Part shown: positions 1 to 53,544 of the stretch, piece after piece
Position numbering within the stretch: the first letter of the stretch is position 1
Layout of the letters: each line of letters opens with the position of its first letter
From: Deltaproteobacteria bacterium
GTDB lineage: Bacteria; Myxococcota_C; UBA6777
DNA: 53,544 nucleotides
Assembly (NCBI GenBank): GCA_002731275.1
Contig: PCBK01000136.1
Span: 1 to 53,544, forward strand
Reading direction: 5' to 3'
Made by a program: the position numbers and the translations under genes
Notes under the pieces: model-generated
Seen by the model: only the letters and a program-made list of their open reading frames with translations
What the model was told of the DNA's origin: nothing
Database searches by the model: none

Positions 1-735
1 AGAGGAAGGGGGAAGGCCGGAGGCCAGGGGGATGGAGAGGTTTGTTGAAGGGGTGGTTGCAAAGTGAATGAAGCAAATGACAACCGCATATATTAACCGA
101 GCAATCGAGCGTTTGAAGGATACTGCTTGCAGTATCCGTATTGCCCTGAGGGATTGTAACCGTATGTTCGGGTGCACTTTGCGAAGACACAAGTGCAACT
201 GCCCCTGGATCAGAATTCGAGTTTCCCCCGCAAATACGGCATAAATGCTCCCCTTTCCTTCTCCGAAGGTCGGAGAGGAAGGGGGAAGGCCAAAGGCCAG
301 GGGGATGGAGAGGTTTGTAGAAGGGGTGGTTGCAAAGTGCATGAAGCAAATGACAACCGCATATGTAACCCGAGCAATCGAGCGTTAGGAGGATGTCGCT
401 TGCGACATACGTATTGCCATGAGGGATTGTAGCGTACATTCGGGTGCATTTTGCGAGAGCACAAGTGCAACTGCGCCTGGATCAGAATTCGAGTTTCCCC
501 CGTGTATACGGTATAATCACTCCCCCTTCCTCTTCCAGAGGATGGAGAGGTTTGTAGAAGGGGTGGTTGCAAAGTGCATGAAGCAAATGACAACCGCACA
601 TGTTCCCCGAGCAATCGAGCGTTAGGAGGATGTCGCTTGCGACATACGTATTGCCATGAGGGATTATAACCGTATGTTCGGGTGCACTTTGCGAAGACAC
701 AAGTGCAACTGCCCCTGGATCAAACAGGCCCCTGG
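1..735. repeat. Tandem array of a structured non-coding repeat (about three copies)
   Basis: Three imperfect head-to-tail copies begin at the same motif GATGGAGAGG at 31, 304 and 541, giving periods of 273 and 237 bases. The array enters from the left edge, because 1-30 match 274-303. Copy 3 fades near 722 beside a short duplication of CCCCTGGATCAAA. Each copy holds a CTTG-loop hairpin, a second hairpin built on TGCACTT/AAGTGCA, and one copy has a purine/pyrimidine inverted repeat (CCCCTTTCC against GGAAGGGGG). Reading frames run through it on both strands, but they look low-complexity and change between copies, so I regard it as non-coding. It resembles the MITE-like or REP-like intergenic repeats common in this group; no transposase is visible. 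Confidence 0.8.
118..137 (+). repeat. CTTG-tetraloop hairpin of repeat copy 1
   Basis: GGATACTG-CTTG-CAGTATCC forms an 8-bp stem with a CTTG loop closed by G-C, a known stable tetraloop class. Copies 2 (393-408) and 3 (630-645) have ATGTCG-CTTG-CGACAT at the aligned position. Three consecutive pairs differ on both sides between copy 1 and copies 2 and 3, so pairing is kept while sequence changes. Confidence 0.75.
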
Positions 736-748
736 ATCAAATCAGCTT

Positions 749-1414
749 TTAATCGGTATGTGGTTTGAAGACAGCGAGTCCCCAGGAGAGAGCGGACATT
801 TGTTTCGATTCGACCTGACAAGAGAGCGCCTCAAAGCGCCCCACTGCATCTTCGACACGCCAGAAGAATTCATCTCGAATATCTGCTGCGACATCTTGTT
901 GGGCTTGCGCTTCATACGTCTGGATCGCATCCAACTCAGCCTCTTCGTTGAGGAACATCAGATCCCCAAAGACAGCACGACCACCGGGGCGCAAACATTT
1001 GGCCACAAAACCAAAGAGGTGCGCCTTCTCGTCTTCTGTCAGGTGATGGACAGTGTAGGTGCTGACGATAACATCGAATCGTTTATGTGTCGTGGAGAGA
1101 AAACTCAGGATGTCCGCTTCGTAGTATTCGACGGATTGGAAACGGTCGAGTTTTTGTTGGGCAATCTTGATCATCTGCCGTGAGACGTCGACACACGTCA
1201 ATGTGTGGAATGTGTGAATACGTGAGGACAAGTTCCCGGTCCCAACACCGAGATCGAGGACATCATCTGTCTCGCGAATAGCAGCCTTGTCGATCACCCA
1301 CTGCAATGTGGCCTCGTAGCCAGCTCTGATGGGGTGTGTCTCATGCTGTACGCTTTGGTCATAGGACGCTGCGTAGGGGTCGTGGTTAAACTTTGCACTA
1401 TGTGTACTTTTCAT
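749..1414 (-). CDS. Class I SAM-dependent methyltransferase (YrrT-like)
   Basis: A 221-residue soluble Rossmann-fold methyltransferase. Motif I is the glycine loop DLGVGTGNLSSRI near residue 54, followed by an acidic residue in the CVDVS strand and a motif IV region DVIVSTYTVHHLT. The opening FNHDPYAASYDQSV and the spacing resemble the YrrT group of putative AdoMet methyltransferases (about 210 residues), whose substrate is not settled. I start it at the ATG at 1414, which has an AGAGG ribosome site nine bases upstream; the frame also allows a TTG one codon earlier. It is monocistronic, with the repeat array beyond its 3' end. The methyltransferase call is firm; the substrate is unknown. Confidence 0.85.
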   Translation of the reverse strand: MKSTHSAKFNHDPYAASYDQSVQHETHPIRAGYEATLQWVIDKAAIRETDDVLDLGVGTGNLSSRIHTFHTLTCVDVSRQMIKIAQQKLDRFQSVEYYEADILSFLSTTHKRFDVIVSTYTVHHLTEDEKAHLFGFVAKCLRPGGRAVFGDLMFLNEEAELDAIQTYEAQAQQDVAADIRDEFFWRVEDAVGRFEALSCQVESKQMSALSWGLAVFKPHTD

Positions 1415-1633
1415 CAATGGAAACCTCTATATGGAAAGAGTGTCCAGATACGGACACTTGCATCTCAACTTCATGAGAGCTGCATCAATATAATCATCAT
1501 CCCCTAAAAGAGCAATGCACCCCCAGATATTTCACACACTTGCTACAAACGTTGTGTCACCAAATCATGAGGATGAGTAGAGTTATACGTATGCACACAA
1601 CAAATAGTTCGACATACAAAAAATGTCCGCGCC

Positions 1634-3115
1634 TCAAGAGGATGATGGATATAGACCAGCATCAAGTGCGTAGATGTGCCCTTGCAGAGGCTCCTTCTTC
1701 GCCCTCCTCTCTACATTTTGAGACGCACACTCCCGAAGTCTCGACAACCACTCCACCTCAGTCGCATCTTCAGAGAGGTCTATATCTGTATGTTCTTCGA
1801 CGAGACGTTTGAGCCACTGACGACAGAGCTGAGGCTTCCAGATCGAGACATTCATCTCGGTGTGATTGGCATGCATACTGATATCGACGAGATTGGCTGA
1901 ACCACATGTCGCCCACTGACCATCAACAATACAGATCTTGGCGTGGACGTAAATCTCGGCATATGGACGTGACGCAGGCCAGGAAGGTCGATAGATCGAC
2001 AGCGCCGCAAAAGTAAACAACTCGCTCTGCGCCAATCGTCCTAACGCTTCAAACTCCGGGAGATAACGTGGTGGCCGCACATTCTCCCCTCGTTCCAATC
2101 CGGCTCTGTAGGCAAGCACCCGCTTGTGCTCGGCATAAATGGCATCCATAGGCTGAGAAGGCACAACATACACCACATGAACACCCCTCTCTATCGCTGC
2201 CTCAAGTGCTTCGAGGAGCTTGTGTTCACCGGGATGCTGATTTTCGATATAGATACTGTGTTGGGCATGTTGGAGCGCCAAAAGATACTGCGCCCATATA
2301 CTCGTCTCACCTTCGCGCACATCGATCGAATCATATGATTGAAGCGCCTGATACAGCCCTGGCTTGAGTGTCTGCGAGAGCTGTACACGACAATCCGTCA
2401 TCACATCCTCTTCATAGACCCACAAAGAGGACGCCTTCTTCGGCCTATCTGTCATCTCGGATGGAGGAAGTGGCCATGAGAGGTCTTCATTGCGGTCAGC
2501 ATCAGGCCAATGCAGTGGAGCAGTTGGATCCACACCAATCTGATTCCATCTCATGACAAATGTATGTGTCACATCGGAAACAACGGGACCATGTAACTCG
2601 ACACAGATGTCGTGTTTGCTGTTGATTTGATGAAGGTGTGCAGGTGTATCGAGGGTGGTATTCCCCCACACCATCCCACCAACGAACCCGATCTCATCGG
2701 GGGTCCCAGCATCGACCAACCAGAACTTTTGGTGATGACAATGTTGGACGTCTTCTGCCGAGCTGTCCCAGCGAGCCTTCCAGAGGGCATTGCGTCGACG
2801 AAGGAAGGCAAGGTCTTCCCCATCTCCCAAAAACAGATGGCTGGTGTTAAAGAAGTGCGGATTGCGCCAGAACAATACGCGCACATCGATACCTTTGGCG
2901 TGTAATGTGTCGAGTGTGTCCCAGAGAGTCTGTCCATTTGGGAAGGTGAAGTCCCTGTGAAGGAAGGAGATGAGGAACCAAACACGTGAGCGGGCTTGCA
3001 TGAAGGCCTCATGCAGACGCTCGTAAAAAGGAACACCATCGACCCAGGGGTGGACGACGTTCTTTTCGCGTACAGGGTACAGGCAACGATCTTGTGATAC
3101 TGGTGGGATCGACAT
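1634..3115 (-). CDS. Phospholipase D-like / cardiolipin synthase-like protein
   Basis: About 493 residues with two PLD-family HKD motifs. The first is HHQKFWLVDA followed by GFVGG; the second is HAKICIVDGQWATCGSAN in the C-terminal third. This is the bilobal, two-motif arrangement of cardiolipin synthases and related phosphatidyltransferases or phospholipases. No signal peptide or N-terminal membrane helices are visible, unlike classical ClsA, so it is closer to ClsB/YbhO-type or uncharacterised PLD proteins. The frame opens at a TTG at 3136, but the ATG at 3115 is preceded by AAAGGAG at good spacing and is the likely start. Function as a lipid-head-group transferase or phospholipase is inferred from the family. 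Confidence 0.85.
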   Translation of the reverse strand: MSIPPVSQDRCLYPVREKNVVHPWVDGVPFYERLHEAFMQARSRVWFLISFLHRDFTFPNGQTLWDTLDTLHAKGIDVRVLFWRNPHFFNTSHLFLGDGEDLAFLRRRNALWKARWDSSAEDVQHCHHQKFWLVDAGTPDEIGFVGGMVWGNTTLDTPAHLHQINSKHDICVELHGPVVSDVTHTFVMRWNQIGVDPTAPLHWPDADRNEDLSWPLPPSEMTDRPKKASSLWVYEEDVMTDCRVQLSQTLKPGLYQALQSYDSIDVREGETSIWAQYLLALQHAQHSIYIENQHPGEHKLLEALEAAIERGVHVVYVVPSQPMDAIYAEHKRVLAYRAGLERGENVRPPRYLPEFEALGRLAQSELFTFAALSIYRPSWPASRPYAEIYVHAKICIVDGQWATCGSANLVDISMHANHTEMNVSIWKPQLCRQWLKRLVEEHTDIDLSEDATEVEWLSRLRECASQNVERRAKKEPLQGHIYALDAGLYPSSS

Positions 3116-3317
3116 GAGCACTCCTTTGGTCTCCAAACATCAGCAAAAGCATACCACAAACGACGAAACAAACACATCTCAGAGTGCCTCCAATCGCCTG
3201 TTGAGCAAGAGTATTTCTTGACTGTTTTCCGTGGCCTCTGCTAACGTCGATCCATGACGTTTATTTGCAGCATCCTATAACAAACGCATGGTGTCCTTTT
3301 CGTGCAGGACGAAATCA

Positions 3318-5312
3318 ATGACCTCTTTCAAAAAGATGCTCCTGGGAGCCACAGGGATCGCGCTCATCGCATCAGGCGCCTACATCTTCGCGAGACCTCC
3401 TCAGAAGACCCCTCCCAAAACACACTTTACCCTACAATTACTCCACGCATCCGACATGGAGAGTGACTTAAGTGCGCTTGAGAGCGCCCCCTACATGTCT
3501 CAACTCCTCGCGGGCTTTAAGGGCCGAATGCCTGAGAATACGGTCATTGTCTCCGCTGGCGACAATTACGTCCCTGGTCCCTTCTACCAAGCCAGCGCGC
3601 ACAACTCGATGAAGGCGCTGCTTGGACGTACAGGGCGCGGTCGAGCTGACATCTCCATGCTCAACGCAATGGGATTTCAGGTCTCCTCCTTTGGCAACCA
3701 CGAGTTCGACGAAGGCCCCAAATTCTTTGCCTCACTCCTCGGCAAAGACGCAAAGCGTGGCAAAGTCTATCCAGGCGCAGCCTTCCCTTATTTGTGTGCA
3801 AACATCGACTTTCGGACGGAGAAAACCCTCACGAAGTTCGTCACAAAAGACCTCCAAGAAGCCTCCAACATACGAGGTCGCATCGCCAAAAGCGCGATCA
3901 TCACACTCCCCAAGACACGCATCGGGTTTGTCGGCGCCATCACACCTGCGCTCGCCCAGATCTCCAAGCCCGGCGCCGCAAGTATCTTCCCCAAACGCCC
4001 AGATAACGAAGACGCGCTGGTCACATTGATCCAACGCGCAGTCGATGGACTCACCCAAAAAGGGATCGACAAGATCGTCCTCCTCTCACACATGCAGGAT
4101 CTTCAGGTCGAACGTAGACTCGCCAGAAAGCTCAAGAATGTCGACATCATCGTAGGTGGCGGTTCAGACTCAATCCTCGCAGACAAAACAGACCGCTTGA
4201 TCAAGGGCGACAAAGCCATCGACAGCTATCCCATCTGGGAGACCTCCGCATCAGGCCAACCGACAGCCGTCCTCAGCACGGATGGACAGTACCGTTATGT
4301 AGGACGTCTCGTGATCGGCTTCGACGAAAAAGGGGTCTTACTCAAACACACCTACCAACCCGAAGAGAGTGGCGCGTACCCGACAGATTCACAATGTGCG
4401 ACGGACATCGGCGCTCCACCGCCAAACAAAAAAGTACAGGCGCTCGTAGACGGTATCCGCCGGCTGTTTGTGAAAAAAGACGGCAATACATTTGGTCGCT
4501 CAAATGTCTATCTCAACGGCATGAGACTCGGTGTCCGCCACCAAGAGACCAACCTCGGCAATCTCACAACAGACGCCAATCTCTACGTCGCCCGACTCGC
4601 CGAACCAACAGTCCACCTCTCCTTCAAGAATGGCGGCGCGATCCGTAGCGCCATTGGAGCCGTACAGGGCGACACGATCGACACGAGCAAGCCCAGACAT
4701 CTCCCCCCTCCCGCCAACCCACTCACAGGCAAAAAAGAAGGACAGATCTCACAGCTCGACATCGAAAACGCGCTCAAGTTTAACAACCGCCTGATCCTGC
4801 TGACACTCACGGCCACACAGCTCAAACAAATCGTCGAACACGGCATCGCCAAGTGGCACCCAAGATACACACCGGGCTCCTTCCCACAGATCTCGGGCTT
4901 CTCCTTTAGCTTTGATCCCAAGCGACCTGCCGGGCAACGTGTCCGCTCACTGCGTGTCGACGCCTTCGACAAACAACCAGCCGACACCATCGTCAAAAAT
5001 GGAGCGCTTGTTGGTTCACCTACGCGTACTTTTCGGGTCGTCACACTTCAATACTTGTTCAAGGGTGGGGACAATTACCCTTTCCCAAAATACGACAAAG
5101 AAAAGCTCAACCCCGTCCTGCTCTCCAATGTCCTCAAAGACAAACCTGGAAAAGCCACCTTCTCCGCACCAGGACGTGAGCAAGACGCCCTCGCCGAATA
5201 TCTCTTCGCGATGTACAACAAGACCCCCTTTGACCAGCAAGATACTCCACCAGAGCGTGATACACGCATCCAAAACCTCCTCAAACGCAAAGACACTGTC
5301 ATCCCCAAATGA
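3318..5312 (+). CDS. Exported 5'-nucleotidase / metallophosphoesterase
   Basis: About 664 residues. An N-terminal Lys then hydrophobic segment (MTSFKKM followed by LGATGIALIASGAYIF) is a signal peptide or anchor, so the enzyme acts outside the cytoplasm. The calcineurin-like metal site is visible: LLHASDMESD, SAGDNY, FGNHEFDEGP and LLSHMQ. The first block has Glu where UshA has His, as in the 'ASDxE' subgroup of bacterial nucleotidases. The 5'-nucleotidase C-terminal domain follows from about residue 390, with FKNGGAIRSAI. It probably hydrolyses extracellular nucleotides or related phosphate esters. The ATG at 3318 is chosen because AGGA lies eight bases upstream; the ATG at 3288 has no such site. 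Its stop overlaps the next start. Confidence 0.88.
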   Translation: MTSFKKMLLGATGIALIASGAYIFARPPQKTPPKTHFTLQLLHASDMESDLSALESAPYMSQLLAGFKGRMPENTVIVSAGDNYVPGPFYQASAHNSMKALLGRTGRGRADISMLNAMGFQVSSFGNHEFDEGPKFFASLLGKDAKRGKVYPGAAFPYLCANIDFRTEKTLTKFVTKDLQEASNIRGRIAKSAIITLPKTRIGFVGAITPALAQISKPGAASIFPKRPDNEDALVTLIQRAVDGLTQKGIDKIVLLSHMQDLQVERRLARKLKNVDIIVGGGSDSILADKTDRLIKGDKAIDSYPIWETSASGQPTAVLSTDGQYRYVGRLVIGFDEKGVLLKHTYQPEESGAYPTDSQCATDIGAPPPNKKVQALVDGIRRLFVKKDGNTFGRSNVYLNGMRLGVRHQETNLGNLTTDANLYVARLAEPTVHLSFKNGGAIRSAIGAVQGDTIDTSKPRHLPPPANPLTGKKEGQISQLDIENALKFNNRLILLTLTATQLKQIVEHGIAKWHPRYTPGSFPQISGFSFSFDPKRPAGQRVRSLRVDAFDKQPADTIVKNGALVGSPTRTFRVVTLQYLFKGGDNYPFPKYDKEKLNPVLLSNVLKDKPGKATFSAPGREQDALAEYLFAMYNKTPFDQQDTPPERDTRIQNLLKRKDTVIPK

Positions 5313-6052
5313 GCCAGGACACCCCACTCAAGCGCATGAAGCTCACATATACACACGCCCTCTGGCTGCTGTACGCTTGTGAAGAGCATCCAACGCTTCA
5401 AGTCGAGCTTCGACAAACGACGCCACAATTACGCCTCCTGGACGCCGAACAACAATTACTCGCAGAGGCCCATCTTCCCTGGGTGTTTCCTCCTGTACAC
5501 TACACAGACAATCAAGCGGTGTACTCTCCTCTTCCGACCCTGGAGTCCTTCTCACAGTATGTCGAACGACTGCCACAGGGGATCCCCCCTCACATCATCT
5601 TGTTGATCCAGGCAGGGAATGCTGCGCTCGGATATATCGAAGATGGCGACATCCTCCACCACAAAGTGATTCGGAAGTACATGGTGCGCAAAAAGCAGGG
5701 AAAAGCCCAGGTTACCCACCTCAATCAAAAGGGCAAATCGAGGCTTGGTTCACGAATAAGATTGGCCAACACAAAGGCATTTTTTGAAGAGATCCACGAT
5801 AAACTCGTGGAGTGGGATGTCGTCGACAACGCAGACATCATCCTCTACAGTTGCCCGACGAAGCTGTGGAGTCTGCTGTACGATGCGAAGACGACACTCG
5901 CGTGGCAGCGAGAGGACCCACGACTGCAAAAAATCCCAACGCACGTACACACGCCAAACTTCGATGAATTACAGCGGATCCAGACACTCTCCACACAAGC
6001 CACACTGGACATCTATACACCTGCACTCTACGATATGCTCCCGGATCTTTGA
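5309..6052 (+). CDS. VLRF1 (Vms1/ANKZF1-type) peptidyl-tRNA release factor-like protein
   Basis: A 247-residue soluble protein. Its middle reads like the eRF1-like VLRF1 domain of Vms1/ANKZF1: an AGNAALGYIEDG strand pair, then HKVIRKYMVRKKQGKAQ, GKSRLGSRIRLANTKAFFEEI, and an ILYSCPTKLWSLL strand. The R-x-Y-x-V-R-x-K-Q-G-x-A-Q signature and the following Ser/Gly-Arg-rich block match what is known of that family. Eukaryotic members hydrolyse peptidyl-tRNA on stalled 60S subunits, and bacterial VLRF1 versions have been noted by comparative genomics. A ribosome-rescue role here is inference. It overlaps the nucleotidase stop by four bases (ATGA), so translation is probably coupled; no strong ribosome site is visible. 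Confidence 0.72.
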   Translation: MSQDTPLKRMKLTYTHALWLLYACEEHPTLQVELRQTTPQLRLLDAEQQLLAEAHLPWVFPPVHYTDNQAVYSPLPTLESFSQYVERLPQGIPPHIILLIQAGNAALGYIEDGDILHHKVIRKYMVRKKQGKAQVTHLNQKGKSRLGSRIRLANTKAFFEEIHDKLVEWDVVDNADIILYSCPTKLWSLLYDAKTTLAWQREDPRLQKIPTHVHTPNFDELQRIQTLSTQATLDIYTPALYDMLPDL

Positions 6053-6098
6053 GCGGTATAAGGTCGCTGGCAAAACAAGCAAGAAAAAGGAGTAGACG

Positions 6099-6980
6099 AT
6101 GCGTATCGGCGCACAGATGAGCACATCAGGGGGCTTACATAAAGCATTCCAAAGAGGCGAAGAGGTCGGCTGTGAGACGATCATGATCTTCACAAAGAGC
6201 AACCGACAGTGGCGGGCCAAAGAGATCACACAGAAGGATATCGAAGCCTACGAAGACGCACAATCCACACACACACAGATCACGCCCGTCTCCGTCCACG
6301 CGAGCTACCTGATCAATCTCGCGTCACCAGACAAAGAGTTGTTTGACAAGTCGTACGCCGCGCTCAAAGTTGAAGTCGAACGAGCAGGTCTGTTGGGTAT
6401 TCCACACCTGACCTTCCACCCTGGAAATGCCGTCGATGGAGATGAAGAAGCTGGCCTCAAACGTATCGCCAAAGGCCTGAAGAAGCTGATCAAGGAGACC
6501 AAAAAGACAGCCCCTCACACACACATCTGTATCGAGACGATGCCTGGACAGGGCAGCCAGCTAGGGTACAAGTTTGAACACATCGCGACAATGCTCGACA
6601 AAGCAGGTGGCGATGAGAGGTTGGCGGTTTGTCTCGACACCTGTCATATCTTCTCGGCAGGCTATGATATACGCACAGAGGATGGATACCTCCAGACGAT
6701 GAAGGCGTTTGATGACATCGTCGGATTAGAGCGAATCAAATGTTTTCACTTCAACGACAGTAAGCACGACTTAGGGAGTCGAAAAGACCGTCACGAACAT
6801 ATTGGACAGGGGTATATTGGGGAGACGTGTTTTGCCTGCTTCTTACAAGACCCACAATGGGCGTCACATCCGGCTCATTTAGAGACCCCCAAGCGCCGCA
6901 AAACAGATGACGGCGAGTCGATCGAGATGGACCCCGTCAACCTGGAGACATTGCGCCGCCTACAGGAAGAGATGCCATAG
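6099..6980 (+). CDS. nfo: Deoxyribonuclease IV (AP endonuclease)
   Basis: 293 residues, near the usual 280-285 for EndoIV. The opening MRIGAQMSTSGGLHKAF is typical. Zinc-ligand blocks are seen in order: VHASYLINLAS, FHPGN, CIETMPGQG, CLDTCHIFSAGYD, and HFNDSKHDLGSRKDRHEHIGQG. The enzyme cleaves abasic sites and 3'-blocked ends in base excision repair in the cytoplasm. The ribosome site AAAAGGAG lies six bases before the ATG. It follows the VLRF1-like gene by 46 bases on the same strand and may share its transcript. A dispersed repeat begins directly after the stop codon. Confidence 0.96.
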   Translation: MRIGAQMSTSGGLHKAFQRGEEVGCETIMIFTKSNRQWRAKEITQKDIEAYEDAQSTHTQITPVSVHASYLINLASPDKELFDKSYAALKVEVERAGLLGIPHLTFHPGNAVDGDEEAGLKRIAKGLKKLIKETKKTAPHTHICIETMPGQGSQLGYKFEHIATMLDKAGGDERLAVCLDTCHIFSAGYDIRTEDGYLQTMKAFDDIVGLERIKCFHFNDSKHDLGSRKDRHEHIGQGYIGETCFACFLQDPQWASHPAHLETPKRRKTDDGESIEMDPVNLETLRRLQEEMP

Positions 6981-7272
6981 CCGAAGTGGTCCTCCCGCGG
7001 AGTAAGCGCATGAGCATGATGTTGCATTTTCCCCGTAGGGTCGGTCCTTGTGTCCGACATCGATGTTGTATGTCTTTTTCACAAAAAAGGATGCGCATGA
7101 ATGTGGTGTTGCATTTCCTCGGTAGAGTCGATCCTTGTGTCAGACCTTGACATTATATACCCCGAAAGAGTTGGTCCTTGCGTCCGACCTTGATGTTTCA
7201 TTTCCCCGGTAGGGTCGGGCCTTGTGTCCGACCTCGATATTGTATGTCCTTTTCGCAAAAAAGGATGCGGAA
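6981..7272. repeat. Degenerate tandem repeats between convergent genes; related copy near the 23S-like gene
   Basis: Four diverged units share a core like CCCCGTAGGGTCGGTCC...GTCCGAC...ATGTTGTATG, near 7021-7080, 7107-7160, 7161-7200 and 7201-7260. Units 1 and 4 end with TTTT(T)C(A/G)CAAAAAAGGATGCG. Most units contain a GGTCGG/CCGAC inverted repeat that could form a hairpin. About 100 bases from 6981 to 7080 align with 43581-43683, upstream of the 23S-like gene. The block lies between the convergent nfo and 7279 genes, so it could serve as a bidirectional 3' structure. No coding sequence is supported. Confidence 0.75.
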
Positions 7273-7278
7273 AAAACC

Positions 7279-9588
7279 TTAAAGGTTGGCGTTGTCGATA
7301 AGCAAGAGATAATTGAGATCATTGAGCGAGCGCAAGAGGTCTTCGGAGAGGGGCTGTTCACTGATCAACAAAAGAGGGACTTCTCGCGTCCGGACAGAGC
7401 GACCGAGTTCAGAGAACAAGAACGCCCAGGGCGCTTGAAAATCACCGATATGCAAAATAAGCAGGTGAGGTGGTGCCTGGTAAAGATACTGGATCCCCTG
7501 GGCAGGTTCATCGCAGACTTGTAGATCGACATCAACACCACAACAAAATTCGAGCAGGCGTCCAGCCTCCTCTTTGGCGTCAATCCCAATACTCAAGACC
7601 ATACAATCGTGTTTGCGTGCGCGAACACTTTCGAGCCACTTGTACCAAAAGTCTTCGTCGAGCTTGGCGGAGCGATATTTCCCCCAAACAAACTCAACCC
7701 CACCACCTTCCTCAGGGACGCCAGTTGTGTTGAGCAGCGGGAGCCACAATTCACGGGGCTGTCGTTGCACGAGCGTGGCAATCTCAGCGCGAAGACCTTC
7801 TTCTTCAGGCGGCATCAAGATGACACCTGCCGGGAGATCCATGATCCCCTCTTTCAATTCTTGCGGTGTCGAGAGCACTTTCACCCGAAACAACATCGAA
7901 CGTAACATCTCCAAAAAGGAAGGTGTAAAGGCGAGTTGTTTCTCTGTGTAGTAAATCAGGTCTTGTATCCCCAACCCCTCAGCCGTCAGCTCCGAGGAAG
8001 AGAGGATATCCATATCACCGACTTCGCTGATCTCATCGTCCTCCGTTGAGACCGAAGCCGACGATGGGCTCTCTTCTACCGCTACACTCAGCTCATCGAT
8101 ATCATCGATTAACTCATGCACTCCGCTCTTGGGCTCTGTTTCTTGTGCCGGTTCTTCAGGCGCCTCGTTGTACGCGTCGATAAAATCAGACGAGAGCTGT
8201 GGCTCTTCGTTTGGCGGCTCCTCTTGCACTTCTTGTAGAGCTTGCATCGCCGCATCATCGACGACTTGTGTTTCAAAGGAGTCGTCCTCTGGTGGGAGAT
8301 CCTGTGTTGAAGAGAGCGCATCTTGCTCTTCGTCCGAATGACTCACGGACTTGCGCACCTTGGCCAGCTCATTGTCATCAAAGAGCAGATCGCGAGACTC
8401 GGAGAGAGACACGGTTTTGTTAAACGACTGTTGAACCTCTTCGGCCTCATCTTCAGCTGGCACATCTTTAACTTCTTCGAGCAACTCGGATGTATCTCGG
8501 ATAGGGACATCTTCAAACTCTGTCGTCATCCGAAGGTTTTGTTGGACTTGAAAGATCTCAACAGAGGAGGTCGCCTCACTTGGCTCTTGGGATTCTTCTG
8601 CCGCAGCGTTACGCAAAGACATCAAGCGAGGATCTTCGCTGGCCATAATCGCAACAGTCTCTTCAAACTCCGGTGCTTTCTCGGAAGATGCAGCTGGTGT
8701 TGAGGTGGCCTCTTCAGCTTGTTTTTGTTGAAGTAAAGATTCGGAGAGGAGCAGGATCTCGTGGCGAGCTTCTTCGAGCTGCTCCTGAAGTAATTGTTTT
8801 TCAGCTTCGATTGATTGAACCAACTCTTCGGAGGAGAGAAGCGCACTGACGACCTCTTCCGTTCGCGTTTGTGCGTCCTGGAACTTTTGTCGCAGACCTT
8901 CGAGCTCAGTGTAGAAGACCTGCAGCTCTTGTTTGCTCTGTGTGGCTTCTTTTTGTGCGTCCTGGAGCTGTTGGATGAGCTCTTCATCACTGCCTTGTGC
9001 CAGAGCCGCGCGATGCCACTTTGCGCGCTCGATCTCACTCGCGAGCGCCTGACCAATCACGATGTAGCTACCCACCTCAGAGGGCTCAGGGAACATATCC
9101 TCTTCGAAGCGAAGATGTAAGGCTCCGATACCACGACCTCCAACGTATAATGGTAGGCTGAGAAGATGAAGCGCGCCGCTACCAAAGAGCGTCGAGAGCA
9201 ACGCACTGGCCTCTTCGCTCAAGGGGGTGTTGTGTGCGTCCTGACGGAGTGGTTCGGTCAAGATCTCCTCGTAGGCGGCCCATTCAATAGGCAACGTCGA
9301 GACGACAAATTGACCATCTTCATCAAGCTCCCAACGCTCGACTTCGACGAGGTGGTCTGTGGATGCGCCAAACATAAAGAGCGAAAAATCTGAGGGTGCG
9401 ACGTCGAGGACATCACATAGCATCATCCCTAGCTCAGAGGAGTTTTGTAGGCCAAGCTGCCCTATCTCTTCGAACAATGTGGGGAGGGTCGACATGCGCG
9501 TCATGATGCGGCTGGAGAGCAGCAATTGATGAGACCACGATAAGGAGGTATCAAACGAACGACTTGGATCAGATTTTTTTGATTGCAT
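7279..9588 (-). CDS. GAF-like / coiled-coil / acidic linker / receiver-like protein
   Basis: 769 residues from the ATG at 9588, which has CGGAG seven bases upstream; the frame extends 46 codons further without a good start. Residues roughly 15-195 look like a GAF-type sensory domain, with LSLPLYVGGRGIGALHLRF as the usual strand pattern. Residues about 200-290 form a Gln/Glu-rich coiled coil, and about 290-580 are very acidic, Ser/Glu/Pro-rich and probably disordered. The last 180 residues have alternating strands and helices (VLSIGIDAKEE, LLILHIGDFQ, EVPLLLISEQPLS) resembling a response-regulator receiver domain, possibly with an altered phosphoacceptor site. It may be a signalling scaffold of myxobacterial type. 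No homologue is named; the domain calls are from pattern only. Confidence 0.7.
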   Translation of the reverse strand: MQSKKSDPSRSFDTSLSWSHQLLLSSRIMTRMSTLPTLFEEIGQLGLQNSSELGMMLCDVLDVAPSDFSLFMFGASTDHLVEVERWELDEDGQFVVSTLPIEWAAYEEILTEPLRQDAHNTPLSEEASALLSTLFGSGALHLLSLPLYVGGRGIGALHLRFEEDMFPEPSEVGSYIVIGQALASEIERAKWHRAALAQGSDEELIQQLQDAQKEATQSKQELQVFYTELEGLRQKFQDAQTRTEEVVSALLSSEELVQSIEAEKQLLQEQLEEARHEILLLSESLLQQKQAEEATSTPAASSEKAPEFEETVAIMASEDPRLMSLRNAAAEESQEPSEATSSVEIFQVQQNLRMTTEFEDVPIRDTSELLEEVKDVPAEDEAEEVQQSFNKTVSLSESRDLLFDDNELAKVRKSVSHSDEEQDALSSTQDLPPEDDSFETQVVDDAAMQALQEVQEEPPNEEPQLSSDFIDAYNEAPEEPAQETEPKSGVHELIDDIDELSVAVEESPSSASVSTEDDEISEVGDMDILSSSELTAEGLGIQDLIYYTEKQLAFTPSFLEMLRSMLFRVKVLSTPQELKEGIMDLPAGVILMPPEEEGLRAEIATLVQRQPRELWLPLLNTTGVPEEGGGVEFVWGKYRSAKLDEDFWYKWLESVRARKHDCMVLSIGIDAKEEAGRLLEFCCGVDVDLQVCDEPAQGIQYLYQAPPHLLILHIGDFQAPWAFLFSELGRSVRTREVPLLLISEQPLSEDLLRSLNDLNYLLLIDNANL

Positions 9589-9861
9589 CAATGTCTCCGA
9601 AACGTGGAGGCCTCCGGCGCCTCCATCAAAATCACACAGCGACACGACATCCCTATTACGCCGAAGGGACATCACAAAACCAAACAGGTAACAAGTATTC
9701 CAAAGCACACCAAGAAAACAGGCCAATACAAGAGCTTACAATAACCCCTCAGGAAAAGCAAATACTCACACATCACGCCTATCAAAGAGTCGTGACATGC
9801 GCTACACAGGCGTTTTGTTTTGGGAGTATAAGCGGCGAGAGGGAAGAGAGGTAGGAACGAT

Positions 9862-11166
9862 TTACGCGACGATCTTGATGTGGGGGAAGACCTCTTGTAG
9901 ACGTGCACGTCCAGAGACACCAAGGCCATTCATCGCGAGATTGAGCACCTTCAGGTTTTGCATTAACGGTGAATTGACGAGGGCCTTGAGACCTTGCAAG
10001 CCGATTTGGTTATGAGAAAGGTCGAGCACTTCGAGCATCTCGGAAGCAGGTGAGGACTTGAGAAACTTAAGTCCCTCATCACCGATGTGATTGCTCCACA
10101 TACTCAACACACGAAGGAAGCTGAGAGAAGGTGCATCGATCAAGATCTTCAACCCTTCGGCGCCGAGGTCATTTTCTCCGAGATACAAATGAGAGAGAGA
10201 CGACAGAGAAGGCGCTGCCGCGATGGCTTCTGCACCACGGACGCCCAACTGGTTACTCGACAGATCGAGGACTTGAAGGTTTTCAGCGACAGGGGATTGG
10301 ACGAGCGACGTGACGCCTTCAGGTCCAATCGCGTTCCCCCACAAGTGGAGCTCTTTGAGTGTGCACAGATGTGGAGATTGTGCGATGAAGGCAGCGCCTT
10401 CTTGCCCCATCTGATTTTCGCGAAGCTGAAGCACTTCGAGGCTACGCAGACTTGGGCACTCAGCGATGGCTTTCACCCCTTTGGCTGTGAGCTTGTTGTT
10501 CCACAGATCGAGGACACGAAGGTTCTCCAAACCTCTCGCGCTGACAAGAGCTTCGATCCCTTCATCGCCGATTTGGTTGTCACATAAGTACAACTCTTCG
10601 AGAGCGTCGAGCGGGCCGTGGCTCAGGATGGAGAGTCCTTTGTCACCGAGCGCGTTGGTGTCGAGCTGCAGGACCTGGATACGACCGAGGACTTCTGAGC
10701 CAGCGAGGGCTTCCAGTCCTTTCTCACCGAGTTGGTTCCCCGAGATATCGAGTCGCTTCAGCGCCGAAAGATATGGCGAAGTCGCCAACATTTCGATGCC
10801 CTGGTCACCAATATTGTTGTTGGACAACCGCAGCTCGGTAAGTTGTTTGGCGTGTGGGGATTGGCTGAGAATGCGAATCTCTTCGAGACCAATCTCCAGG
10901 CCACTCAGATCAAATCCTCGCACCAAAGGCCACACATGGCTGGGTTCGCCGTTGGGAAAATCAACCCAACAGTCCTCAGGGTGTGCGCGTCGCAGGGACT
11001 CATCCCATGTCGAGAGGTGCTGGACAACCCGCCGAATGATCTGCTCTCGCTTTGCCTCAACAGGCCACATCCCAAGCAACGCAAGCATCGCTCGCCAGGT
11101 ATCTTCTCCCGGCTCTTGGGTCAACAACTCCTTGAGCAGCAACCAACCTTTTTTTTCACTCGTCAT
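9862..11166 (-). CDS. Leucine-rich repeat protein (ribonuclease-inhibitor type)
   Basis: About 434 residues. After a helical N-terminal segment of about 90 residues, twelve consecutive repeats of about 27 residues follow, each of the form LxLxxNxIGDxGxxALxxSPxLxxL. The repeat length and the GDEG turn fit the RI-like LRR class common in Myxococcota, and the N-terminal helical part resembles the companion domain often found with such repeats. No signal peptide is visible, so a cytoplasmic protein-binding role is likely. The ATG at 11166 is preceded by GAGGAG at nine bases; starts at 11187 and 11238 are possible but weaker. It lies upstream of, and on the same strand as, the GAF-like gene, with 273 bases between them. 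Confidence 0.88.
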   Translation of the reverse strand: MTSEKKGWLLLKELLTQEPGEDTWRAMLALLGMWPVEAKREQIIRRVVQHLSTWDESLRRAHPEDCWVDFPNGEPSHVWPLVRGFDLSGLEIGLEEIRILSQSPHAKQLTELRLSNNNIGDQGIEMLATSPYLSALKRLDISGNQLGEKGLEALAGSEVLGRIQVLQLDTNALGDKGLSILSHGPLDALEELYLCDNQIGDEGIEALVSARGLENLRVLDLWNNKLTAKGVKAIAECPSLRSLEVLQLRENQMGQEGAAFIAQSPHLCTLKELHLWGNAIGPEGVTSLVQSPVAENLQVLDLSSNQLGVRGAEAIAAAPSLSSLSHLYLGENDLGAEGLKILIDAPSLSFLRVLSMWSNHIGDEGLKFLKSSPASEMLEVLDLSHNQIGLQGLKALVNSPLMQNLKVLNLAMNGLGVSGRARLQEVFPHIKIVA

Positions 11167-11407
11167 GCGATCTTTCTCCTCGTTCATGTGACATGATCTC
11201 CTCAACACCATGCCACAAACCGCACGCTTTGGAAACATCCCGCCCCGTATTTTCTCAAATGACGAAAGATCAAGACTTTAGCGTTATATCCCCTCGAAAA
11301 AGACAGAACACTCTAGAAACATTCGACGCTATAGCTCGTTTGTGGTACACCATGCCTCATCTTTGTGCCCCGTGTAGGATGGAGCACGCGCATGTCTGGA
11401 GTATGGA

Positions 11408-12799
11408 ATGGCAACATCGACCTCCGAAGAGACCCCAACCAAAGGGGGATCGAGGAATTTAACGGAAGGCTCACTCACCCGTCATTTACTGGGGATGTCC
11501 TTGCCGATGGTCATCGGTTTGTTTGCGGTGATCGCGTTTAATGTCGCGGACACGTACTTTATCGCGCAATTGGGGACAGAGCCACTTGCAGCGATCAGCT
11601 TGACCTTCCCTGTGGTTATGGGCTTTGGGAGCTTGACGATGGGGTTAGGTGTCGGTGCCTCGTCCGTCATCGCGCGGGCCTTTGGCCAGGGAGATCGACA
11701 GCAAGTGCGCAGGTTGACGACCCACGCGTTGTTGCTGTGTCTCGTCGTTGTGGCGTTCTTTTTGGCCATTGGGATCCTGACGATCGAGCCGCTCTTTGCG
11801 GTGTTGGGAGCCAAGCCAAAGACGATGCCGTTGGTCAAGGAGTACATGGAGATTTGGTACATCGGGGTGTTGTTTTTGGTGATCCCGATGGTCAGCAACG
11901 GTGCCATTCGAGCGATCGGCGATGCGCGCTTTCCAGCGATGGTGATGGTGGTGGCAGGGTTGGTCAACTTCCTGCTCGACCCGCTCTTGATTTTTGGTAT
12001 GTATGGGTTCCCGAAGCTGGGGATCCGGGGAGCGGCGATCGCGACGGTGATTTCGAGGATGGTGACATTTTTGGCGTCCATGTGGGTACTTCAGTACCGT
12101 GAAAAGCTGCTGGAGTGGAAACTCCCAGTGTGGAATGAGGTCTGGACATCGTGGAAGGGGATCTTGTACGTGGGGGTGCCTTCTGCGGGCAACCAGATCG
12201 TCAACCCTCTCTCGATCGGTATCATCACCGCGATCTTGTCCGTCTTTGGTACACACACCCTCGCCGCGTACGGTGTAGCGACGCGGATTGAGTCCATCTC
12301 CATGATCGGTATTTTTGCGGTGTCGGCGGGGATCGCTCCTATCGTCGGACAGAATTGGGGAGCTCAACAGCTCGACCGTGTGACAAACATCCTGCGTATC
12401 GGCTTTTTTTGGTGCATGGGATATGGCATTGTGATCGCCATCGCCCTTTACTTTACGGCTCCATGGCTCGTGGGTCACTTTGATAAACATCCAGAGGTGA
12501 TACGAATCTCCTCCTCCTACCTGATGCTCGTTCCGATCAGCTACGCGGGGATGGGGATCTTTTTGGTCAGCAGCTCGACCTTCAACGCGATCGGCCACCC
12601 TCTCCCCTCCACAGTCCTCACGCTCCTCAGAGCCTTCGTGCTGTACGTGCCGCTCGCCTACCTGGGCTGTTACCTTTACAAAGAGCAAGGTGTCTTCCTC
12701 GCGGCTTCTATCGCGAACGTCCTTGTGGGACTCGCCGCATATATCTGGACACGTCACACGTACAAAGCGCTCACCTCTGCGGACACCCCCGCCCCATAA
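11408..12799 (+). CDS. MATE family multidrug/Na+-driven efflux transporter
   Basis: 463 residues with about twelve predicted membrane helices in two similar halves. The opening helices (MSLPMVIGLFAVIAFNVADTYFIAQLGTEPLAAISLTFPV) and GLGVGASSVIARAFGQGD are typical of MATE exporters. The second half repeats the pattern with GVPSAGNQIVNP and VSAGIAPIVGQNWGAQ. It should export cationic drugs or metabolites across the inner membrane using a Na+ or H+ gradient; the substrate cannot be read from sequence. The ribosome site TGGAG lies six bases before the ATG. An RND export operon follows on the same strand after a 259-base gap that has its own promoter candidate. Confidence 0.94.
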   Translation: MATSTSEETPTKGGSRNLTEGSLTRHLLGMSLPMVIGLFAVIAFNVADTYFIAQLGTEPLAAISLTFPVVMGFGSLTMGLGVGASSVIARAFGQGDRQQVRRLTTHALLLCLVVVAFFLAIGILTIEPLFAVLGAKPKTMPLVKEYMEIWYIGVLFLVIPMVSNGAIRAIGDARFPAMVMVVAGLVNFLLDPLLIFGMYGFPKLGIRGAAIATVISRMVTFLASMWVLQYREKLLEWKLPVWNEVWTSWKGILYVGVPSAGNQIVNPLSIGIITAILSVFGTHTLAAYGVATRIESISMIGIFAVSAGIAPIVGQNWGAQQLDRVTNILRIGFFWCMGYGIVIAIALYFTAPWLVGHFDKHPEVIRISSSYLMLVPISYAGMGIFLVSSSTFNAIGHPLPSTVLTLLRAFVLYVPLAYLGCYLYKEQGVFLAASIANVLVGLAAYIWTRHTYKALTSADTPAP

Positions 12800-12892
12800 C
12801 CCCTCCTGACATGTTCAACAACGGACATAAACGGCCTACAATACAAGAAGATAGAACCACACACGTGCACCTTTGTACAACGTGACCTGCCA

Positions 12893-12920
12893 TTGACATC
12901 GACCAAAGAATGATTATATC
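12893..12920 (+). promoter_or_regulatory. Candidate sigma-70-type promoter of the RND operon
   Basis: TTGACA at 12893-12898 is followed after 16 bases by TATATC at 12915-12920, in the gap before the adaptor gene. The -35 match is perfect and the -10 is partial. Confidence 0.45.
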
Positions 12921-13058
12921 AGCATGGATCTTGGGGCGAAAACACAGCACATTCAAAAGAAAGCGAGTCCCAAACAGTTCCAATGTGTATCAAAGATGAG
13001 ATAGATATCGCTGCTCCCTTGAAAATAGCGCTTGTAGACGAGGAACACACAAAAGACA

Positions 13059-14291
13059 ATGGAAGAGTTTAACGACAACGCACCCTCCAAAGGCACATTA
13101 TTACGCGGTGCCATCGCATTTATTTTGATTTTACTCGTGGGGTTTGTGGTGTTGCGTGTAGCATCGAGCATGCGCAAGCGGCCCAAAAAGAAAAACACGA
13201 CCCGTGCGTTATCTCTCAAGGTGACGACGAAAACGGCCTCCTATCAAAAGAGTCTGCTCTACCTCAAAGGTTTTGGGACCGCACGTTCATACAAGACCGT
13301 CGATCTAGTCCCCGAAGTGTCGGGAAAGATCGTCTATACGATCAAGCCCTTCAAAGAAGGCACCTTCGTCAAAAGGAGGCAGACACTGTTTCGCATTGAG
13401 CGCAGCAACTACTCCCTCGAATACGAGCGCCTGAAAGCGCAGCTTGCCTCACTCAAAAAACAGATCGTCATCGCAAAGCGGGCGTACAAAGTCAGCCGCA
13501 CCAACCTCGCACGAAACCGTCGCCTTGTACGTAGACGCGCCCTTGACAGAGGCACGTATGAGCGCCTTGAGCAGACCGTGCTCGACCGTGGGCAGCGGCT
13601 TGAATCCCTCTTACAATCACAGCAAGTGACGGACATCCAATTGCGACGAGCTGCGCTCAATCTCCGCAGGACCTCTGTCCGCGCACCCTTTGCAGCGCGC
13701 ATCACGCGAGGTACATTGACCCGTGGGAGCTTTGTCTCGCAAGGTCGTTCTGTCGGGACCATTGAGAGCATCGACGCGATCGAGATTCCCGTCGCGTTCC
13801 CCGTCGATGCGCTGCGAAAAATCACTTACAAAGACGGACGCCCCGCCAAGCTCGGAGACATCCCAAAGGTCCTCAAATCCCTTCCTCCCGTAGAAATCGA
13901 AGCAGAGGGGATCAAGTGGAAAGGGAACGTCGAACGCACAGGTGCGACGGTTGACCTATCCACACGGACAGTCACATTGTACGTCAAAGTAGATCTCGCC
14001 AAGCAAAACCAGATCGGAAACTTGCTCCCAGGGACCTTTTGTCAGGTCCGTATCCCCGCACGCCACATGGACCGTAGCTTCACGATCCCCAAACGTGCGC
14101 TTTACACAGACCACGTATACGTTGTGGTCAACGGCAAACTCACACGTCGCCAAGTCTCCACCTCTTACACAGACGAACAAACTGTCTACATCGCAGGTGG
14201 ATTACAGGATGGTGACAAAGTGATCATCACGCCGCTCGAAGACCCCATCGAGGGAACCCCCGTATACGCGGAAGAGGGAGGAAGCAAGTAA
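13059..14291 (+). CDS. RND efflux periplasmic adaptor (HlyD/AcrA family)
   Basis: 410 residues: an N-terminal cytoplasmic tail of about 15 residues, one membrane helix (AIAFILILLVGFVVLRVAS), then the membrane-fusion-protein layout. This comprises a barrel/lipoyl half (VDLVPEVSGKIVYTIKPFKEGTFVKRRQTLFRIE), an Arg/Leu-rich coiled-coil hairpin at about residues 120-205, the returning lipoyl half (VRAPFAARITRGTLTRGSFVSQG), and beta-barrel and membrane-proximal domains. It links an RND pump to an outer-membrane channel. Two bases separate its stop from the pump start. No TolC-type gene is in view. No close Shine-Dalgarno sequence precedes the ATG, so the start is slightly uncertain. Confidence 0.92.
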   Translation: MEEFNDNAPSKGTLLRGAIAFILILLVGFVVLRVASSMRKRPKKKNTTRALSLKVTTKTASYQKSLLYLKGFGTARSYKTVDLVPEVSGKIVYTIKPFKEGTFVKRRQTLFRIERSNYSLEYERLKAQLASLKKQIVIAKRAYKVSRTNLARNRRLVRRRALDRGTYERLEQTVLDRGQRLESLLQSQQVTDIQLRRAALNLRRTSVRAPFAARITRGTLTRGSFVSQGRSVGTIESIDAIEIPVAFPVDALRKITYKDGRPAKLGDIPKVLKSLPPVEIEAEGIKWKGNVERTGATVDLSTRTVTLYVKVDLAKQNQIGNLLPGTFCQVRIPARHMDRSFTIPKRALYTDHVYVVVNGKLTRRQVSTSYTDEQTVYIAGGLQDGDKVIITPLEDPIEGTPVYAEEGGSK

Positions 14292-14293
14292 CC

Positions 14294-17200
14294 ATGAAAG
14301 GCATTATCGATTGGGTCGTCAAACACCCCACACTCGTCAACCTCCTCATGGTCGCAATCTGTGTAATGGGGCTTGTCTCCATTAACACTATCCCCAAAGA
14401 GGTCTTCCCTGAATCAGCGCTCGACATGATCATCGTCCGCATGGCTTACAGAGGTGCCGGTCCCAAGGAGATCGAAAACGGAATCCTCCTCAAGATCGAA
14501 GACGCCACACAGAGCATCACAGGGATCGCTCAGATCAGCAGCGAAGCCAAAGAGAACATCGCGACGGTCCGCATCGAGGTCGCAAGTAACGCAAAGACAG
14601 CGCGTGTATTGCGCGATGTCAAGGACCAGATTGACCAGATCTCGTCCTTCCCAGTAGACGCAGAGAAGCCCGCAGTCTACGAAGTCGTCCGAAAAACCCC
14701 CGTCACCAGCATCGCGCTGTACGGTGACGTCTCCCGCGCGTCTCTTCAGACGATCGCCGAACGCATCAAGGACAAGCTGCTCGAAAAAGCCGGCATCGAC
14801 GACGTCGTGATCGACGGTAAGAAAGAACGCGAGATCTCGATCGAGATCCAAGAAGCCAAGCTGCGCAAATACAACCTTCAAATCGCCGATATAGGCCGCG
14901 CACTGAGCCGTTCAAACTTCGACCTCTCTGGCGGGACGCTGAAGACCAAAAAAGAGGACTTTATCCTCCGTATTTACAACAAAAAATACTTGGCCAAAGA
15001 CCTCGAAAACATCATCGTCAAAACACTCTCAGGTGGCACCGTTATACGCATTCGCGATATCGCGAATGCCCGTGAGGCCTTCGCAGACACACCACAGGCT
15101 TTCTTTTACAATGGAAAGCGTGCGTTGTTGATCAATGTCATGCGGACATCTCGCGGAAACTCCCTCTACATTGGAGAACAAGCGACAGCGTTCTTGAAAG
15201 AAGCCAAGGCCTACCTACCCCCCAACGTCCAGATCAAATTACAGCGCGACTACAACACGCCCCTACGAGATCGTATCGCCCTGCTCATGAAGAACGGTAT
15301 TCAGGGTCTCTTCCTCGTCTTGATCACGCTGTCACTGTTGATGAACTTGCGCCTCGCGTTCTGGGTCGCAGTGGGGCTCCCGATCTCGATGCTTGGGACC
15401 TTTATCCTCCTCAACACCACAGTCATCACGATCAACGTGTTGAGCCTGTTTGGATTGATCCTGGTGATTGGGATCTTAGTGGATGACGCGATCGTCGTCG
15501 CAGAGAACGTGTACTCCCACCTCGAAGCAGGTAAATCCCCAATGCGCGCTGCGATCGATGGGACCGTGGAGGTCATCCCGGCGGTCTCCGCCGCCGTCTT
15601 TACCACGATCCTGGCGTTCTCCCCGCTGTTCTTTATGGGTGGCTTGATCGGAAAGTTTATCTTCGCGATCCCAGGCGTTGTATGTCTTGCGTTGTTGTTG
15701 AGTTTGATCGAGGGCTTCTTGATCTTGCCTCCTCACCTCGCACACTCGTTGAAGCCCAAAAACAACGTAGAACACACGAACAACCGTCTGCGACAATTTC
15801 TCGACGGTGCCTTTAGCTTTCTCAACGACAGGATGTATGCAGGGACTTTAAGCTTCGCGCTCCGTCATCGTTGGCCCGTTCTTGCCGTCGCGATCTCGAT
15901 CTTCCTCGTGTCTATTGGGATGATGCGTGGTGGCTTTGTGCGTTTTGTCTTCTTCCCGCGTATCGACAGCGACCAGATCGTCGCGCGTATCGTGATGAAG
16001 CCAGGAACACCACGCACCAAAACCAAAGCCATCCTCGATCGTATCGAGCGAGTTGCCAAGAAGATCGGTGATGATCTCAAGAAGAAGCACGGCAAAGAGA
16101 TCATCCTGAGCTACTCCACGTGGATCGGAAAGACGACCAAGCGGACACCTGGCTTTTCTCCCCCAACAGGCGAAGAGGTCGGAGAGGTTCAGTTAGAGTT
16201 GCTCAACTCCGAACGCCGTGGATTTTCGAGTTATCCAGTCATCGACCAATGGCGTAAAAAAGTCGGTCCCATCATTGGCGCCATCCAGGTCAACTTCAAC
16301 ACACTTGGCGGCCCGCCACTTGGGCGAGCGCTTGAGTTCCAGTTGTTGAGTAATAACGACAAACAGCTCCACTACGCGGCCAACTTTTTGGGTAAAAAGC
16401 TGGGCAAATTTAACGGCGTCTACGATGTCGAGAACGACCTGAAGGTCAGCAAGAGAGAGCTACGTTTCAAATTGACACAGCTCGCCAAGAGTTTGGGGAT
16501 CACGATCCAGGAGCTGGCCTTTCAGATCCGCTACCGCATCACAGGGCAAGAGGTCATGCGCCTGCAGCGAGGTCGTGATGAAGTCCGTGTGTACGTACGT
16601 TACCCGGAGTCAGACAGGAAAAGCATTGGCGACTTAAAGGATATGTGGTTCCAGACACGACAAGGAAAGCGTATCCCGCTGACACAGCTCGCGACCTGGA
16701 AGATGACACGAGACCTCGAAGTCGTCCGCCGCATCGATCGCAAAAGGATGGCCTCAGTGTACGCCAACATGGACGACACGAAGACCAGCCGTCAAGAGAT
16801 CATCCAAGACCTCAACAATCCAAAAGACGGGGCCTTTGCGCTGCTGAAAAAACAAGCACCTGAAGTCCGCTTTGTCGCAGCAGGACAGGGACGTGAGCAG
16901 GCCAAGGTGTTTGGTGGTATGAGGATCGCGTTCCCAGTCATGATTTTCGGGATCTTTATCATCCTCGTGGCGATCTTCCAATCGTATTCACAGGCCTTCT
17001 TGATCTTGAGCGTCGTGCCCTTTGGGATCATCGGCGCGGTCTTTGGTCACATGCTTATGGGAATCCCGCTGACGATCTTGAGCTTTTTCGGGCTCGTCGG
17101 ACTATCAGGGATGGTCGTCAACGACTCACTTGTCTTAATGGACAAGCTCAACAGATTGATCGTAAAGGATAAGCTGCCGATCTTCCAGGCCGCTTGGCAG

Positions 17201-17539
17201 GCAGGTCAAAGTCGTCTACGAGCGATCCTCTCGACGACCCTCACGACCTTCGCGGGACTTGCTCCACTGCTTCTTGAGAAGAGTACACAGGCACAATTCC
17301 TGATCCCGATGGCTGTCTCGATCGCCTTTGGGATCGTCTTCGCGACGTTCATTACGCTCGTGCTTGTCCCCTCTTTGTATCTGATCACAGACGATATTCG
17401 TTGCTTTGTTCACTGGATGAAGACAGGTCGCTGGCCCACTCTTGAAGAAGTCGATCCTGCCGTCAAGATACGGGAACAGCTCGAAGAGTTTGAAGCACAT
17501 GATGAGCATGTAGAGTTCGTCGCTCCCCCTTCTGCCTAA
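14294..17539 (+). CDS. RND efflux transporter permease (AcrB/HAE-like)
   Basis: 1081 residues, the usual length of AcrB-type pumps. Helix 1 (TLVNLLMVAICVMGLVSI) is followed by the large periplasmic porter region and the TM2-6 block containing GILVDDAIVVAENVYSHLE, whose paired Asp residues form the proton relay. A second periplasmic loop and TM8-12 follow, with GLVGLSGMVVNDSLVLMDKLN. FPESALDMIIVRMAYRGAGPKEIE is the classic N-terminal RND stretch. It is coupled to the adaptor gene upstream. Substrate is unknown; the local cluster of MATE, RND and CDF exporters suggests drug, lipid or metal export. The gene converges on the CDF gene with 31 bases between the stops. Confidence 0.95.
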   Translation: MKGIIDWVVKHPTLVNLLMVAICVMGLVSINTIPKEVFPESALDMIIVRMAYRGAGPKEIENGILLKIEDATQSITGIAQISSEAKENIATVRIEVASNAKTARVLRDVKDQIDQISSFPVDAEKPAVYEVVRKTPVTSIALYGDVSRASLQTIAERIKDKLLEKAGIDDVVIDGKKEREISIEIQEAKLRKYNLQIADIGRALSRSNFDLSGGTLKTKKEDFILRIYNKKYLAKDLENIIVKTLSGGTVIRIRDIANAREAFADTPQAFFYNGKRALLINVMRTSRGNSLYIGEQATAFLKEAKAYLPPNVQIKLQRDYNTPLRDRIALLMKNGIQGLFLVLITLSLLMNLRLAFWVAVGLPISMLGTFILLNTTVITINVLSLFGLILVIGILVDDAIVVAENVYSHLEAGKSPMRAAIDGTVEVIPAVSAAVFTTILAFSPLFFMGGLIGKFIFAIPGVVCLALLLSLIEGFLILPPHLAHSLKPKNNVEHTNNRLRQFLDGAFSFLNDRMYAGTLSFALRHRWPVLAVAISIFLVSIGMMRGGFVRFVFFPRIDSDQIVARIVMKPGTPRTKTKAILDRIERVAKKIGDDLKKKHGKEIILSYSTWIGKTTKRTPGFSPPTGEEVGEVQLELLNSERRGFSSYPVIDQWRKKVGPIIGAIQVNFNTLGGPPLGRALEFQLLSNNDKQLHYAANFLGKKLGKFNGVYDVENDLKVSKRELRFKLTQLAKSLGITIQELAFQIRYRITGQEVMRLQRGRDEVRVYVRYPESDRKSIGDLKDMWFQTRQGKRIPLTQLATWKMTRDLEVVRRIDRKRMASVYANMDDTKTSRQEIIQDLNNPKDGAFALLKKQAPEVRFVAAGQGREQAKVFGGMRIAFPVMIFGIFIILVAIFQSYSQAFLILSVVPFGIIGAVFGHMLMGIPLTILSFFGLVGLSGMVVNDSLVLMDKLNRLIVKDKLPIFQAAWQAGQSRLRAILSTTLTTFAGLAPLLLEKSTQAQFLIPMAVSIAFGIVFATFITLVLVPSLYLITDDIRCFVHWMKTGRWPTLEEVDPAVKIREQLEEFEAHDEHVEFVAPPSA

Positions 17540-17570
17540 CCCCTTCTCTCTTTCCCTTCCCAACCCCCTG

Positions 17571-18599
17571 TTACTCTGGAAGCGACCCCTCTTCTACGTT
17601 GGTTTTGCCCTCACGAATGTCCTGTGGTGGCTCCTCATGACCAGTCGTGGCGCTACAGCCCATGAAGTCATTCTTTTTGGTCCGCCACTCAAATGTCGCG
17701 TGCTCGATCCCAGCGAGAGAACAGATCGACTGGCGAATTTCATCACTGATATCTTGAAGGTGTTCGAGGTCGCCTTGTTGGGTCAACAAGATCGCGGAGA
17801 GGATGACATCACCACTGTTGATCTCCCACACATGAAAGTCAGCGATCTCCTCAACTTCCTGAAAAGATCCGATCTTCTCACGTAGTTGATGGATATCGAT
17901 ATGTGCGGGAGCAGCTTGTAACAGCACTTTGATCGAGTCTCTGAGCAACGGCAACGTGCTCAAGAGGATGAGCGCACCGATCAGCGCGGAGACAAGCGCG
18001 TCGATGGCCTGCCACTGCACAGTCATCACCACGATCGCCGCGACGATCGCCCCAACGGAGCCGAGTGCATCGGCTAACAGGTGAAGCATCGCGCCCCGAA
18101 TGTTTAGGCTGTCACTCTCCGAACGATGCAACCACCAAGCAGAGACGAGATTCACGATCAAACCTGCAACACCGACGACGAGAACGGGCCAGCCTTTGAT
18201 CGGTGGGGGATGTTGAAAACGATGCCAGGCTTCCCAAAAGATGAATGTCACGATCACCAACAAAGAGAGTGCATTCGCGAATGCACCGAGGATCGGGACT
18301 CTTTTTAATCCAAATGTGTACGAGCCGGAGGGTTTGGTCCGCGCGAGGCGCTCCGCAACCAACGCGAGCAACAACGCCAAAACGTCCGAGACCATATGCC
18401 CCGCGTCCGAAAGCAGCGCGAGAGAGTTGGACCATAAACCAGCAACGACTTCGATAACGAGAAATCCAACATTCAACCAAAGCGCGACCCAGAGCGCCTG
18501 CTCAGCCATCCCTGTATAATCGTGGGCGTGCCCATGTCCGTGGGCGTGCGAATGTCCATGGGAGTGTGAATGCCCGTGGGAGTGTTCGTGTTCAGTCAT
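17571..18599 (-). CDS. Cation diffusion facilitator (ZitB/CzcD-like metal exporter)
   Basis: 342 residues with a His-rich N-terminus (alternating His/Ser/Gly, residues 3-26), six membrane helices and a cytoplasmic C-terminal domain. The transport-site residues are visible as HxxxD pairs in TM2 (SDAGHMVSD) and TM5 (HLLADALGS), the His-Asp arrangement of zinc exporters. The C-terminal part (PAHIDIHQLREKIGSF, DFHVWEINSG) is the ferredoxin-like dimerisation domain. The last 40 residues are acidic and polar. It probably exports Zn2+ or a similar ion by proton antiport at the inner membrane. Confidence 0.93.
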   Translation of the reverse strand: MTEHEHSHGHSHSHGHSHAHGHGHAHDYTGMAEQALWVALWLNVGFLVIEVVAGLWSNSLALLSDAGHMVSDVLALLLALVAERLARTKPSGSYTFGLKRVPILGAFANALSLLVIVTFIFWEAWHRFQHPPPIKGWPVLVVGVAGLIVNLVSAWWLHRSESDSLNIRGAMLHLLADALGSVGAIVAAIVVMTVQWQAIDALVSALIGALILLSTLPLLRDSIKVLLQAAPAHIDIHQLREKIGSFQEVEEIADFHVWEINSGDVILSAILLTQQGDLEHLQDISDEIRQSICSLAGIEHATFEWRTKKNDFMGCSATTGHEEPPQDIREGKTNVEEGSLPE

Positions 18600-18829
18600 C
18601 GATTTCTTATATCCTCACTAAAAGAGCGTAGCGTGATTTGCGATATCTTCCAGACCATACGACGGAGTCTACGAAGAATGCAAACATAACTTGCCAACGA
18701 CATGACGACAAAGCAATTCCTCTCAGCGGTCTTGGAGCATCAAACGTAAACACATCGAGAGACTACCCATCCAACCCAACTTTTGGTATATCCACCTCAC
18801 ACAAGACATCCCACGCAAGCAAGGACACC

Positions 18830-20074
18830 ATGTCAGAGAAAGACACAGCAAACACAGACAATTCGGAACATGAAGAAGAACACATCCTTGGTCCCTCGGA
18901 GTGGACGCCCTCAACGCGACCACTCCGAGCACAACCTCCCCGGCGATTTGTCGGTCTGCTTTGGGTGCGTGGATTTTTGATTCTCACGCTCTCGCTGCTG
19001 GTGTGTATCGCTGGCTTTAACGCCTTACAAGAAGGGCTCTTTTGGTTGGACTCGCCGGGGCTCCACGCGTGGTTACTGCGCTGGGGTTCCACACCAACAC
19101 TGCGACGAAAAGCCGCACAGCGACTGTCTCTGACACCCCAAAAAGCAGCCCCTTACCGCGCGTCGATACGTAGGAGCCTGCTCACGGAGTTGGATGAGCA
19201 GACGTGTTTGTTCTCCGTAGGACTCCTCAAAGCGTTTGCTCCAGCTCGACGTGACAAAGAAGCCCTACTCTCTGCCATGTGGAAGCGCCACCAGCTCTGC
19301 GGACATCACGCGACGAAGCTGTGGCGTGCTCGCTTCCCAAAAGAGTCACAGCTTGCGCTAAAGGGTCTGTTCTTTCAATTAAAGAGAGAGAAAGATGAGC
19401 AGACACGTTTACAGATCCTTGCCAAAATCGCGCTGTTTCGAGAACAGCTCGCGTCGTGGATGGACACGTTGTTGAAGATGTACACACGTACGACCTCACT
19501 CGCCTACAAACAGACGTTGTTCCACGTCTTTGGCGCAGCGGGTCCAAAAGGTCACAAAGCGCTCCCGCTTCTGGTCAAGGGTTTGTCACAGCCCTCACTG
19601 CGCCTTCCGGCCTTCTCATCGATGTCGAGGATGGGGCGTCACACGCGACCTTATCTGCCTCTCATGCTCAACGCGCTCGATAAAGAACCCAATGTCCTCG
19701 AACAGAGGAGGATGATCGACGCGCTTGAGAGACTCGGTGTTCATGCACAACCAGCCTTTGTTTACCTGCACAAAAAGCTCTCCCTCCAAGATCCACTTCA
19801 TGTACAAGCGGCGTTGACACTCGCCGCGCTCTCTCCAAAGACAGAAGCCAAGAGACTGCTACCTTTTCTACGACGTGCCTGGAAACAAAGCTGGCGTTGG
19901 TGGTGGAGACATCGTTGTGCTCGCGTGATGATACAAATGCTCCCCTACGCTCCACAACACGCACGAGCTGTGTTGTCGCTGCGACAACGCGAACCACACC
20001 CGCGAGTACAAAAAGAACTCGCACGTGCATCGACATTCCTCCCAACATCCACCTCCAAACCCTCTGAAAAGTAA
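18830..20074 (+). CDS. Membrane-anchored HEAT-like helical repeat protein
   Basis: 414 residues from the ATG at 18830, which follows AAGGA; the frame opens at 18638 but the extra 64 residues look non-coding. An acidic N-terminal tail of about 40 residues is followed by one hydrophobic helix (FLILTLSLLVCIAGFNAL). A helical region of Leu/Ala/Arg repeats follows, including GPKGHKALPLLVKGLSQPSLRLPAFSSM and LPLMLNALDKEPNVLEQRRMIDALERLG, resembling HEAT/PBS-lyase-like repeats. The orientation is probably C-terminus outside. A protein-interaction role is likely; no specific family was recognised. Confidence 0.6.
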   Translation: MSEKDTANTDNSEHEEEHILGPSEWTPSTRPLRAQPPRRFVGLLWVRGFLILTLSLLVCIAGFNALQEGLFWLDSPGLHAWLLRWGSTPTLRRKAAQRLSLTPQKAAPYRASIRRSLLTELDEQTCLFSVGLLKAFAPARRDKEALLSAMWKRHQLCGHHATKLWRARFPKESQLALKGLFFQLKREKDEQTRLQILAKIALFREQLASWMDTLLKMYTRTTSLAYKQTLFHVFGAAGPKGHKALPLLVKGLSQPSLRLPAFSSMSRMGRHTRPYLPLMLNALDKEPNVLEQRRMIDALERLGVHAQPAFVYLHKKLSLQDPLHVQAALTLAALSPKTEAKRLLPFLRRAWKQSWRWWWRHRCARVMIQMLPYAPQHARAVLSLRQREPHPRVQKELARASTFLPTSTSKPSEK

Positions 20075-20229
20075 GCGCCTCCCTTTGCTTTTTGGATGAA
20101 AGATGTGATAAGAAGCAGAAAAATTTTCGAGTGACGAATAAATTTCGGAAGGAGACTGTTTCTCTTTTCAGAAAGGTCATGAAGGATCAATGGTGATCCA
20201 CAAGATCGAACGAAATGATGAGGAAAAAC

Positions 20230-20841
20230 ATGAGAGAATTTGAATTTACCATAGACCACAGCCTCCGATATGATGACTCCGTTGACGCAATGTTTGAGCT
20301 GCTCGATCAGTTCGAAGAGCGTGATGACTTTGATGACATCGAGTGGGATGAAGACGAAGAGATCGCGTACCTCGAAAATGATGACATCGAAATCGAGATC
20401 GCACTTGATGATGGATTTCTTGAAGTCTACGTCAACATTCACTCCGATCTCGATCCACGCGACATCGAAGATGAGCTGCACTCCGATATCGGTCAGTTCT
20501 TCGAGACAGGCCGTAGCCGTCGTCCCCGTCGACGTGAGCGCCCCCGTCGCAGCAACGCCTCCGCACCTCCACAGCGCTCCTCCAGAGAAGAGAGCTCTGA
20601 GCGCTCCGGTGGACGTCGTCGCCGCAGAAAAAGCGGTGGTGGTAGCAGCGAAAGTGGTGGTTCACGATGGGCACCTGAAGAAACACCAGAGCAAGCACGC
20701 GCCAAAGAAGAGGCCAACAAGCCCGTCAAAGCAGCCGAAGAAGCCAAGCCAGAAGAAGCCAAAAAAGGCGGCTTCCCCTGGTTGTGGGCTATCATCATCC
20801 TCGCAGCACTCGGTGGCGCTTACTTCTTCTTCGTGAAGTAA
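20230..20841 (+). CDS. Tail-anchored protein with acidic N-terminal domain and Arg/Ser-rich linker
   Basis: 203 residues from the ATG at 20230, with GAGGA five bases upstream; two in-frame ATGs at 20215 and 20218 lack this. Residues about 1-90 are strongly acidic and predicted mixed alpha/beta (FEFTIDHSLRYDDSVDAMF, IEIEIALDDGFLEVYVNI). Residues about 95-140 form an Arg/Ser/Gly-rich stretch, then an Ala/Glu/Lys segment, and finally a single hydrophobic helix (FPWLWAIIILAALGGAYFFF) ending three residues later. It is therefore probably tail-anchored with the charged part in the cytoplasm. The strong charge segregation between domain and linker is notable. No family was recognised. Confidence 0.65.
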   Translation: MREFEFTIDHSLRYDDSVDAMFELLDQFEERDDFDDIEWDEDEEIAYLENDDIEIEIALDDGFLEVYVNIHSDLDPRDIEDELHSDIGQFFETGRSRRPRRRERPRRSNASAPPQRSSREESSERSGGRRRRRKSGGGSSESGGSRWAPEETPEQARAKEEANKPVKAAEEAKPEEAKKGGFPWLWAIIILAALGGAYFFFVK

Positions 20842-20904
20842 GTTTGCCTCTCTCCCCTCCCCCACTCCTTCACCTTTCCCCTCACAAACAAACACAAAAT
20901 GAGA

Positions 20905-21558
20905 TCAGCGACGCGCGATCTTCGTGGAGCAGCGAGTATCTCCAGCGTAGACCTTGATACGTTTAGGCAGACGTTTTTGTAGGTGACGCTTGAACAAGAC
21001 GCGGTTTCCGGTGAAAAGATCGAGACGTCTGCCGCGGATCTTCCCACCACGATCATGGACCGCAAAGCAGCCGTTATGCGCCCATCCACCCTTTCGGATC
21101 AACCGACCAAGTGCGGGGATGTACAGGTAAGTTCCATGAGGGAATTGACGACGATCTGCCGCAACAGAGCGAAAGGGTTGTAGAGCGACACGACCTGCAC
21201 CGATCCCCATTGGATAGCGCTTTGCGTTGATCACCTTCACTCGAAGACAGAAGCGTCTCTTGTATCGACAACGGCTCTTGTACTGCACGATCCAACCGTT
21301 GCGCAGGCGTCCAGAACCTTGCATCCGGATCGCCCTCGCGAATCTCTCAGAGACCCAGGCGATCCGTCTCCTCTTTTGGTACAACGGCGCACGACGACGC
21401 CCTTTGTACCAATTTTCATGTGCGAGCCAATACACACTCAGACGATACGTCCCAAGCGCCTTGTCATGTTTACTCTGCTTGACTTGGCGCGTACAGCCCG
21501 TCATTCCAACCATCACAAACGACAACGATCCAAGTAGATATATCCATTTCTTCGACAT
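20905..21558 (-). CDS. Lipoprotein with a 3D (MltA C-terminal-like) domain
   Basis: 217 residues from the ATG at 21558, with AAAGGTGA upstream; the longer frame from 21645 adds no signal. A signal peptide ends in lipobox VGMTGC, giving a lipidated Cys. After an Arg/Tyr-rich middle, the C-terminal half carries the 3D motif: SVAADRRQFPHGTYLYIPALG, then HNGCFAVHDRGGKIRGRRLDLF. These Asp residues form the double-psi barrel active site of MltA/RlpA-like murein enzymes. It may cleave or bind peptidoglycan; catalytic activity is inferred. Its unusually high Arg content hints at nucleic-acid or anionic-polymer contact. Confidence 0.75.
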   Translation of the reverse strand: MSKKWIYLLGSLSFVMVGMTGCTRQVKQSKHDKALGTYRLSVYWLAHENWYKGRRRAPLYQKRRRIAWVSERFARAIRMQGSGRLRNGWIVQYKSRCRYKRRFCLRVKVINAKRYPMGIGAGRVALQPFRSVAADRRQFPHGTYLYIPALGRLIRKGGWAHNGCFAVHDRGGKIRGRRLDLFTGNRVLFKRHLQKRLPKRIKVYAGDTRCSTKIARR

Positions 21559-21798
21559 ACTGATCACCTTTACCATCAAAGAGAATCTGTTCTTTCCTCC
21601 CTTTTTCATACCAAGTTCGGCTGCCCATGTCAGATTTTCAACCAAAGGCTCTGAACAAAAGAATAGACATTCTCCCCGCCACTTGTGGACCCACTCAAAC
21701 GCCCCGCAAAAAATGAAAAAAATGTGTACCGTACAAGGATATATCGTGTATACCTGAAAGACGCATAGAATGATTTTTGTTTTTTTTGGAGGATGATG

Positions 21799-22839
21799 AT
21801 GAAGAAGAATACTTCAAACCGATGGGTCCCCTTGCTGTCTGCACTCTCGATCGTGTTTTCAGCATTTCTGTTCAACTGTGGTGACAACAACAACAAAGGT
21901 GAAGGAAACAACACCGAACAGATCGCCACAGAGAAAGCAGCAGAAAAGGCAACTGAAGAAAAAAAAGAAGCAGACGCTGGCCCCACTGAAAAAGAGCCCG
22001 CAGATGAACCCAAAGCTTGCGCAACAGGCGAAGTCGACTGCAATGGCACGTGTACCAACACAAGCGCTGACGACAAAAACTGCGGTTCGTGTGGAACAGC
22101 TTGTGCGACAGGCGAAACCTGTAAGGCAGGCAAGTGCGAGAGCAGCAGCACATGCTCCAACGGCGAGACGGACTGTAGCGGCACATGCACAGACACCCAA
22201 ACAGACGACAAAAACTGCGGTTCATGCGGTACAGCTTGCGCGACAGGTGAGACCTGTAAAGCTGGTAAGTGTGAGAGCAGCAACACATGTTCCAACGGTG
22301 AAACGGACTGCAGCGGCACATGTACAGATACCCAAACGGACGACAAAAACTGTGGTTCATGTGGGAACGTTTGTACTGCGAACCAAACCTGCAAAGCTGG
22401 AAAATGTGAAGACAACGCGGTCACATGTGGAACAGGTGAGACAGACTGTAGCGGCACATGTGTGAAGACGGACTCCGACGTCAACAACTGCGGTTCATGT
22501 GGAAATGCTTGTGCGTCAGGTGAGAGCTGTAACGCAGGTAAATGTGAAGCGCCCAGCAAGTGTGGTCCCACAACGATAAGCTTTAGCACTGATGTCTACC
22601 CCATCCTCAACGCGAGCTGTAGCTGCCACCAAAGTGGTACAGGTGGACTCAAGTTTGGTAACGTGTCGGAGACCTTCACCAACCTTGCGGGACATATCAC
22701 AGCAGGCGATCCCGACACGAGTAACCTGATCAAGCGCATGGAGAGCTCAGCCAGCCCTATGCCTCCAAGTGGTAAAATCGGACAGACCGATATCGACAAG
22801 ATCAGAAACTGGATCTGCCAAGGCGCCAAAAATAACTAA
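21799..22839 (+). CDS. Cys-rich repeat lipoprotein with cytochrome-c-like C-terminal domain
   Basis: 346 residues. GGAGG at 21788-21792 sits six bases before the third of three consecutive ATGs, so 21799 is the likely start. A signal peptide ends at lipobox FLFNC. An Asn/Glu/Lys/Ala spacer precedes four tandem Stig1-like repeats of about 43 residues of the form DCSGTCTDTQTDDKNCGSCG then ACATGETCKAGKCE. The last 90 residues (ISFSTDVYPILNASCSCHQSG, then SPMPPSG and IRNWICQGA) follow the layout of cytochrome-c-like domains found in Planctomycetes and Myxococcota. However, the haem motif is CSCH, one residue short of CxxCH, so haem attachment is doubtful. It is an outer-membrane or surface lipoprotein of unknown role. 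Confidence 0.8.
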   Translation: MKKNTSNRWVPLLSALSIVFSAFLFNCGDNNNKGEGNNTEQIATEKAAEKATEEKKEADAGPTEKEPADEPKACATGEVDCNGTCTNTSADDKNCGSCGTACATGETCKAGKCESSSTCSNGETDCSGTCTDTQTDDKNCGSCGTACATGETCKAGKCESSNTCSNGETDCSGTCTDTQTDDKNCGSCGNVCTANQTCKAGKCEDNAVTCGTGETDCSGTCVKTDSDVNNCGSCGNACASGESCNAGKCEAPSKCGPTTISFSTDVYPILNASCSCHQSGTGGLKFGNVSETFTNLAGHITAGDPDTSNLIKRMESSASPMPPSGKIGQTDIDKIRNWICQGAKNN

Positions 22840-23099
22840 GGCGACGCCACACAATTCTGAAAGATCCTCAGATTTCTGAACAACATCTCGCCTCACTCCT
22901 ACACAAACACAACCATCAAACTCCCCCCTCTCAGCCTTCAAGTTCTTGTACATTCGCCTTTTTTTGCGTACGCATATTGCCAAGGCACATTTTTTGCTCA
23001 AAAACCTTATGAAAGAATTGTTTGGAGCGGTCTGTTGTATGTTGACACCAGACTGCCAGAGTTTGTTTGTCTGTATAGAATGATCGATAGGAGGTTGCG

Positions 23100-24365
23100 A
23101 TGTTCTCTCGCACGCGTATGTCTTGGTTTGGTATGTTGGCCACGTTTCTCTTCTCACTCAGCTTACTCGCTTGTGCACCTCCTCAAGATCCACTCCCAGA
23201 GATCGAGCAATCCAAGCTCAACCTCGCGGTGAAAGCCAAGAGCGAGTTTGCGTTTAAGCTCTACGCTCAAATGAAGCAGGGTGCACAAAACGTCTTTTTG
23301 TCTCCCTACAGTATCTCCACAGCGCTGACCATGGCGTATGCCGGCGCGAATGGTGAAACAGCAGATGAGTTCAAAAAGGTGTTGGGATACAATCTCGACG
23401 GCGCAGAGCTTCACCGCGCAAACTCCTGGCTCGCGATCGATCTCAACAACAGAGGTCGCTTTGGAAATATCCAGCTCCACACAGCCAACCGCTTGTGGGG
23501 CCAGAAGGGTTACCCCTTCGAGCAAGCCTTCCTCGATATTATGGAGACAGATTATCTCGCAGGGATGGCGCAGATCGACTTCAAGAGCGCGCCAGAGGCC
23601 GCTCGCGCAAAGATCAACAAATGGGTCGAAGAGGCCACAAAAGACCGTATCAAGGACCTCTTTCCTTCCGGCAGCATCACAAACATCACCAAGATGGTTC
23701 TCGCCAACGCGATCTACTTCAAAGGCAATTGGGCCACTCAATTCGAGAAGAACCTCACGCAAAAAGCGCCCTTCTACACGAACGCAGAGGCAAACATCCA
23801 GGTCGACATGATGAAAGGGGATGACATCGAAGCGGGGATGATCATTGGGCAGAATGGAAAACCAGATGTCCTCTCACTCCCCTACAAAGGCGAAGAACTC
23901 TCTATGCTCATCGTCATGCCCCAACACGGCAAGATGGAAGAGACCGAGAATTCACTCTCTCTCGCGAAAGTACAGTCCTGGGTTGACCTCACTGAGAACA
24001 CAAGCAAATTCACAGTCGGCCTGCCCAAATTCAAGCTGACACAATCGTGGGCGTTGGGAGATATCCTGAAGAAGATGGGACTTATCCAGGCGTTTGATAT
24101 GGAGAAGGCGGACTTTACAAACATCGCCAAGAGAGAGAATACAGGCGAAAACCTCTTCATCCAGAGTGTCGTACACAAGGCCTTTGTCGAGGTCAACGAA
24201 GAAGGCACAGAGGCAGCCGCCGCGACGGGGATCAGCTTTGGCGCAACAAGCGCTGCCCCCAATAGCTTTATCGTCGACCGTCCCTTCATCTTCATGATTT
24301 ACGACCGTAAGACCAACAATATCCTCTTCATGGGCCGCATCCAAGACCCCACCAAGGACAAATAG
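23100..24365 (+). CDS. Serpin (serine/cysteine protease inhibitor), lipoprotein
   Basis: 421 residues. The signal peptide ends in LLAC, so a lipid-anchored envelope protein is expected. The serpin fold is covered end to end: NVFLSPYSISTALTMAYAGANGETADE, ANRLWGQKGYPFEQ, KMVLANAIYFKGNWATQFEK, then VHKAFVEVNEEGTEAAAATG and the C-terminal FIVDRPFIFMIYDRKTNNILFMGRI. The hinge EEGTEAAAAT matches the small-residue consensus of inhibitory serpins. Counting from it places the scissile bond near the ATS stretch of the loop, so a neutral-residue-preferring protease such as an elastase- or subtilisin-like enzyme is plausible. A strong AGGAGG lies before the ATG. It may protect the predator-type cell from its own or foreign proteases. 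Confidence 0.95.
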   Translation: MFSRTRMSWFGMLATFLFSLSLLACAPPQDPLPEIEQSKLNLAVKAKSEFAFKLYAQMKQGAQNVFLSPYSISTALTMAYAGANGETADEFKKVLGYNLDGAELHRANSWLAIDLNNRGRFGNIQLHTANRLWGQKGYPFEQAFLDIMETDYLAGMAQIDFKSAPEAARAKINKWVEEATKDRIKDLFPSGSITNITKMVLANAIYFKGNWATQFEKNLTQKAPFYTNAEANIQVDMMKGDDIEAGMIIGQNGKPDVLSLPYKGEELSMLIVMPQHGKMEETENSLSLAKVQSWVDLTENTSKFTVGLPKFKLTQSWALGDILKKMGLIQAFDMEKADFTNIAKRENTGENLFIQSVVHKAFVEVNEEGTEAAAATGISFGATSAAPNSFIVDRPFIFMIYDRKTNNILFMGRIQDPTKDK

Positions 24366-24377
24366 ACCTCTTGTTTA

Positions 24378-25544
24378 TCAGCCCTTTGTGGTAGGAAGAG
24401 AGGAGGTTTTTGTACCTTCATGTGTGATACGCCAGAACGCGACGGGGATACCGCCATTGCGGAACCTGGAGATCACTTCACAACGCAGTCCTCCGTACAC
24501 GACCTTCAACTCACCCGGTAACAACAAGCCCAACGTCCATCCCTGACCATCCTTCGCAAAGCGCCGCAACAATTGCTGATCAGGTGCGTTCCCCTTCTGC
24601 TGTTTTCTTTCCAGTCGACTGCCATATGGTGGATTCACGATCACGACTCCACTCTCCTCAGGGAATGTCACGCTCTGCGCTTCGGCTTTTTCCCAAGAAA
24701 TGAGCTCCTGAACACCTGCAAGCGCGGCGTTCTTTTCAGCGATCTCGACTGCGTGTGCGTTCATGTCGCGACCGAGAAGAAGACCGGCTTTTTGGGGAGG
24801 GAGCGCAGTGGACTTCGCAGCGATCTCTTTCCACAGCGCCTCATCGAAGTTATTCCAGTTGTGACAGGCATAATGTTCCCATAGACGCGGTGGTTGTTGT
24901 TGCGTCCAACGAGCAGCCTCGATCAAAAATGTACCCGCTCCACACATCGGGTCGATGAGCGGGACGCCAGGCTCCCATCCGATCGCCATGAGGAGCGCCC
25001 TGGCGATGTTCTCACGAAGGGGTGCCTTTCCAGCGTGCTCTCGCCAGCCTCGGCGAAACATCATCTCTCCGGACGTATCGAGGCTGAGTGTACACTGGTT
25101 GTCTTCCAGACGAATCAACAAGCGCTGATCGGCTTCACTCGCATCATCAGTTGACGTCGGCGGGGTGAGCGCGCGCTCTTTGTAGTGGGCCTGAATACCA
25201 TCGAGCACGAAACGAGTCAGCTCGCCTGTCCCGCCAGCAAATGAGCGTTTATTGGTCGCTTTGATATGGAGGACAGTCCCTGCAGGTAGAATGCGAGAGA
25301 AATTGATACGACGTGTTTTACGAAAAAGCTCTTGTACACTCGTCGCTTGAAAATGATCGACACGTAAAAGCAGCCGCGTCGCGGTCGCACATCCCTGGAG
25401 GACTTGATACAACCCACGACGTGTCGCGGAAAACTCAACGCCTCCAGTGTAGACTTTGGGTTTTTTGATACGGAAAAGACGTAGCTCTTCGAGAAGTTGC
25501 GTTTCCAAACCAGGCGCAACAGTAGCAAAATAACGTTGTGACAT
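24378..25544 (-). CDS. THUMP-domain 23S rRNA guanine-N2 methyltransferase (RlmL N-half / YpsC-like)
   Basis: 388 residues from the ATG at 25544 (AAGGA four bases upstream). Residues 1-60 (RYFATVAPGLETQLLEEL) and the following region form the ferredoxin-like plus THUMP RNA-binding part. The Rossmann methyltransferase domain has DPMCGAGTFLIEAA as its AdoMet loop and VIVNPPYGSRL as the N-P-P-Y catalytic motif typical of amino-directed (guanine-N2) methylation. Length and domain order match YpsC and the N-terminal half of E. coli RlmL, which makes m2G2445 in 23S rRNA. That target helix (H74) is the one rearranged in the 23S-like gene of this window. Confidence 0.9.
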   Translation of the reverse strand: MSQRYFATVAPGLETQLLEELRLFRIKKPKVYTGGVEFSATRRGLYQVLQGCATATRLLLRVDHFQATSVQELFRKTRRINFSRILPAGTVLHIKATNKRSFAGGTGELTRFVLDGIQAHYKERALTPPTSTDDASEADQRLLIRLEDNQCTLSLDTSGEMMFRRGWREHAGKAPLRENIARALLMAIGWEPGVPLIDPMCGAGTFLIEAARWTQQQPPRLWEHYACHNWNNFDEALWKEIAAKSTALPPQKAGLLLGRDMNAHAVEIAEKNAALAGVQELISWEKAEAQSVTFPEESGVVIVNPPYGSRLERKQQKGNAPDQQLLRRFAKDGQGWTLGLLLPGELKVVYGGLRCEVISRFRNGGIPVAFWRITHEGTKTSSLPTTKG

Positions 25545-25572
25545 GAGATCCTTACAATGTGAGGAGAGAAGA

Positions 25573-28500
25573 TTATTGGGGGGACAGTGGTTTCCAGGCA
25601 AACATATCGAAACCACCAGCGGAAGTCAGAGAAAACGCACCAAAGTCGGCTGTCCCTTGGAAGTACCCAACTGTATAGGCGAGTCCTTGAGAGTCGACGT
25701 CGATGCCAATCGCGTAATCGTTGTTGGTTCCACCAGCCGTGCGTAACCACAGTGGCTGCCCGTTGACGTCCAGCTTCGCGGCAAAAATATCGCTCGCGCC
25801 TTTGGAAGTAGCATTTAACGAATCCAGGGTCAATGTGCCAGAGAAAGCTCCCGTGATATGTGGTGAACCATCAGCAGAAAGCGCAATACCAAGACCAAAG
25901 TCATGACCAGCTCCACCATACGCCTTTGTCCATTGGAATGTCCCGCTGGCGTTGAGCTTCGTCACGAGAATATCGTTGCCACCAGCAGCGGTCAGATTGA
26001 TCGAGCCGAACGTCGCGCTTCCTTGGAAGACCCCTGCGATGTATACACCTGTTGCATCAACAGCGATATCCGCGCCAAATTCGTCACTCGTCCCACCACC
26101 ACGAACAGCCCATGAGAAGCTCCCTGATGCTGAGGCCAATGAAGCAACGAAGAGATCATCACCGCCTGTTGAAGTCAAATTGGTCGTCCCAAAGTCAGCC
26201 CCTCCCTCAAACACACCAGTGATGTATACGTTGTTGTTGTAAAAGGCCACACCGTAACCTGTATCAGCACCACTCCCACCACCACGAACAGCCCAAGAGA
26301 AGCTCCCGTCGCTTTGGGAGAGTCGTGCGACGAAGATATCGAAGCCGCCCCCTGTTGACGTGAGCTGTGTGCTACCAAAGGACGATGTACCAGCAAACGA
26401 GCCGACGATGTACACGTCACTCGCAGACAAGACCACAGAGCGACCAATATCGGTCCCTGTGCCGCCAGCTTTGACAGCCCATTGCGACTGGCCATTCGCG
26501 TCGATCTTGGTGACAAAGACATCGCTACTTCCGGTCGACTGTAATGTATCCGAGCCAAACGTCACGTTCCCCTCAAAGTATCCAATGACGTAGACATTTC
26601 CATTGCTGTCGATCTTGATTTTGTTACCAACGTCTGTCCCTGTACCACCAAACGATTTGGCCCACATGAAGTTTCCGTTGCTATCAAGTCGAACGACAAA
26701 GACATCGAAGTCGCCTTTTGAGGTGAGGATCGTCGAGCCAAAGCTGACAACGCCCTGGAAGGAACCTGTCAGGTAAGCGCTGCCGCTGTCGTCAACGGTG
26801 ATACTGTAACCCGAGTCAGAGAGAGAGCCACCAGCGAAAGTTGCCCAGGTTTCAGTGGGCACGACGGGCTTCCAAACAAACACGTCACTGCCACCCTGTG
26901 TGTTGAGAGTGGTCGGACCAAATGTCCCTGTCCCCTGGAAATAGCCGATGATATAGGCATTTCCACTCGCATCGACGGTGATACCAAAGCCAGAATCTGC
27001 GCCTGTCCCACCTGCCGTTCGCACCCACAAAAAGTTTCCATCGGAGTCGAGCTTGGCTGCGAAAGCATCATCATCACCTTTGGAAGAGGCTTGGATCCCA
27101 CCAAAGTCGACTGTCCCTTGGAAGTAACCTGTGATGTAGGGCTTACCACTGTCATCAACTGCGATATCGTAACTGTTCTCAGAGCCACTCGAACCGACCG
27201 AACGTGTCCATTTGAATTTTCCATCACCGTCGAGTTTGACTAGGAAGATATCGATCCCACCTGCAGAGGTCAGTTGCTTTGTCCCAAACGTCGCGGTCGA
27301 CTCGAAGTAACCAGTCGCGTAGATCTTGCCAGATCCATCGATCGCGATCCCATTACCAACATCGTCCGAAGTACCTCCAGCCGACTTGGCCCACAACCAG
27401 TTCCCATTTGCGTCCAGTTTGGCAAAGAGGATGTCATACCCTCCAGCAGAGGTGACCTGACTCGTGCCAAAATCCGATGTCTCCGCAAACGCACCGACGA
27501 TGTGGCAATTGCCTGATTTATCGACGGTCAACTCGTAGATGATGTCCGTTGATGTTCCACCACCAGAGGAGACCCAAGAGACATTTCCAGCAGGGTCCAG
27601 TTTCGCGACATAGATGTCAAAGACACCCTTGGAAGCGAGCGTCGTCGTCCCGATGGTGATGCCTCCATAGAAGTAACCAGCGATGTAAGGGTTGTCATTG
27701 CCGTCGAGTGAGATCCCTATCCCATAGTCGGAGTTGGCGTCACCATATGTCTTGGTGTAAAGGAAGTTTCCGTCTTTATCGAGCTTTGTGAGGAAGACGT
27801 CAAAGCTCCCCCCTTGTGAAGAGAGCACGTCTGTACCAAACGTTGCGGTCCCTTTGTAGTAGCCGGTGATATAAACGTTTGCGCTCTTGTCAACAGCGAT
27901 CCCGTAACCGATCTCTGTGTCGACGCCCCCCGCAGATTTGGCCCAGAGGATGTTACCGGCAGTATCGAACTTCAGGATAAAGACATCAAATCCCCCAGCG
28001 GACGTGAGGGTGGTCGTCCCAAAGGTGATACTCCCTTCAAAGAAGCCTGTTGCGTATGTATTTCCGTCACTGTCGAGCGCAACGCGAAAACCGTACTCGT
28101 TGTTGGCACCACCGAAGGAGTTGGCCCAGACTGTTTGAAGCTTGATTTCGTAACTCATTCCAGGAGTTGTCGCCTGATATGTCGAGTTACTGCCGACAGC
28201 GCGGACCCAAATTTGGAACAGGTGGGTCCCCAGCGCGACGGTCTTTGTATCCCAAACAAAGGTCGCGTCAGTCGACCAATCCCGCGCGACGACCCAAGCG
28301 CCGTTGGGCTTGCGTCTGTAAACCTTGAACTCAGGGACAGCAGCGTTTTGACAGGTCCCTTGCATGGTCCATGTCACAGATGAACCGAGCAATTGCGAGC
28401 CTGTTGGACTCGCCGCGGCGGAGATCCCATCACAGACCCCTGCGCCTGCGATAATTTCGAAGTTCTTTGTGGACACGGAGTCGTAAGCGTTGCTGCTTCC

Positions 28501-29172
28501 TTGTGCGCGCACCCAGAGTTGGAACCCATGTACACCTGTCGTGCTTCCCAAAGTGTTCCAATTGTACGTCGCGCTCGCGCTCCAATCTCTCTCGACTAAC
28601 CACCCGACCTGTGGATCATTTCGCCACAATTTGAACTCAGGTGACGCTCCAGTTGTACATGTCCCGCCAAAGGAAAATTGGACGATCGCACCACCAGCTT
28701 GCGGACTTGACAGGTTTGTCGCGATTGAAGAGGTCTGACAGACACCGGGGCCCGCTCCTGTCAATTCATAAGAGAGTGTTGGAGAAGCACCTTCATATAC
28801 GATGGTCTCGCCCTGTCGGCGAATCCATACCTGCAACAGATGAAATCCAACATCCAGCCCTGTCGTGTTCCACGCAAACTGAGAAGATGCCGACCAATCG
28901 CGCAAGATCGTCCAACCACCGTTGGGAGCCTTTGTGTAAAACTTGAACTCAGGTGTCCCATTGATGCATGAGCCTGCACCTGTCAACGTGATGGTTGTCC
29001 CAACGGCTTGTGGAGAAGCGATGCTTGTCTGCAAGGAGACACTACAGTCACCAATCGCAGCTTGGTGTAACACACCTTGTGATGGTTGAGGGACGTCCAT
29101 CGAACACGCTTGCAGCGCCCCCAACACACACCACGACAACACAAAACACATGACCCATTTGCTCGTTCTCAT
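25573..29172 (-). CDS. SBBP-repeat lipoprotein with three Ig-like modules and two seven-repeat propellers
   Basis: 1199 residues. A signal peptide ends in LQAC. Residues about 43-345 are three repeats of about 100 residues with a shared pattern (EFKVYRRKPNGAWVVARDWS and HLFQIWVRA). The rest is 14 SBBP-type repeats of about 51-58 residues, each like YITGYFxGTxTFGxxxLTSxGGxDxFVxKLDxxGNxxWAKSxGG. Repeats 7 and 14 both end in a WKP variant, which splits the array into 7+7 and suggests two seven-bladed beta-propellers from an internal duplication. AGGAG lies six bases before the ATG. It is probably a surface lipoprotein for binding or adhesion. The RlmL/YpsC-like gene starts 28 bases downstream on the same strand. 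Confidence 0.88.
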   Translation of the reverse strand: MRTSKWVMCFVLSWCVLGALQACSMDVPQPSQGVLHQAAIGDCSVSLQTSIASPQAVGTTITLTGAGSCINGTPEFKFYTKAPNGGWTILRDWSASSQFAWNTTGLDVGFHLLQVWIRRQGETIVYEGASPTLSYELTGAGPGVCQTSSIATNLSSPQAGGAIVQFSFGGTCTTGASPEFKLWRNDPQVGWLVERDWSASATYNWNTLGSTTGVHGFQLWVRAQGSSNAYDSVSTKNFEIIAGAGVCDGISAAASPTGSQLLGSSVTWTMQGTCQNAAVPEFKVYRRKPNGAWVVARDWSTDATFVWDTKTVALGTHLFQIWVRAVGSNSTYQATTPGMSYEIKLQTVWANSFGGANNEYGFRVALDSDGNTYATGFFEGSITFGTTTLTSAGGFDVFILKFDTAGNILWAKSAGGVDTEIGYGIAVDKSANVYITGYYKGTATFGTDVLSSQGGSFDVFLTKLDKDGNFLYTKTYGDANSDYGIGISLDGNDNPYIAGYFYGGITIGTTTLASKGVFDIYVAKLDPAGNVSWVSSGGGTSTDIIYELTVDKSGNCHIVGAFAETSDFGTSQVTSAGGYDILFAKLDANGNWLWAKSAGGTSDDVGNGIAIDGSGKIYATGYFESTATFGTKQLTSAGGIDIFLVKLDGDGKFKWTRSVGSSGSENSYDIAVDDSGKPYITGYFQGTVDFGGIQASSKGDDDAFAAKLDSDGNFLWVRTAGGTGADSGFGITVDASGNAYIIGYFQGTGTFGPTTLNTQGGSDVFVWKPVVPTETWATFAGGSLSDSGYSITVDDSGSAYLTGSFQGVVSFGSTILTSKGDFDVFVVRLDSNGNFMWAKSFGGTGTDVGNKIKIDSNGNVYVIGYFEGNVTFGSDTLQSTGSSDVFVTKIDANGQSQWAVKAGGTGTDIGRSVVLSASDVYIVGSFAGTSSFGSTQLTSTGGGFDIFVARLSQSDGSFSWAVRGGGSGADTGYGVAFYNNNVYITGVFEGGADFGTTNLTSTGGDDLFVASLASASGSFSWAVRGGGTSDEFGADIAVDATGVYIAGVFQGSATFGSINLTAAGGNDILVTKLNASGTFQWTKAYGGAGHDFGLGIALSADGSPHITGAFSGTLTLDSLNATSKGASDIFAAKLDVNGQPLWLRTAGGTNNDYAIGIDVDSQGLAYTVGYFQGTADFGAFSLTSAGGFDMFAWKPLSPQ

Positions 29173-29549
29173 CCACCACTCCTATCACACACTCGTACCA
29201 TCACGAGCCAAACATTCCGATTGAAACATTACACATCAATATCATTCAAAAAATGACTTGCAATTCGAGAGTATAGTTTGTCTGGCAGGATACATCAAGC
29301 ACCCAATGGGATGGTCCATACGAAACCAACGCGCAATGAGACAAAGTCCCACACACTTTTGGATGCAAGTCGAGGTCATTTTGTCACGAGAAAGTTGTGG
29401 AGAGGCGAACAGGTGGGGTTAGGCTTCTTGGACGACGCCGCCACGATTGATAAAGACAGCGACGCGTAAACCTCGACGGTTTCTACGACATGTCATGTTG
29501 TTACCTGCTGATTGCTTGTTGTCTGGAGTGATCGAGAGGAGAACGAGAA
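29173..29549. other. Intergenic region without a supported gene
   Basis: About 377 bases between the start of the propeller lipoprotein gene and the end of the PAP2 gene. A 63-codon frame on the plus strand at 29278 has no ribosome site and no recognisable features. The AT-rich part just left of the lipoprotein start probably holds its promoter, but I see no clear consensus. Confidence 0.5.
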
Positions 29550-30086
29550 CTAGAGGATGAGAAAGCGCGTGAGCAAACCGATGAGAATACCGAGAAACGA
29601 ACCTGCAATCACATCAAGAGGATAATGCGCTCGAAGGTACACACGAGAGAAACCAATCAGACCAGCCGCTGTGAGCAACAAAGAGCCAAGGAAGGCACCT
29701 TCGCCGAGCATCGCAGCCCCCACAGCAAATGCTGTTGTGGTGTGACCTGAAGGAAACGAATACTCATCGGGCCGATGATCTTCAAACTCTTCTGTGGATA
29801 AACGTGGACGCTGCCGTCGACAAAGATGCTTGACAACTTGCGTCGCGATTGTTGCGAGAATTGAGGACACGACGAGCAGTGAAAAGTAACGCCGGGTAGG
29901 CTCACCAATCGCCAACAACACAAACGCCAACGCGACCCAAGAGGACGCATCACCCAAGCGCGTGAATGTCACCATCGCATGGGTCATAGATTCCTTGTGC
30001 ATAGAAGCTACACGTGTTGAAATTGCCTCGTCCAGTGACAACGCTCGGTGCCACATGGAACGTTTTGTCTTACCTGATGAATCCAT
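29550..30086 (-). CDS. PAP2-family membrane phosphatase
   Basis: 178 residues with about five membrane helices. The three-part PAP2 phosphatase signature is complete: KHLCRRQRPRL (K-x6-RP), EYSFPSGHTTTAF (PSGH), and FSRVYLRAHYPLDV (SR-x5-H-x3-D). These are the catalytic residues of bacterial undecaprenyl-pyrophosphate and phosphatidic-acid phosphatases. It is probably an inner-membrane lipid phosphatase with its active site facing the periplasm. AGGAG lies eight bases before the ATG. Substrate is not determined by sequence. Confidence 0.92.
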   Translation of the reverse strand: MDSSGKTKRSMWHRALSLDEAISTRVASMHKESMTHAMVTFTRLGDASSWVALAFVLLAIGEPTRRYFSLLVVSSILATIATQVVKHLCRRQRPRLSTEEFEDHRPDEYSFPSGHTTTAFAVGAAMLGEGAFLGSLLLTAAGLIGFSRVYLRAHYPLDVIAGSFLGILIGLLTRFLIL

Positions 30087-30495
30087 CTTCTATACTCCTA
30101 TCTCAATTTGCATTGAGTCTTCACAAACTTGATACAAGTCTTCTTGCGCTGTCGTCAACATAAAAAAAACTTGTGACAGAGCTGTGACAACACCGTGACG
30201 TCTTTCCAAACCTCTTGAAACGCTCACTTTCGCATCAACAACAAGACCTTACCAGCATAGGATGAGCACAGACGCAAATCGGTTCAAATAGTACACATAC
30301 TATACTCGCCTGCGCTCCAAAAAGCACGCTTTTCCCCAATAACGATCATATCGGATTTATCTGACTCTTTCGTCACAATATCCACAAAAAAGCTCACTGC
30401 AGCACAATGCCACCGGACGTACATACTGTCGCTGCACATCGATTACGAAGAGTGTTTCAAGAGAAGGAGTTGGGGTGTTTTTGAGAGGAAAACGA
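30087..30495. other. AT-rich intergenic region without a supported gene
   Basis: About 409 bases between the PAP2 start and the end of the next minus-strand gene. Short frames here overlap the neighbours or lack ribosome sites. The promoter of the PAP2 gene should lie near 30087-30200. No strong hairpin or repeat was found. Confidence 0.45.
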
Positions 30496-31719
30496 CTAAA
30501 ACTTGAGGCGCGAAGTGATAGGAGCGAGAAGCGGCTGACGGACAGGTACAGATTCGTGTTGGATGTGCTGCAAGAGTGATTCTTGATCCAAGAACGACTC
30601 TTTCTCCTCGAATTTGGACGTGTAGGAGATGTGAATCTCTTCACGTGTACCGAGCAGCAAGAAGTAGTAATTCACTGACAGCTCCTGAGGATAACAGGAG
30701 ATCTCGACAGGAACATCCCCCACAGAGGGGATCTTTTGGCCCACAGGTAGGTTGCTGATCAAGACATCGATCTGTGTCCGGAAGTAATCGACGAGTTTCA
30801 AGAAGAAGTCATCTGAACACATTGACAACGCGAGCGTTTGCAGTGAAAAGCTCCCCCAAATTTTCGCAGGGTTCTTCAACTGCTTGTACACCTGATCGTA
30901 AACGGACTGGAATGTCCCACGCTTGACCTTGACCATCGCCACACCATACTGGTTTTTGGACGCAAGGAAGGTAAACGCGACGGTCAAACCGACTGTTAAC
31001 TCATCTGTGTCAGGGTGACGGCGGAAGATCTCCGCGATCAACATCGACGTCGAGACGAGGTTAAAGGACGCATCCATCGAATCTTTGATTTGACGAATGG
31101 GCTCCGTCTTCCACTTGTCAAAACCGTATGACAGAGGCTGTTGCTTGTTGGGTTTGAGGCTTGAGCGGAATCCCAGAGACTGGAACGATTTGGGCAACGC
31201 GAGCAGCTCAGGCAACACAGGCACTGGAACCTTCGGCTCTTTGAATGTCAAGATCGGAGGGTTGTCATCGAAGTAAGGACGAATCCCACGCCAAACACGC
31301 ACACCGTCGGCCTGCATGTGGTTCCAGATCACGTCAATCTTACCAGGCTCATTGATCTCGAACCGAACCCCCTGACGTTTGTCCGTCAGTGTCTCCAGAT
31401 CGACCTTATCGAGCAATGGAAACTTCAACTCGTCACCGTCGAAGTGAGGTTCTTCCTGATACAACGCCGTACACGTCTCTTCACAATCGAGGGACGCCTG
31501 ACAACGAGAGAGAAAGATCTCTTTGACCTTCTCATCATGGGCAGGATCGTACGTCAACTGCAACTTCATATTGGAGCCATCCCAGTCTTTCTTGCCGTAA
31601 AGCGCCATATACCGGTCTTCAAACCCCTTGGTTCTTTGCTCCATATATTGTGTCCACAGCCGATACAGGCCGTAGGACAAAATCATCACAGCACCGATGA
31701 TCATGAATTCTGTCAACAT
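30496..31719 (-). CDS. Membrane-anchored protein of unknown function (possible CoA-acyltransferase-like fold)
   Basis: 407 residues from the ATG at 31719, which follows AGAGGTG; the longer frame to 31797 has no good start. One N-terminal helix (EFMIIGAVMILSYGLYRLW) is followed by a large cytoplasmic part. The C-terminal third has an order of features resembling the CoA-dependent acyltransferase/WS-DGAT superfamily: LTVGLTVAFTFLASKN, then DVLISNLPVG, CYPQELSVNYYF and EEIHISYTSKF. The catalytic HHxxxDG motif is not seen, so this would be a non-catalytic or remote member. I regard the fold suggestion as weak and the function as unknown. Confidence 0.6.
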   Translation of the reverse strand: MLTEFMIIGAVMILSYGLYRLWTQYMEQRTKGFEDRYMALYGKKDWDGSNMKLQLTYDPAHDEKVKEIFLSRCQASLDCEETCTALYQEEPHFDGDELKFPLLDKVDLETLTDKRQGVRFEINEPGKIDVIWNHMQADGVRVWRGIRPYFDDNPPILTFKEPKVPVPVLPELLALPKSFQSLGFRSSLKPNKQQPLSYGFDKWKTEPIRQIKDSMDASFNLVSTSMLIAEIFRRHPDTDELTVGLTVAFTFLASKNQYGVAMVKVKRGTFQSVYDQVYKQLKNPAKIWGSFSLQTLALSMCSDDFFLKLVDYFRTQIDVLISNLPVGQKIPSVGDVPVEISCYPQELSVNYYFLLLGTREEIHISYTSKFEEKESFLDQESLLQHIQHESVPVRQPLLAPITSRLKF

Positions 31720-32024
31720 GGGACACCTCTTCTTCTTGTATGAGGTTTGTCTTTGGTTTGATCTGCTTCTTGTAAAAAGCCCCTTAGCCAAATACATGCC
31801 ATCGCCTCTCCAGAAAATGAATCCATTTCCATTTCAGAACCTTAAGCTAACGCCCCTCCCCCAAGTGTGACAGGAGTGTGACAAAAACCCGAAAAGACAA
31901 GAGGTTTGACGAAATAGATCGGAACGTTTGGGTGGCAGTGCGTCATCTAGTTCGCACCTCTTTTCGACCACGCTTGAAAGAGCACCATCCCTCCCAAATG
32001 TATCGAAACAAAAAAGGAGTGCTC

Positions 32025-32108
32025 ATGAACTCAAAGGGCTTGTTCACGTATCAAAAGGGAGAAAAGCTCGCGTCGCCATGCCTTGTGTTTCCTTGTCAGG
32101 TATGGTAG
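32025..32108 (+). CDS. Small ORF in the leuS leader (candidate leader peptide)
   Basis: 27 codons starting at an ATG with a strong AAAAAAGGAG ribosome site five bases upstream, ending in TAG 84 bases before leuS. The peptide begins MNSKGLFTYQKGEKLASP and contains three Leu codons but no Leu run, so classical attenuation is not obvious. It may be a leader peptide or a chance frame. The surrounding region 31720-32192 otherwise holds a GTGCG/CGCAC hairpin followed by CTCTTTT at 31938-31964, and probably the promoters of both divergent genes. Confidence 0.35.
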   Translation: MNSKGLFTYQKGEKLASPCLVFPCQVW

Positions 32109-32192
32109 AGAATGCGGGTTTTGTCGCCATCTCGACCCCTATTGGGTCACAATACTATCCCCCACACATGGGCTTGAAGGAGAAGGATCAAG

Positions 32193-34859
32193 ATGGAGGA
32201 GCGATATCAACCGGAAGAGATCGAAGCGCGCTGGCAAAAACGTTGGGATGAGAAAAAAGTCTTCTCGGCGGACAACCAGGAAGGTGAGCCATTCTACATC
32301 TTGGAGATGTTCCCCTACCCCTCAGGGAACCTACACATGGGACACATCTCCAACTACTCCATTGGGGATGTGTTGGCTCGCTACAAGCGACTTCGTGGCG
32401 CAAAGGTCCTACACCCAATGGGTTGGGATGCTCTAGGCCTTCCGGCTGAACAAGCTGCAATTCAGGATGGTATCCACCCACGCATCCGTACAAAAAACAA
32501 CATCGAGTCTGTCAAAAAGCAGATGACACGGATGGGATTCTCCTACGATTGGGATCGCGAAATCGCCACCTGTACCCCTGAGTACTACAAGTGGAACCAA
32601 TGGTTCTTTTTACAAATGTTGGAGAAGGGTCTCGTCTACCGTCGTGAGTCTTGGGTCAACTGGAGTCCTGGTCTTCAGACTGTCCTCGCCAACGAACAAG
32701 TCGTCGATGGCAAGTGCTGGCGTACAGGTGTCCCAGTCGAGCAAAAGATGATCCCTGAGTGGGCTTTCCGTATCACAGATTACGCACAAGAGCTGCTCGA
32801 CAAACTCGATGAGCTGCAAGAATGGCCTGATCGTATCACCTCCGCCCAGCGCAACTGGATCGGTCGCTCAACAGGCGCAGAGGTCGCGTTCAAAGTGGAC
32901 GGTGAAGACACTGAAATTAAGATCTACACGACCCGCGTCGACACGATCTTTGGTTGCAGTTACATGGTCCTCGCGCCTGAGCACAAGATGGCGCTCCCCC
33001 TCACTGAAGATGCTCGCAAGGCAGAAGTTGAGGAGTTCATCACCCGCATGAAACGCACCAGCAAAATGGAGCGCACAGCAGAAGGTGGTGTCAAAGAAGG
33101 TGTCTTCACAGGCAGCTACGCGATCAACCCCTACACAGGCGAGAAGGTGCCCATCTGGTTGGCCAACTTCGTCCTCGCTGAGTACGGAACAGGCGCTGTG
33201 ATGAGTGTGCCAGCACACGATCAGCGCGACTTTGAGTTCGCCAAGCAATACGGTCTGGAGATCCGCTCCGTCATCCGTCCCGAAGATGGTGAAGAGTTCA
33301 ATGATACAGAGATCACAGAGGCCTTCACGGAATACGGTGTACTTTATAACTCTGGAGACTTCAGCGGTATGTCCTCGAAAGAGGCCCGCCACGCGCTCGC
33401 AGAGCACGCCAAAAAAGAAGGCTTTGGTGAGGCAACTGTCAACTTCCGCCTGCGTGACTGGGGATTCAGTCGTCAACGTTACTGGGGTACGCCGATCCCC
33501 GTGATGTACGGAAAAGATGGTGAGTTGATCCCTGTGCCAGAAGACCAACTGCCCGTTGAGATCCCACAAGAAGCGATCCTCGAAGGGGAAGGCATGACCC
33601 CGCTTGGTCGCGATCCAGAATTCGTCAACACCACACATCCAGAGACCGGTGAGCCCGTCCGACGTGAGACAGAGACGATGGACACCTTCGTGGATTCGGC
33701 GTGGTACTACGCGCGCTTCCTGGATCCCAAAAACACAGAGGCGCCCTTCTCCTCGGAGAAAGCCAACAGCTGGCTGCCTGTCGACGTCTACATCGGTGGT
33801 CCTGAGCACGCGGTCATGCACCTGCTCTACTTCCGCTTCTGGCACAAAGTGATGAGAGACCTCGGACTCGTCAACACAGATGAACCCGTGAAAAAACTCA
33901 TCACACAAGGGATGGTCGTCGATTGGAGTTACCAACACCCAGAGACCTATGAATACTTCAGCCCCAAAGAGGTTGTGTGGGATGAGAGCATCACGGATCA
34001 ACCTCACGTCGGACCTTCTGACAAAAAAGGTGTGGCTGTCTCTCCCAAAGATGGTGTCCCACTGAACGTCCAGATCGAGAAGATGGGGAAATCCAAGAAG
34101 AACGGTGTCTCTCCTGACGAGATGTCCAAGCTGTACGGCGCTGATACGCTCCGCCTGTTCGTGCTCTTTGCGTCTCCACCAGAGAAAGATGTTGAGTGGT
34201 CCGAGACAGGTGTGAAGGGTTGTTATCGATTCATCACCCGTGTCTGGCGCTTCTTCCACGAGAACATCGAGACACTGCGCAGCGCAGAGCCCTTCTTGGG
34301 TCTCGCGAATGGCACGCTCCCAGAAGACGCAGCGGATAAAATCAACGCGCTGAAAGGTCCAGCACGTGACCTCGTCCGTGAGATCCACGTCGCCATTCAG
34401 AGTGTGACAGATGACATCGAGAAGCGCACACACCTCAACACAGCGATCGCCGCGATGATGAAACTCGTCAACGCGTTCTACAGCGCGAAGATGGACGCAG
34501 CACCAGAGATGCCTTCGATCTTCCGCGATGGTTGCGAAGCGCTGCTGTTGATGCTTGCGCCCTTTGCTCCCCACATCGTCGAAGAGCTTTGGAGTGAGCT
34601 GGGCCACAAAGGTATGATCGCAGAATCAGGTACATGGCCTGTGCATCACGAAGAAGCGCTCAAGCAGGACAGCATCACGATCGTCGTCCAAATCAACGGC
34701 AAAGTACGTGGCAAGATCCAGATCTCACCAGACGCGAGCAAAGACGAAGTCCTCGCCACTGCAAAAGCACACGAGACTGTGCAAAAACACATCGAAGGCA
34801 AAGACATCAAGCGTGAGATCGTCGTCCCTGGTCGCCTCGTCAACCTCGTCGTCAAGTAA
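32193..34859 (+). CDS. leuS: Leucyl-tRNA synthetase
   Basis: 888 residues, close to bacterial LeuRS (about 860). The class Ia signature is complete: HIGH as HMGH (residues 48-51, in FPYPSGNLHMGH) and the KMSKS loop as KMGKSKKNG near residue 630. The editing (CP1) domain lies between about 225 and 420, with TTRVDTIFG and YGTGAVMSVPAHDQRD, the latter containing the conserved Asp used to exclude tRNA mischarged with other amino acids. The C-terminal anticodon-binding and tail domains end in EIVVPGRLVNLVVK. The enzyme charges tRNA-Leu in the cytoplasm. AAGGA lies just before the ATG. It appears intact. Confidence 0.98.
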   Translation: MEERYQPEEIEARWQKRWDEKKVFSADNQEGEPFYILEMFPYPSGNLHMGHISNYSIGDVLARYKRLRGAKVLHPMGWDALGLPAEQAAIQDGIHPRIRTKNNIESVKKQMTRMGFSYDWDREIATCTPEYYKWNQWFFLQMLEKGLVYRRESWVNWSPGLQTVLANEQVVDGKCWRTGVPVEQKMIPEWAFRITDYAQELLDKLDELQEWPDRITSAQRNWIGRSTGAEVAFKVDGEDTEIKIYTTRVDTIFGCSYMVLAPEHKMALPLTEDARKAEVEEFITRMKRTSKMERTAEGGVKEGVFTGSYAINPYTGEKVPIWLANFVLAEYGTGAVMSVPAHDQRDFEFAKQYGLEIRSVIRPEDGEEFNDTEITEAFTEYGVLYNSGDFSGMSSKEARHALAEHAKKEGFGEATVNFRLRDWGFSRQRYWGTPIPVMYGKDGELIPVPEDQLPVEIPQEAILEGEGMTPLGRDPEFVNTTHPETGEPVRRETETMDTFVDSAWYYARFLDPKNTEAPFSSEKANSWLPVDVYIGGPEHAVMHLLYFRFWHKVMRDLGLVNTDEPVKKLITQGMVVDWSYQHPETYEYFSPKEVVWDESITDQPHVGPSDKKGVAVSPKDGVPLNVQIEKMGKSKKNGVSPDEMSKLYGADTLRLFVLFASPPEKDVEWSETGVKGCYRFITRVWRFFHENIETLRSAEPFLGLANGTLPEDAADKINALKGPARDLVREIHVAIQSVTDDIEKRTHLNTAIAAMMKLVNAFYSAKMDAAPEMPSIFRDGCEALLLMLAPFAPHIVEELWSELGHKGMIAESGTWPVHHEEALKQDSITIVVQINGKVRGKIQISPDASKDEVLATAKAHETVQKHIEGKDIKREIVVPGRLVNLVVK

Positions 34860-34984
34860 GTCCCCCCTCAAAAAACAAAACAAGCAATTCCTTCACCCCA
34901 ACCCCCAAATCCATTCAAGAGATCGTACCCTGGCGTAGAGAAGTCGTCCTCCCCATGTTATAAGGCAGTGAGAAAGGAGGAACG

Positions 34985-36274
34985 ATGTCTCAGACATTAT
35001 GGTGGCGATTGCGTTGGGTGCTTCTTGGGATCGCTCTGACCATGGGGATCGCGTTGTTGATCTCGATGGTGCTGGGCTACAACAGCACACAACGCATCTC
35101 GAAGAAGCTCGGACGTGCAGAAGGTTACGCGCTACTCAACGATATCCGTCGTGATCTCCAGGCCAGCCGTAAACGCATCGACACACCCACACTGCAAAGC
35201 ATCCTCAAAAAACGCAGCAAAGAGGGTCTTCACTTTATCGGTGCCTACAGACTCAGGGGACGGAATATCGCGAAGGCAGGGCGAGCAAAAGGATACACGA
35301 CTTTCCCTGTCCGACGAAAAGACCTGCTCGCGGATACACAATATCTCCCACACGGTCGCATCAGAATGTATATGCTCGGGCTCAAAAGAAGACCACACCC
35401 TTTCCGTCACTTTCGACGGCACAGGCACATCAGACCATGGCGCTTTCCTCGGAAGCGCCGACGCCCTCCCCTCCTGATCGTTGAATTTACACCACAATCG
35501 ACGACCTTTGTGCAAGAAGAGTCCGGACGCACCCTGCTCATCGGCGGCGGCGTCTTTATACTGTTACTCGTGATGATGGTAGGTTTCGCCATCCTGCTCA
35601 GACACCTCTCCAGACTGGAAGCCCAACGTCAACAACAACAACAACTCGCCGCGCTCGGTGAGATGTCCGCAGTCCTCGCACACGAGATCCGCAATCCTCT
35701 CACCTCTCTCAAGGGGCATGCACAGCTGCTCGAAGAGATGCTCGAAGGAGACAAACTTCACACAAAAGCCGAGCGCGTCGTACAGGAAGCCGTGAGACTT
35801 GAGACCCTCAGTGGACAACTCCTCGACTTCGTCAAGGCTGAACAACTCCAACGTGAACCTGTCCAGCTCGTGACGCTCGTCCGCGAGCTGATCGCGACTT
35901 TTGAGACCGAGCAGATCAGACTCCACACAGACACCGCACCTGAGACATGGCCCGTCGATAAGATGAAGTTCAGACAGATCCTCGCCAACATCCTGGAGAA
36001 CGCCCTTCAAGCCTCTCCAGAGAGTGGCAATGTCGACCTTACGCTCTCACAAAGAGGGTCTTCATTGTCCATCCTGATCACAGACCAGGGTGAAGGCATC
36101 CCGGCCGACAAACTAGAACATATCTTCACGCCATTTGTGACATCAAGGCTCCACGGGACGGGGCTTGGCCTGGCCATCACGCGCCGTCTTGTCGAACTTC
36201 ATCACGGCACAATTACAGCCTCCAATCGAAAGGAAGGTGGGGCTCAGTTTGCCATCACGCTGCCCAAAACGTAG
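34985..36274 (+). CDS. Sensor histidine kinase (ZraS/NtrB-like) with His/Arg-rich periplasmic segment
   Basis: 429 residues. TM1 at about residues 8-32 and TM2 at about 180-203 bracket a periplasmic domain. That domain ends in a His/Arg-rich stretch (RRPHPFRHFRRHRHIRPW), a possible metal or polyanion sensor. HisKA follows with ALGEMSAVLAHEIRNPL (His near 234), then the N box ANILENALQASPES, G1 ITDQGEGIPAD, F box and GTGLGLAITRRLVE. No PAS or HAMP domain is obvious. A strong AAAGGAGG precedes the ATG. The NtrC-type regulator gene begins 91 bases downstream, and the pair resembles ZraS-ZraR. The metal-sensing role is inference from the His-rich loop and the ZraP-like target. Confidence 0.88.
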   Translation: MSQTLWWRLRWVLLGIALTMGIALLISMVLGYNSTQRISKKLGRAEGYALLNDIRRDLQASRKRIDTPTLQSILKKRSKEGLHFIGAYRLRGRNIAKAGRAKGYTTFPVRRKDLLADTQYLPHGRIRMYMLGLKRRPHPFRHFRRHRHIRPWRFPRKRRRPPLLIVEFTPQSTTFVQEESGRTLLIGGGVFILLLVMMVGFAILLRHLSRLEAQRQQQQQLAALGEMSAVLAHEIRNPLTSLKGHAQLLEEMLEGDKLHTKAERVVQEAVRLETLSGQLLDFVKAEQLQREPVQLVTLVRELIATFETEQIRLHTDTAPETWPVDKMKFRQILANILENALQASPESGNVDLTLSQRGSSLSILITDQGEGIPADKLEHIFTPFVTSRLHGTGLGLAITRRLVELHHGTITASNRKEGGAQFAITLPKT

Positions 36275-36365
36275 GATATGCGGTGGCCCTTTTGCCAAGT
36301 CAGGATGTAGCGAGTGACATACACAAGCCGTTAGAGTTGAAAGAGAATGTGGAAGGAAGAAAGAG

Positions 36366-37691
36366 ATGAGCCGACTCCTAATCGTCGACGATGAAGAAGG
36401 GATCCGTAGTTTTATCGCCGAGGTGCTCGAATTAGACGGGTACACAGTCAGCACCGCGTCCAACGGTCGTGAGGCGCTCGATCAACTCGAAGAGCAGGTC
36501 TTCTCTTTGCTCCTGACGGATCTTCGGATGCCCAAGATGGATGGTATGGAGCTGATCAAACGCGCCAAGGCACTCCAACCAGAGCTCGTGGTCATCGTGC
36601 TCACAGCACATGGGACCGTGGACACAGCGGTCGAAGCGATGAAGTACGGTGCCTTTGACTTCCTCCAAAAGCCGCTTGAGAGTCCCAAAGCGCTCCGTAC
36701 ACTTGTCACCAAAGCCCTCGCACACCGCAAAAACCTTGACCAAGAAGTCCACACACAGCGGCCTGACAGCCTCGCCCTGACGTACGGTGCGCCTGCGATG
36801 GTTCCTATTCTCGATGCGCTGCAAAAAGTCGCACGGACCAAAGCCACAGTCCTTATCACAGGTGAAAGTGGGACCGGGAAGGAGGTCACAGCGCAGACCA
36901 TTCATAAGTGGAGTCCGCGGTCAGAGCATCCATTTGTCGCGATCAACTGTGCCGCTTTGTCAGAGCATCTATTAGAGAGCGAACTGTTTGGGCATGAAAA
37001 AGGAGCCTTCACAGGTGCATCAGAGCAACGCATTGGACGCATCGAACAGGCCGAAGGTGGGACGTTCTTTCTCGACGAAATTGGTGAGTTAAAACCCTCT
37101 CTTCAGGCCAAGCTGTTGCGCGTGTTGCAAGAGAAAACCTACGAACGTGTCGGTGGAAACAAAACACTCTCATGTGACGTCAGATGGATCGCTGCGACCA
37201 ACAGAGATCTGCTCGAGCTCGTCTCAGAGGGTCTCTTTCGGGAAGACCTCTACCACCGCCTCGCAGTCTTTCCGATCGAGCTACCTCCCTTGAGAGAGCG
37301 CAGGGAGGACATCCTCCCTCTCGCACAAACACTCCTCCACAGGATCGGTGATGAGCTGGGCTACCCTCAGATCACGCTCAGCGAAGATGTAAAGGAGACA
37401 CTACCAACGTGGGATTGGCCTGGGAATGTACGCGCGCTCTCCAACGCTCTGAAACGCGCAGCCATCCTCTCCGGCAATGGACATATCACCCTCGAACACA
37501 TTCAACCACCCACATCGACGCCAACACAGACGACCTCATTGGAGACACCACAGAGTCTCGCAGACCTCGAAAAACAGGCGATCGTCGAAGCACTTCAAGC
37601 TGTTGATGGGAACAGGCGAAAAGCAGCAGAGGTCCTGGGGATTGGACTCCGCACTCTCTACGACAAACTCAAAAAATACAAACTCAACTGA
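36366..37691 (+). CDS. Sigma-54-dependent response regulator (NtrC/ZraR-like)
   Basis: 441 residues in three domains. The receiver (1-120) has acidic pocket DDEE, phosphoacceptor Asp52 in LLLTDLRMP, Thr in VLTAHG and Lys in LQKP. The AAA+ domain (about 135-370) has Walker A GESGTGKE, the sigma-54 contact loop GAFTGA, Walker [13 protein letters not shown] and the arginine-finger region [23 protein letters not shown]. The C-terminal Fis-type helix-turn-helix (about 395-441) reads [24 protein letters not shown]. Phosphorylated by the adjacent kinase, it should drive sigma-54 promoters. Such a promoter with two palindromic sites lies directly downstream, before the CpxP/Spy-like gene. Confidence 0.96.
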
Positions 37692-37718
37692 AACCAACCC
37701 AAAGCACCACAGCAGGTC

Positions 37719-37757
37719 GTGCAGAATCCGCACGTGCCATCCATGCAGAATCCGCAC
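37719..37757 (+). promoter_or_regulatory. Two enhancer-type palindromic sites upstream of the sigma-54 promoter
   Basis: GTGCAGAATCCGCAC (37719-37733) and ATGCAGAATCCGCAC (37743-37757) are near-identical direct repeats, each a TGC-N7-GCA dyad. Their starts are 24 bases apart, and they end about 90-110 bases upstream of the -12 element, the usual position for NtrC-family binding sites. The regulator encoded just upstream is the likely ligand. Confidence 0.65.
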
Positions 37758-37831
37758 TCTCCCCCACACTCCCTCTCAAACAAAAACAATAACAATCTGT
37801 TTCTACGATACTTTTTCATTTTACATATTGT

Positions 37832-37846
37832 GGAATGGAGCTTGCG
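37832..37846 (+). promoter_or_regulatory. Sigma-54 (-24/-12) promoter
   Basis: TGGAATGGAGCTTGC has the GG (-24) and GC (-12) doublets exactly ten bases apart and keeps TGG, A5, G7 and TTGC of the consensus TGGCACG-N4-TTGC. A start site near 37858 would give a leader of about 77 bases for the CpxP/Spy-like gene. Confidence 0.75.
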
Positions 37847-37897
37847 ATAGGGTCAGGGCGAGCAGAGGCAAAGAACTCTGAAAGGTATCCAAACCGA

Positions 37898-37912
37898 GGT
37901 GAATCATTCACC
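37898..37912. promoter_or_regulatory. Palindrome in the 5' leader of the CpxP/Spy-like gene
   Basis: GGTGAATCATTCACC is a perfect 7-bp dyad around one base, 22 bases before the start codon and downstream of the predicted transcript start. It could be a repressor operator or a small RNA hairpin. Confidence 0.4.
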
Positions 37913-37934
37913 CACAAATACAGGAGTCAAAACA

Positions 37935-38504
37935 ATGAAAACATTGTTGAAAGCAGGAGTGCTTACTTTGATCGGTGCGATGTTGATTCTTCCCGGACAA
38001 TCCGATGCCCATCGCGGTCGCTGGAAAAAACGTCGGGGCAAAAAGTGCGGTCGCATGTTGATGAAGGCACCTTCCTGGAAGCTCAAAGAAAAGATCGGCT
38101 TAAATGACGAGCAGATCACCAAACTCAAGGCCTTGCGGACGAGCACAAAGAAGCAGATCATCCCCATTCGTTCACAGATCAAGCTGCTTCGTATCGACAT
38201 GAAGAATCTCCTCGACAGCAAAACCGTCGACCAAAAAAAGGTCCTCGCGCTTGTCCAGAAGATCCATGACCTGAAAGGCAAGGCCAAAATTATCCGTGTC
38301 AAATCAAAACTCGCGGTCAAAAGTCTCTTGACCCCTGAGCAACTTCAAAAGATGAAGACATACCGTCGCGGGAAAAGATTCGGTCGTCGTGGAAGAAGAT
38401 TTGGTCGTCGTGGCCGCTTTGGACGACGAGGTCGCTTTGGACGACACGGTCGCTTTGGCCACAAAAGAGGTCACAAAGGTGGCTTCAAACATGACAAGTT
38501 CTAA
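37935..38504 (+). CDS. Periplasmic CpxP/Spy/ZraP-like (LTxxQ) stress protein with RG-rich tail
   Basis: 189 residues from the ATG at 37935, with AGGAG eight bases upstream. A signal peptide (MKTLLKAGVLTLIGAMLILPGQSDA) is followed by a helical core with two LTxxQ-type segments: GLNDEQITKLKALR and LTPEQLQKMKTYRR. This is the hairpin of the Spy/CpxP/ZraP chaperone family. The last 50 residues are repeats of GRRGRFGR with several His, giving a highly basic, possibly metal- or anion-binding tail. Position behind a sigma-54 promoter and a ZraSR-like pair makes it the probable target and feedback partner of that system, as ZraP is in enterobacteria. The arrangement here is collinear rather than divergent. 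Confidence 0.82.
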   Translation: MKTLLKAGVLTLIGAMLILPGQSDAHRGRWKKRRGKKCGRMLMKAPSWKLKEKIGLNDEQITKLKALRTSTKKQIIPIRSQIKLLRIDMKNLLDSKTVDQKKVLALVQKIHDLKGKAKIIRVKSKLAVKSLLTPEQLQKMKTYRRGKRFGRRGRRFGRRGRFGRRGRFGRHGRFGHKRGHKGGFKHDKF

Positions 38505-38539
38505 TCCCACTCACCCCCTCCAACGTCCCCACTCACCAC

Positions 38540-38986
38540 TCACAACGTAGCTCTTCGTCTGACTCTTACAAACACGAGGAAGACACCACACATCAACATG
38601 GACAGTGGTAACGAGCTTCCGGCGACTTTGCTGCACCCACCAGGCTTGACACATACCTTGGTGAGTATGCAGCTCCCCTTGCCACACTTCCCTTTGCTAT
38701 CGCACAACCCAATCACCTCATTGACAGTAAAGCGTCCGCCCCTCGAAGAGCCCTGCTTTTTGTGGATGCACAGCGCGAGCTGCTTGCACTTACCGCCTTT
38801 CAAAGAACACTTCTTCGTACAAGATGCCACACCACAATATGGACCAGCGTGACCAGTCCTTGGTACGGCCCCCTTCGGACAAAAAGCAGGTGGACCAGGG
38901 ACCGCATCGGCCATAACATCACCTGCAATCAACAACCCCATAACGAAAGCGCCCATCATCAAAAGTCTTCTCATCAACATTGTCAC
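38540..38986 (-). CDS. Small secreted protein with MYXO-CTERM-like sorting tail
   Basis: 148 residues. A signal peptide (RRLLMMGAFVMGLLIAGDVMA) precedes a Cys-rich middle containing CPKGAVPRTGHAGPYCG and CTKKCSLKGGKCKQLALC. The C-terminus is a Cys-Ser (GGCSKVAG), a hydrophobic helix (LPLSMLMCGVFLVFV) and an Arg cluster (RVRRR), the layout of MYXO-CTERM-type sorting signals. GGAGGA lies five bases before the GTG at 38986; an ATG two codons later is also possible. It is probably a surface-displayed protein of unknown function. Confidence 0.7.
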   Translation of the reverse strand: MTMLMRRLLMMGAFVMGLLIAGDVMADAVPGPPAFCPKGAVPRTGHAGPYCGVASCTKKCSLKGGKCKQLALCIHKKQGSSRGGRFTVNEVIGLCDSKGKCGKGSCILTKVCVKPGGCSKVAGSSLPLSMLMCGVFLVFVRVRRRATL

Positions 38987-39033
38987 TCAGTTCCTCCATT
39001 TGCATCGGTTCTACAACGTGATTCACAGCAGGC

Positions 39034-41142
39034 TTATTTGGGAGCATATCCCAACAGCATGTCCTTGTTTTGCCCTTCACATGTCGTAGAGGGCGAGATA
39101 AAATGATCCTGACCATTGCCAACACGACAACGATACAACGCGACAGTGTTACTCTGCTGCGAAGTATAGATATAACCGACAGGTCCAAGCATCTCCTGGT
39201 TCTCACAGTTGAGCGCCGGGGTGATGATGTTGTGTTGCCCCACGCGACACTCATACAACATACGTGTACCAGCCTTTGGTTCCCGGAACAACCGCCATGA
39301 GGACTCCACTTTAAATCCCGCCGGTGGCACACGTGTTGACGCCCAATGCCCACGAGTCGTGTGTGCGTACCGCGTGAGCTTCGTGTAGGGAAGCTGCTCA
39401 AAACCACACGATAACTTCGGTGGATTCAGGTCGTTGCGGTTGGCCAAAGCCCACACAGCCCACGCTGGCTTCGCGGTCCCATTGCTCTCGCGGAGTCCTG
39501 CGGCGAGGCCTGCGTTGACTTCGACTGGATGATCCGACATCCGGTGGTAGATGAAGCTCTCAATCCCTGGTGTCCCGAGAATATTCTTGAAGGCATCACA
39601 TAGCGCCGTCGCCTGTTGTTGTGGAGACGCTGGTGAGACAGAATTGATCCCATTTTCGGTCAACTGGATCTGCCACGCACTCGGTGTACTCGGGAAGTTT
39701 TGCCGAAGCCATCCAGCCAGGACACCGAGGTTACCAAATGTCACTTTGGGAAAATCATCAGGAGAAAATGTTGCGCTCCGCAAATTGGGTGGATAGGAGT
39801 GAAACGCCACACGCCACTTACGTGAGCCAGCCTTTGCTGCGACACCCTTCAACAGGGTCATCCCACTGAGCAGAGGATTTTGTGCGGTCGGTTTGTTGAA
39901 CGCAGTCCCAAAGTGATGATCCAATGAGATCAAAACCTTTGCGTGTGGTTGTTCTTTGGTGATCTTGTCGTAGGCAGCGTTGTAATTATCCGCGTAGGTG
40001 TTGATCCATGTCGTCTTGTCACACGCCACTCCCTGACCACAACCCACATCAAACCAGTCGTTGGCGTTGACTTCATTGTGGATCACAAAGTCTGCGACGC
40101 GACCGACCCCATTGAGGCCATTGTAACGTTTGGCGATCATGCCTGTAAAACGCGCATAATCAGAAGCTTTATTTGGCGCACAAAAGATCTCAAATCCCGT
40201 TGTCGCAGGTGAACAAATTCTCCCTTTTCTTGCCCATCCAGGTACGCCATACAACACACCCGTCACAACAACGCCTTTTGCAGAATAGGCTTTGATCTCA
40301 TTCTCAACGTGCTGCTGTAACTTGAAACAATGGTTGTCATAAGTGATCTCATTGCTCGCACAAGGAGGCGACTTCACCGAAGGCTCCCAACTTGCCCAGA
40401 CAAGGTTTACAGCGATCCGCCCGACATTGTTCCCGATCACATCAGCGCGATTGGGCCAAAAGTCCGGTTGCAATCCTTTGATGTGATACAAACTCTTGCT
40501 TGGGTAGGGCAAAGGTTGCACCTGACAACCAGAACCTTGCTGGCATGTCCCGCCGCAGCCATCGGACGCACCACACGCTTTCCCTGCACAGAGCGCCTCA
40601 CAACAACGTCCCTGATAACAACTCCCCTTCTGGCAATCTACTTTTTGAGAACATTTTTTCCCAACAGCACAAGGAGCACAATCGTCCCCACCACAATCGA
40701 CGTCAGTCTCCTTCCCATTTTTTTGGTTATCCTGACAAGATGGTTGTGGGGTTGTGTCTGTTTGGGGTCGTTCGGGAACACGCAGCTCTGTGGGAGGTGG
40801 CTCGGGTGTATTGGTCTCTGCAGGCCCCGACTCAGCGGGTAGCTCTTGAAGTCCAACATCTTGGGAGTGTTCGGTATGATTTGATTGCTCTGAGGTGGAT
40901 CGCTCCGAGGGAGCCGTCTCCACAGACGCTGCCTCTGGACTCTCAGGGAGACTTGATGAGTCGACTGTTCCAGAGTCAGCAGAATCGGAGAGCAAGGACT
41001 CTTGCGCACGATGTGATTCTGCGATGGATTCGTTGGGTGTGGACTCAAGTGGTCGCCTTCGACCTTCGCAGGAGACAACGACAAAGAGCATCGATGTCAA
41101 AAGAAGAAAAACAAGTGGCCGACATGTTGTGTGATTCTCCAT
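39034..41142 (-). CDS. Lipoprotein with Cys-rich linker, putative glycoside hydrolase domain and C-terminal HF-type repeats
   Basis: 702 residues from the ATG at 41142 (AAAGGAG upstream). The signal peptide ends in VVVSC. A Ser/Glu/Pro-rich spacer precedes a Cys-rich module (NGKETDVDCGGDDCAPC and CGASDGCGGTCQQGSGC). Residues about 225-600 look like a (beta/alpha)8 glycoside hydrolase: RIAVNLVWASWEP, then FVIHNEVNANDW with a candidate acid/base Glu, and IQLTENGINS with a candidate nucleophile Glu. It is reminiscent of the DUF5722 and GH5/GH39 groups. The end carries two repeats with YECRVG/YRCRVGNGQDHFISPSTTCEG, a lectin-like module seen in secreted proteins. It is probably a surface polysaccharide-active enzyme. 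Confidence 0.72.
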   Translation of the reverse strand: MENHTTCRPLVFLLLTSMLFVVVSCEGRRRPLESTPNESIAESHRAQESLLSDSADSGTVDSSSLPESPEAASVETAPSERSTSEQSNHTEHSQDVGLQELPAESGPAETNTPEPPPTELRVPERPQTDTTPQPSCQDNQKNGKETDVDCGGDDCAPCAVGKKCSQKVDCQKGSCYQGRCCEALCAGKACGASDGCGGTCQQGSGCQVQPLPYPSKSLYHIKGLQPDFWPNRADVIGNNVGRIAVNLVWASWEPSVKSPPCASNEITYDNHCFKLQQHVENEIKAYSAKGVVVTGVLYGVPGWARKGRICSPATTGFEIFCAPNKASDYARFTGMIAKRYNGLNGVGRVADFVIHNEVNANDWFDVGCGQGVACDKTTWINTYADNYNAAYDKITKEQPHAKVLISLDHHFGTAFNKPTAQNPLLSGMTLLKGVAAKAGSRKWRVAFHSYPPNLRSATFSPDDFPKVTFGNLGVLAGWLRQNFPSTPSAWQIQLTENGINSVSPASPQQQATALCDAFKNILGTPGIESFIYHRMSDHPVEVNAGLAAGLRESNGTAKPAWAVWALANRNDLNPPKLSCGFEQLPYTKLTRYAHTTRGHWASTRVPPAGFKVESSWRLFREPKAGTRMLYECRVGQHNIITPALNCENQEMLGPVGYIYTSQQSNTVALYRCRVGNGQDHFISPSTTCEGQNKDMLLGYAPK

Positions 41143-41204
41143 CACAAAAAGACTCCTTTGTACATCCAAGGGTCAAAGCAGGAAGTCCGCTAGAGGCATA
41201 CGGT

Positions 41205-41609
41205 CTACGTGTCGGATGACTCAGTTGAAGAGTGTGCAAGCCACAACAGCACCAAGCCAATAGCAGGAGGTGCCCCTTGGATCACAGTGCCAGCGATCTT
41301 CCCTGTGGAGACGAGCAGGATCACAGACGCCCCGAACATCGAGAGCAAACAAAATGCGACAACAGCGAGCCCTTCTCGTGCTCGTTCGGAGGAACGCATC
41401 AAGAACAATCCAACAAAAACACCGATGGCCAAAAACAAATTGTAGAAGCCCTGATTGTACGCGAGTACAGTTGTAAATTCGATGGTTTGAGATGTTTGTT
41501 GAAAGAGTTTCATAACAGCAGGTGTCTTCCACAAGAAGCTCTCCATGACAAAAAACAAAACGTGAAACAAACCAGCGAGTCCTGCCAAGATCTTTGCGAC
41601 AGTGTTCAT
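41205..41609 (-). CDS. DUF1304 family membrane protein
   Basis: 134 residues with four membrane helices. The pattern LAGLAGLFHVLFFVMESFLW, LAYNQGFYNLFLAIGVFVG and the closing GTVIQGAPPAIGLVLLW is characteristic of the DUF1304 family of small inner-membrane proteins of unknown function. AAGGATAGG precedes the ATG. No functional partner is evident nearby. Confidence 0.88.
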   Translation of the reverse strand: MNTVAKILAGLAGLFHVLFFVMESFLWKTPAVMKLFQQTSQTIEFTTVLAYNQGFYNLFLAIGVFVGLFLMRSSERAREGLAVVAFCLLSMFGASVILLVSTGKIAGTVIQGAPPAIGLVLLWLAHSSTESSDT

Positions 41610-41937
41610 TCAACCTATCCTTCTGTGTGGGTTGTGTTTGTGGAGTGGGACTATATCACAAAAAAGTACATATGGAAGGAGAGCTGGAGATTGGATGAGA
41701 GAGGATTGAAATGAGCTATTGGTGATGGCTTCATGTTGTACGAATTTGCGATTCGTCTCGACAAGACTTCTCCACAAAAGCAAGAAGCGCTTTGGCTGAA
41801 ATGCCGGTCTCCCCATTCCAAAGGCATAGCCAGTGGCAGGGAGCTTTGACGAGAAGGAATCACATCTTATGTAGAGGCTTATAGTGGAGAGAAAAGGAGA
41901 GGAGGACTTTGGAAGGGAGAGAAAGCGAGAAAGAAGC
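41610..41937. other. Intergenic region without a supported gene
   Basis: About 328 bases between two minus-strand genes. Frames crossing it have no ribosome site or family features. A GTACGAATTTGCGATTCGTC stretch near 41736-41755 has a weak ACGAA/TTCGT inverted repeat. Nothing else stands out. Confidence 0.45.
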
Positions 41938-42435
41938 TCAGCCCCCAGTCGCGGCTTTCACAAAGACACCGAGCCAGTATGCGGTGCAAACCATGTATGC
42001 ACCGATAGCAGGTGCTGCGCAAGCCCCAGAGACTTTGAATCCACCTGCAACTGCAAATCTTCTTTTGTCTTTACAGATCTGTCCATTTGTGCTGTTTCGA
42101 GCTCGTGACACACAAGATTTACGGACATCGGCTTTTTTAAGGCGACAAGGAACACGATCACGAATTCTCAGGGACGAGCAACTCTTAATAGAAGAGCGAT
42201 ATGAGCTCCAGCAACGCTTGATTGTATCTCGTACTCCCCGACATGCTCTGTTGGCAGATTCTTTCGAGGACTTGAATTTTGCCGCCTGTGTTTTACATGC
42301 TCCGCCCTTATCAGCGATCTTTTTTGCTGCTGCTGCGATGGCATCCTGACATGGATCAGCTGATGCAACAGTGGAAAACAACATCACCGCAGCAAATGTA
42401 GAGAACAGAAACAGAATGGCTTTTTGCAATTTCAT
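41938..42435 (-). CDS. Secreted basic Cys-containing protein, unknown function
   Basis: 165 residues. A clear signal peptide (MKLQKAILFLFSTFAAVMLFSTVASA) is followed by a mature part rich in Lys, Arg, Ser and Cys with about nine Cys, for example RACRGVRDTIKRCWSSYRSSIKSCSSL. It ends in a hydrophobic Gly/Ala stretch (GACAAPAIGAYMVCTAYWLGVFVKAA). The terminal segment could be a membrane-active or anchoring helix. TAGGAG precedes the ATG. No family was recognised. Confidence 0.7.
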   Translation of the reverse strand: MKLQKAILFLFSTFAAVMLFSTVASADPCQDAIAAAAKKIADKGGACKTQAAKFKSSKESANRACRGVRDTIKRCWSSYRSSIKSCSSLRIRDRVPCRLKKADVRKSCVSRARNSTNGQICKDKRRFAVAGGFKVSGACAAPAIGAYMVCTAYWLGVFVKAATGG

Positions 42436-42696
42436 TTGAAACTCCTAAGATCTGGAAATGACGTTGGGTACACTGCAACAATTAGATGCAGTCTCGAAAA
42501 GAAAAGAGCGCAATGAGCATGCTGCCGGACGACGAAGCAGAGGGGAAGAACCGCATGCCTCGTCATGACATGGTGATTATGTTTTGACAGTCACACTCAT
42601 CAGCTTTCGGACACTAAGTGCAGTCCGTCGTCAGATCAGATTCAACTTTTTCAAAAAAGTCATACTCTCATGATTTTCAAATGTTTTTAACTCAGT

Positions 42697-43107
42697 TCAT
42701 TTTTCAGGCGTCCATTGTGGCGAAGCGATCACATCATAGATACCATCCTCTCCTTGCACACTCACTTGGACAGAGATCGCTTTCCCGACAGAGCTCGCAT
42801 CAAAGACATTGATTGGAGGCTCTTTACAAGTGACACTCTCTCCTTGTTGCCAGAGACCGTCACTGTTTGCGTCGGCGTGTGTACACGAAAGTTCATAATT
42901 CTTTCCCTCCGCGTTTTTTGCAGTGATCGAGATCTTCGCAAACGAAAAAGCCTCTTCACCGACATCGAAGTGAAGCGCAAAGAGATTGTCATCGCCTTGA
43001 TCAGTGAGCGCATCGCTATGCTCTTTCAAGGAAAGCTCGGTGGAGGGTGCGGACCCACACGCAGAAAGACACAACATACAACAAAAACACATCATCATTC
43101 GAAACAT
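42697..43107 (-). CDS. Small lipoprotein, unknown function
   Basis: 136 residues. A Met/Cys-rich signal peptide ends in lipobox CLSAC. The mature part is acidic and beta-rich, with an EF-hand-like or dockerin-like loop HADANSDGLWQQGE that might bind calcium, and it ends in ASPQWTPEK. AAGGAG lies six bases before the ATG. No family was recognised. Confidence 0.65.
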   Translation of the reverse strand: MFRMMMCFCCMLCLSACGSAPSTELSLKEHSDALTDQGDDNLFALHFDVGEEAFSFAKISITAKNAEGKNYELSCTHADANSDGLWQQGESVTCKEPPINVFDASSVGKAISVQVSVQGEDGIYDVIASPQWTPEK

Positions 43108-43580
43108 ACACTTCTCCTTTTACAATGGGGATATGCAATACACTTCTTGGAATTTTGGACCCATCTCGAAAAGACAGTCCTTAGGATTGTTGTGTGTTCG
43201 AACAGTCAACAACATGCAATTTCAACAACACATACCCCACTCCACAATCAATCATGACACAACCCGACAAAAAAGAGACGATACAACCGCCCCCTCAGAG
43301 GGGAATCTGTTGTGTTTCTTGATGAAAAAGATTTTTCAAAAAAAAACGAACCATCCCCACTCCCACACGTATCAATGTGGGTTCGAGCAAAGCATACCAA
43401 ACGAAAACATCCAACCAATCCCACGGTTATAAAACAATGAAGTAATCTAGCCCCCCAACAAAGTGCCCATTCAACAACACAACGAAAGAGATCACCTGCC
43501 AACAAACCCTTTTTGATGGTTGGCAGGAATGAGCACCCATATCGCGCCTTGTCGAGGAAGAGACATCGATGTCTCGACAT

Positions 43581-43683
43581 CGGCGAAGTGGACGCCTCGC
43601 GAAGTAACATCGTACAAACATGATGTGACATTTCCCCGTATGGTCGAATGTTACGTCCAACGACAATGTCTTGTATTTTTTCG
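43581..43683 (+). repeat. Dispersed repeat, second copy of the element at 6981-7080
   Basis: Shared blocks in the same order as at 6981-7080 include CGAAGTGG, a GCG(A/G)AGTAA block, CATGATGT, CATTT followed by CCCCGTA, GGTCG, GTCC and TTGTAT. Identity is roughly 65-75% by eye with few gaps. Confidence 0.65.
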
Positions 43684-43719
43684 AGAGAGTGCCACAAGGG
43701 CTATTGGTGTTCGCTATTT

Positions 43720-43738
43720 GACAACAGAAGAGCATGGT
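43720..43738 (+). other. 5' arm of an 18-bp processing-type stem flanking the 23S-like RNA
   Basis: GACAAcAGAAGAGCATGGT pairs with ACCATGCTCTTCTTTGTC at 46973-46990, with one bulged C. Twelve of the pairs are contiguous and perfect. Such long flanking stems are RNase III substrates in rRNA operons. Confidence 0.75.
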
Positions 43739-43774
43739 CAAATGAAGCGGTGAGAGAACCTATCTCGACCGCTC

Positions 43775-46968
<3,194 letters not shown>

Positions 46969-46972
46969 AACA

Positions 46973-46990
46973 ACCATGCTCTTCTTTGTC
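46973..46990 (+). other. 3' arm of the processing-type stem flanking the 23S-like RNA
   Basis: ACCATGCTCTTCTTTGTC, four bases after the 23S-like 3' end, is complementary to 43720-43738 with one bulge. The stem encloses only this RNA, so it is processed as its own unit. Confidence 0.75.
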
Positions 46991-47004
46991 ATCTTTCCCC
47001 CTCT

Positions 47005-47028
47005 GACCTCAGCTCCTCTCTGGAGGTC
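47005..47028 (+). promoter_or_regulatory. Inverted repeat covering the Ro60 ribosome-binding site
   Basis: GACCTC (47005-47010) pairs with GAGGTC (47023-47028), which includes most of the GGAGG ribosome site six bases before the Ro60 start codon. An alternative CTCC/GGAG pairing also covers it. This could lower Ro60 translation. Confidence 0.35.
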
Positions 47029-47034
47029 CCGACC

Positions 47035-48783
47035 ATGACAAGAACACTACGTCCTCTTCGACTCAAAAACATCTCCACCCTCACACACGAAGGTGCACAA
47101 GCTTACGATTATAGCCAAAAGCATCCACTCATTCACCTGACCTTTACAATGGGTTCAGCCCTCTTTACAGATGGCCACTACCACAGACAAGAGCAGGAAG
47201 TGCATCGCTTTGCGCAAGCCCTACTCGCCGCTTACAAAGCCGAACCCCTCTTCCCCTGGCAATATGGCGCTTGGGTCAGAGACCCCTTTGAAGGCAAAGG
47301 CAACCGCATCCAAGGGACGCTCACACCAGCGATCCTCGACGGCCTTCTCGACGAAACAAGCCACACCCAACGCTACGTCGAGTTGTGCTTGAAACATCGC
47401 GTCGATGACGTGCTGTCATTTTATCGACACTACGAAACACTTGGGTTGGGCGGACCTTCGAGATCCGCACGTTATGGTATGGCCAACGCACTTACGCACT
47501 TCGACGAATACCAGTTGATGAAATACGCCGCCGCCAAGTCGGACCTGCGCCTGTGTGATGTCATCTACATCCTCAAAGAGGAATTACAGGCACTCGGCGA
47601 CAAAGCCCAACTCGTACTCGATGTTGGCAGGTACTTACACGCACCAGGACGCAAACGAGAGGCTTTGTCCAAGCCTTTACCGTTGACAACCGCCAGAAAG
47701 ACACTCTTTCGACAGACAAAGAGCGCAGTCTATCGGGCCGATTTTTTCCAGCAAGTCAAAGCGGCCAGACCGACATGGGAACAACTCATTGGGCAATTTG
47801 GTATCAGTATGAAAGATCTGAAGGGCGACGAGCGCACACATGCGCTCTCACACAACGCGATGTTGTGGCAGGTGATGTTATCGATCCCAAGGCTGCTTCC
47901 AGATCTCGCGTTGCTACGAAATATCGGCAATATCTACGAAGCGGACATCTCACGAGAGATCATCGAGACATCGATCAAGAGACGTTCCTTTCGCAAGCTC
48001 TGGCCCCATCAAATCTATGCGGCCTATCAACACGCTCCACAAGCTCGCCCAGGGCTTGAGCTGCTCTTCCAGACCATCACCAACAAGCTCCCAGAAGGAC
48101 GCCACCTGGGGATCGGTGATGCTTCGGGCTCAATGACAGTTCGGGTCGGTGGGATCAAGTCCAAGATCTCGGCGATGGACGTGGCATTCTGTCTCGTCGG
48201 CCTGATGAGTGAGAGCAGCGGTCTTGGTGCGTCCTTTTCGGACAACTCGTGGTTTGGTTACACACAGAAAAAATACCTTCACATCGCCAAACGCTCAGCA
48301 TCCCAAAGCGCCTTGGCGTTCTCTTTCGATCGAAGAATCCGCTTCGGGATGGGTGGGACACAAGTCTTTGGTGCGGTGATCGAGTTGATCGTATGGCTCA
48401 AGACACATCCAGAGGTCCAACCTCCAGATTGTTTGTGGTTCTTTTCGGACATGCAATTCCACCCTGCAGAAGGCGCCACAGATGCCATCCCTCCCGAACT
48501 CCATGCACGCGCAAGACAGTATGGGTTGGGACAAAATGCGCCTCCACTGGAGTTGGCGCTGCGATTGTATCGCGAGCAATTTGGTAGGGTGGATGTCGTG
48601 CTGTGGAATCTCGCAGCATATGCTCCTGTCCCCGTACCAGCCGACATCGAAGGGGTGCTGCTCGTGAGTGGCTTTGACGCCAACACACTCGACCTCGTCA
48701 AACGCTGGCGTGATGGCAAACTCGATGAACAACCACTCGAACAAGGGCAGGAAGTCATCCTCGAACATATCCGCTCGTACTGA
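47035..48783 (+). CDS. rsr: TROVE-domain RNA-binding protein (Ro60 / Rsr)
   Basis: 582 residues. The N-terminal two-thirds is the HEAT-like TROVE ring: FTMGSALFTDGHYHRQEQEVHRFAQAL, RKREALSKPLPLTTARK, and LSHNAMLWQVMLSIPRLLPDLALLRNIGNIYE. The C-terminal third is a von Willebrand A domain with a complete MIDAS: GIGDASGSM (Asp near 361), Thr in GGTQVFGAV and Asp in WFFSDMQF. Ro60 proteins bind Y RNAs on the outer ring and thread 3' ends of misfolded RNA through the cavity. In Deinococcus, Rsr acts with exonucleases in 23S rRNA maturation. Here the gene begins 66 bases after the 23S-like RNA on the same strand with no clear terminator between them, suggesting a shared transcript or common role. 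Confidence 0.92.
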   Translation: MTRTLRPLRLKNISTLTHEGAQAYDYSQKHPLIHLTFTMGSALFTDGHYHRQEQEVHRFAQALLAAYKAEPLFPWQYGAWVRDPFEGKGNRIQGTLTPAILDGLLDETSHTQRYVELCLKHRVDDVLSFYRHYETLGLGGPSRSARYGMANALTHFDEYQLMKYAAAKSDLRLCDVIYILKEELQALGDKAQLVLDVGRYLHAPGRKREALSKPLPLTTARKTLFRQTKSAVYRADFFQQVKAARPTWEQLIGQFGISMKDLKGDERTHALSHNAMLWQVMLSIPRLLPDLALLRNIGNIYEADISREIIETSIKRRSFRKLWPHQIYAAYQHAPQARPGLELLFQTITNKLPEGRHLGIGDASGSMTVRVGGIKSKISAMDVAFCLVGLMSESSGLGASFSDNSWFGYTQKKYLHIAKRSASQSALAFSFDRRIRFGMGGTQVFGAVIELIVWLKTHPEVQPPDCLWFFSDMQFHPAEGATDAIPPELHARARQYGLGQNAPPLELALRLYREQFGRVDVVLWNLAAYAPVPVPADIEGVLLVSGFDANTLDLVKRWRDGKLDEQPLEQGQEVILEHIRSY

Positions 48784-48832
48784 TTCGTTTGTCCCAGAAG
48801 GATTTGTGGTGCTCTGGCTCCCGTGAACTTCT

Positions 48833-48880
48833 TGTATGGTGATTCGTATGTGGTGAGGTACAATGACCACAAACCATACA
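48833..48880 (+). promoter_or_regulatory. Two-part hairpin between Ro60 and the DUF1330 gene
   Basis: An outer stem TGTATGGT (48833-48840)/ACCATACA (48873-48880) and an inner stem TGTGGT (48849-48854)/ACCACA (48866-48871) are separated by an eight-base internal loop on the 5' side and one base on the 3' side, with an 11-base loop. It ends directly at the AGGAG ribosome site of the next gene. It may be a translational control element or a small RNA; Y RNAs are often encoded next to Ro60 genes, but no Y RNA signature is proven. Confidence 0.5.
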
Positions 48881-48890
48881 GGAGAAGATC

Positions 48891-49316
48891 ATGAAGCAAC
48901 GGTATATCGATGTGACACAAGAGCAGGGGAAGGCGTTCTTTACGAGCGGTGTAGAAGGCCCTATCACCATGCTCAATCTGCTCAAATTCCGCGAAGAGGC
49001 TGACTACACAGCACATCCAGCATTGGCCCCAGAGGCGACCATTTCGGGACAGCAAGCCTACAAAAAATACATGAAGCACACCACCCCCTATCTGCAAGAG
49101 AGCGGTGGTGAGGTGCTGTTCTCAGGCGCTGCGCATGGGTATCTGATCGGTCCAACCGAGAAGGAGTGGGATATGGTCTTGCTCGTGCGTTATCCATCCC
49201 CTCAAGTCTTCTTATCATTTGCTTCAAACAAAGGCTATCTCGAAGGAATCGGCCACCGCACAGCAGCTTTGGAAGATTCACGCCTGCTCCCACTGTCAAC
49301 CTTTGAACAGACATAG
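48891..49316 (+). CDS. DUF1330 family protein
   Basis: 141 residues, soluble, dimeric alpha/beta-barrel type. The DUF1330 pattern is visible: GPITMLNLLKFREEADY, AYKKYMKHTTPYLQESGGEVLFSGAAHGYLIGP, and WDMVLLVRYPSPQVFLSFASNKGYLEG then RTAALEDSRLLPL. Members are small ferredoxin-like proteins of unclear function. AGGAG lies six bases before the ATG, at the foot of the hairpin described above. Confidence 0.85.
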   Translation: MKQRYIDVTQEQGKAFFTSGVEGPITMLNLLKFREEADYTAHPALAPEATISGQQAYKKYMKHTTPYLQESGGEVLFSGAAHGYLIGPTEKEWDMVLLVRYPSPQVFLSFASNKGYLEGIGHRTAALEDSRLLPLSTFEQT

Positions 49317-49325
49317 TTGAGACCT

Positions 49326-50087
49326 TCAGCCTCGAAAAAACGTCAAACAATACGCAAAAACTGCGACAACAACGTAACCAGGAGCTGACCATGTGTACCA
49401 CTTGCTCGTTCCCAGCAGACCAAGTAAAACCACAAGACCACTGCTCACATTGAAGACGAGATGCAAGAGGATAGCGGGCAATAAACTGTGTGGTGCAAGA
49501 GACGAAGCAGATGCCATCGTCACACTATACGCAAAGACGTGCACACAAAACACAACGAAGGGGATTTCGCGTTGAGGTGAATCGATATACCACAACGGTG
49601 CGTGCCAAAGAGCCCAAATCACAGCCACAAAACACGTCGCTCCCCACCAACCAAACCGCATCTGCAAAGCAGGTTGTAAGAGCCCCCGCCACCCCAACTC
49701 CTCTCCCAAAGGCCCAAGAAACAGGTTGAAACCAACCAAAAACAAAAACAAAGATGGCGTACAACTCTTCCAATCTGCTTGCTCTCGAAACCAAAAAACA
49801 GCGACACAAAACACACCGCATGACAAAAGTAACACCCACCATACCAACCCCAACCCCCGAATGGACCATACTTTTGAAAGTAACTCATCGAGCGACTTTG
49901 TACGACATGCACAAAAGATGGCCATCAGACTAGGACTCCAGACCGCAACGAGCCAGATCGGAAGCCCAGGCCATCCTTCAGGTGATTGGGCAGCAGGAAT
50001 CGCCAGCATCAAACCAAAGGCCAGTAAAGAGAGCGAAAACGTGCCCACCAAAAACAACAACAACGAACTTGTAGACGTTATGAACAT
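49326..50087 (-). CDS. CPBP-family intramembrane glutamic protease
   Basis: 253 residues from the ATG at 50087, which follows GGGGAG; the longer frame overlaps the upstream gene. About seven or eight membrane helices. The Abi/CPBP (Rce1-like) motifs are complete: GPLGEELGWRG (EExxxR), VIWALWHAPLW (second motif with catalytic His) and LLHLVFNVSSG (third motif). Bacterial members are implicated in peptide maturation, bacteriocin immunity or regulated intramembrane cleavage. The start lies 13 bases after the TetR stop, so the two form an operon and the regulator probably controls it. The substrate is unknown. Confidence 0.88.
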   Translation of the reverse strand: MFITSTSSLLLFLVGTFSLSLLAFGLMLAIPAAQSPEGWPGLPIWLVAVWSPSLMAIFCACRTKSLDELLSKVWSIRGLGLVWWVLLLSCGVFCVAVFWFREQADWKSCTPSLFLFLVGFNLFLGPLGEELGWRGLLQPALQMRFGWWGATCFVAVIWALWHAPLWYIDSPQREIPFVVFCVHVFAYSVTMASASSLAPHSLLPAILLHLVFNVSSGLVVLLGLLGTSKWYTWSAPGYVVVAVFAYCLTFFRG

Positions 50088-50100
50088 CCCCACTCTCCCC

Positions 50101-50715
50101 TCACAACTGCTCGATGAGAGCAGACATCGCGTCAAGCACACCAAGATGACGACCTAGCGCTTGTAATGCGGTAACGCTGTAACGCTGTAGCTGCTCATGT
50201 TGCCATTGACCCAGCACGATTTTACGATTGCCGTAATGATTTACTGCGAGAACAAGCTCTGCTGTCGCTGAGATATCAACATCCCAAAAGACCTTCTCAG
50301 TGATACCCATTTGCAGGATCTTCTCTAAGGCTGGCTGAATATACTTTATGCACGCCTGTTCGACCACATCGAGGTAAAGATGAAGTGAATGTTCACTTGA
50401 CAACGCTGAAAGAATCCCAACATCCCCATCCAAAAACATCGATCCATACTGAAACACTCCCATCAGCGCCCCTACAGGATCGCTCTGCTCAATGAGTCCT
50501 TGAAGTTGCTCTGACAGATCTCCTATCTCTCCCATAACAAGCGCCTGCAAAACCTCATCTTTTGAACGAAAATGGTGATAAAAGCCTCCCTTCGAAAGAT
50601 TGGCTGCCTGCAAAAACTGGGCAATCGTCACCCTTTCAAAACCACTCTCCAAAAACAATCTCCGAGCCAACGACAACAACTCTGCCTTGCGCTTTTCCGG
50701 ATGCATTCGAACCAT
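50101..50715 (-). CDS. TetR-family transcriptional repressor
   Basis: 204 residues from the ATG at 50715 (ACAGGAG five bases upstream); the frame runs 52 codons further through the operators and is not used. The N-terminal helix-turn-helix is typical: RRLFLESGFERVTIAQFLQAANLSKGGFYHHFRSKDEVLQAL. The C-terminal two-thirds is helical and would bind a small ligand. Two ATACCGAC-type palindromes just upstream of its start are the likely autoregulatory operators. It is cotranscribed with the CPBP protease gene. Confidence 0.92.
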   Translation of the reverse strand: MVRMHPEKRKAELLSLARRLFLESGFERVTIAQFLQAANLSKGGFYHHFRSKDEVLQALVMGEIGDLSEQLQGLIEQSDPVGALMGVFQYGSMFLDGDVGILSALSSEHSLHLYLDVVEQACIKYIQPALEKILQMGITEKVFWDVDISATAELVLAVNHYGNRKIVLGQWQHEQLQRYSVTALQALGRHLGVLDAMSALIEQL

Positions 50716-50740
50716 ACTTCTCTCCTGTCCACTCAACACC

Positions 50741-50781
50741 ATACCGACTGTGGTCGGCAGCATACCGACCATGGTCGGTAT
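50741..50781. promoter_or_regulatory. Twin palindromic operators of the TetR-CPBP operon
   Basis: ATACCGACCATGGTCGGTAT (50762-50781) is a perfect 20-bp palindrome. ATACCGACTGTGGTCGGCAG (50741-50760) is an imperfect copy keeping CCGAC-N4-GTCGG. The centres are 21 bases apart, two helical turns, so two repressor dimers could sit on one DNA face. The sites are 26 bases upstream of the TetR start. Confidence 0.8.
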
Positions 50782-50947
50782 AGTAAGGCGAAAAGTGGAT
50801 TCGTCAAGAGCGAATGGGTTCACCCACAAGGCGTCAAGCACCTGAAACCACCAAACTATCGAGAGTTGCATCCTTGGTGATAAAAATCAAACAGTTGGAA
50901 GGGGTTATGTTGTTGTAGGAGAGAAACTTACCAGGCGAGAACACCAA

Positions 50948-51676
50948 CTAGTAATGTTTGTGGTAGTCAAATGAGGATTCGCGGATGGTGAAGCCAGCTT
51001 GGATGTGGATCTTCATGGCGGGGATATTGGCTGTCGAGACTCTCCCGAAGACTTTGCCTCCCTTTGGCTTGAGGGATTCAAAAACAGAAGAGTAAAAGAA
51101 AGAACCCATTCGGGCGAAGTCCGGATGGAGTCCAACGAGCAAGGAGCGTTGGTTCTCTCCTTCTTGTGTTGCGACGAAGAATCCGACGATCTTATCATGT
51201 TTATCGAGCGCGATACGGCACTTGTCCTGTGCGAGTAGATCGCGCATCCAGTAGGCGTAGCGTCGTGCGGCTTTTTCACGTGGGATCTTGGGGTCTTCGT
51301 GAAAGCGACTGAATTGAAATTGCTCTGTGGCGATCTGGACGAGTGTGTCGTGATGTTCTTTTTGTGGGGCCACAAAGTCGAAGGCCTTGCGACCCTTGAA
51401 GCGACGTAGTGGTAACTCAAAATCCACAGAAGATTCGACGAGTTGATACCCAGCCTCAAAGAACGCCCTTTTTGCATCAACGTCATCCGCATCCCAACGA
51501 CAACAGCAGAGCTTCGTACCGAGTGAATGGTTTCTCTCATCGATCTCTCGAAGAAAGGCAGCGTCGATCGTCGTTGCCTCAACGACTTCTGTGACCTTGA
51601 TGTCAAGCGCGCGATCATCCCACGTGTTTTCTCGCAAAAACCCACGCGCTTCACCTGCCATTTTAATAGGAAACAT
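50948..51676 (-). CDS. GNAT-family N-acetyltransferase
   Basis: 242 residues from the ATG at 51676, with AAAGGAG upstream; the frame extends to 51961 but the extra 95 residues look non-coding. The N-terminal part (ALDIKVTEVVEA) and the C-terminal acetyl-CoA fold are visible. The latter includes KIVGFFVATQEGENQRSLLVGLHPDFARMGSFFYSSVFESLKPKGGKVFGRVSTANIPAMKIHIQAGF, where the A-motif is slightly atypical (FARMGSFF) and the NIPAMKIHIQAGF ending is classic. It resembles WecD/RffC-like sugar acetyltransferases. Substrate unknown. Confidence 0.78.
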   Translation of the reverse strand: MFPIKMAGEARGFLRENTWDDRALDIKVTEVVEATTIDAAFLREIDERNHSLGTKLCCCRWDADDVDAKRAFFEAGYQLVESSVDFELPLRRFKGRKAFDFVAPQKEHHDTLVQIATEQFQFSRFHEDPKIPREKAARRYAYWMRDLLAQDKCRIALDKHDKIVGFFVATQEGENQRSLLVGLHPDFARMGSFFYSSVFESLKPKGGKVFGRVSTANIPAMKIHIQAGFTIRESSFDYHKHY

Positions 51677-51869
51677 TTCCAGCTCTCCTTTTGTTGCCTG
51701 ATGCCTTTCATGTTTTTGTGATACACCTAACACAACAAAGGGAGCAACTCTACCCCCTCTGCAAAAATCTGGTACACTCTCGCAAATGACGTATCGAGAC
51801 ATGCTCCAACAAGTGCTCTCTGGATACCTTGCAAGACACACAATAAGTGACACCTGACTTGAGGATGCA

Positions 51870-52997
51870 ATGGCCAAAAAACAAGCACCACTCCAAACCC
51901 CCTTCACGGATCTGGACCCAGAGAAGGAAGTCCCTTTGCCAGGAGACACCTCACACGACAAGACACCCCCTCCCCCACCAACGACACCACCTTTGGAACA
52001 GATAACAAAAACATCACTTTTGACATACCTTCGAGGAGAAGGTCGTTGGCGCTGGTGGGTGATGTATTTGTTTGCGACCTACTTCGTCGTCTTCGAGAAG
52101 CTTAAATTCCTCAGCTTGTACACGAGCTTTCGCATCAACTGGCTGAAGTCGTGGGAGCGATGGCACGCGATGCTGATGAACAACGAAGGTGGTGCACCCA
52201 ACCAATACAGAATACTGAGCACAATTATGGCCGAAAGCATCCATCAATTTGGGTTTTCGGTCTTTACATCGTACATCATCCTACGTTTTATGTGCTTGTT
52301 TTTGACTTGCTTGCTCCTTCATTACCTCTGGCAGCGATGGCTGCGCGACATCGAATGTTTTTTTGGGGTGACTCTGTTTTTACTCTGTTCGATGTTGAGT
52401 TTGCTACCATTGATCCAGCCTGCTGAACCCTTGAATGTCTTGATGTTTGTGGTGTGTGCATTGTGCCTTGTTGAGCGTCGTTGGAAGGCTTTCTATCTCT
52501 TTCTTTTAGTAGGTGCGCTCAACAAACTGACGCTGGCATTCCTTGCGCCTTTGGTCACTGCGTACTTGTTTTTGGACACAGAGGAAAGAGACACAAATAC
52601 ACTTAAAAGAGCTTTGTTACACGGCCTCGCGACAGGCTTATTGGTCGTTGGTGTGCGATTTGCGCTGGTTGGAATGCTCGGCCATCACAAGTATTACACG
52701 GGCTTTTGGAAGATTCAGGAGAATCTCAACTGGATGCGGACAGACGCTGCGGGCTGGAACTTCGTATGGTTCGCGGTGTTGCCGATGGTGTTAATTTGGC
52801 TGACTTGGAAGAAGCAACCCACCCTTGTGCGAGCACACAGCTTGATGCTCCCGCTCTTTATCGCAGGTCACTTTGGAATCACTGTGGTGTCAGAAGTCAG
52901 AACCTTTGTTGTCACGTTGACGTTGAGTTTACCAGCGCTCATTATTTGGCTGCGCACGACGACTCCAATCGAAAAGTCAACAACCTCCCCCCTCTGA
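51870..52997 (+). CDS. Multi-pass membrane protein, possible GT-C-type glycosyltransferase relative
   Basis: 375 residues. A Pro-rich cytoplasmic N-terminus of about 45 residues (PPPPPTTPPLE) is followed by eight to nine membrane helices. Between the first helices lies NNEGGAPNQYRILSTIMAESI, similar to the 'PxxYRIL' loop of uncharacterised actinobacterial and proteobacterial membrane proteins related to GT-C sugar transferases. No catalytic motif can be confirmed. GAGG lies five bases before the ATG. The stop is followed by a short CCCCC/GGGGG hairpin. Function is unknown. Confidence 0.65.
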   Translation: MAKKQAPLQTPFTDLDPEKEVPLPGDTSHDKTPPPPPTTPPLEQITKTSLLTYLRGEGRWRWWVMYLFATYFVVFEKLKFLSLYTSFRINWLKSWERWHAMLMNNEGGAPNQYRILSTIMAESIHQFGFSVFTSYIILRFMCLFLTCLLLHYLWQRWLRDIECFFGVTLFLLCSMLSLLPLIQPAEPLNVLMFVVCALCLVERRWKAFYLFLLVGALNKLTLAFLAPLVTAYLFLDTEERDTNTLKRALLHGLATGLLVVGVRFALVGMLGHHKYYTGFWKIQENLNWMRTDAAGWNFVWFAVLPMVLIWLTWKKQPTLVRAHSLMLPLFIAGHFGITVVSEVRTFVVTLTLSLPALIIWLRTTTPIEKSTTSPL

Positions 52998-53167
52998 AGA
53001 AGGGGGTCTCCATGCCTCACCAAAACGGGCGTTTTTGAACGATGAATTGGTTATCAAGAAGCGCGCTTATCCCCCTCCCTTACGATGAAAAAGACCTTGC
53101 ACACCAGACAGATTTTGTACTATCCTCAACCTGTTTTTGATTGGAATTGATACATATAGGAGCTCAA

Positions 53168-53544
53168 ATGACCGAAGAGAGAAGGCCTTTTAGCAGGTAC
53201 AAACCATCAATTGCCTTGGCGTTGTTGGGTTTACTGCTCTTGCTCTACTTTTACGCAGTGGGCCAATTCTTCTTTAAGGGATATCTCCTTGACTTGGGTA
53301 GCCCATCACAAGTCGCACAGAGATATGCGTACTTTTTGGTATTTTGGATGGTTCTTGGTGGGTTTGCGAGTCTGCTCCTCGCGTGGGGTATCTCCCTGCT
53401 CCTCTCTGGCGACAAAGAACCCCAGTTCCTAGAAGACTGGGGAAAGATACCAGACAAAGGGTTCCTCATCGCAGCGAGTGTATTGGGTTTGTTGTTTCCC
53501 ATTTTGGTCCGCGTCTTTGTCTTGCAAGGCGCCCCACTCACCGA
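53168..53544 (+). CDS. Membrane protein, cut by the right edge
   Basis: At least 125 codons open to the window end with no stop. The ATG at 53168 follows AGGAG. The protein begins MTEERRPFSRYKPS, then a membrane helix (IALALLGLLLLLYFYAVGQFF), a second (FLVFWMVLGGFASLLLAWGISLLL) and a third (FLIAASVLGLLFPILVRVFVL). It lies 170 bases downstream of another membrane protein gene on the same strand. The family is unknown. Confidence 0.75.
   Translation, partial: MTEERRPFSRYKPSIALALLGLLLLLYFYAVGQFFFKGYLLDLGSPSQVAQRYAYFLVFWMVLGGFASLLLAWGISLLLSGDKEPQFLEDWGKIPDKGFLIAASVLGLLFPILVRVFVLQGAPLT

Follow-up and report, generated by a model that had tools for sequence, protein, structure and literature searches.

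Bacterial VLRF-1 (bVLRF-1) was defined by Burroughs & Aravind (2019) as the closest relative of Vms1/ANKZF1 and was described as a standalone protein, found predominantly in Bacteroidetes and in some Heimdallarchaeota (PMC6514570). Release by Vms1 requires the residues R288, G292 and Q295 (PMC5989216), and Vms1/ANKZF1 cut the CCA end of the tRNA (PMC11317155, PMC12868832). In bacterial ribosome quality control (RQC), the release factor of B. subtilis is Pth. Our literature search turned up no laboratory or biochemical test of any bVLRF1 member. Here we describe a bVLRF1 gene in a Deltaproteobacteria bacterium, located in a contig of 53,544 nucleotides that was analysed at its full length (the window). 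The features are collected in Table 1.

Table 1. Positions in the window of the bVLRF1 gene, its parts and its two neighbours.
Feature	Position	Strand	Basis or remark
bVLRF1 gene, 247 aa	5309..6052	+	ORF; Pfam PF18826 E 2.4e-33
N-terminal alpha/beta region, residues 1-95	5309..5593	+	poorly conserved; 33% mean column identity (alignment A4)
VLRF1 / eRF1-domain-2-like RNase H-fold domain, residues 96-230	5594..5998	+	Pfam range, genome search range
Catalytic loop and next basic helix, residues 118-151, HKVIRKYMVRKKQGKAQ...KGKSR.GSRIR	5660..5761	+	22-sequence alignment and Vms1
R127	5687-5689	+	equivalent of Vms1 R288
G131	5699-5701	+	equivalent of Vms1 G292
Q134	5708-5710	+	equivalent of Vms1 Q295
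5'-nucleotidase family, probably exported, neighbour only	3288..5312	+	PF02872 E 5.4e-26
nfo, deoxyribonuclease IV, neighbour only	6099..6980	+	TIGR00587 E 6.3e-90

Results

Family Assignment and Active Site

The ORF contains the motif HKVIRKYMVRKKQGKAQVTHLNQKGKSRLGSRIRLAN, and the initial annotation had read its product as a VLRF1-type release factor. In an hmmscan search bVLRF1 was the sole Pfam family detected in the protein; the match scored 115.6 bits against a Pfam cut-off of 27 bits and spanned positions 2-139 of the 145-position profile, i.e., nearly the whole domain. No matching model was found in NCBIfam. Among the sequences of the PDB, yeast Vms1 was the only significant match to the single sequence (phmmer, E 1.6e-4), and the E-value of this match was 6.6e-9 when a family profile built from 15 bacterial sequences was used. 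At the level of sequence, the resemblance of the protein to bVLRF1 and Vms1 is thus far greater than expected by chance, and the proposed membership is borne out. The system itself is not of a new kind. The suggestion that the family was novel did not hold, as bVLRF1 is already named in Pfam and was published in 2019.

Equivalences to the catalytic residues of Vms1 were taken from an alignment with 5whg, with the numbering obtained by counting. R127, G131 and Q134 were identical in all 22 bacterial sequences and in Vms1, and the same was true of Y124, G142, K143, G147, S148 and R151. The Vms1 active-site residues are therefore intact in the product of this ORF, and the invariant pattern favours an active enzyme over an inactive, Dom34-like protein. 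The protein is quite probably a catalytically intact bVLRF1 that corresponds, in bacteria, to the release domain of Vms1/ANKZF1.

Predicted Fold and Domain Layout

An AlphaFold2 model (m68f4244c2faf) was built from an 11-sequence alignment and reached a pLDDT of 84.9 and a pTM of 0.80. The catalytic loop was its least certain part, as pLDDT values below 50 occurred only there (residues 125-130). When the model was searched with Foldseek, the top four matches were all Vms1 entries (best E 1.5e-6), followed by Pelota and eRF1. Pairwise alignment with VIA-align gave a Z of 12.9 against Vms1 on the 60S subunit (178 residues aligned, 3.4 A), 11.3 against eRF1 domain 2, 11.0 against aRF1, and about 9 against Dom34/Pelota and Balon. 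The predicted model thus bears out the eRF1-domain-2 fold, so that both the VLRF1 match and the related fold anticipated in the initial annotation were found.

The alignment to eRF1/aRF1 covers residues 91-230, and that to Vms1 begins already at model residue 9 (Vms1 residue 13). On the model, residues 1-95 could be the equivalent of the segment with which the Vms1 core begins; a comparison of the sequences of this region and of Vms1 revealed no support for homology.

With Vms1/ANKZF1 (eVLRF-1), the protein shares the RNase H-fold release domain, as modelled here, the equivalents of R288, G292 and Q295, and the GxxQ spacing; in the structural alignment the two are about 15% identical. In contrast to eVLRF-1, the 247-aa protein, with its single Pfam domain, lacks the zinc finger, the ankyrin repeats, the VTC and the Cdc48-binding VIM. 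The fold of residues 91-230 is, in the model, also common to domain 2 of eRF1/aRF1, Dom34/Pelota and Balon; however, the loop of the protein described here is GxxQ and not GGQ, and no Pelota-type domain was seen. The published bVLRF-1 family is matched in sequence, domain layout, glutamine-bearing catalytic loop and standalone gene, and the difference lies in the host, which here belongs to a myxococcal-type (Deltaproteobacteria) lineage instead of Bacteroidetes or Heimdallarchaeota.

Gene Neighbourhood

The stop of the upstream nucleotidase gene and the start of bVLRF1 overlap by four bases (ATGA), and 46 bases separate bVLRF1 from nfo downstream. The N terminus of the nucleotidase resembles a signal peptide when judged by eye. 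While the layout of the operon with nfo and an exported nucleotidase noted in the initial annotation was confirmed, its significance was not, as neither gene adjoined bVLRF1 in any of 21 other loci; a functional meaning of this arrangement was therefore rejected. Across these 21 loci no partner gene was conserved beside bVLRF1: neighbourhoods differed among all distant relatives, in agreement with the published standalone status of the family, and shared neighbours were confined to close relatives. Of possible partners in the repair of tRNA ends, neither RNase Z nor a CCA-adding enzyme was recognised by eye beside bVLRF1 among the neighbours, part of which were annotated, and searches of phage, plasmid and viral collections gave no match that would indicate mobile carriage.

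In several related Bacteroidota genomes only (L072, L073 and L075), a divergently transcribed, HEAT-repeat-like gene adjoins bVLRF1; its Pfam score is slightly below the cut-off. Elsewhere in the window, the gene at 7279-9726 (-) encodes a protein of 815 aa that matches no Pfam family and is rich in Glu in its middle part; inspected by eye, it looks like a GAF-type sensor at the start and like a response-regulator domain at the end. A 458-aa protein encoded at 9862-11238 (-) consists mostly of leucine-rich repeats (LRR_6, E 6e-51), and within positions 22023-22549 there are direct repeats that are spaced by about 135 bases and are 73-74% identical.

Distribution

The nearest named relative is M3003, a Deltaproteobacteria MAG; NCBI assigns this name to Myxococcota. 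Among the five genomes of the host phylum, bVLRF1 was present in two. A scan of named genomes also turned up bVLRF1 in Calditrichota, Kapabacteria and Bacteroidota, and systematic samples showed that the gene is rare in Bacteroidota (6/392 genomes, one of the six being the genome used as centre) and occurs in 8/40 genomes of Calditrichota. With the copy described here the family gains a member that lies outside its main known group, in a lineage unusual for it; at least relative to PMC6514570, the myxococcal-type lineage, Calditrichota and Kapabacteria widen the recorded range of bVLRF1. The tree gave moderate support to one grouping only, the pairing with the M3003 protein (93/90), which is too little to trace the history of bVLRF1.

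Partner Proteins and Co-occurrence

The initial annotation had pointed to RqcH or SmrB-type proteins as possible partners, and both an RqcH-like protein and MutS2 were found in the same genome. The RqcH-like protein (483 aa, NFACT_N and NFACT-R) is encoded on another contig (L004 1429-2880 (-), G000:C176). It is short and carries a D-K pair where its M3003 relative carries D-R, and the RqcH-like proteins of most Bacteroidota and Calditrichota relatives carry E-R; the short length and the D-K pair leave its tailing ability in question. The host also encodes a standalone NFACT-R protein of 127 aa (L003), as do many Calditrichota, and additionally carries SmpB and, as a separate gene (PF01195), Pth.

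The host assembly is listed with 5.5% contamination. Positions 1-722 of the window contain a sequence that recurs about every 240-270 bases in copies 83-91% identical, and a diverged form of it is found at L004 81-785 (G000:C176), near the RqcH gene. A dispersed repeat of this genome is thus common to the contigs that carry bVLRF1 and RqcH, which argues against either being contamination.

An NFACT-R protein was present in 20 of the 22 bVLRF1 genomes; none was detected in the two others, G009 and G330, both of which are draft genomes. Although 20/22 is striking, about 73% of Bacteroidota and 78% of Calditrichota genomes carry such a protein as background, and co-occurrence was rejected as evidence for a link to RQC. 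The NFACT-R protein was found in 4/6 Bacteroidota genomes with bVLRF1 versus 280/386 without it (Fisher p 0.67) and in 8/8 versus 25/32 Calditrichota genomes (Fisher p 0.31), and the two samples together gave a CMH z of 0.7. In these samples RqcH-like proteins were not significantly enriched in bVLRF1 genomes, in a test to which few bVLRF1 positives gave little power. A link of bVLRF1 to bacterial RQC is plausible, the observation being one of co-presence. Of the 19 genomes searched for SmpB, 17 carried it, among them 14 of the 16 with bVLRF1; Pth was found in nearly all genomes compared.

Discussion

The family, the fold and the invariant active-site residues are direct results of this analysis. 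As to function, bVLRF1 is most likely an active, standalone, codon-independent peptidyl-tRNA release factor that would act on stalled ribosomes or 50S subunits. The eRF1-domain-2-like domain would enter the A site, either on a stalled ribosome or, after splitting, on a 50S-peptidyl-tRNA complex. There, rRNA and tRNA would be held by the basic helix KGKSR.GSR.R, and the loop with R127, G131 and Q134 would extend to the peptidyl transferase centre, so that the nascent chain would be freed without a stop codon. Ribosome binding and release chemistry are inferred here, as is the substrate, which may be the RqcH-bound 50S subunit (RQC) or another stalled complex. Pth, which differs from bVLRF1 in family and fold, would do the same work of freeing nascent chains in bacterial RQC; its presence in nearly all genomes, together with its role in B. 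subtilis, counts against a release role of bVLRF1.

Two narrower forms of a release function can be weighed. A standalone rescue factor of the 70S ribosome, independent of RqcH and an alternative to ArfA, ArfB and tmRNA, is the view stated by Burroughs & Aravind (2019) (PMC6514570). Its patchy distribution, the lack of conserved neighbours and the two bVLRF1 genomes without a detected NFACT-R protein agree with this, but Vms1, the nearest characterised relative, acts on split 60S subunits, and the frequency of SmpB makes the need for an extra 70S factor questionable; we regard this form as a serious candidate that falls somewhat short of an even chance. Alternatively, bVLRF1 could be a dedicated termination factor of RQC that acts only once the ribosome has been split, on the RqcH/50S-peptidyl-tRNA complex, and ends alanine tailing, like Vms1 with Rqc2. 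The combination of MutS2, an RqcH-like protein and bVLRF1 in the host, the 20 genomes with an NFACT-R protein and the position of Vms1 as closest solved relative point this way. Against it, RqcH-like proteins are common regardless of bVLRF1, two draft genomes yielded no NFACT-R protein, and in the conserved D/E-R pair the host RqcH-like protein carries K instead of the R of its relatives. Such a dedicated role is therefore possible but rather doubtful.

A non-catalytic protein that occupies the A site and blocks or marks ribosomes, in the manner of Dom34 or of Balon, a hibernation factor, would also fit the predicted fold, which matches both proteins. However, the catalytic glutamine is missing from Dom34 and from most baeRF-1 families (PMC6514570), and Q134, R127 and G131 are invariant in the 22 sequences; we consider a non-catalytic role very unlikely.

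The family was already published, and what is added here are the lineages, the rarity in Bacteroidota and a host with MutS2, an RqcH-like protein, SmpB and Pth. bVLRF1 bears on the origin of eukaryotic Vms1. With a relative of Vms1 that has an intact active site and occurs alongside MutS2 and RqcH-like proteins, a eukaryotic-style ending of RQC in some bacteria becomes directly testable.
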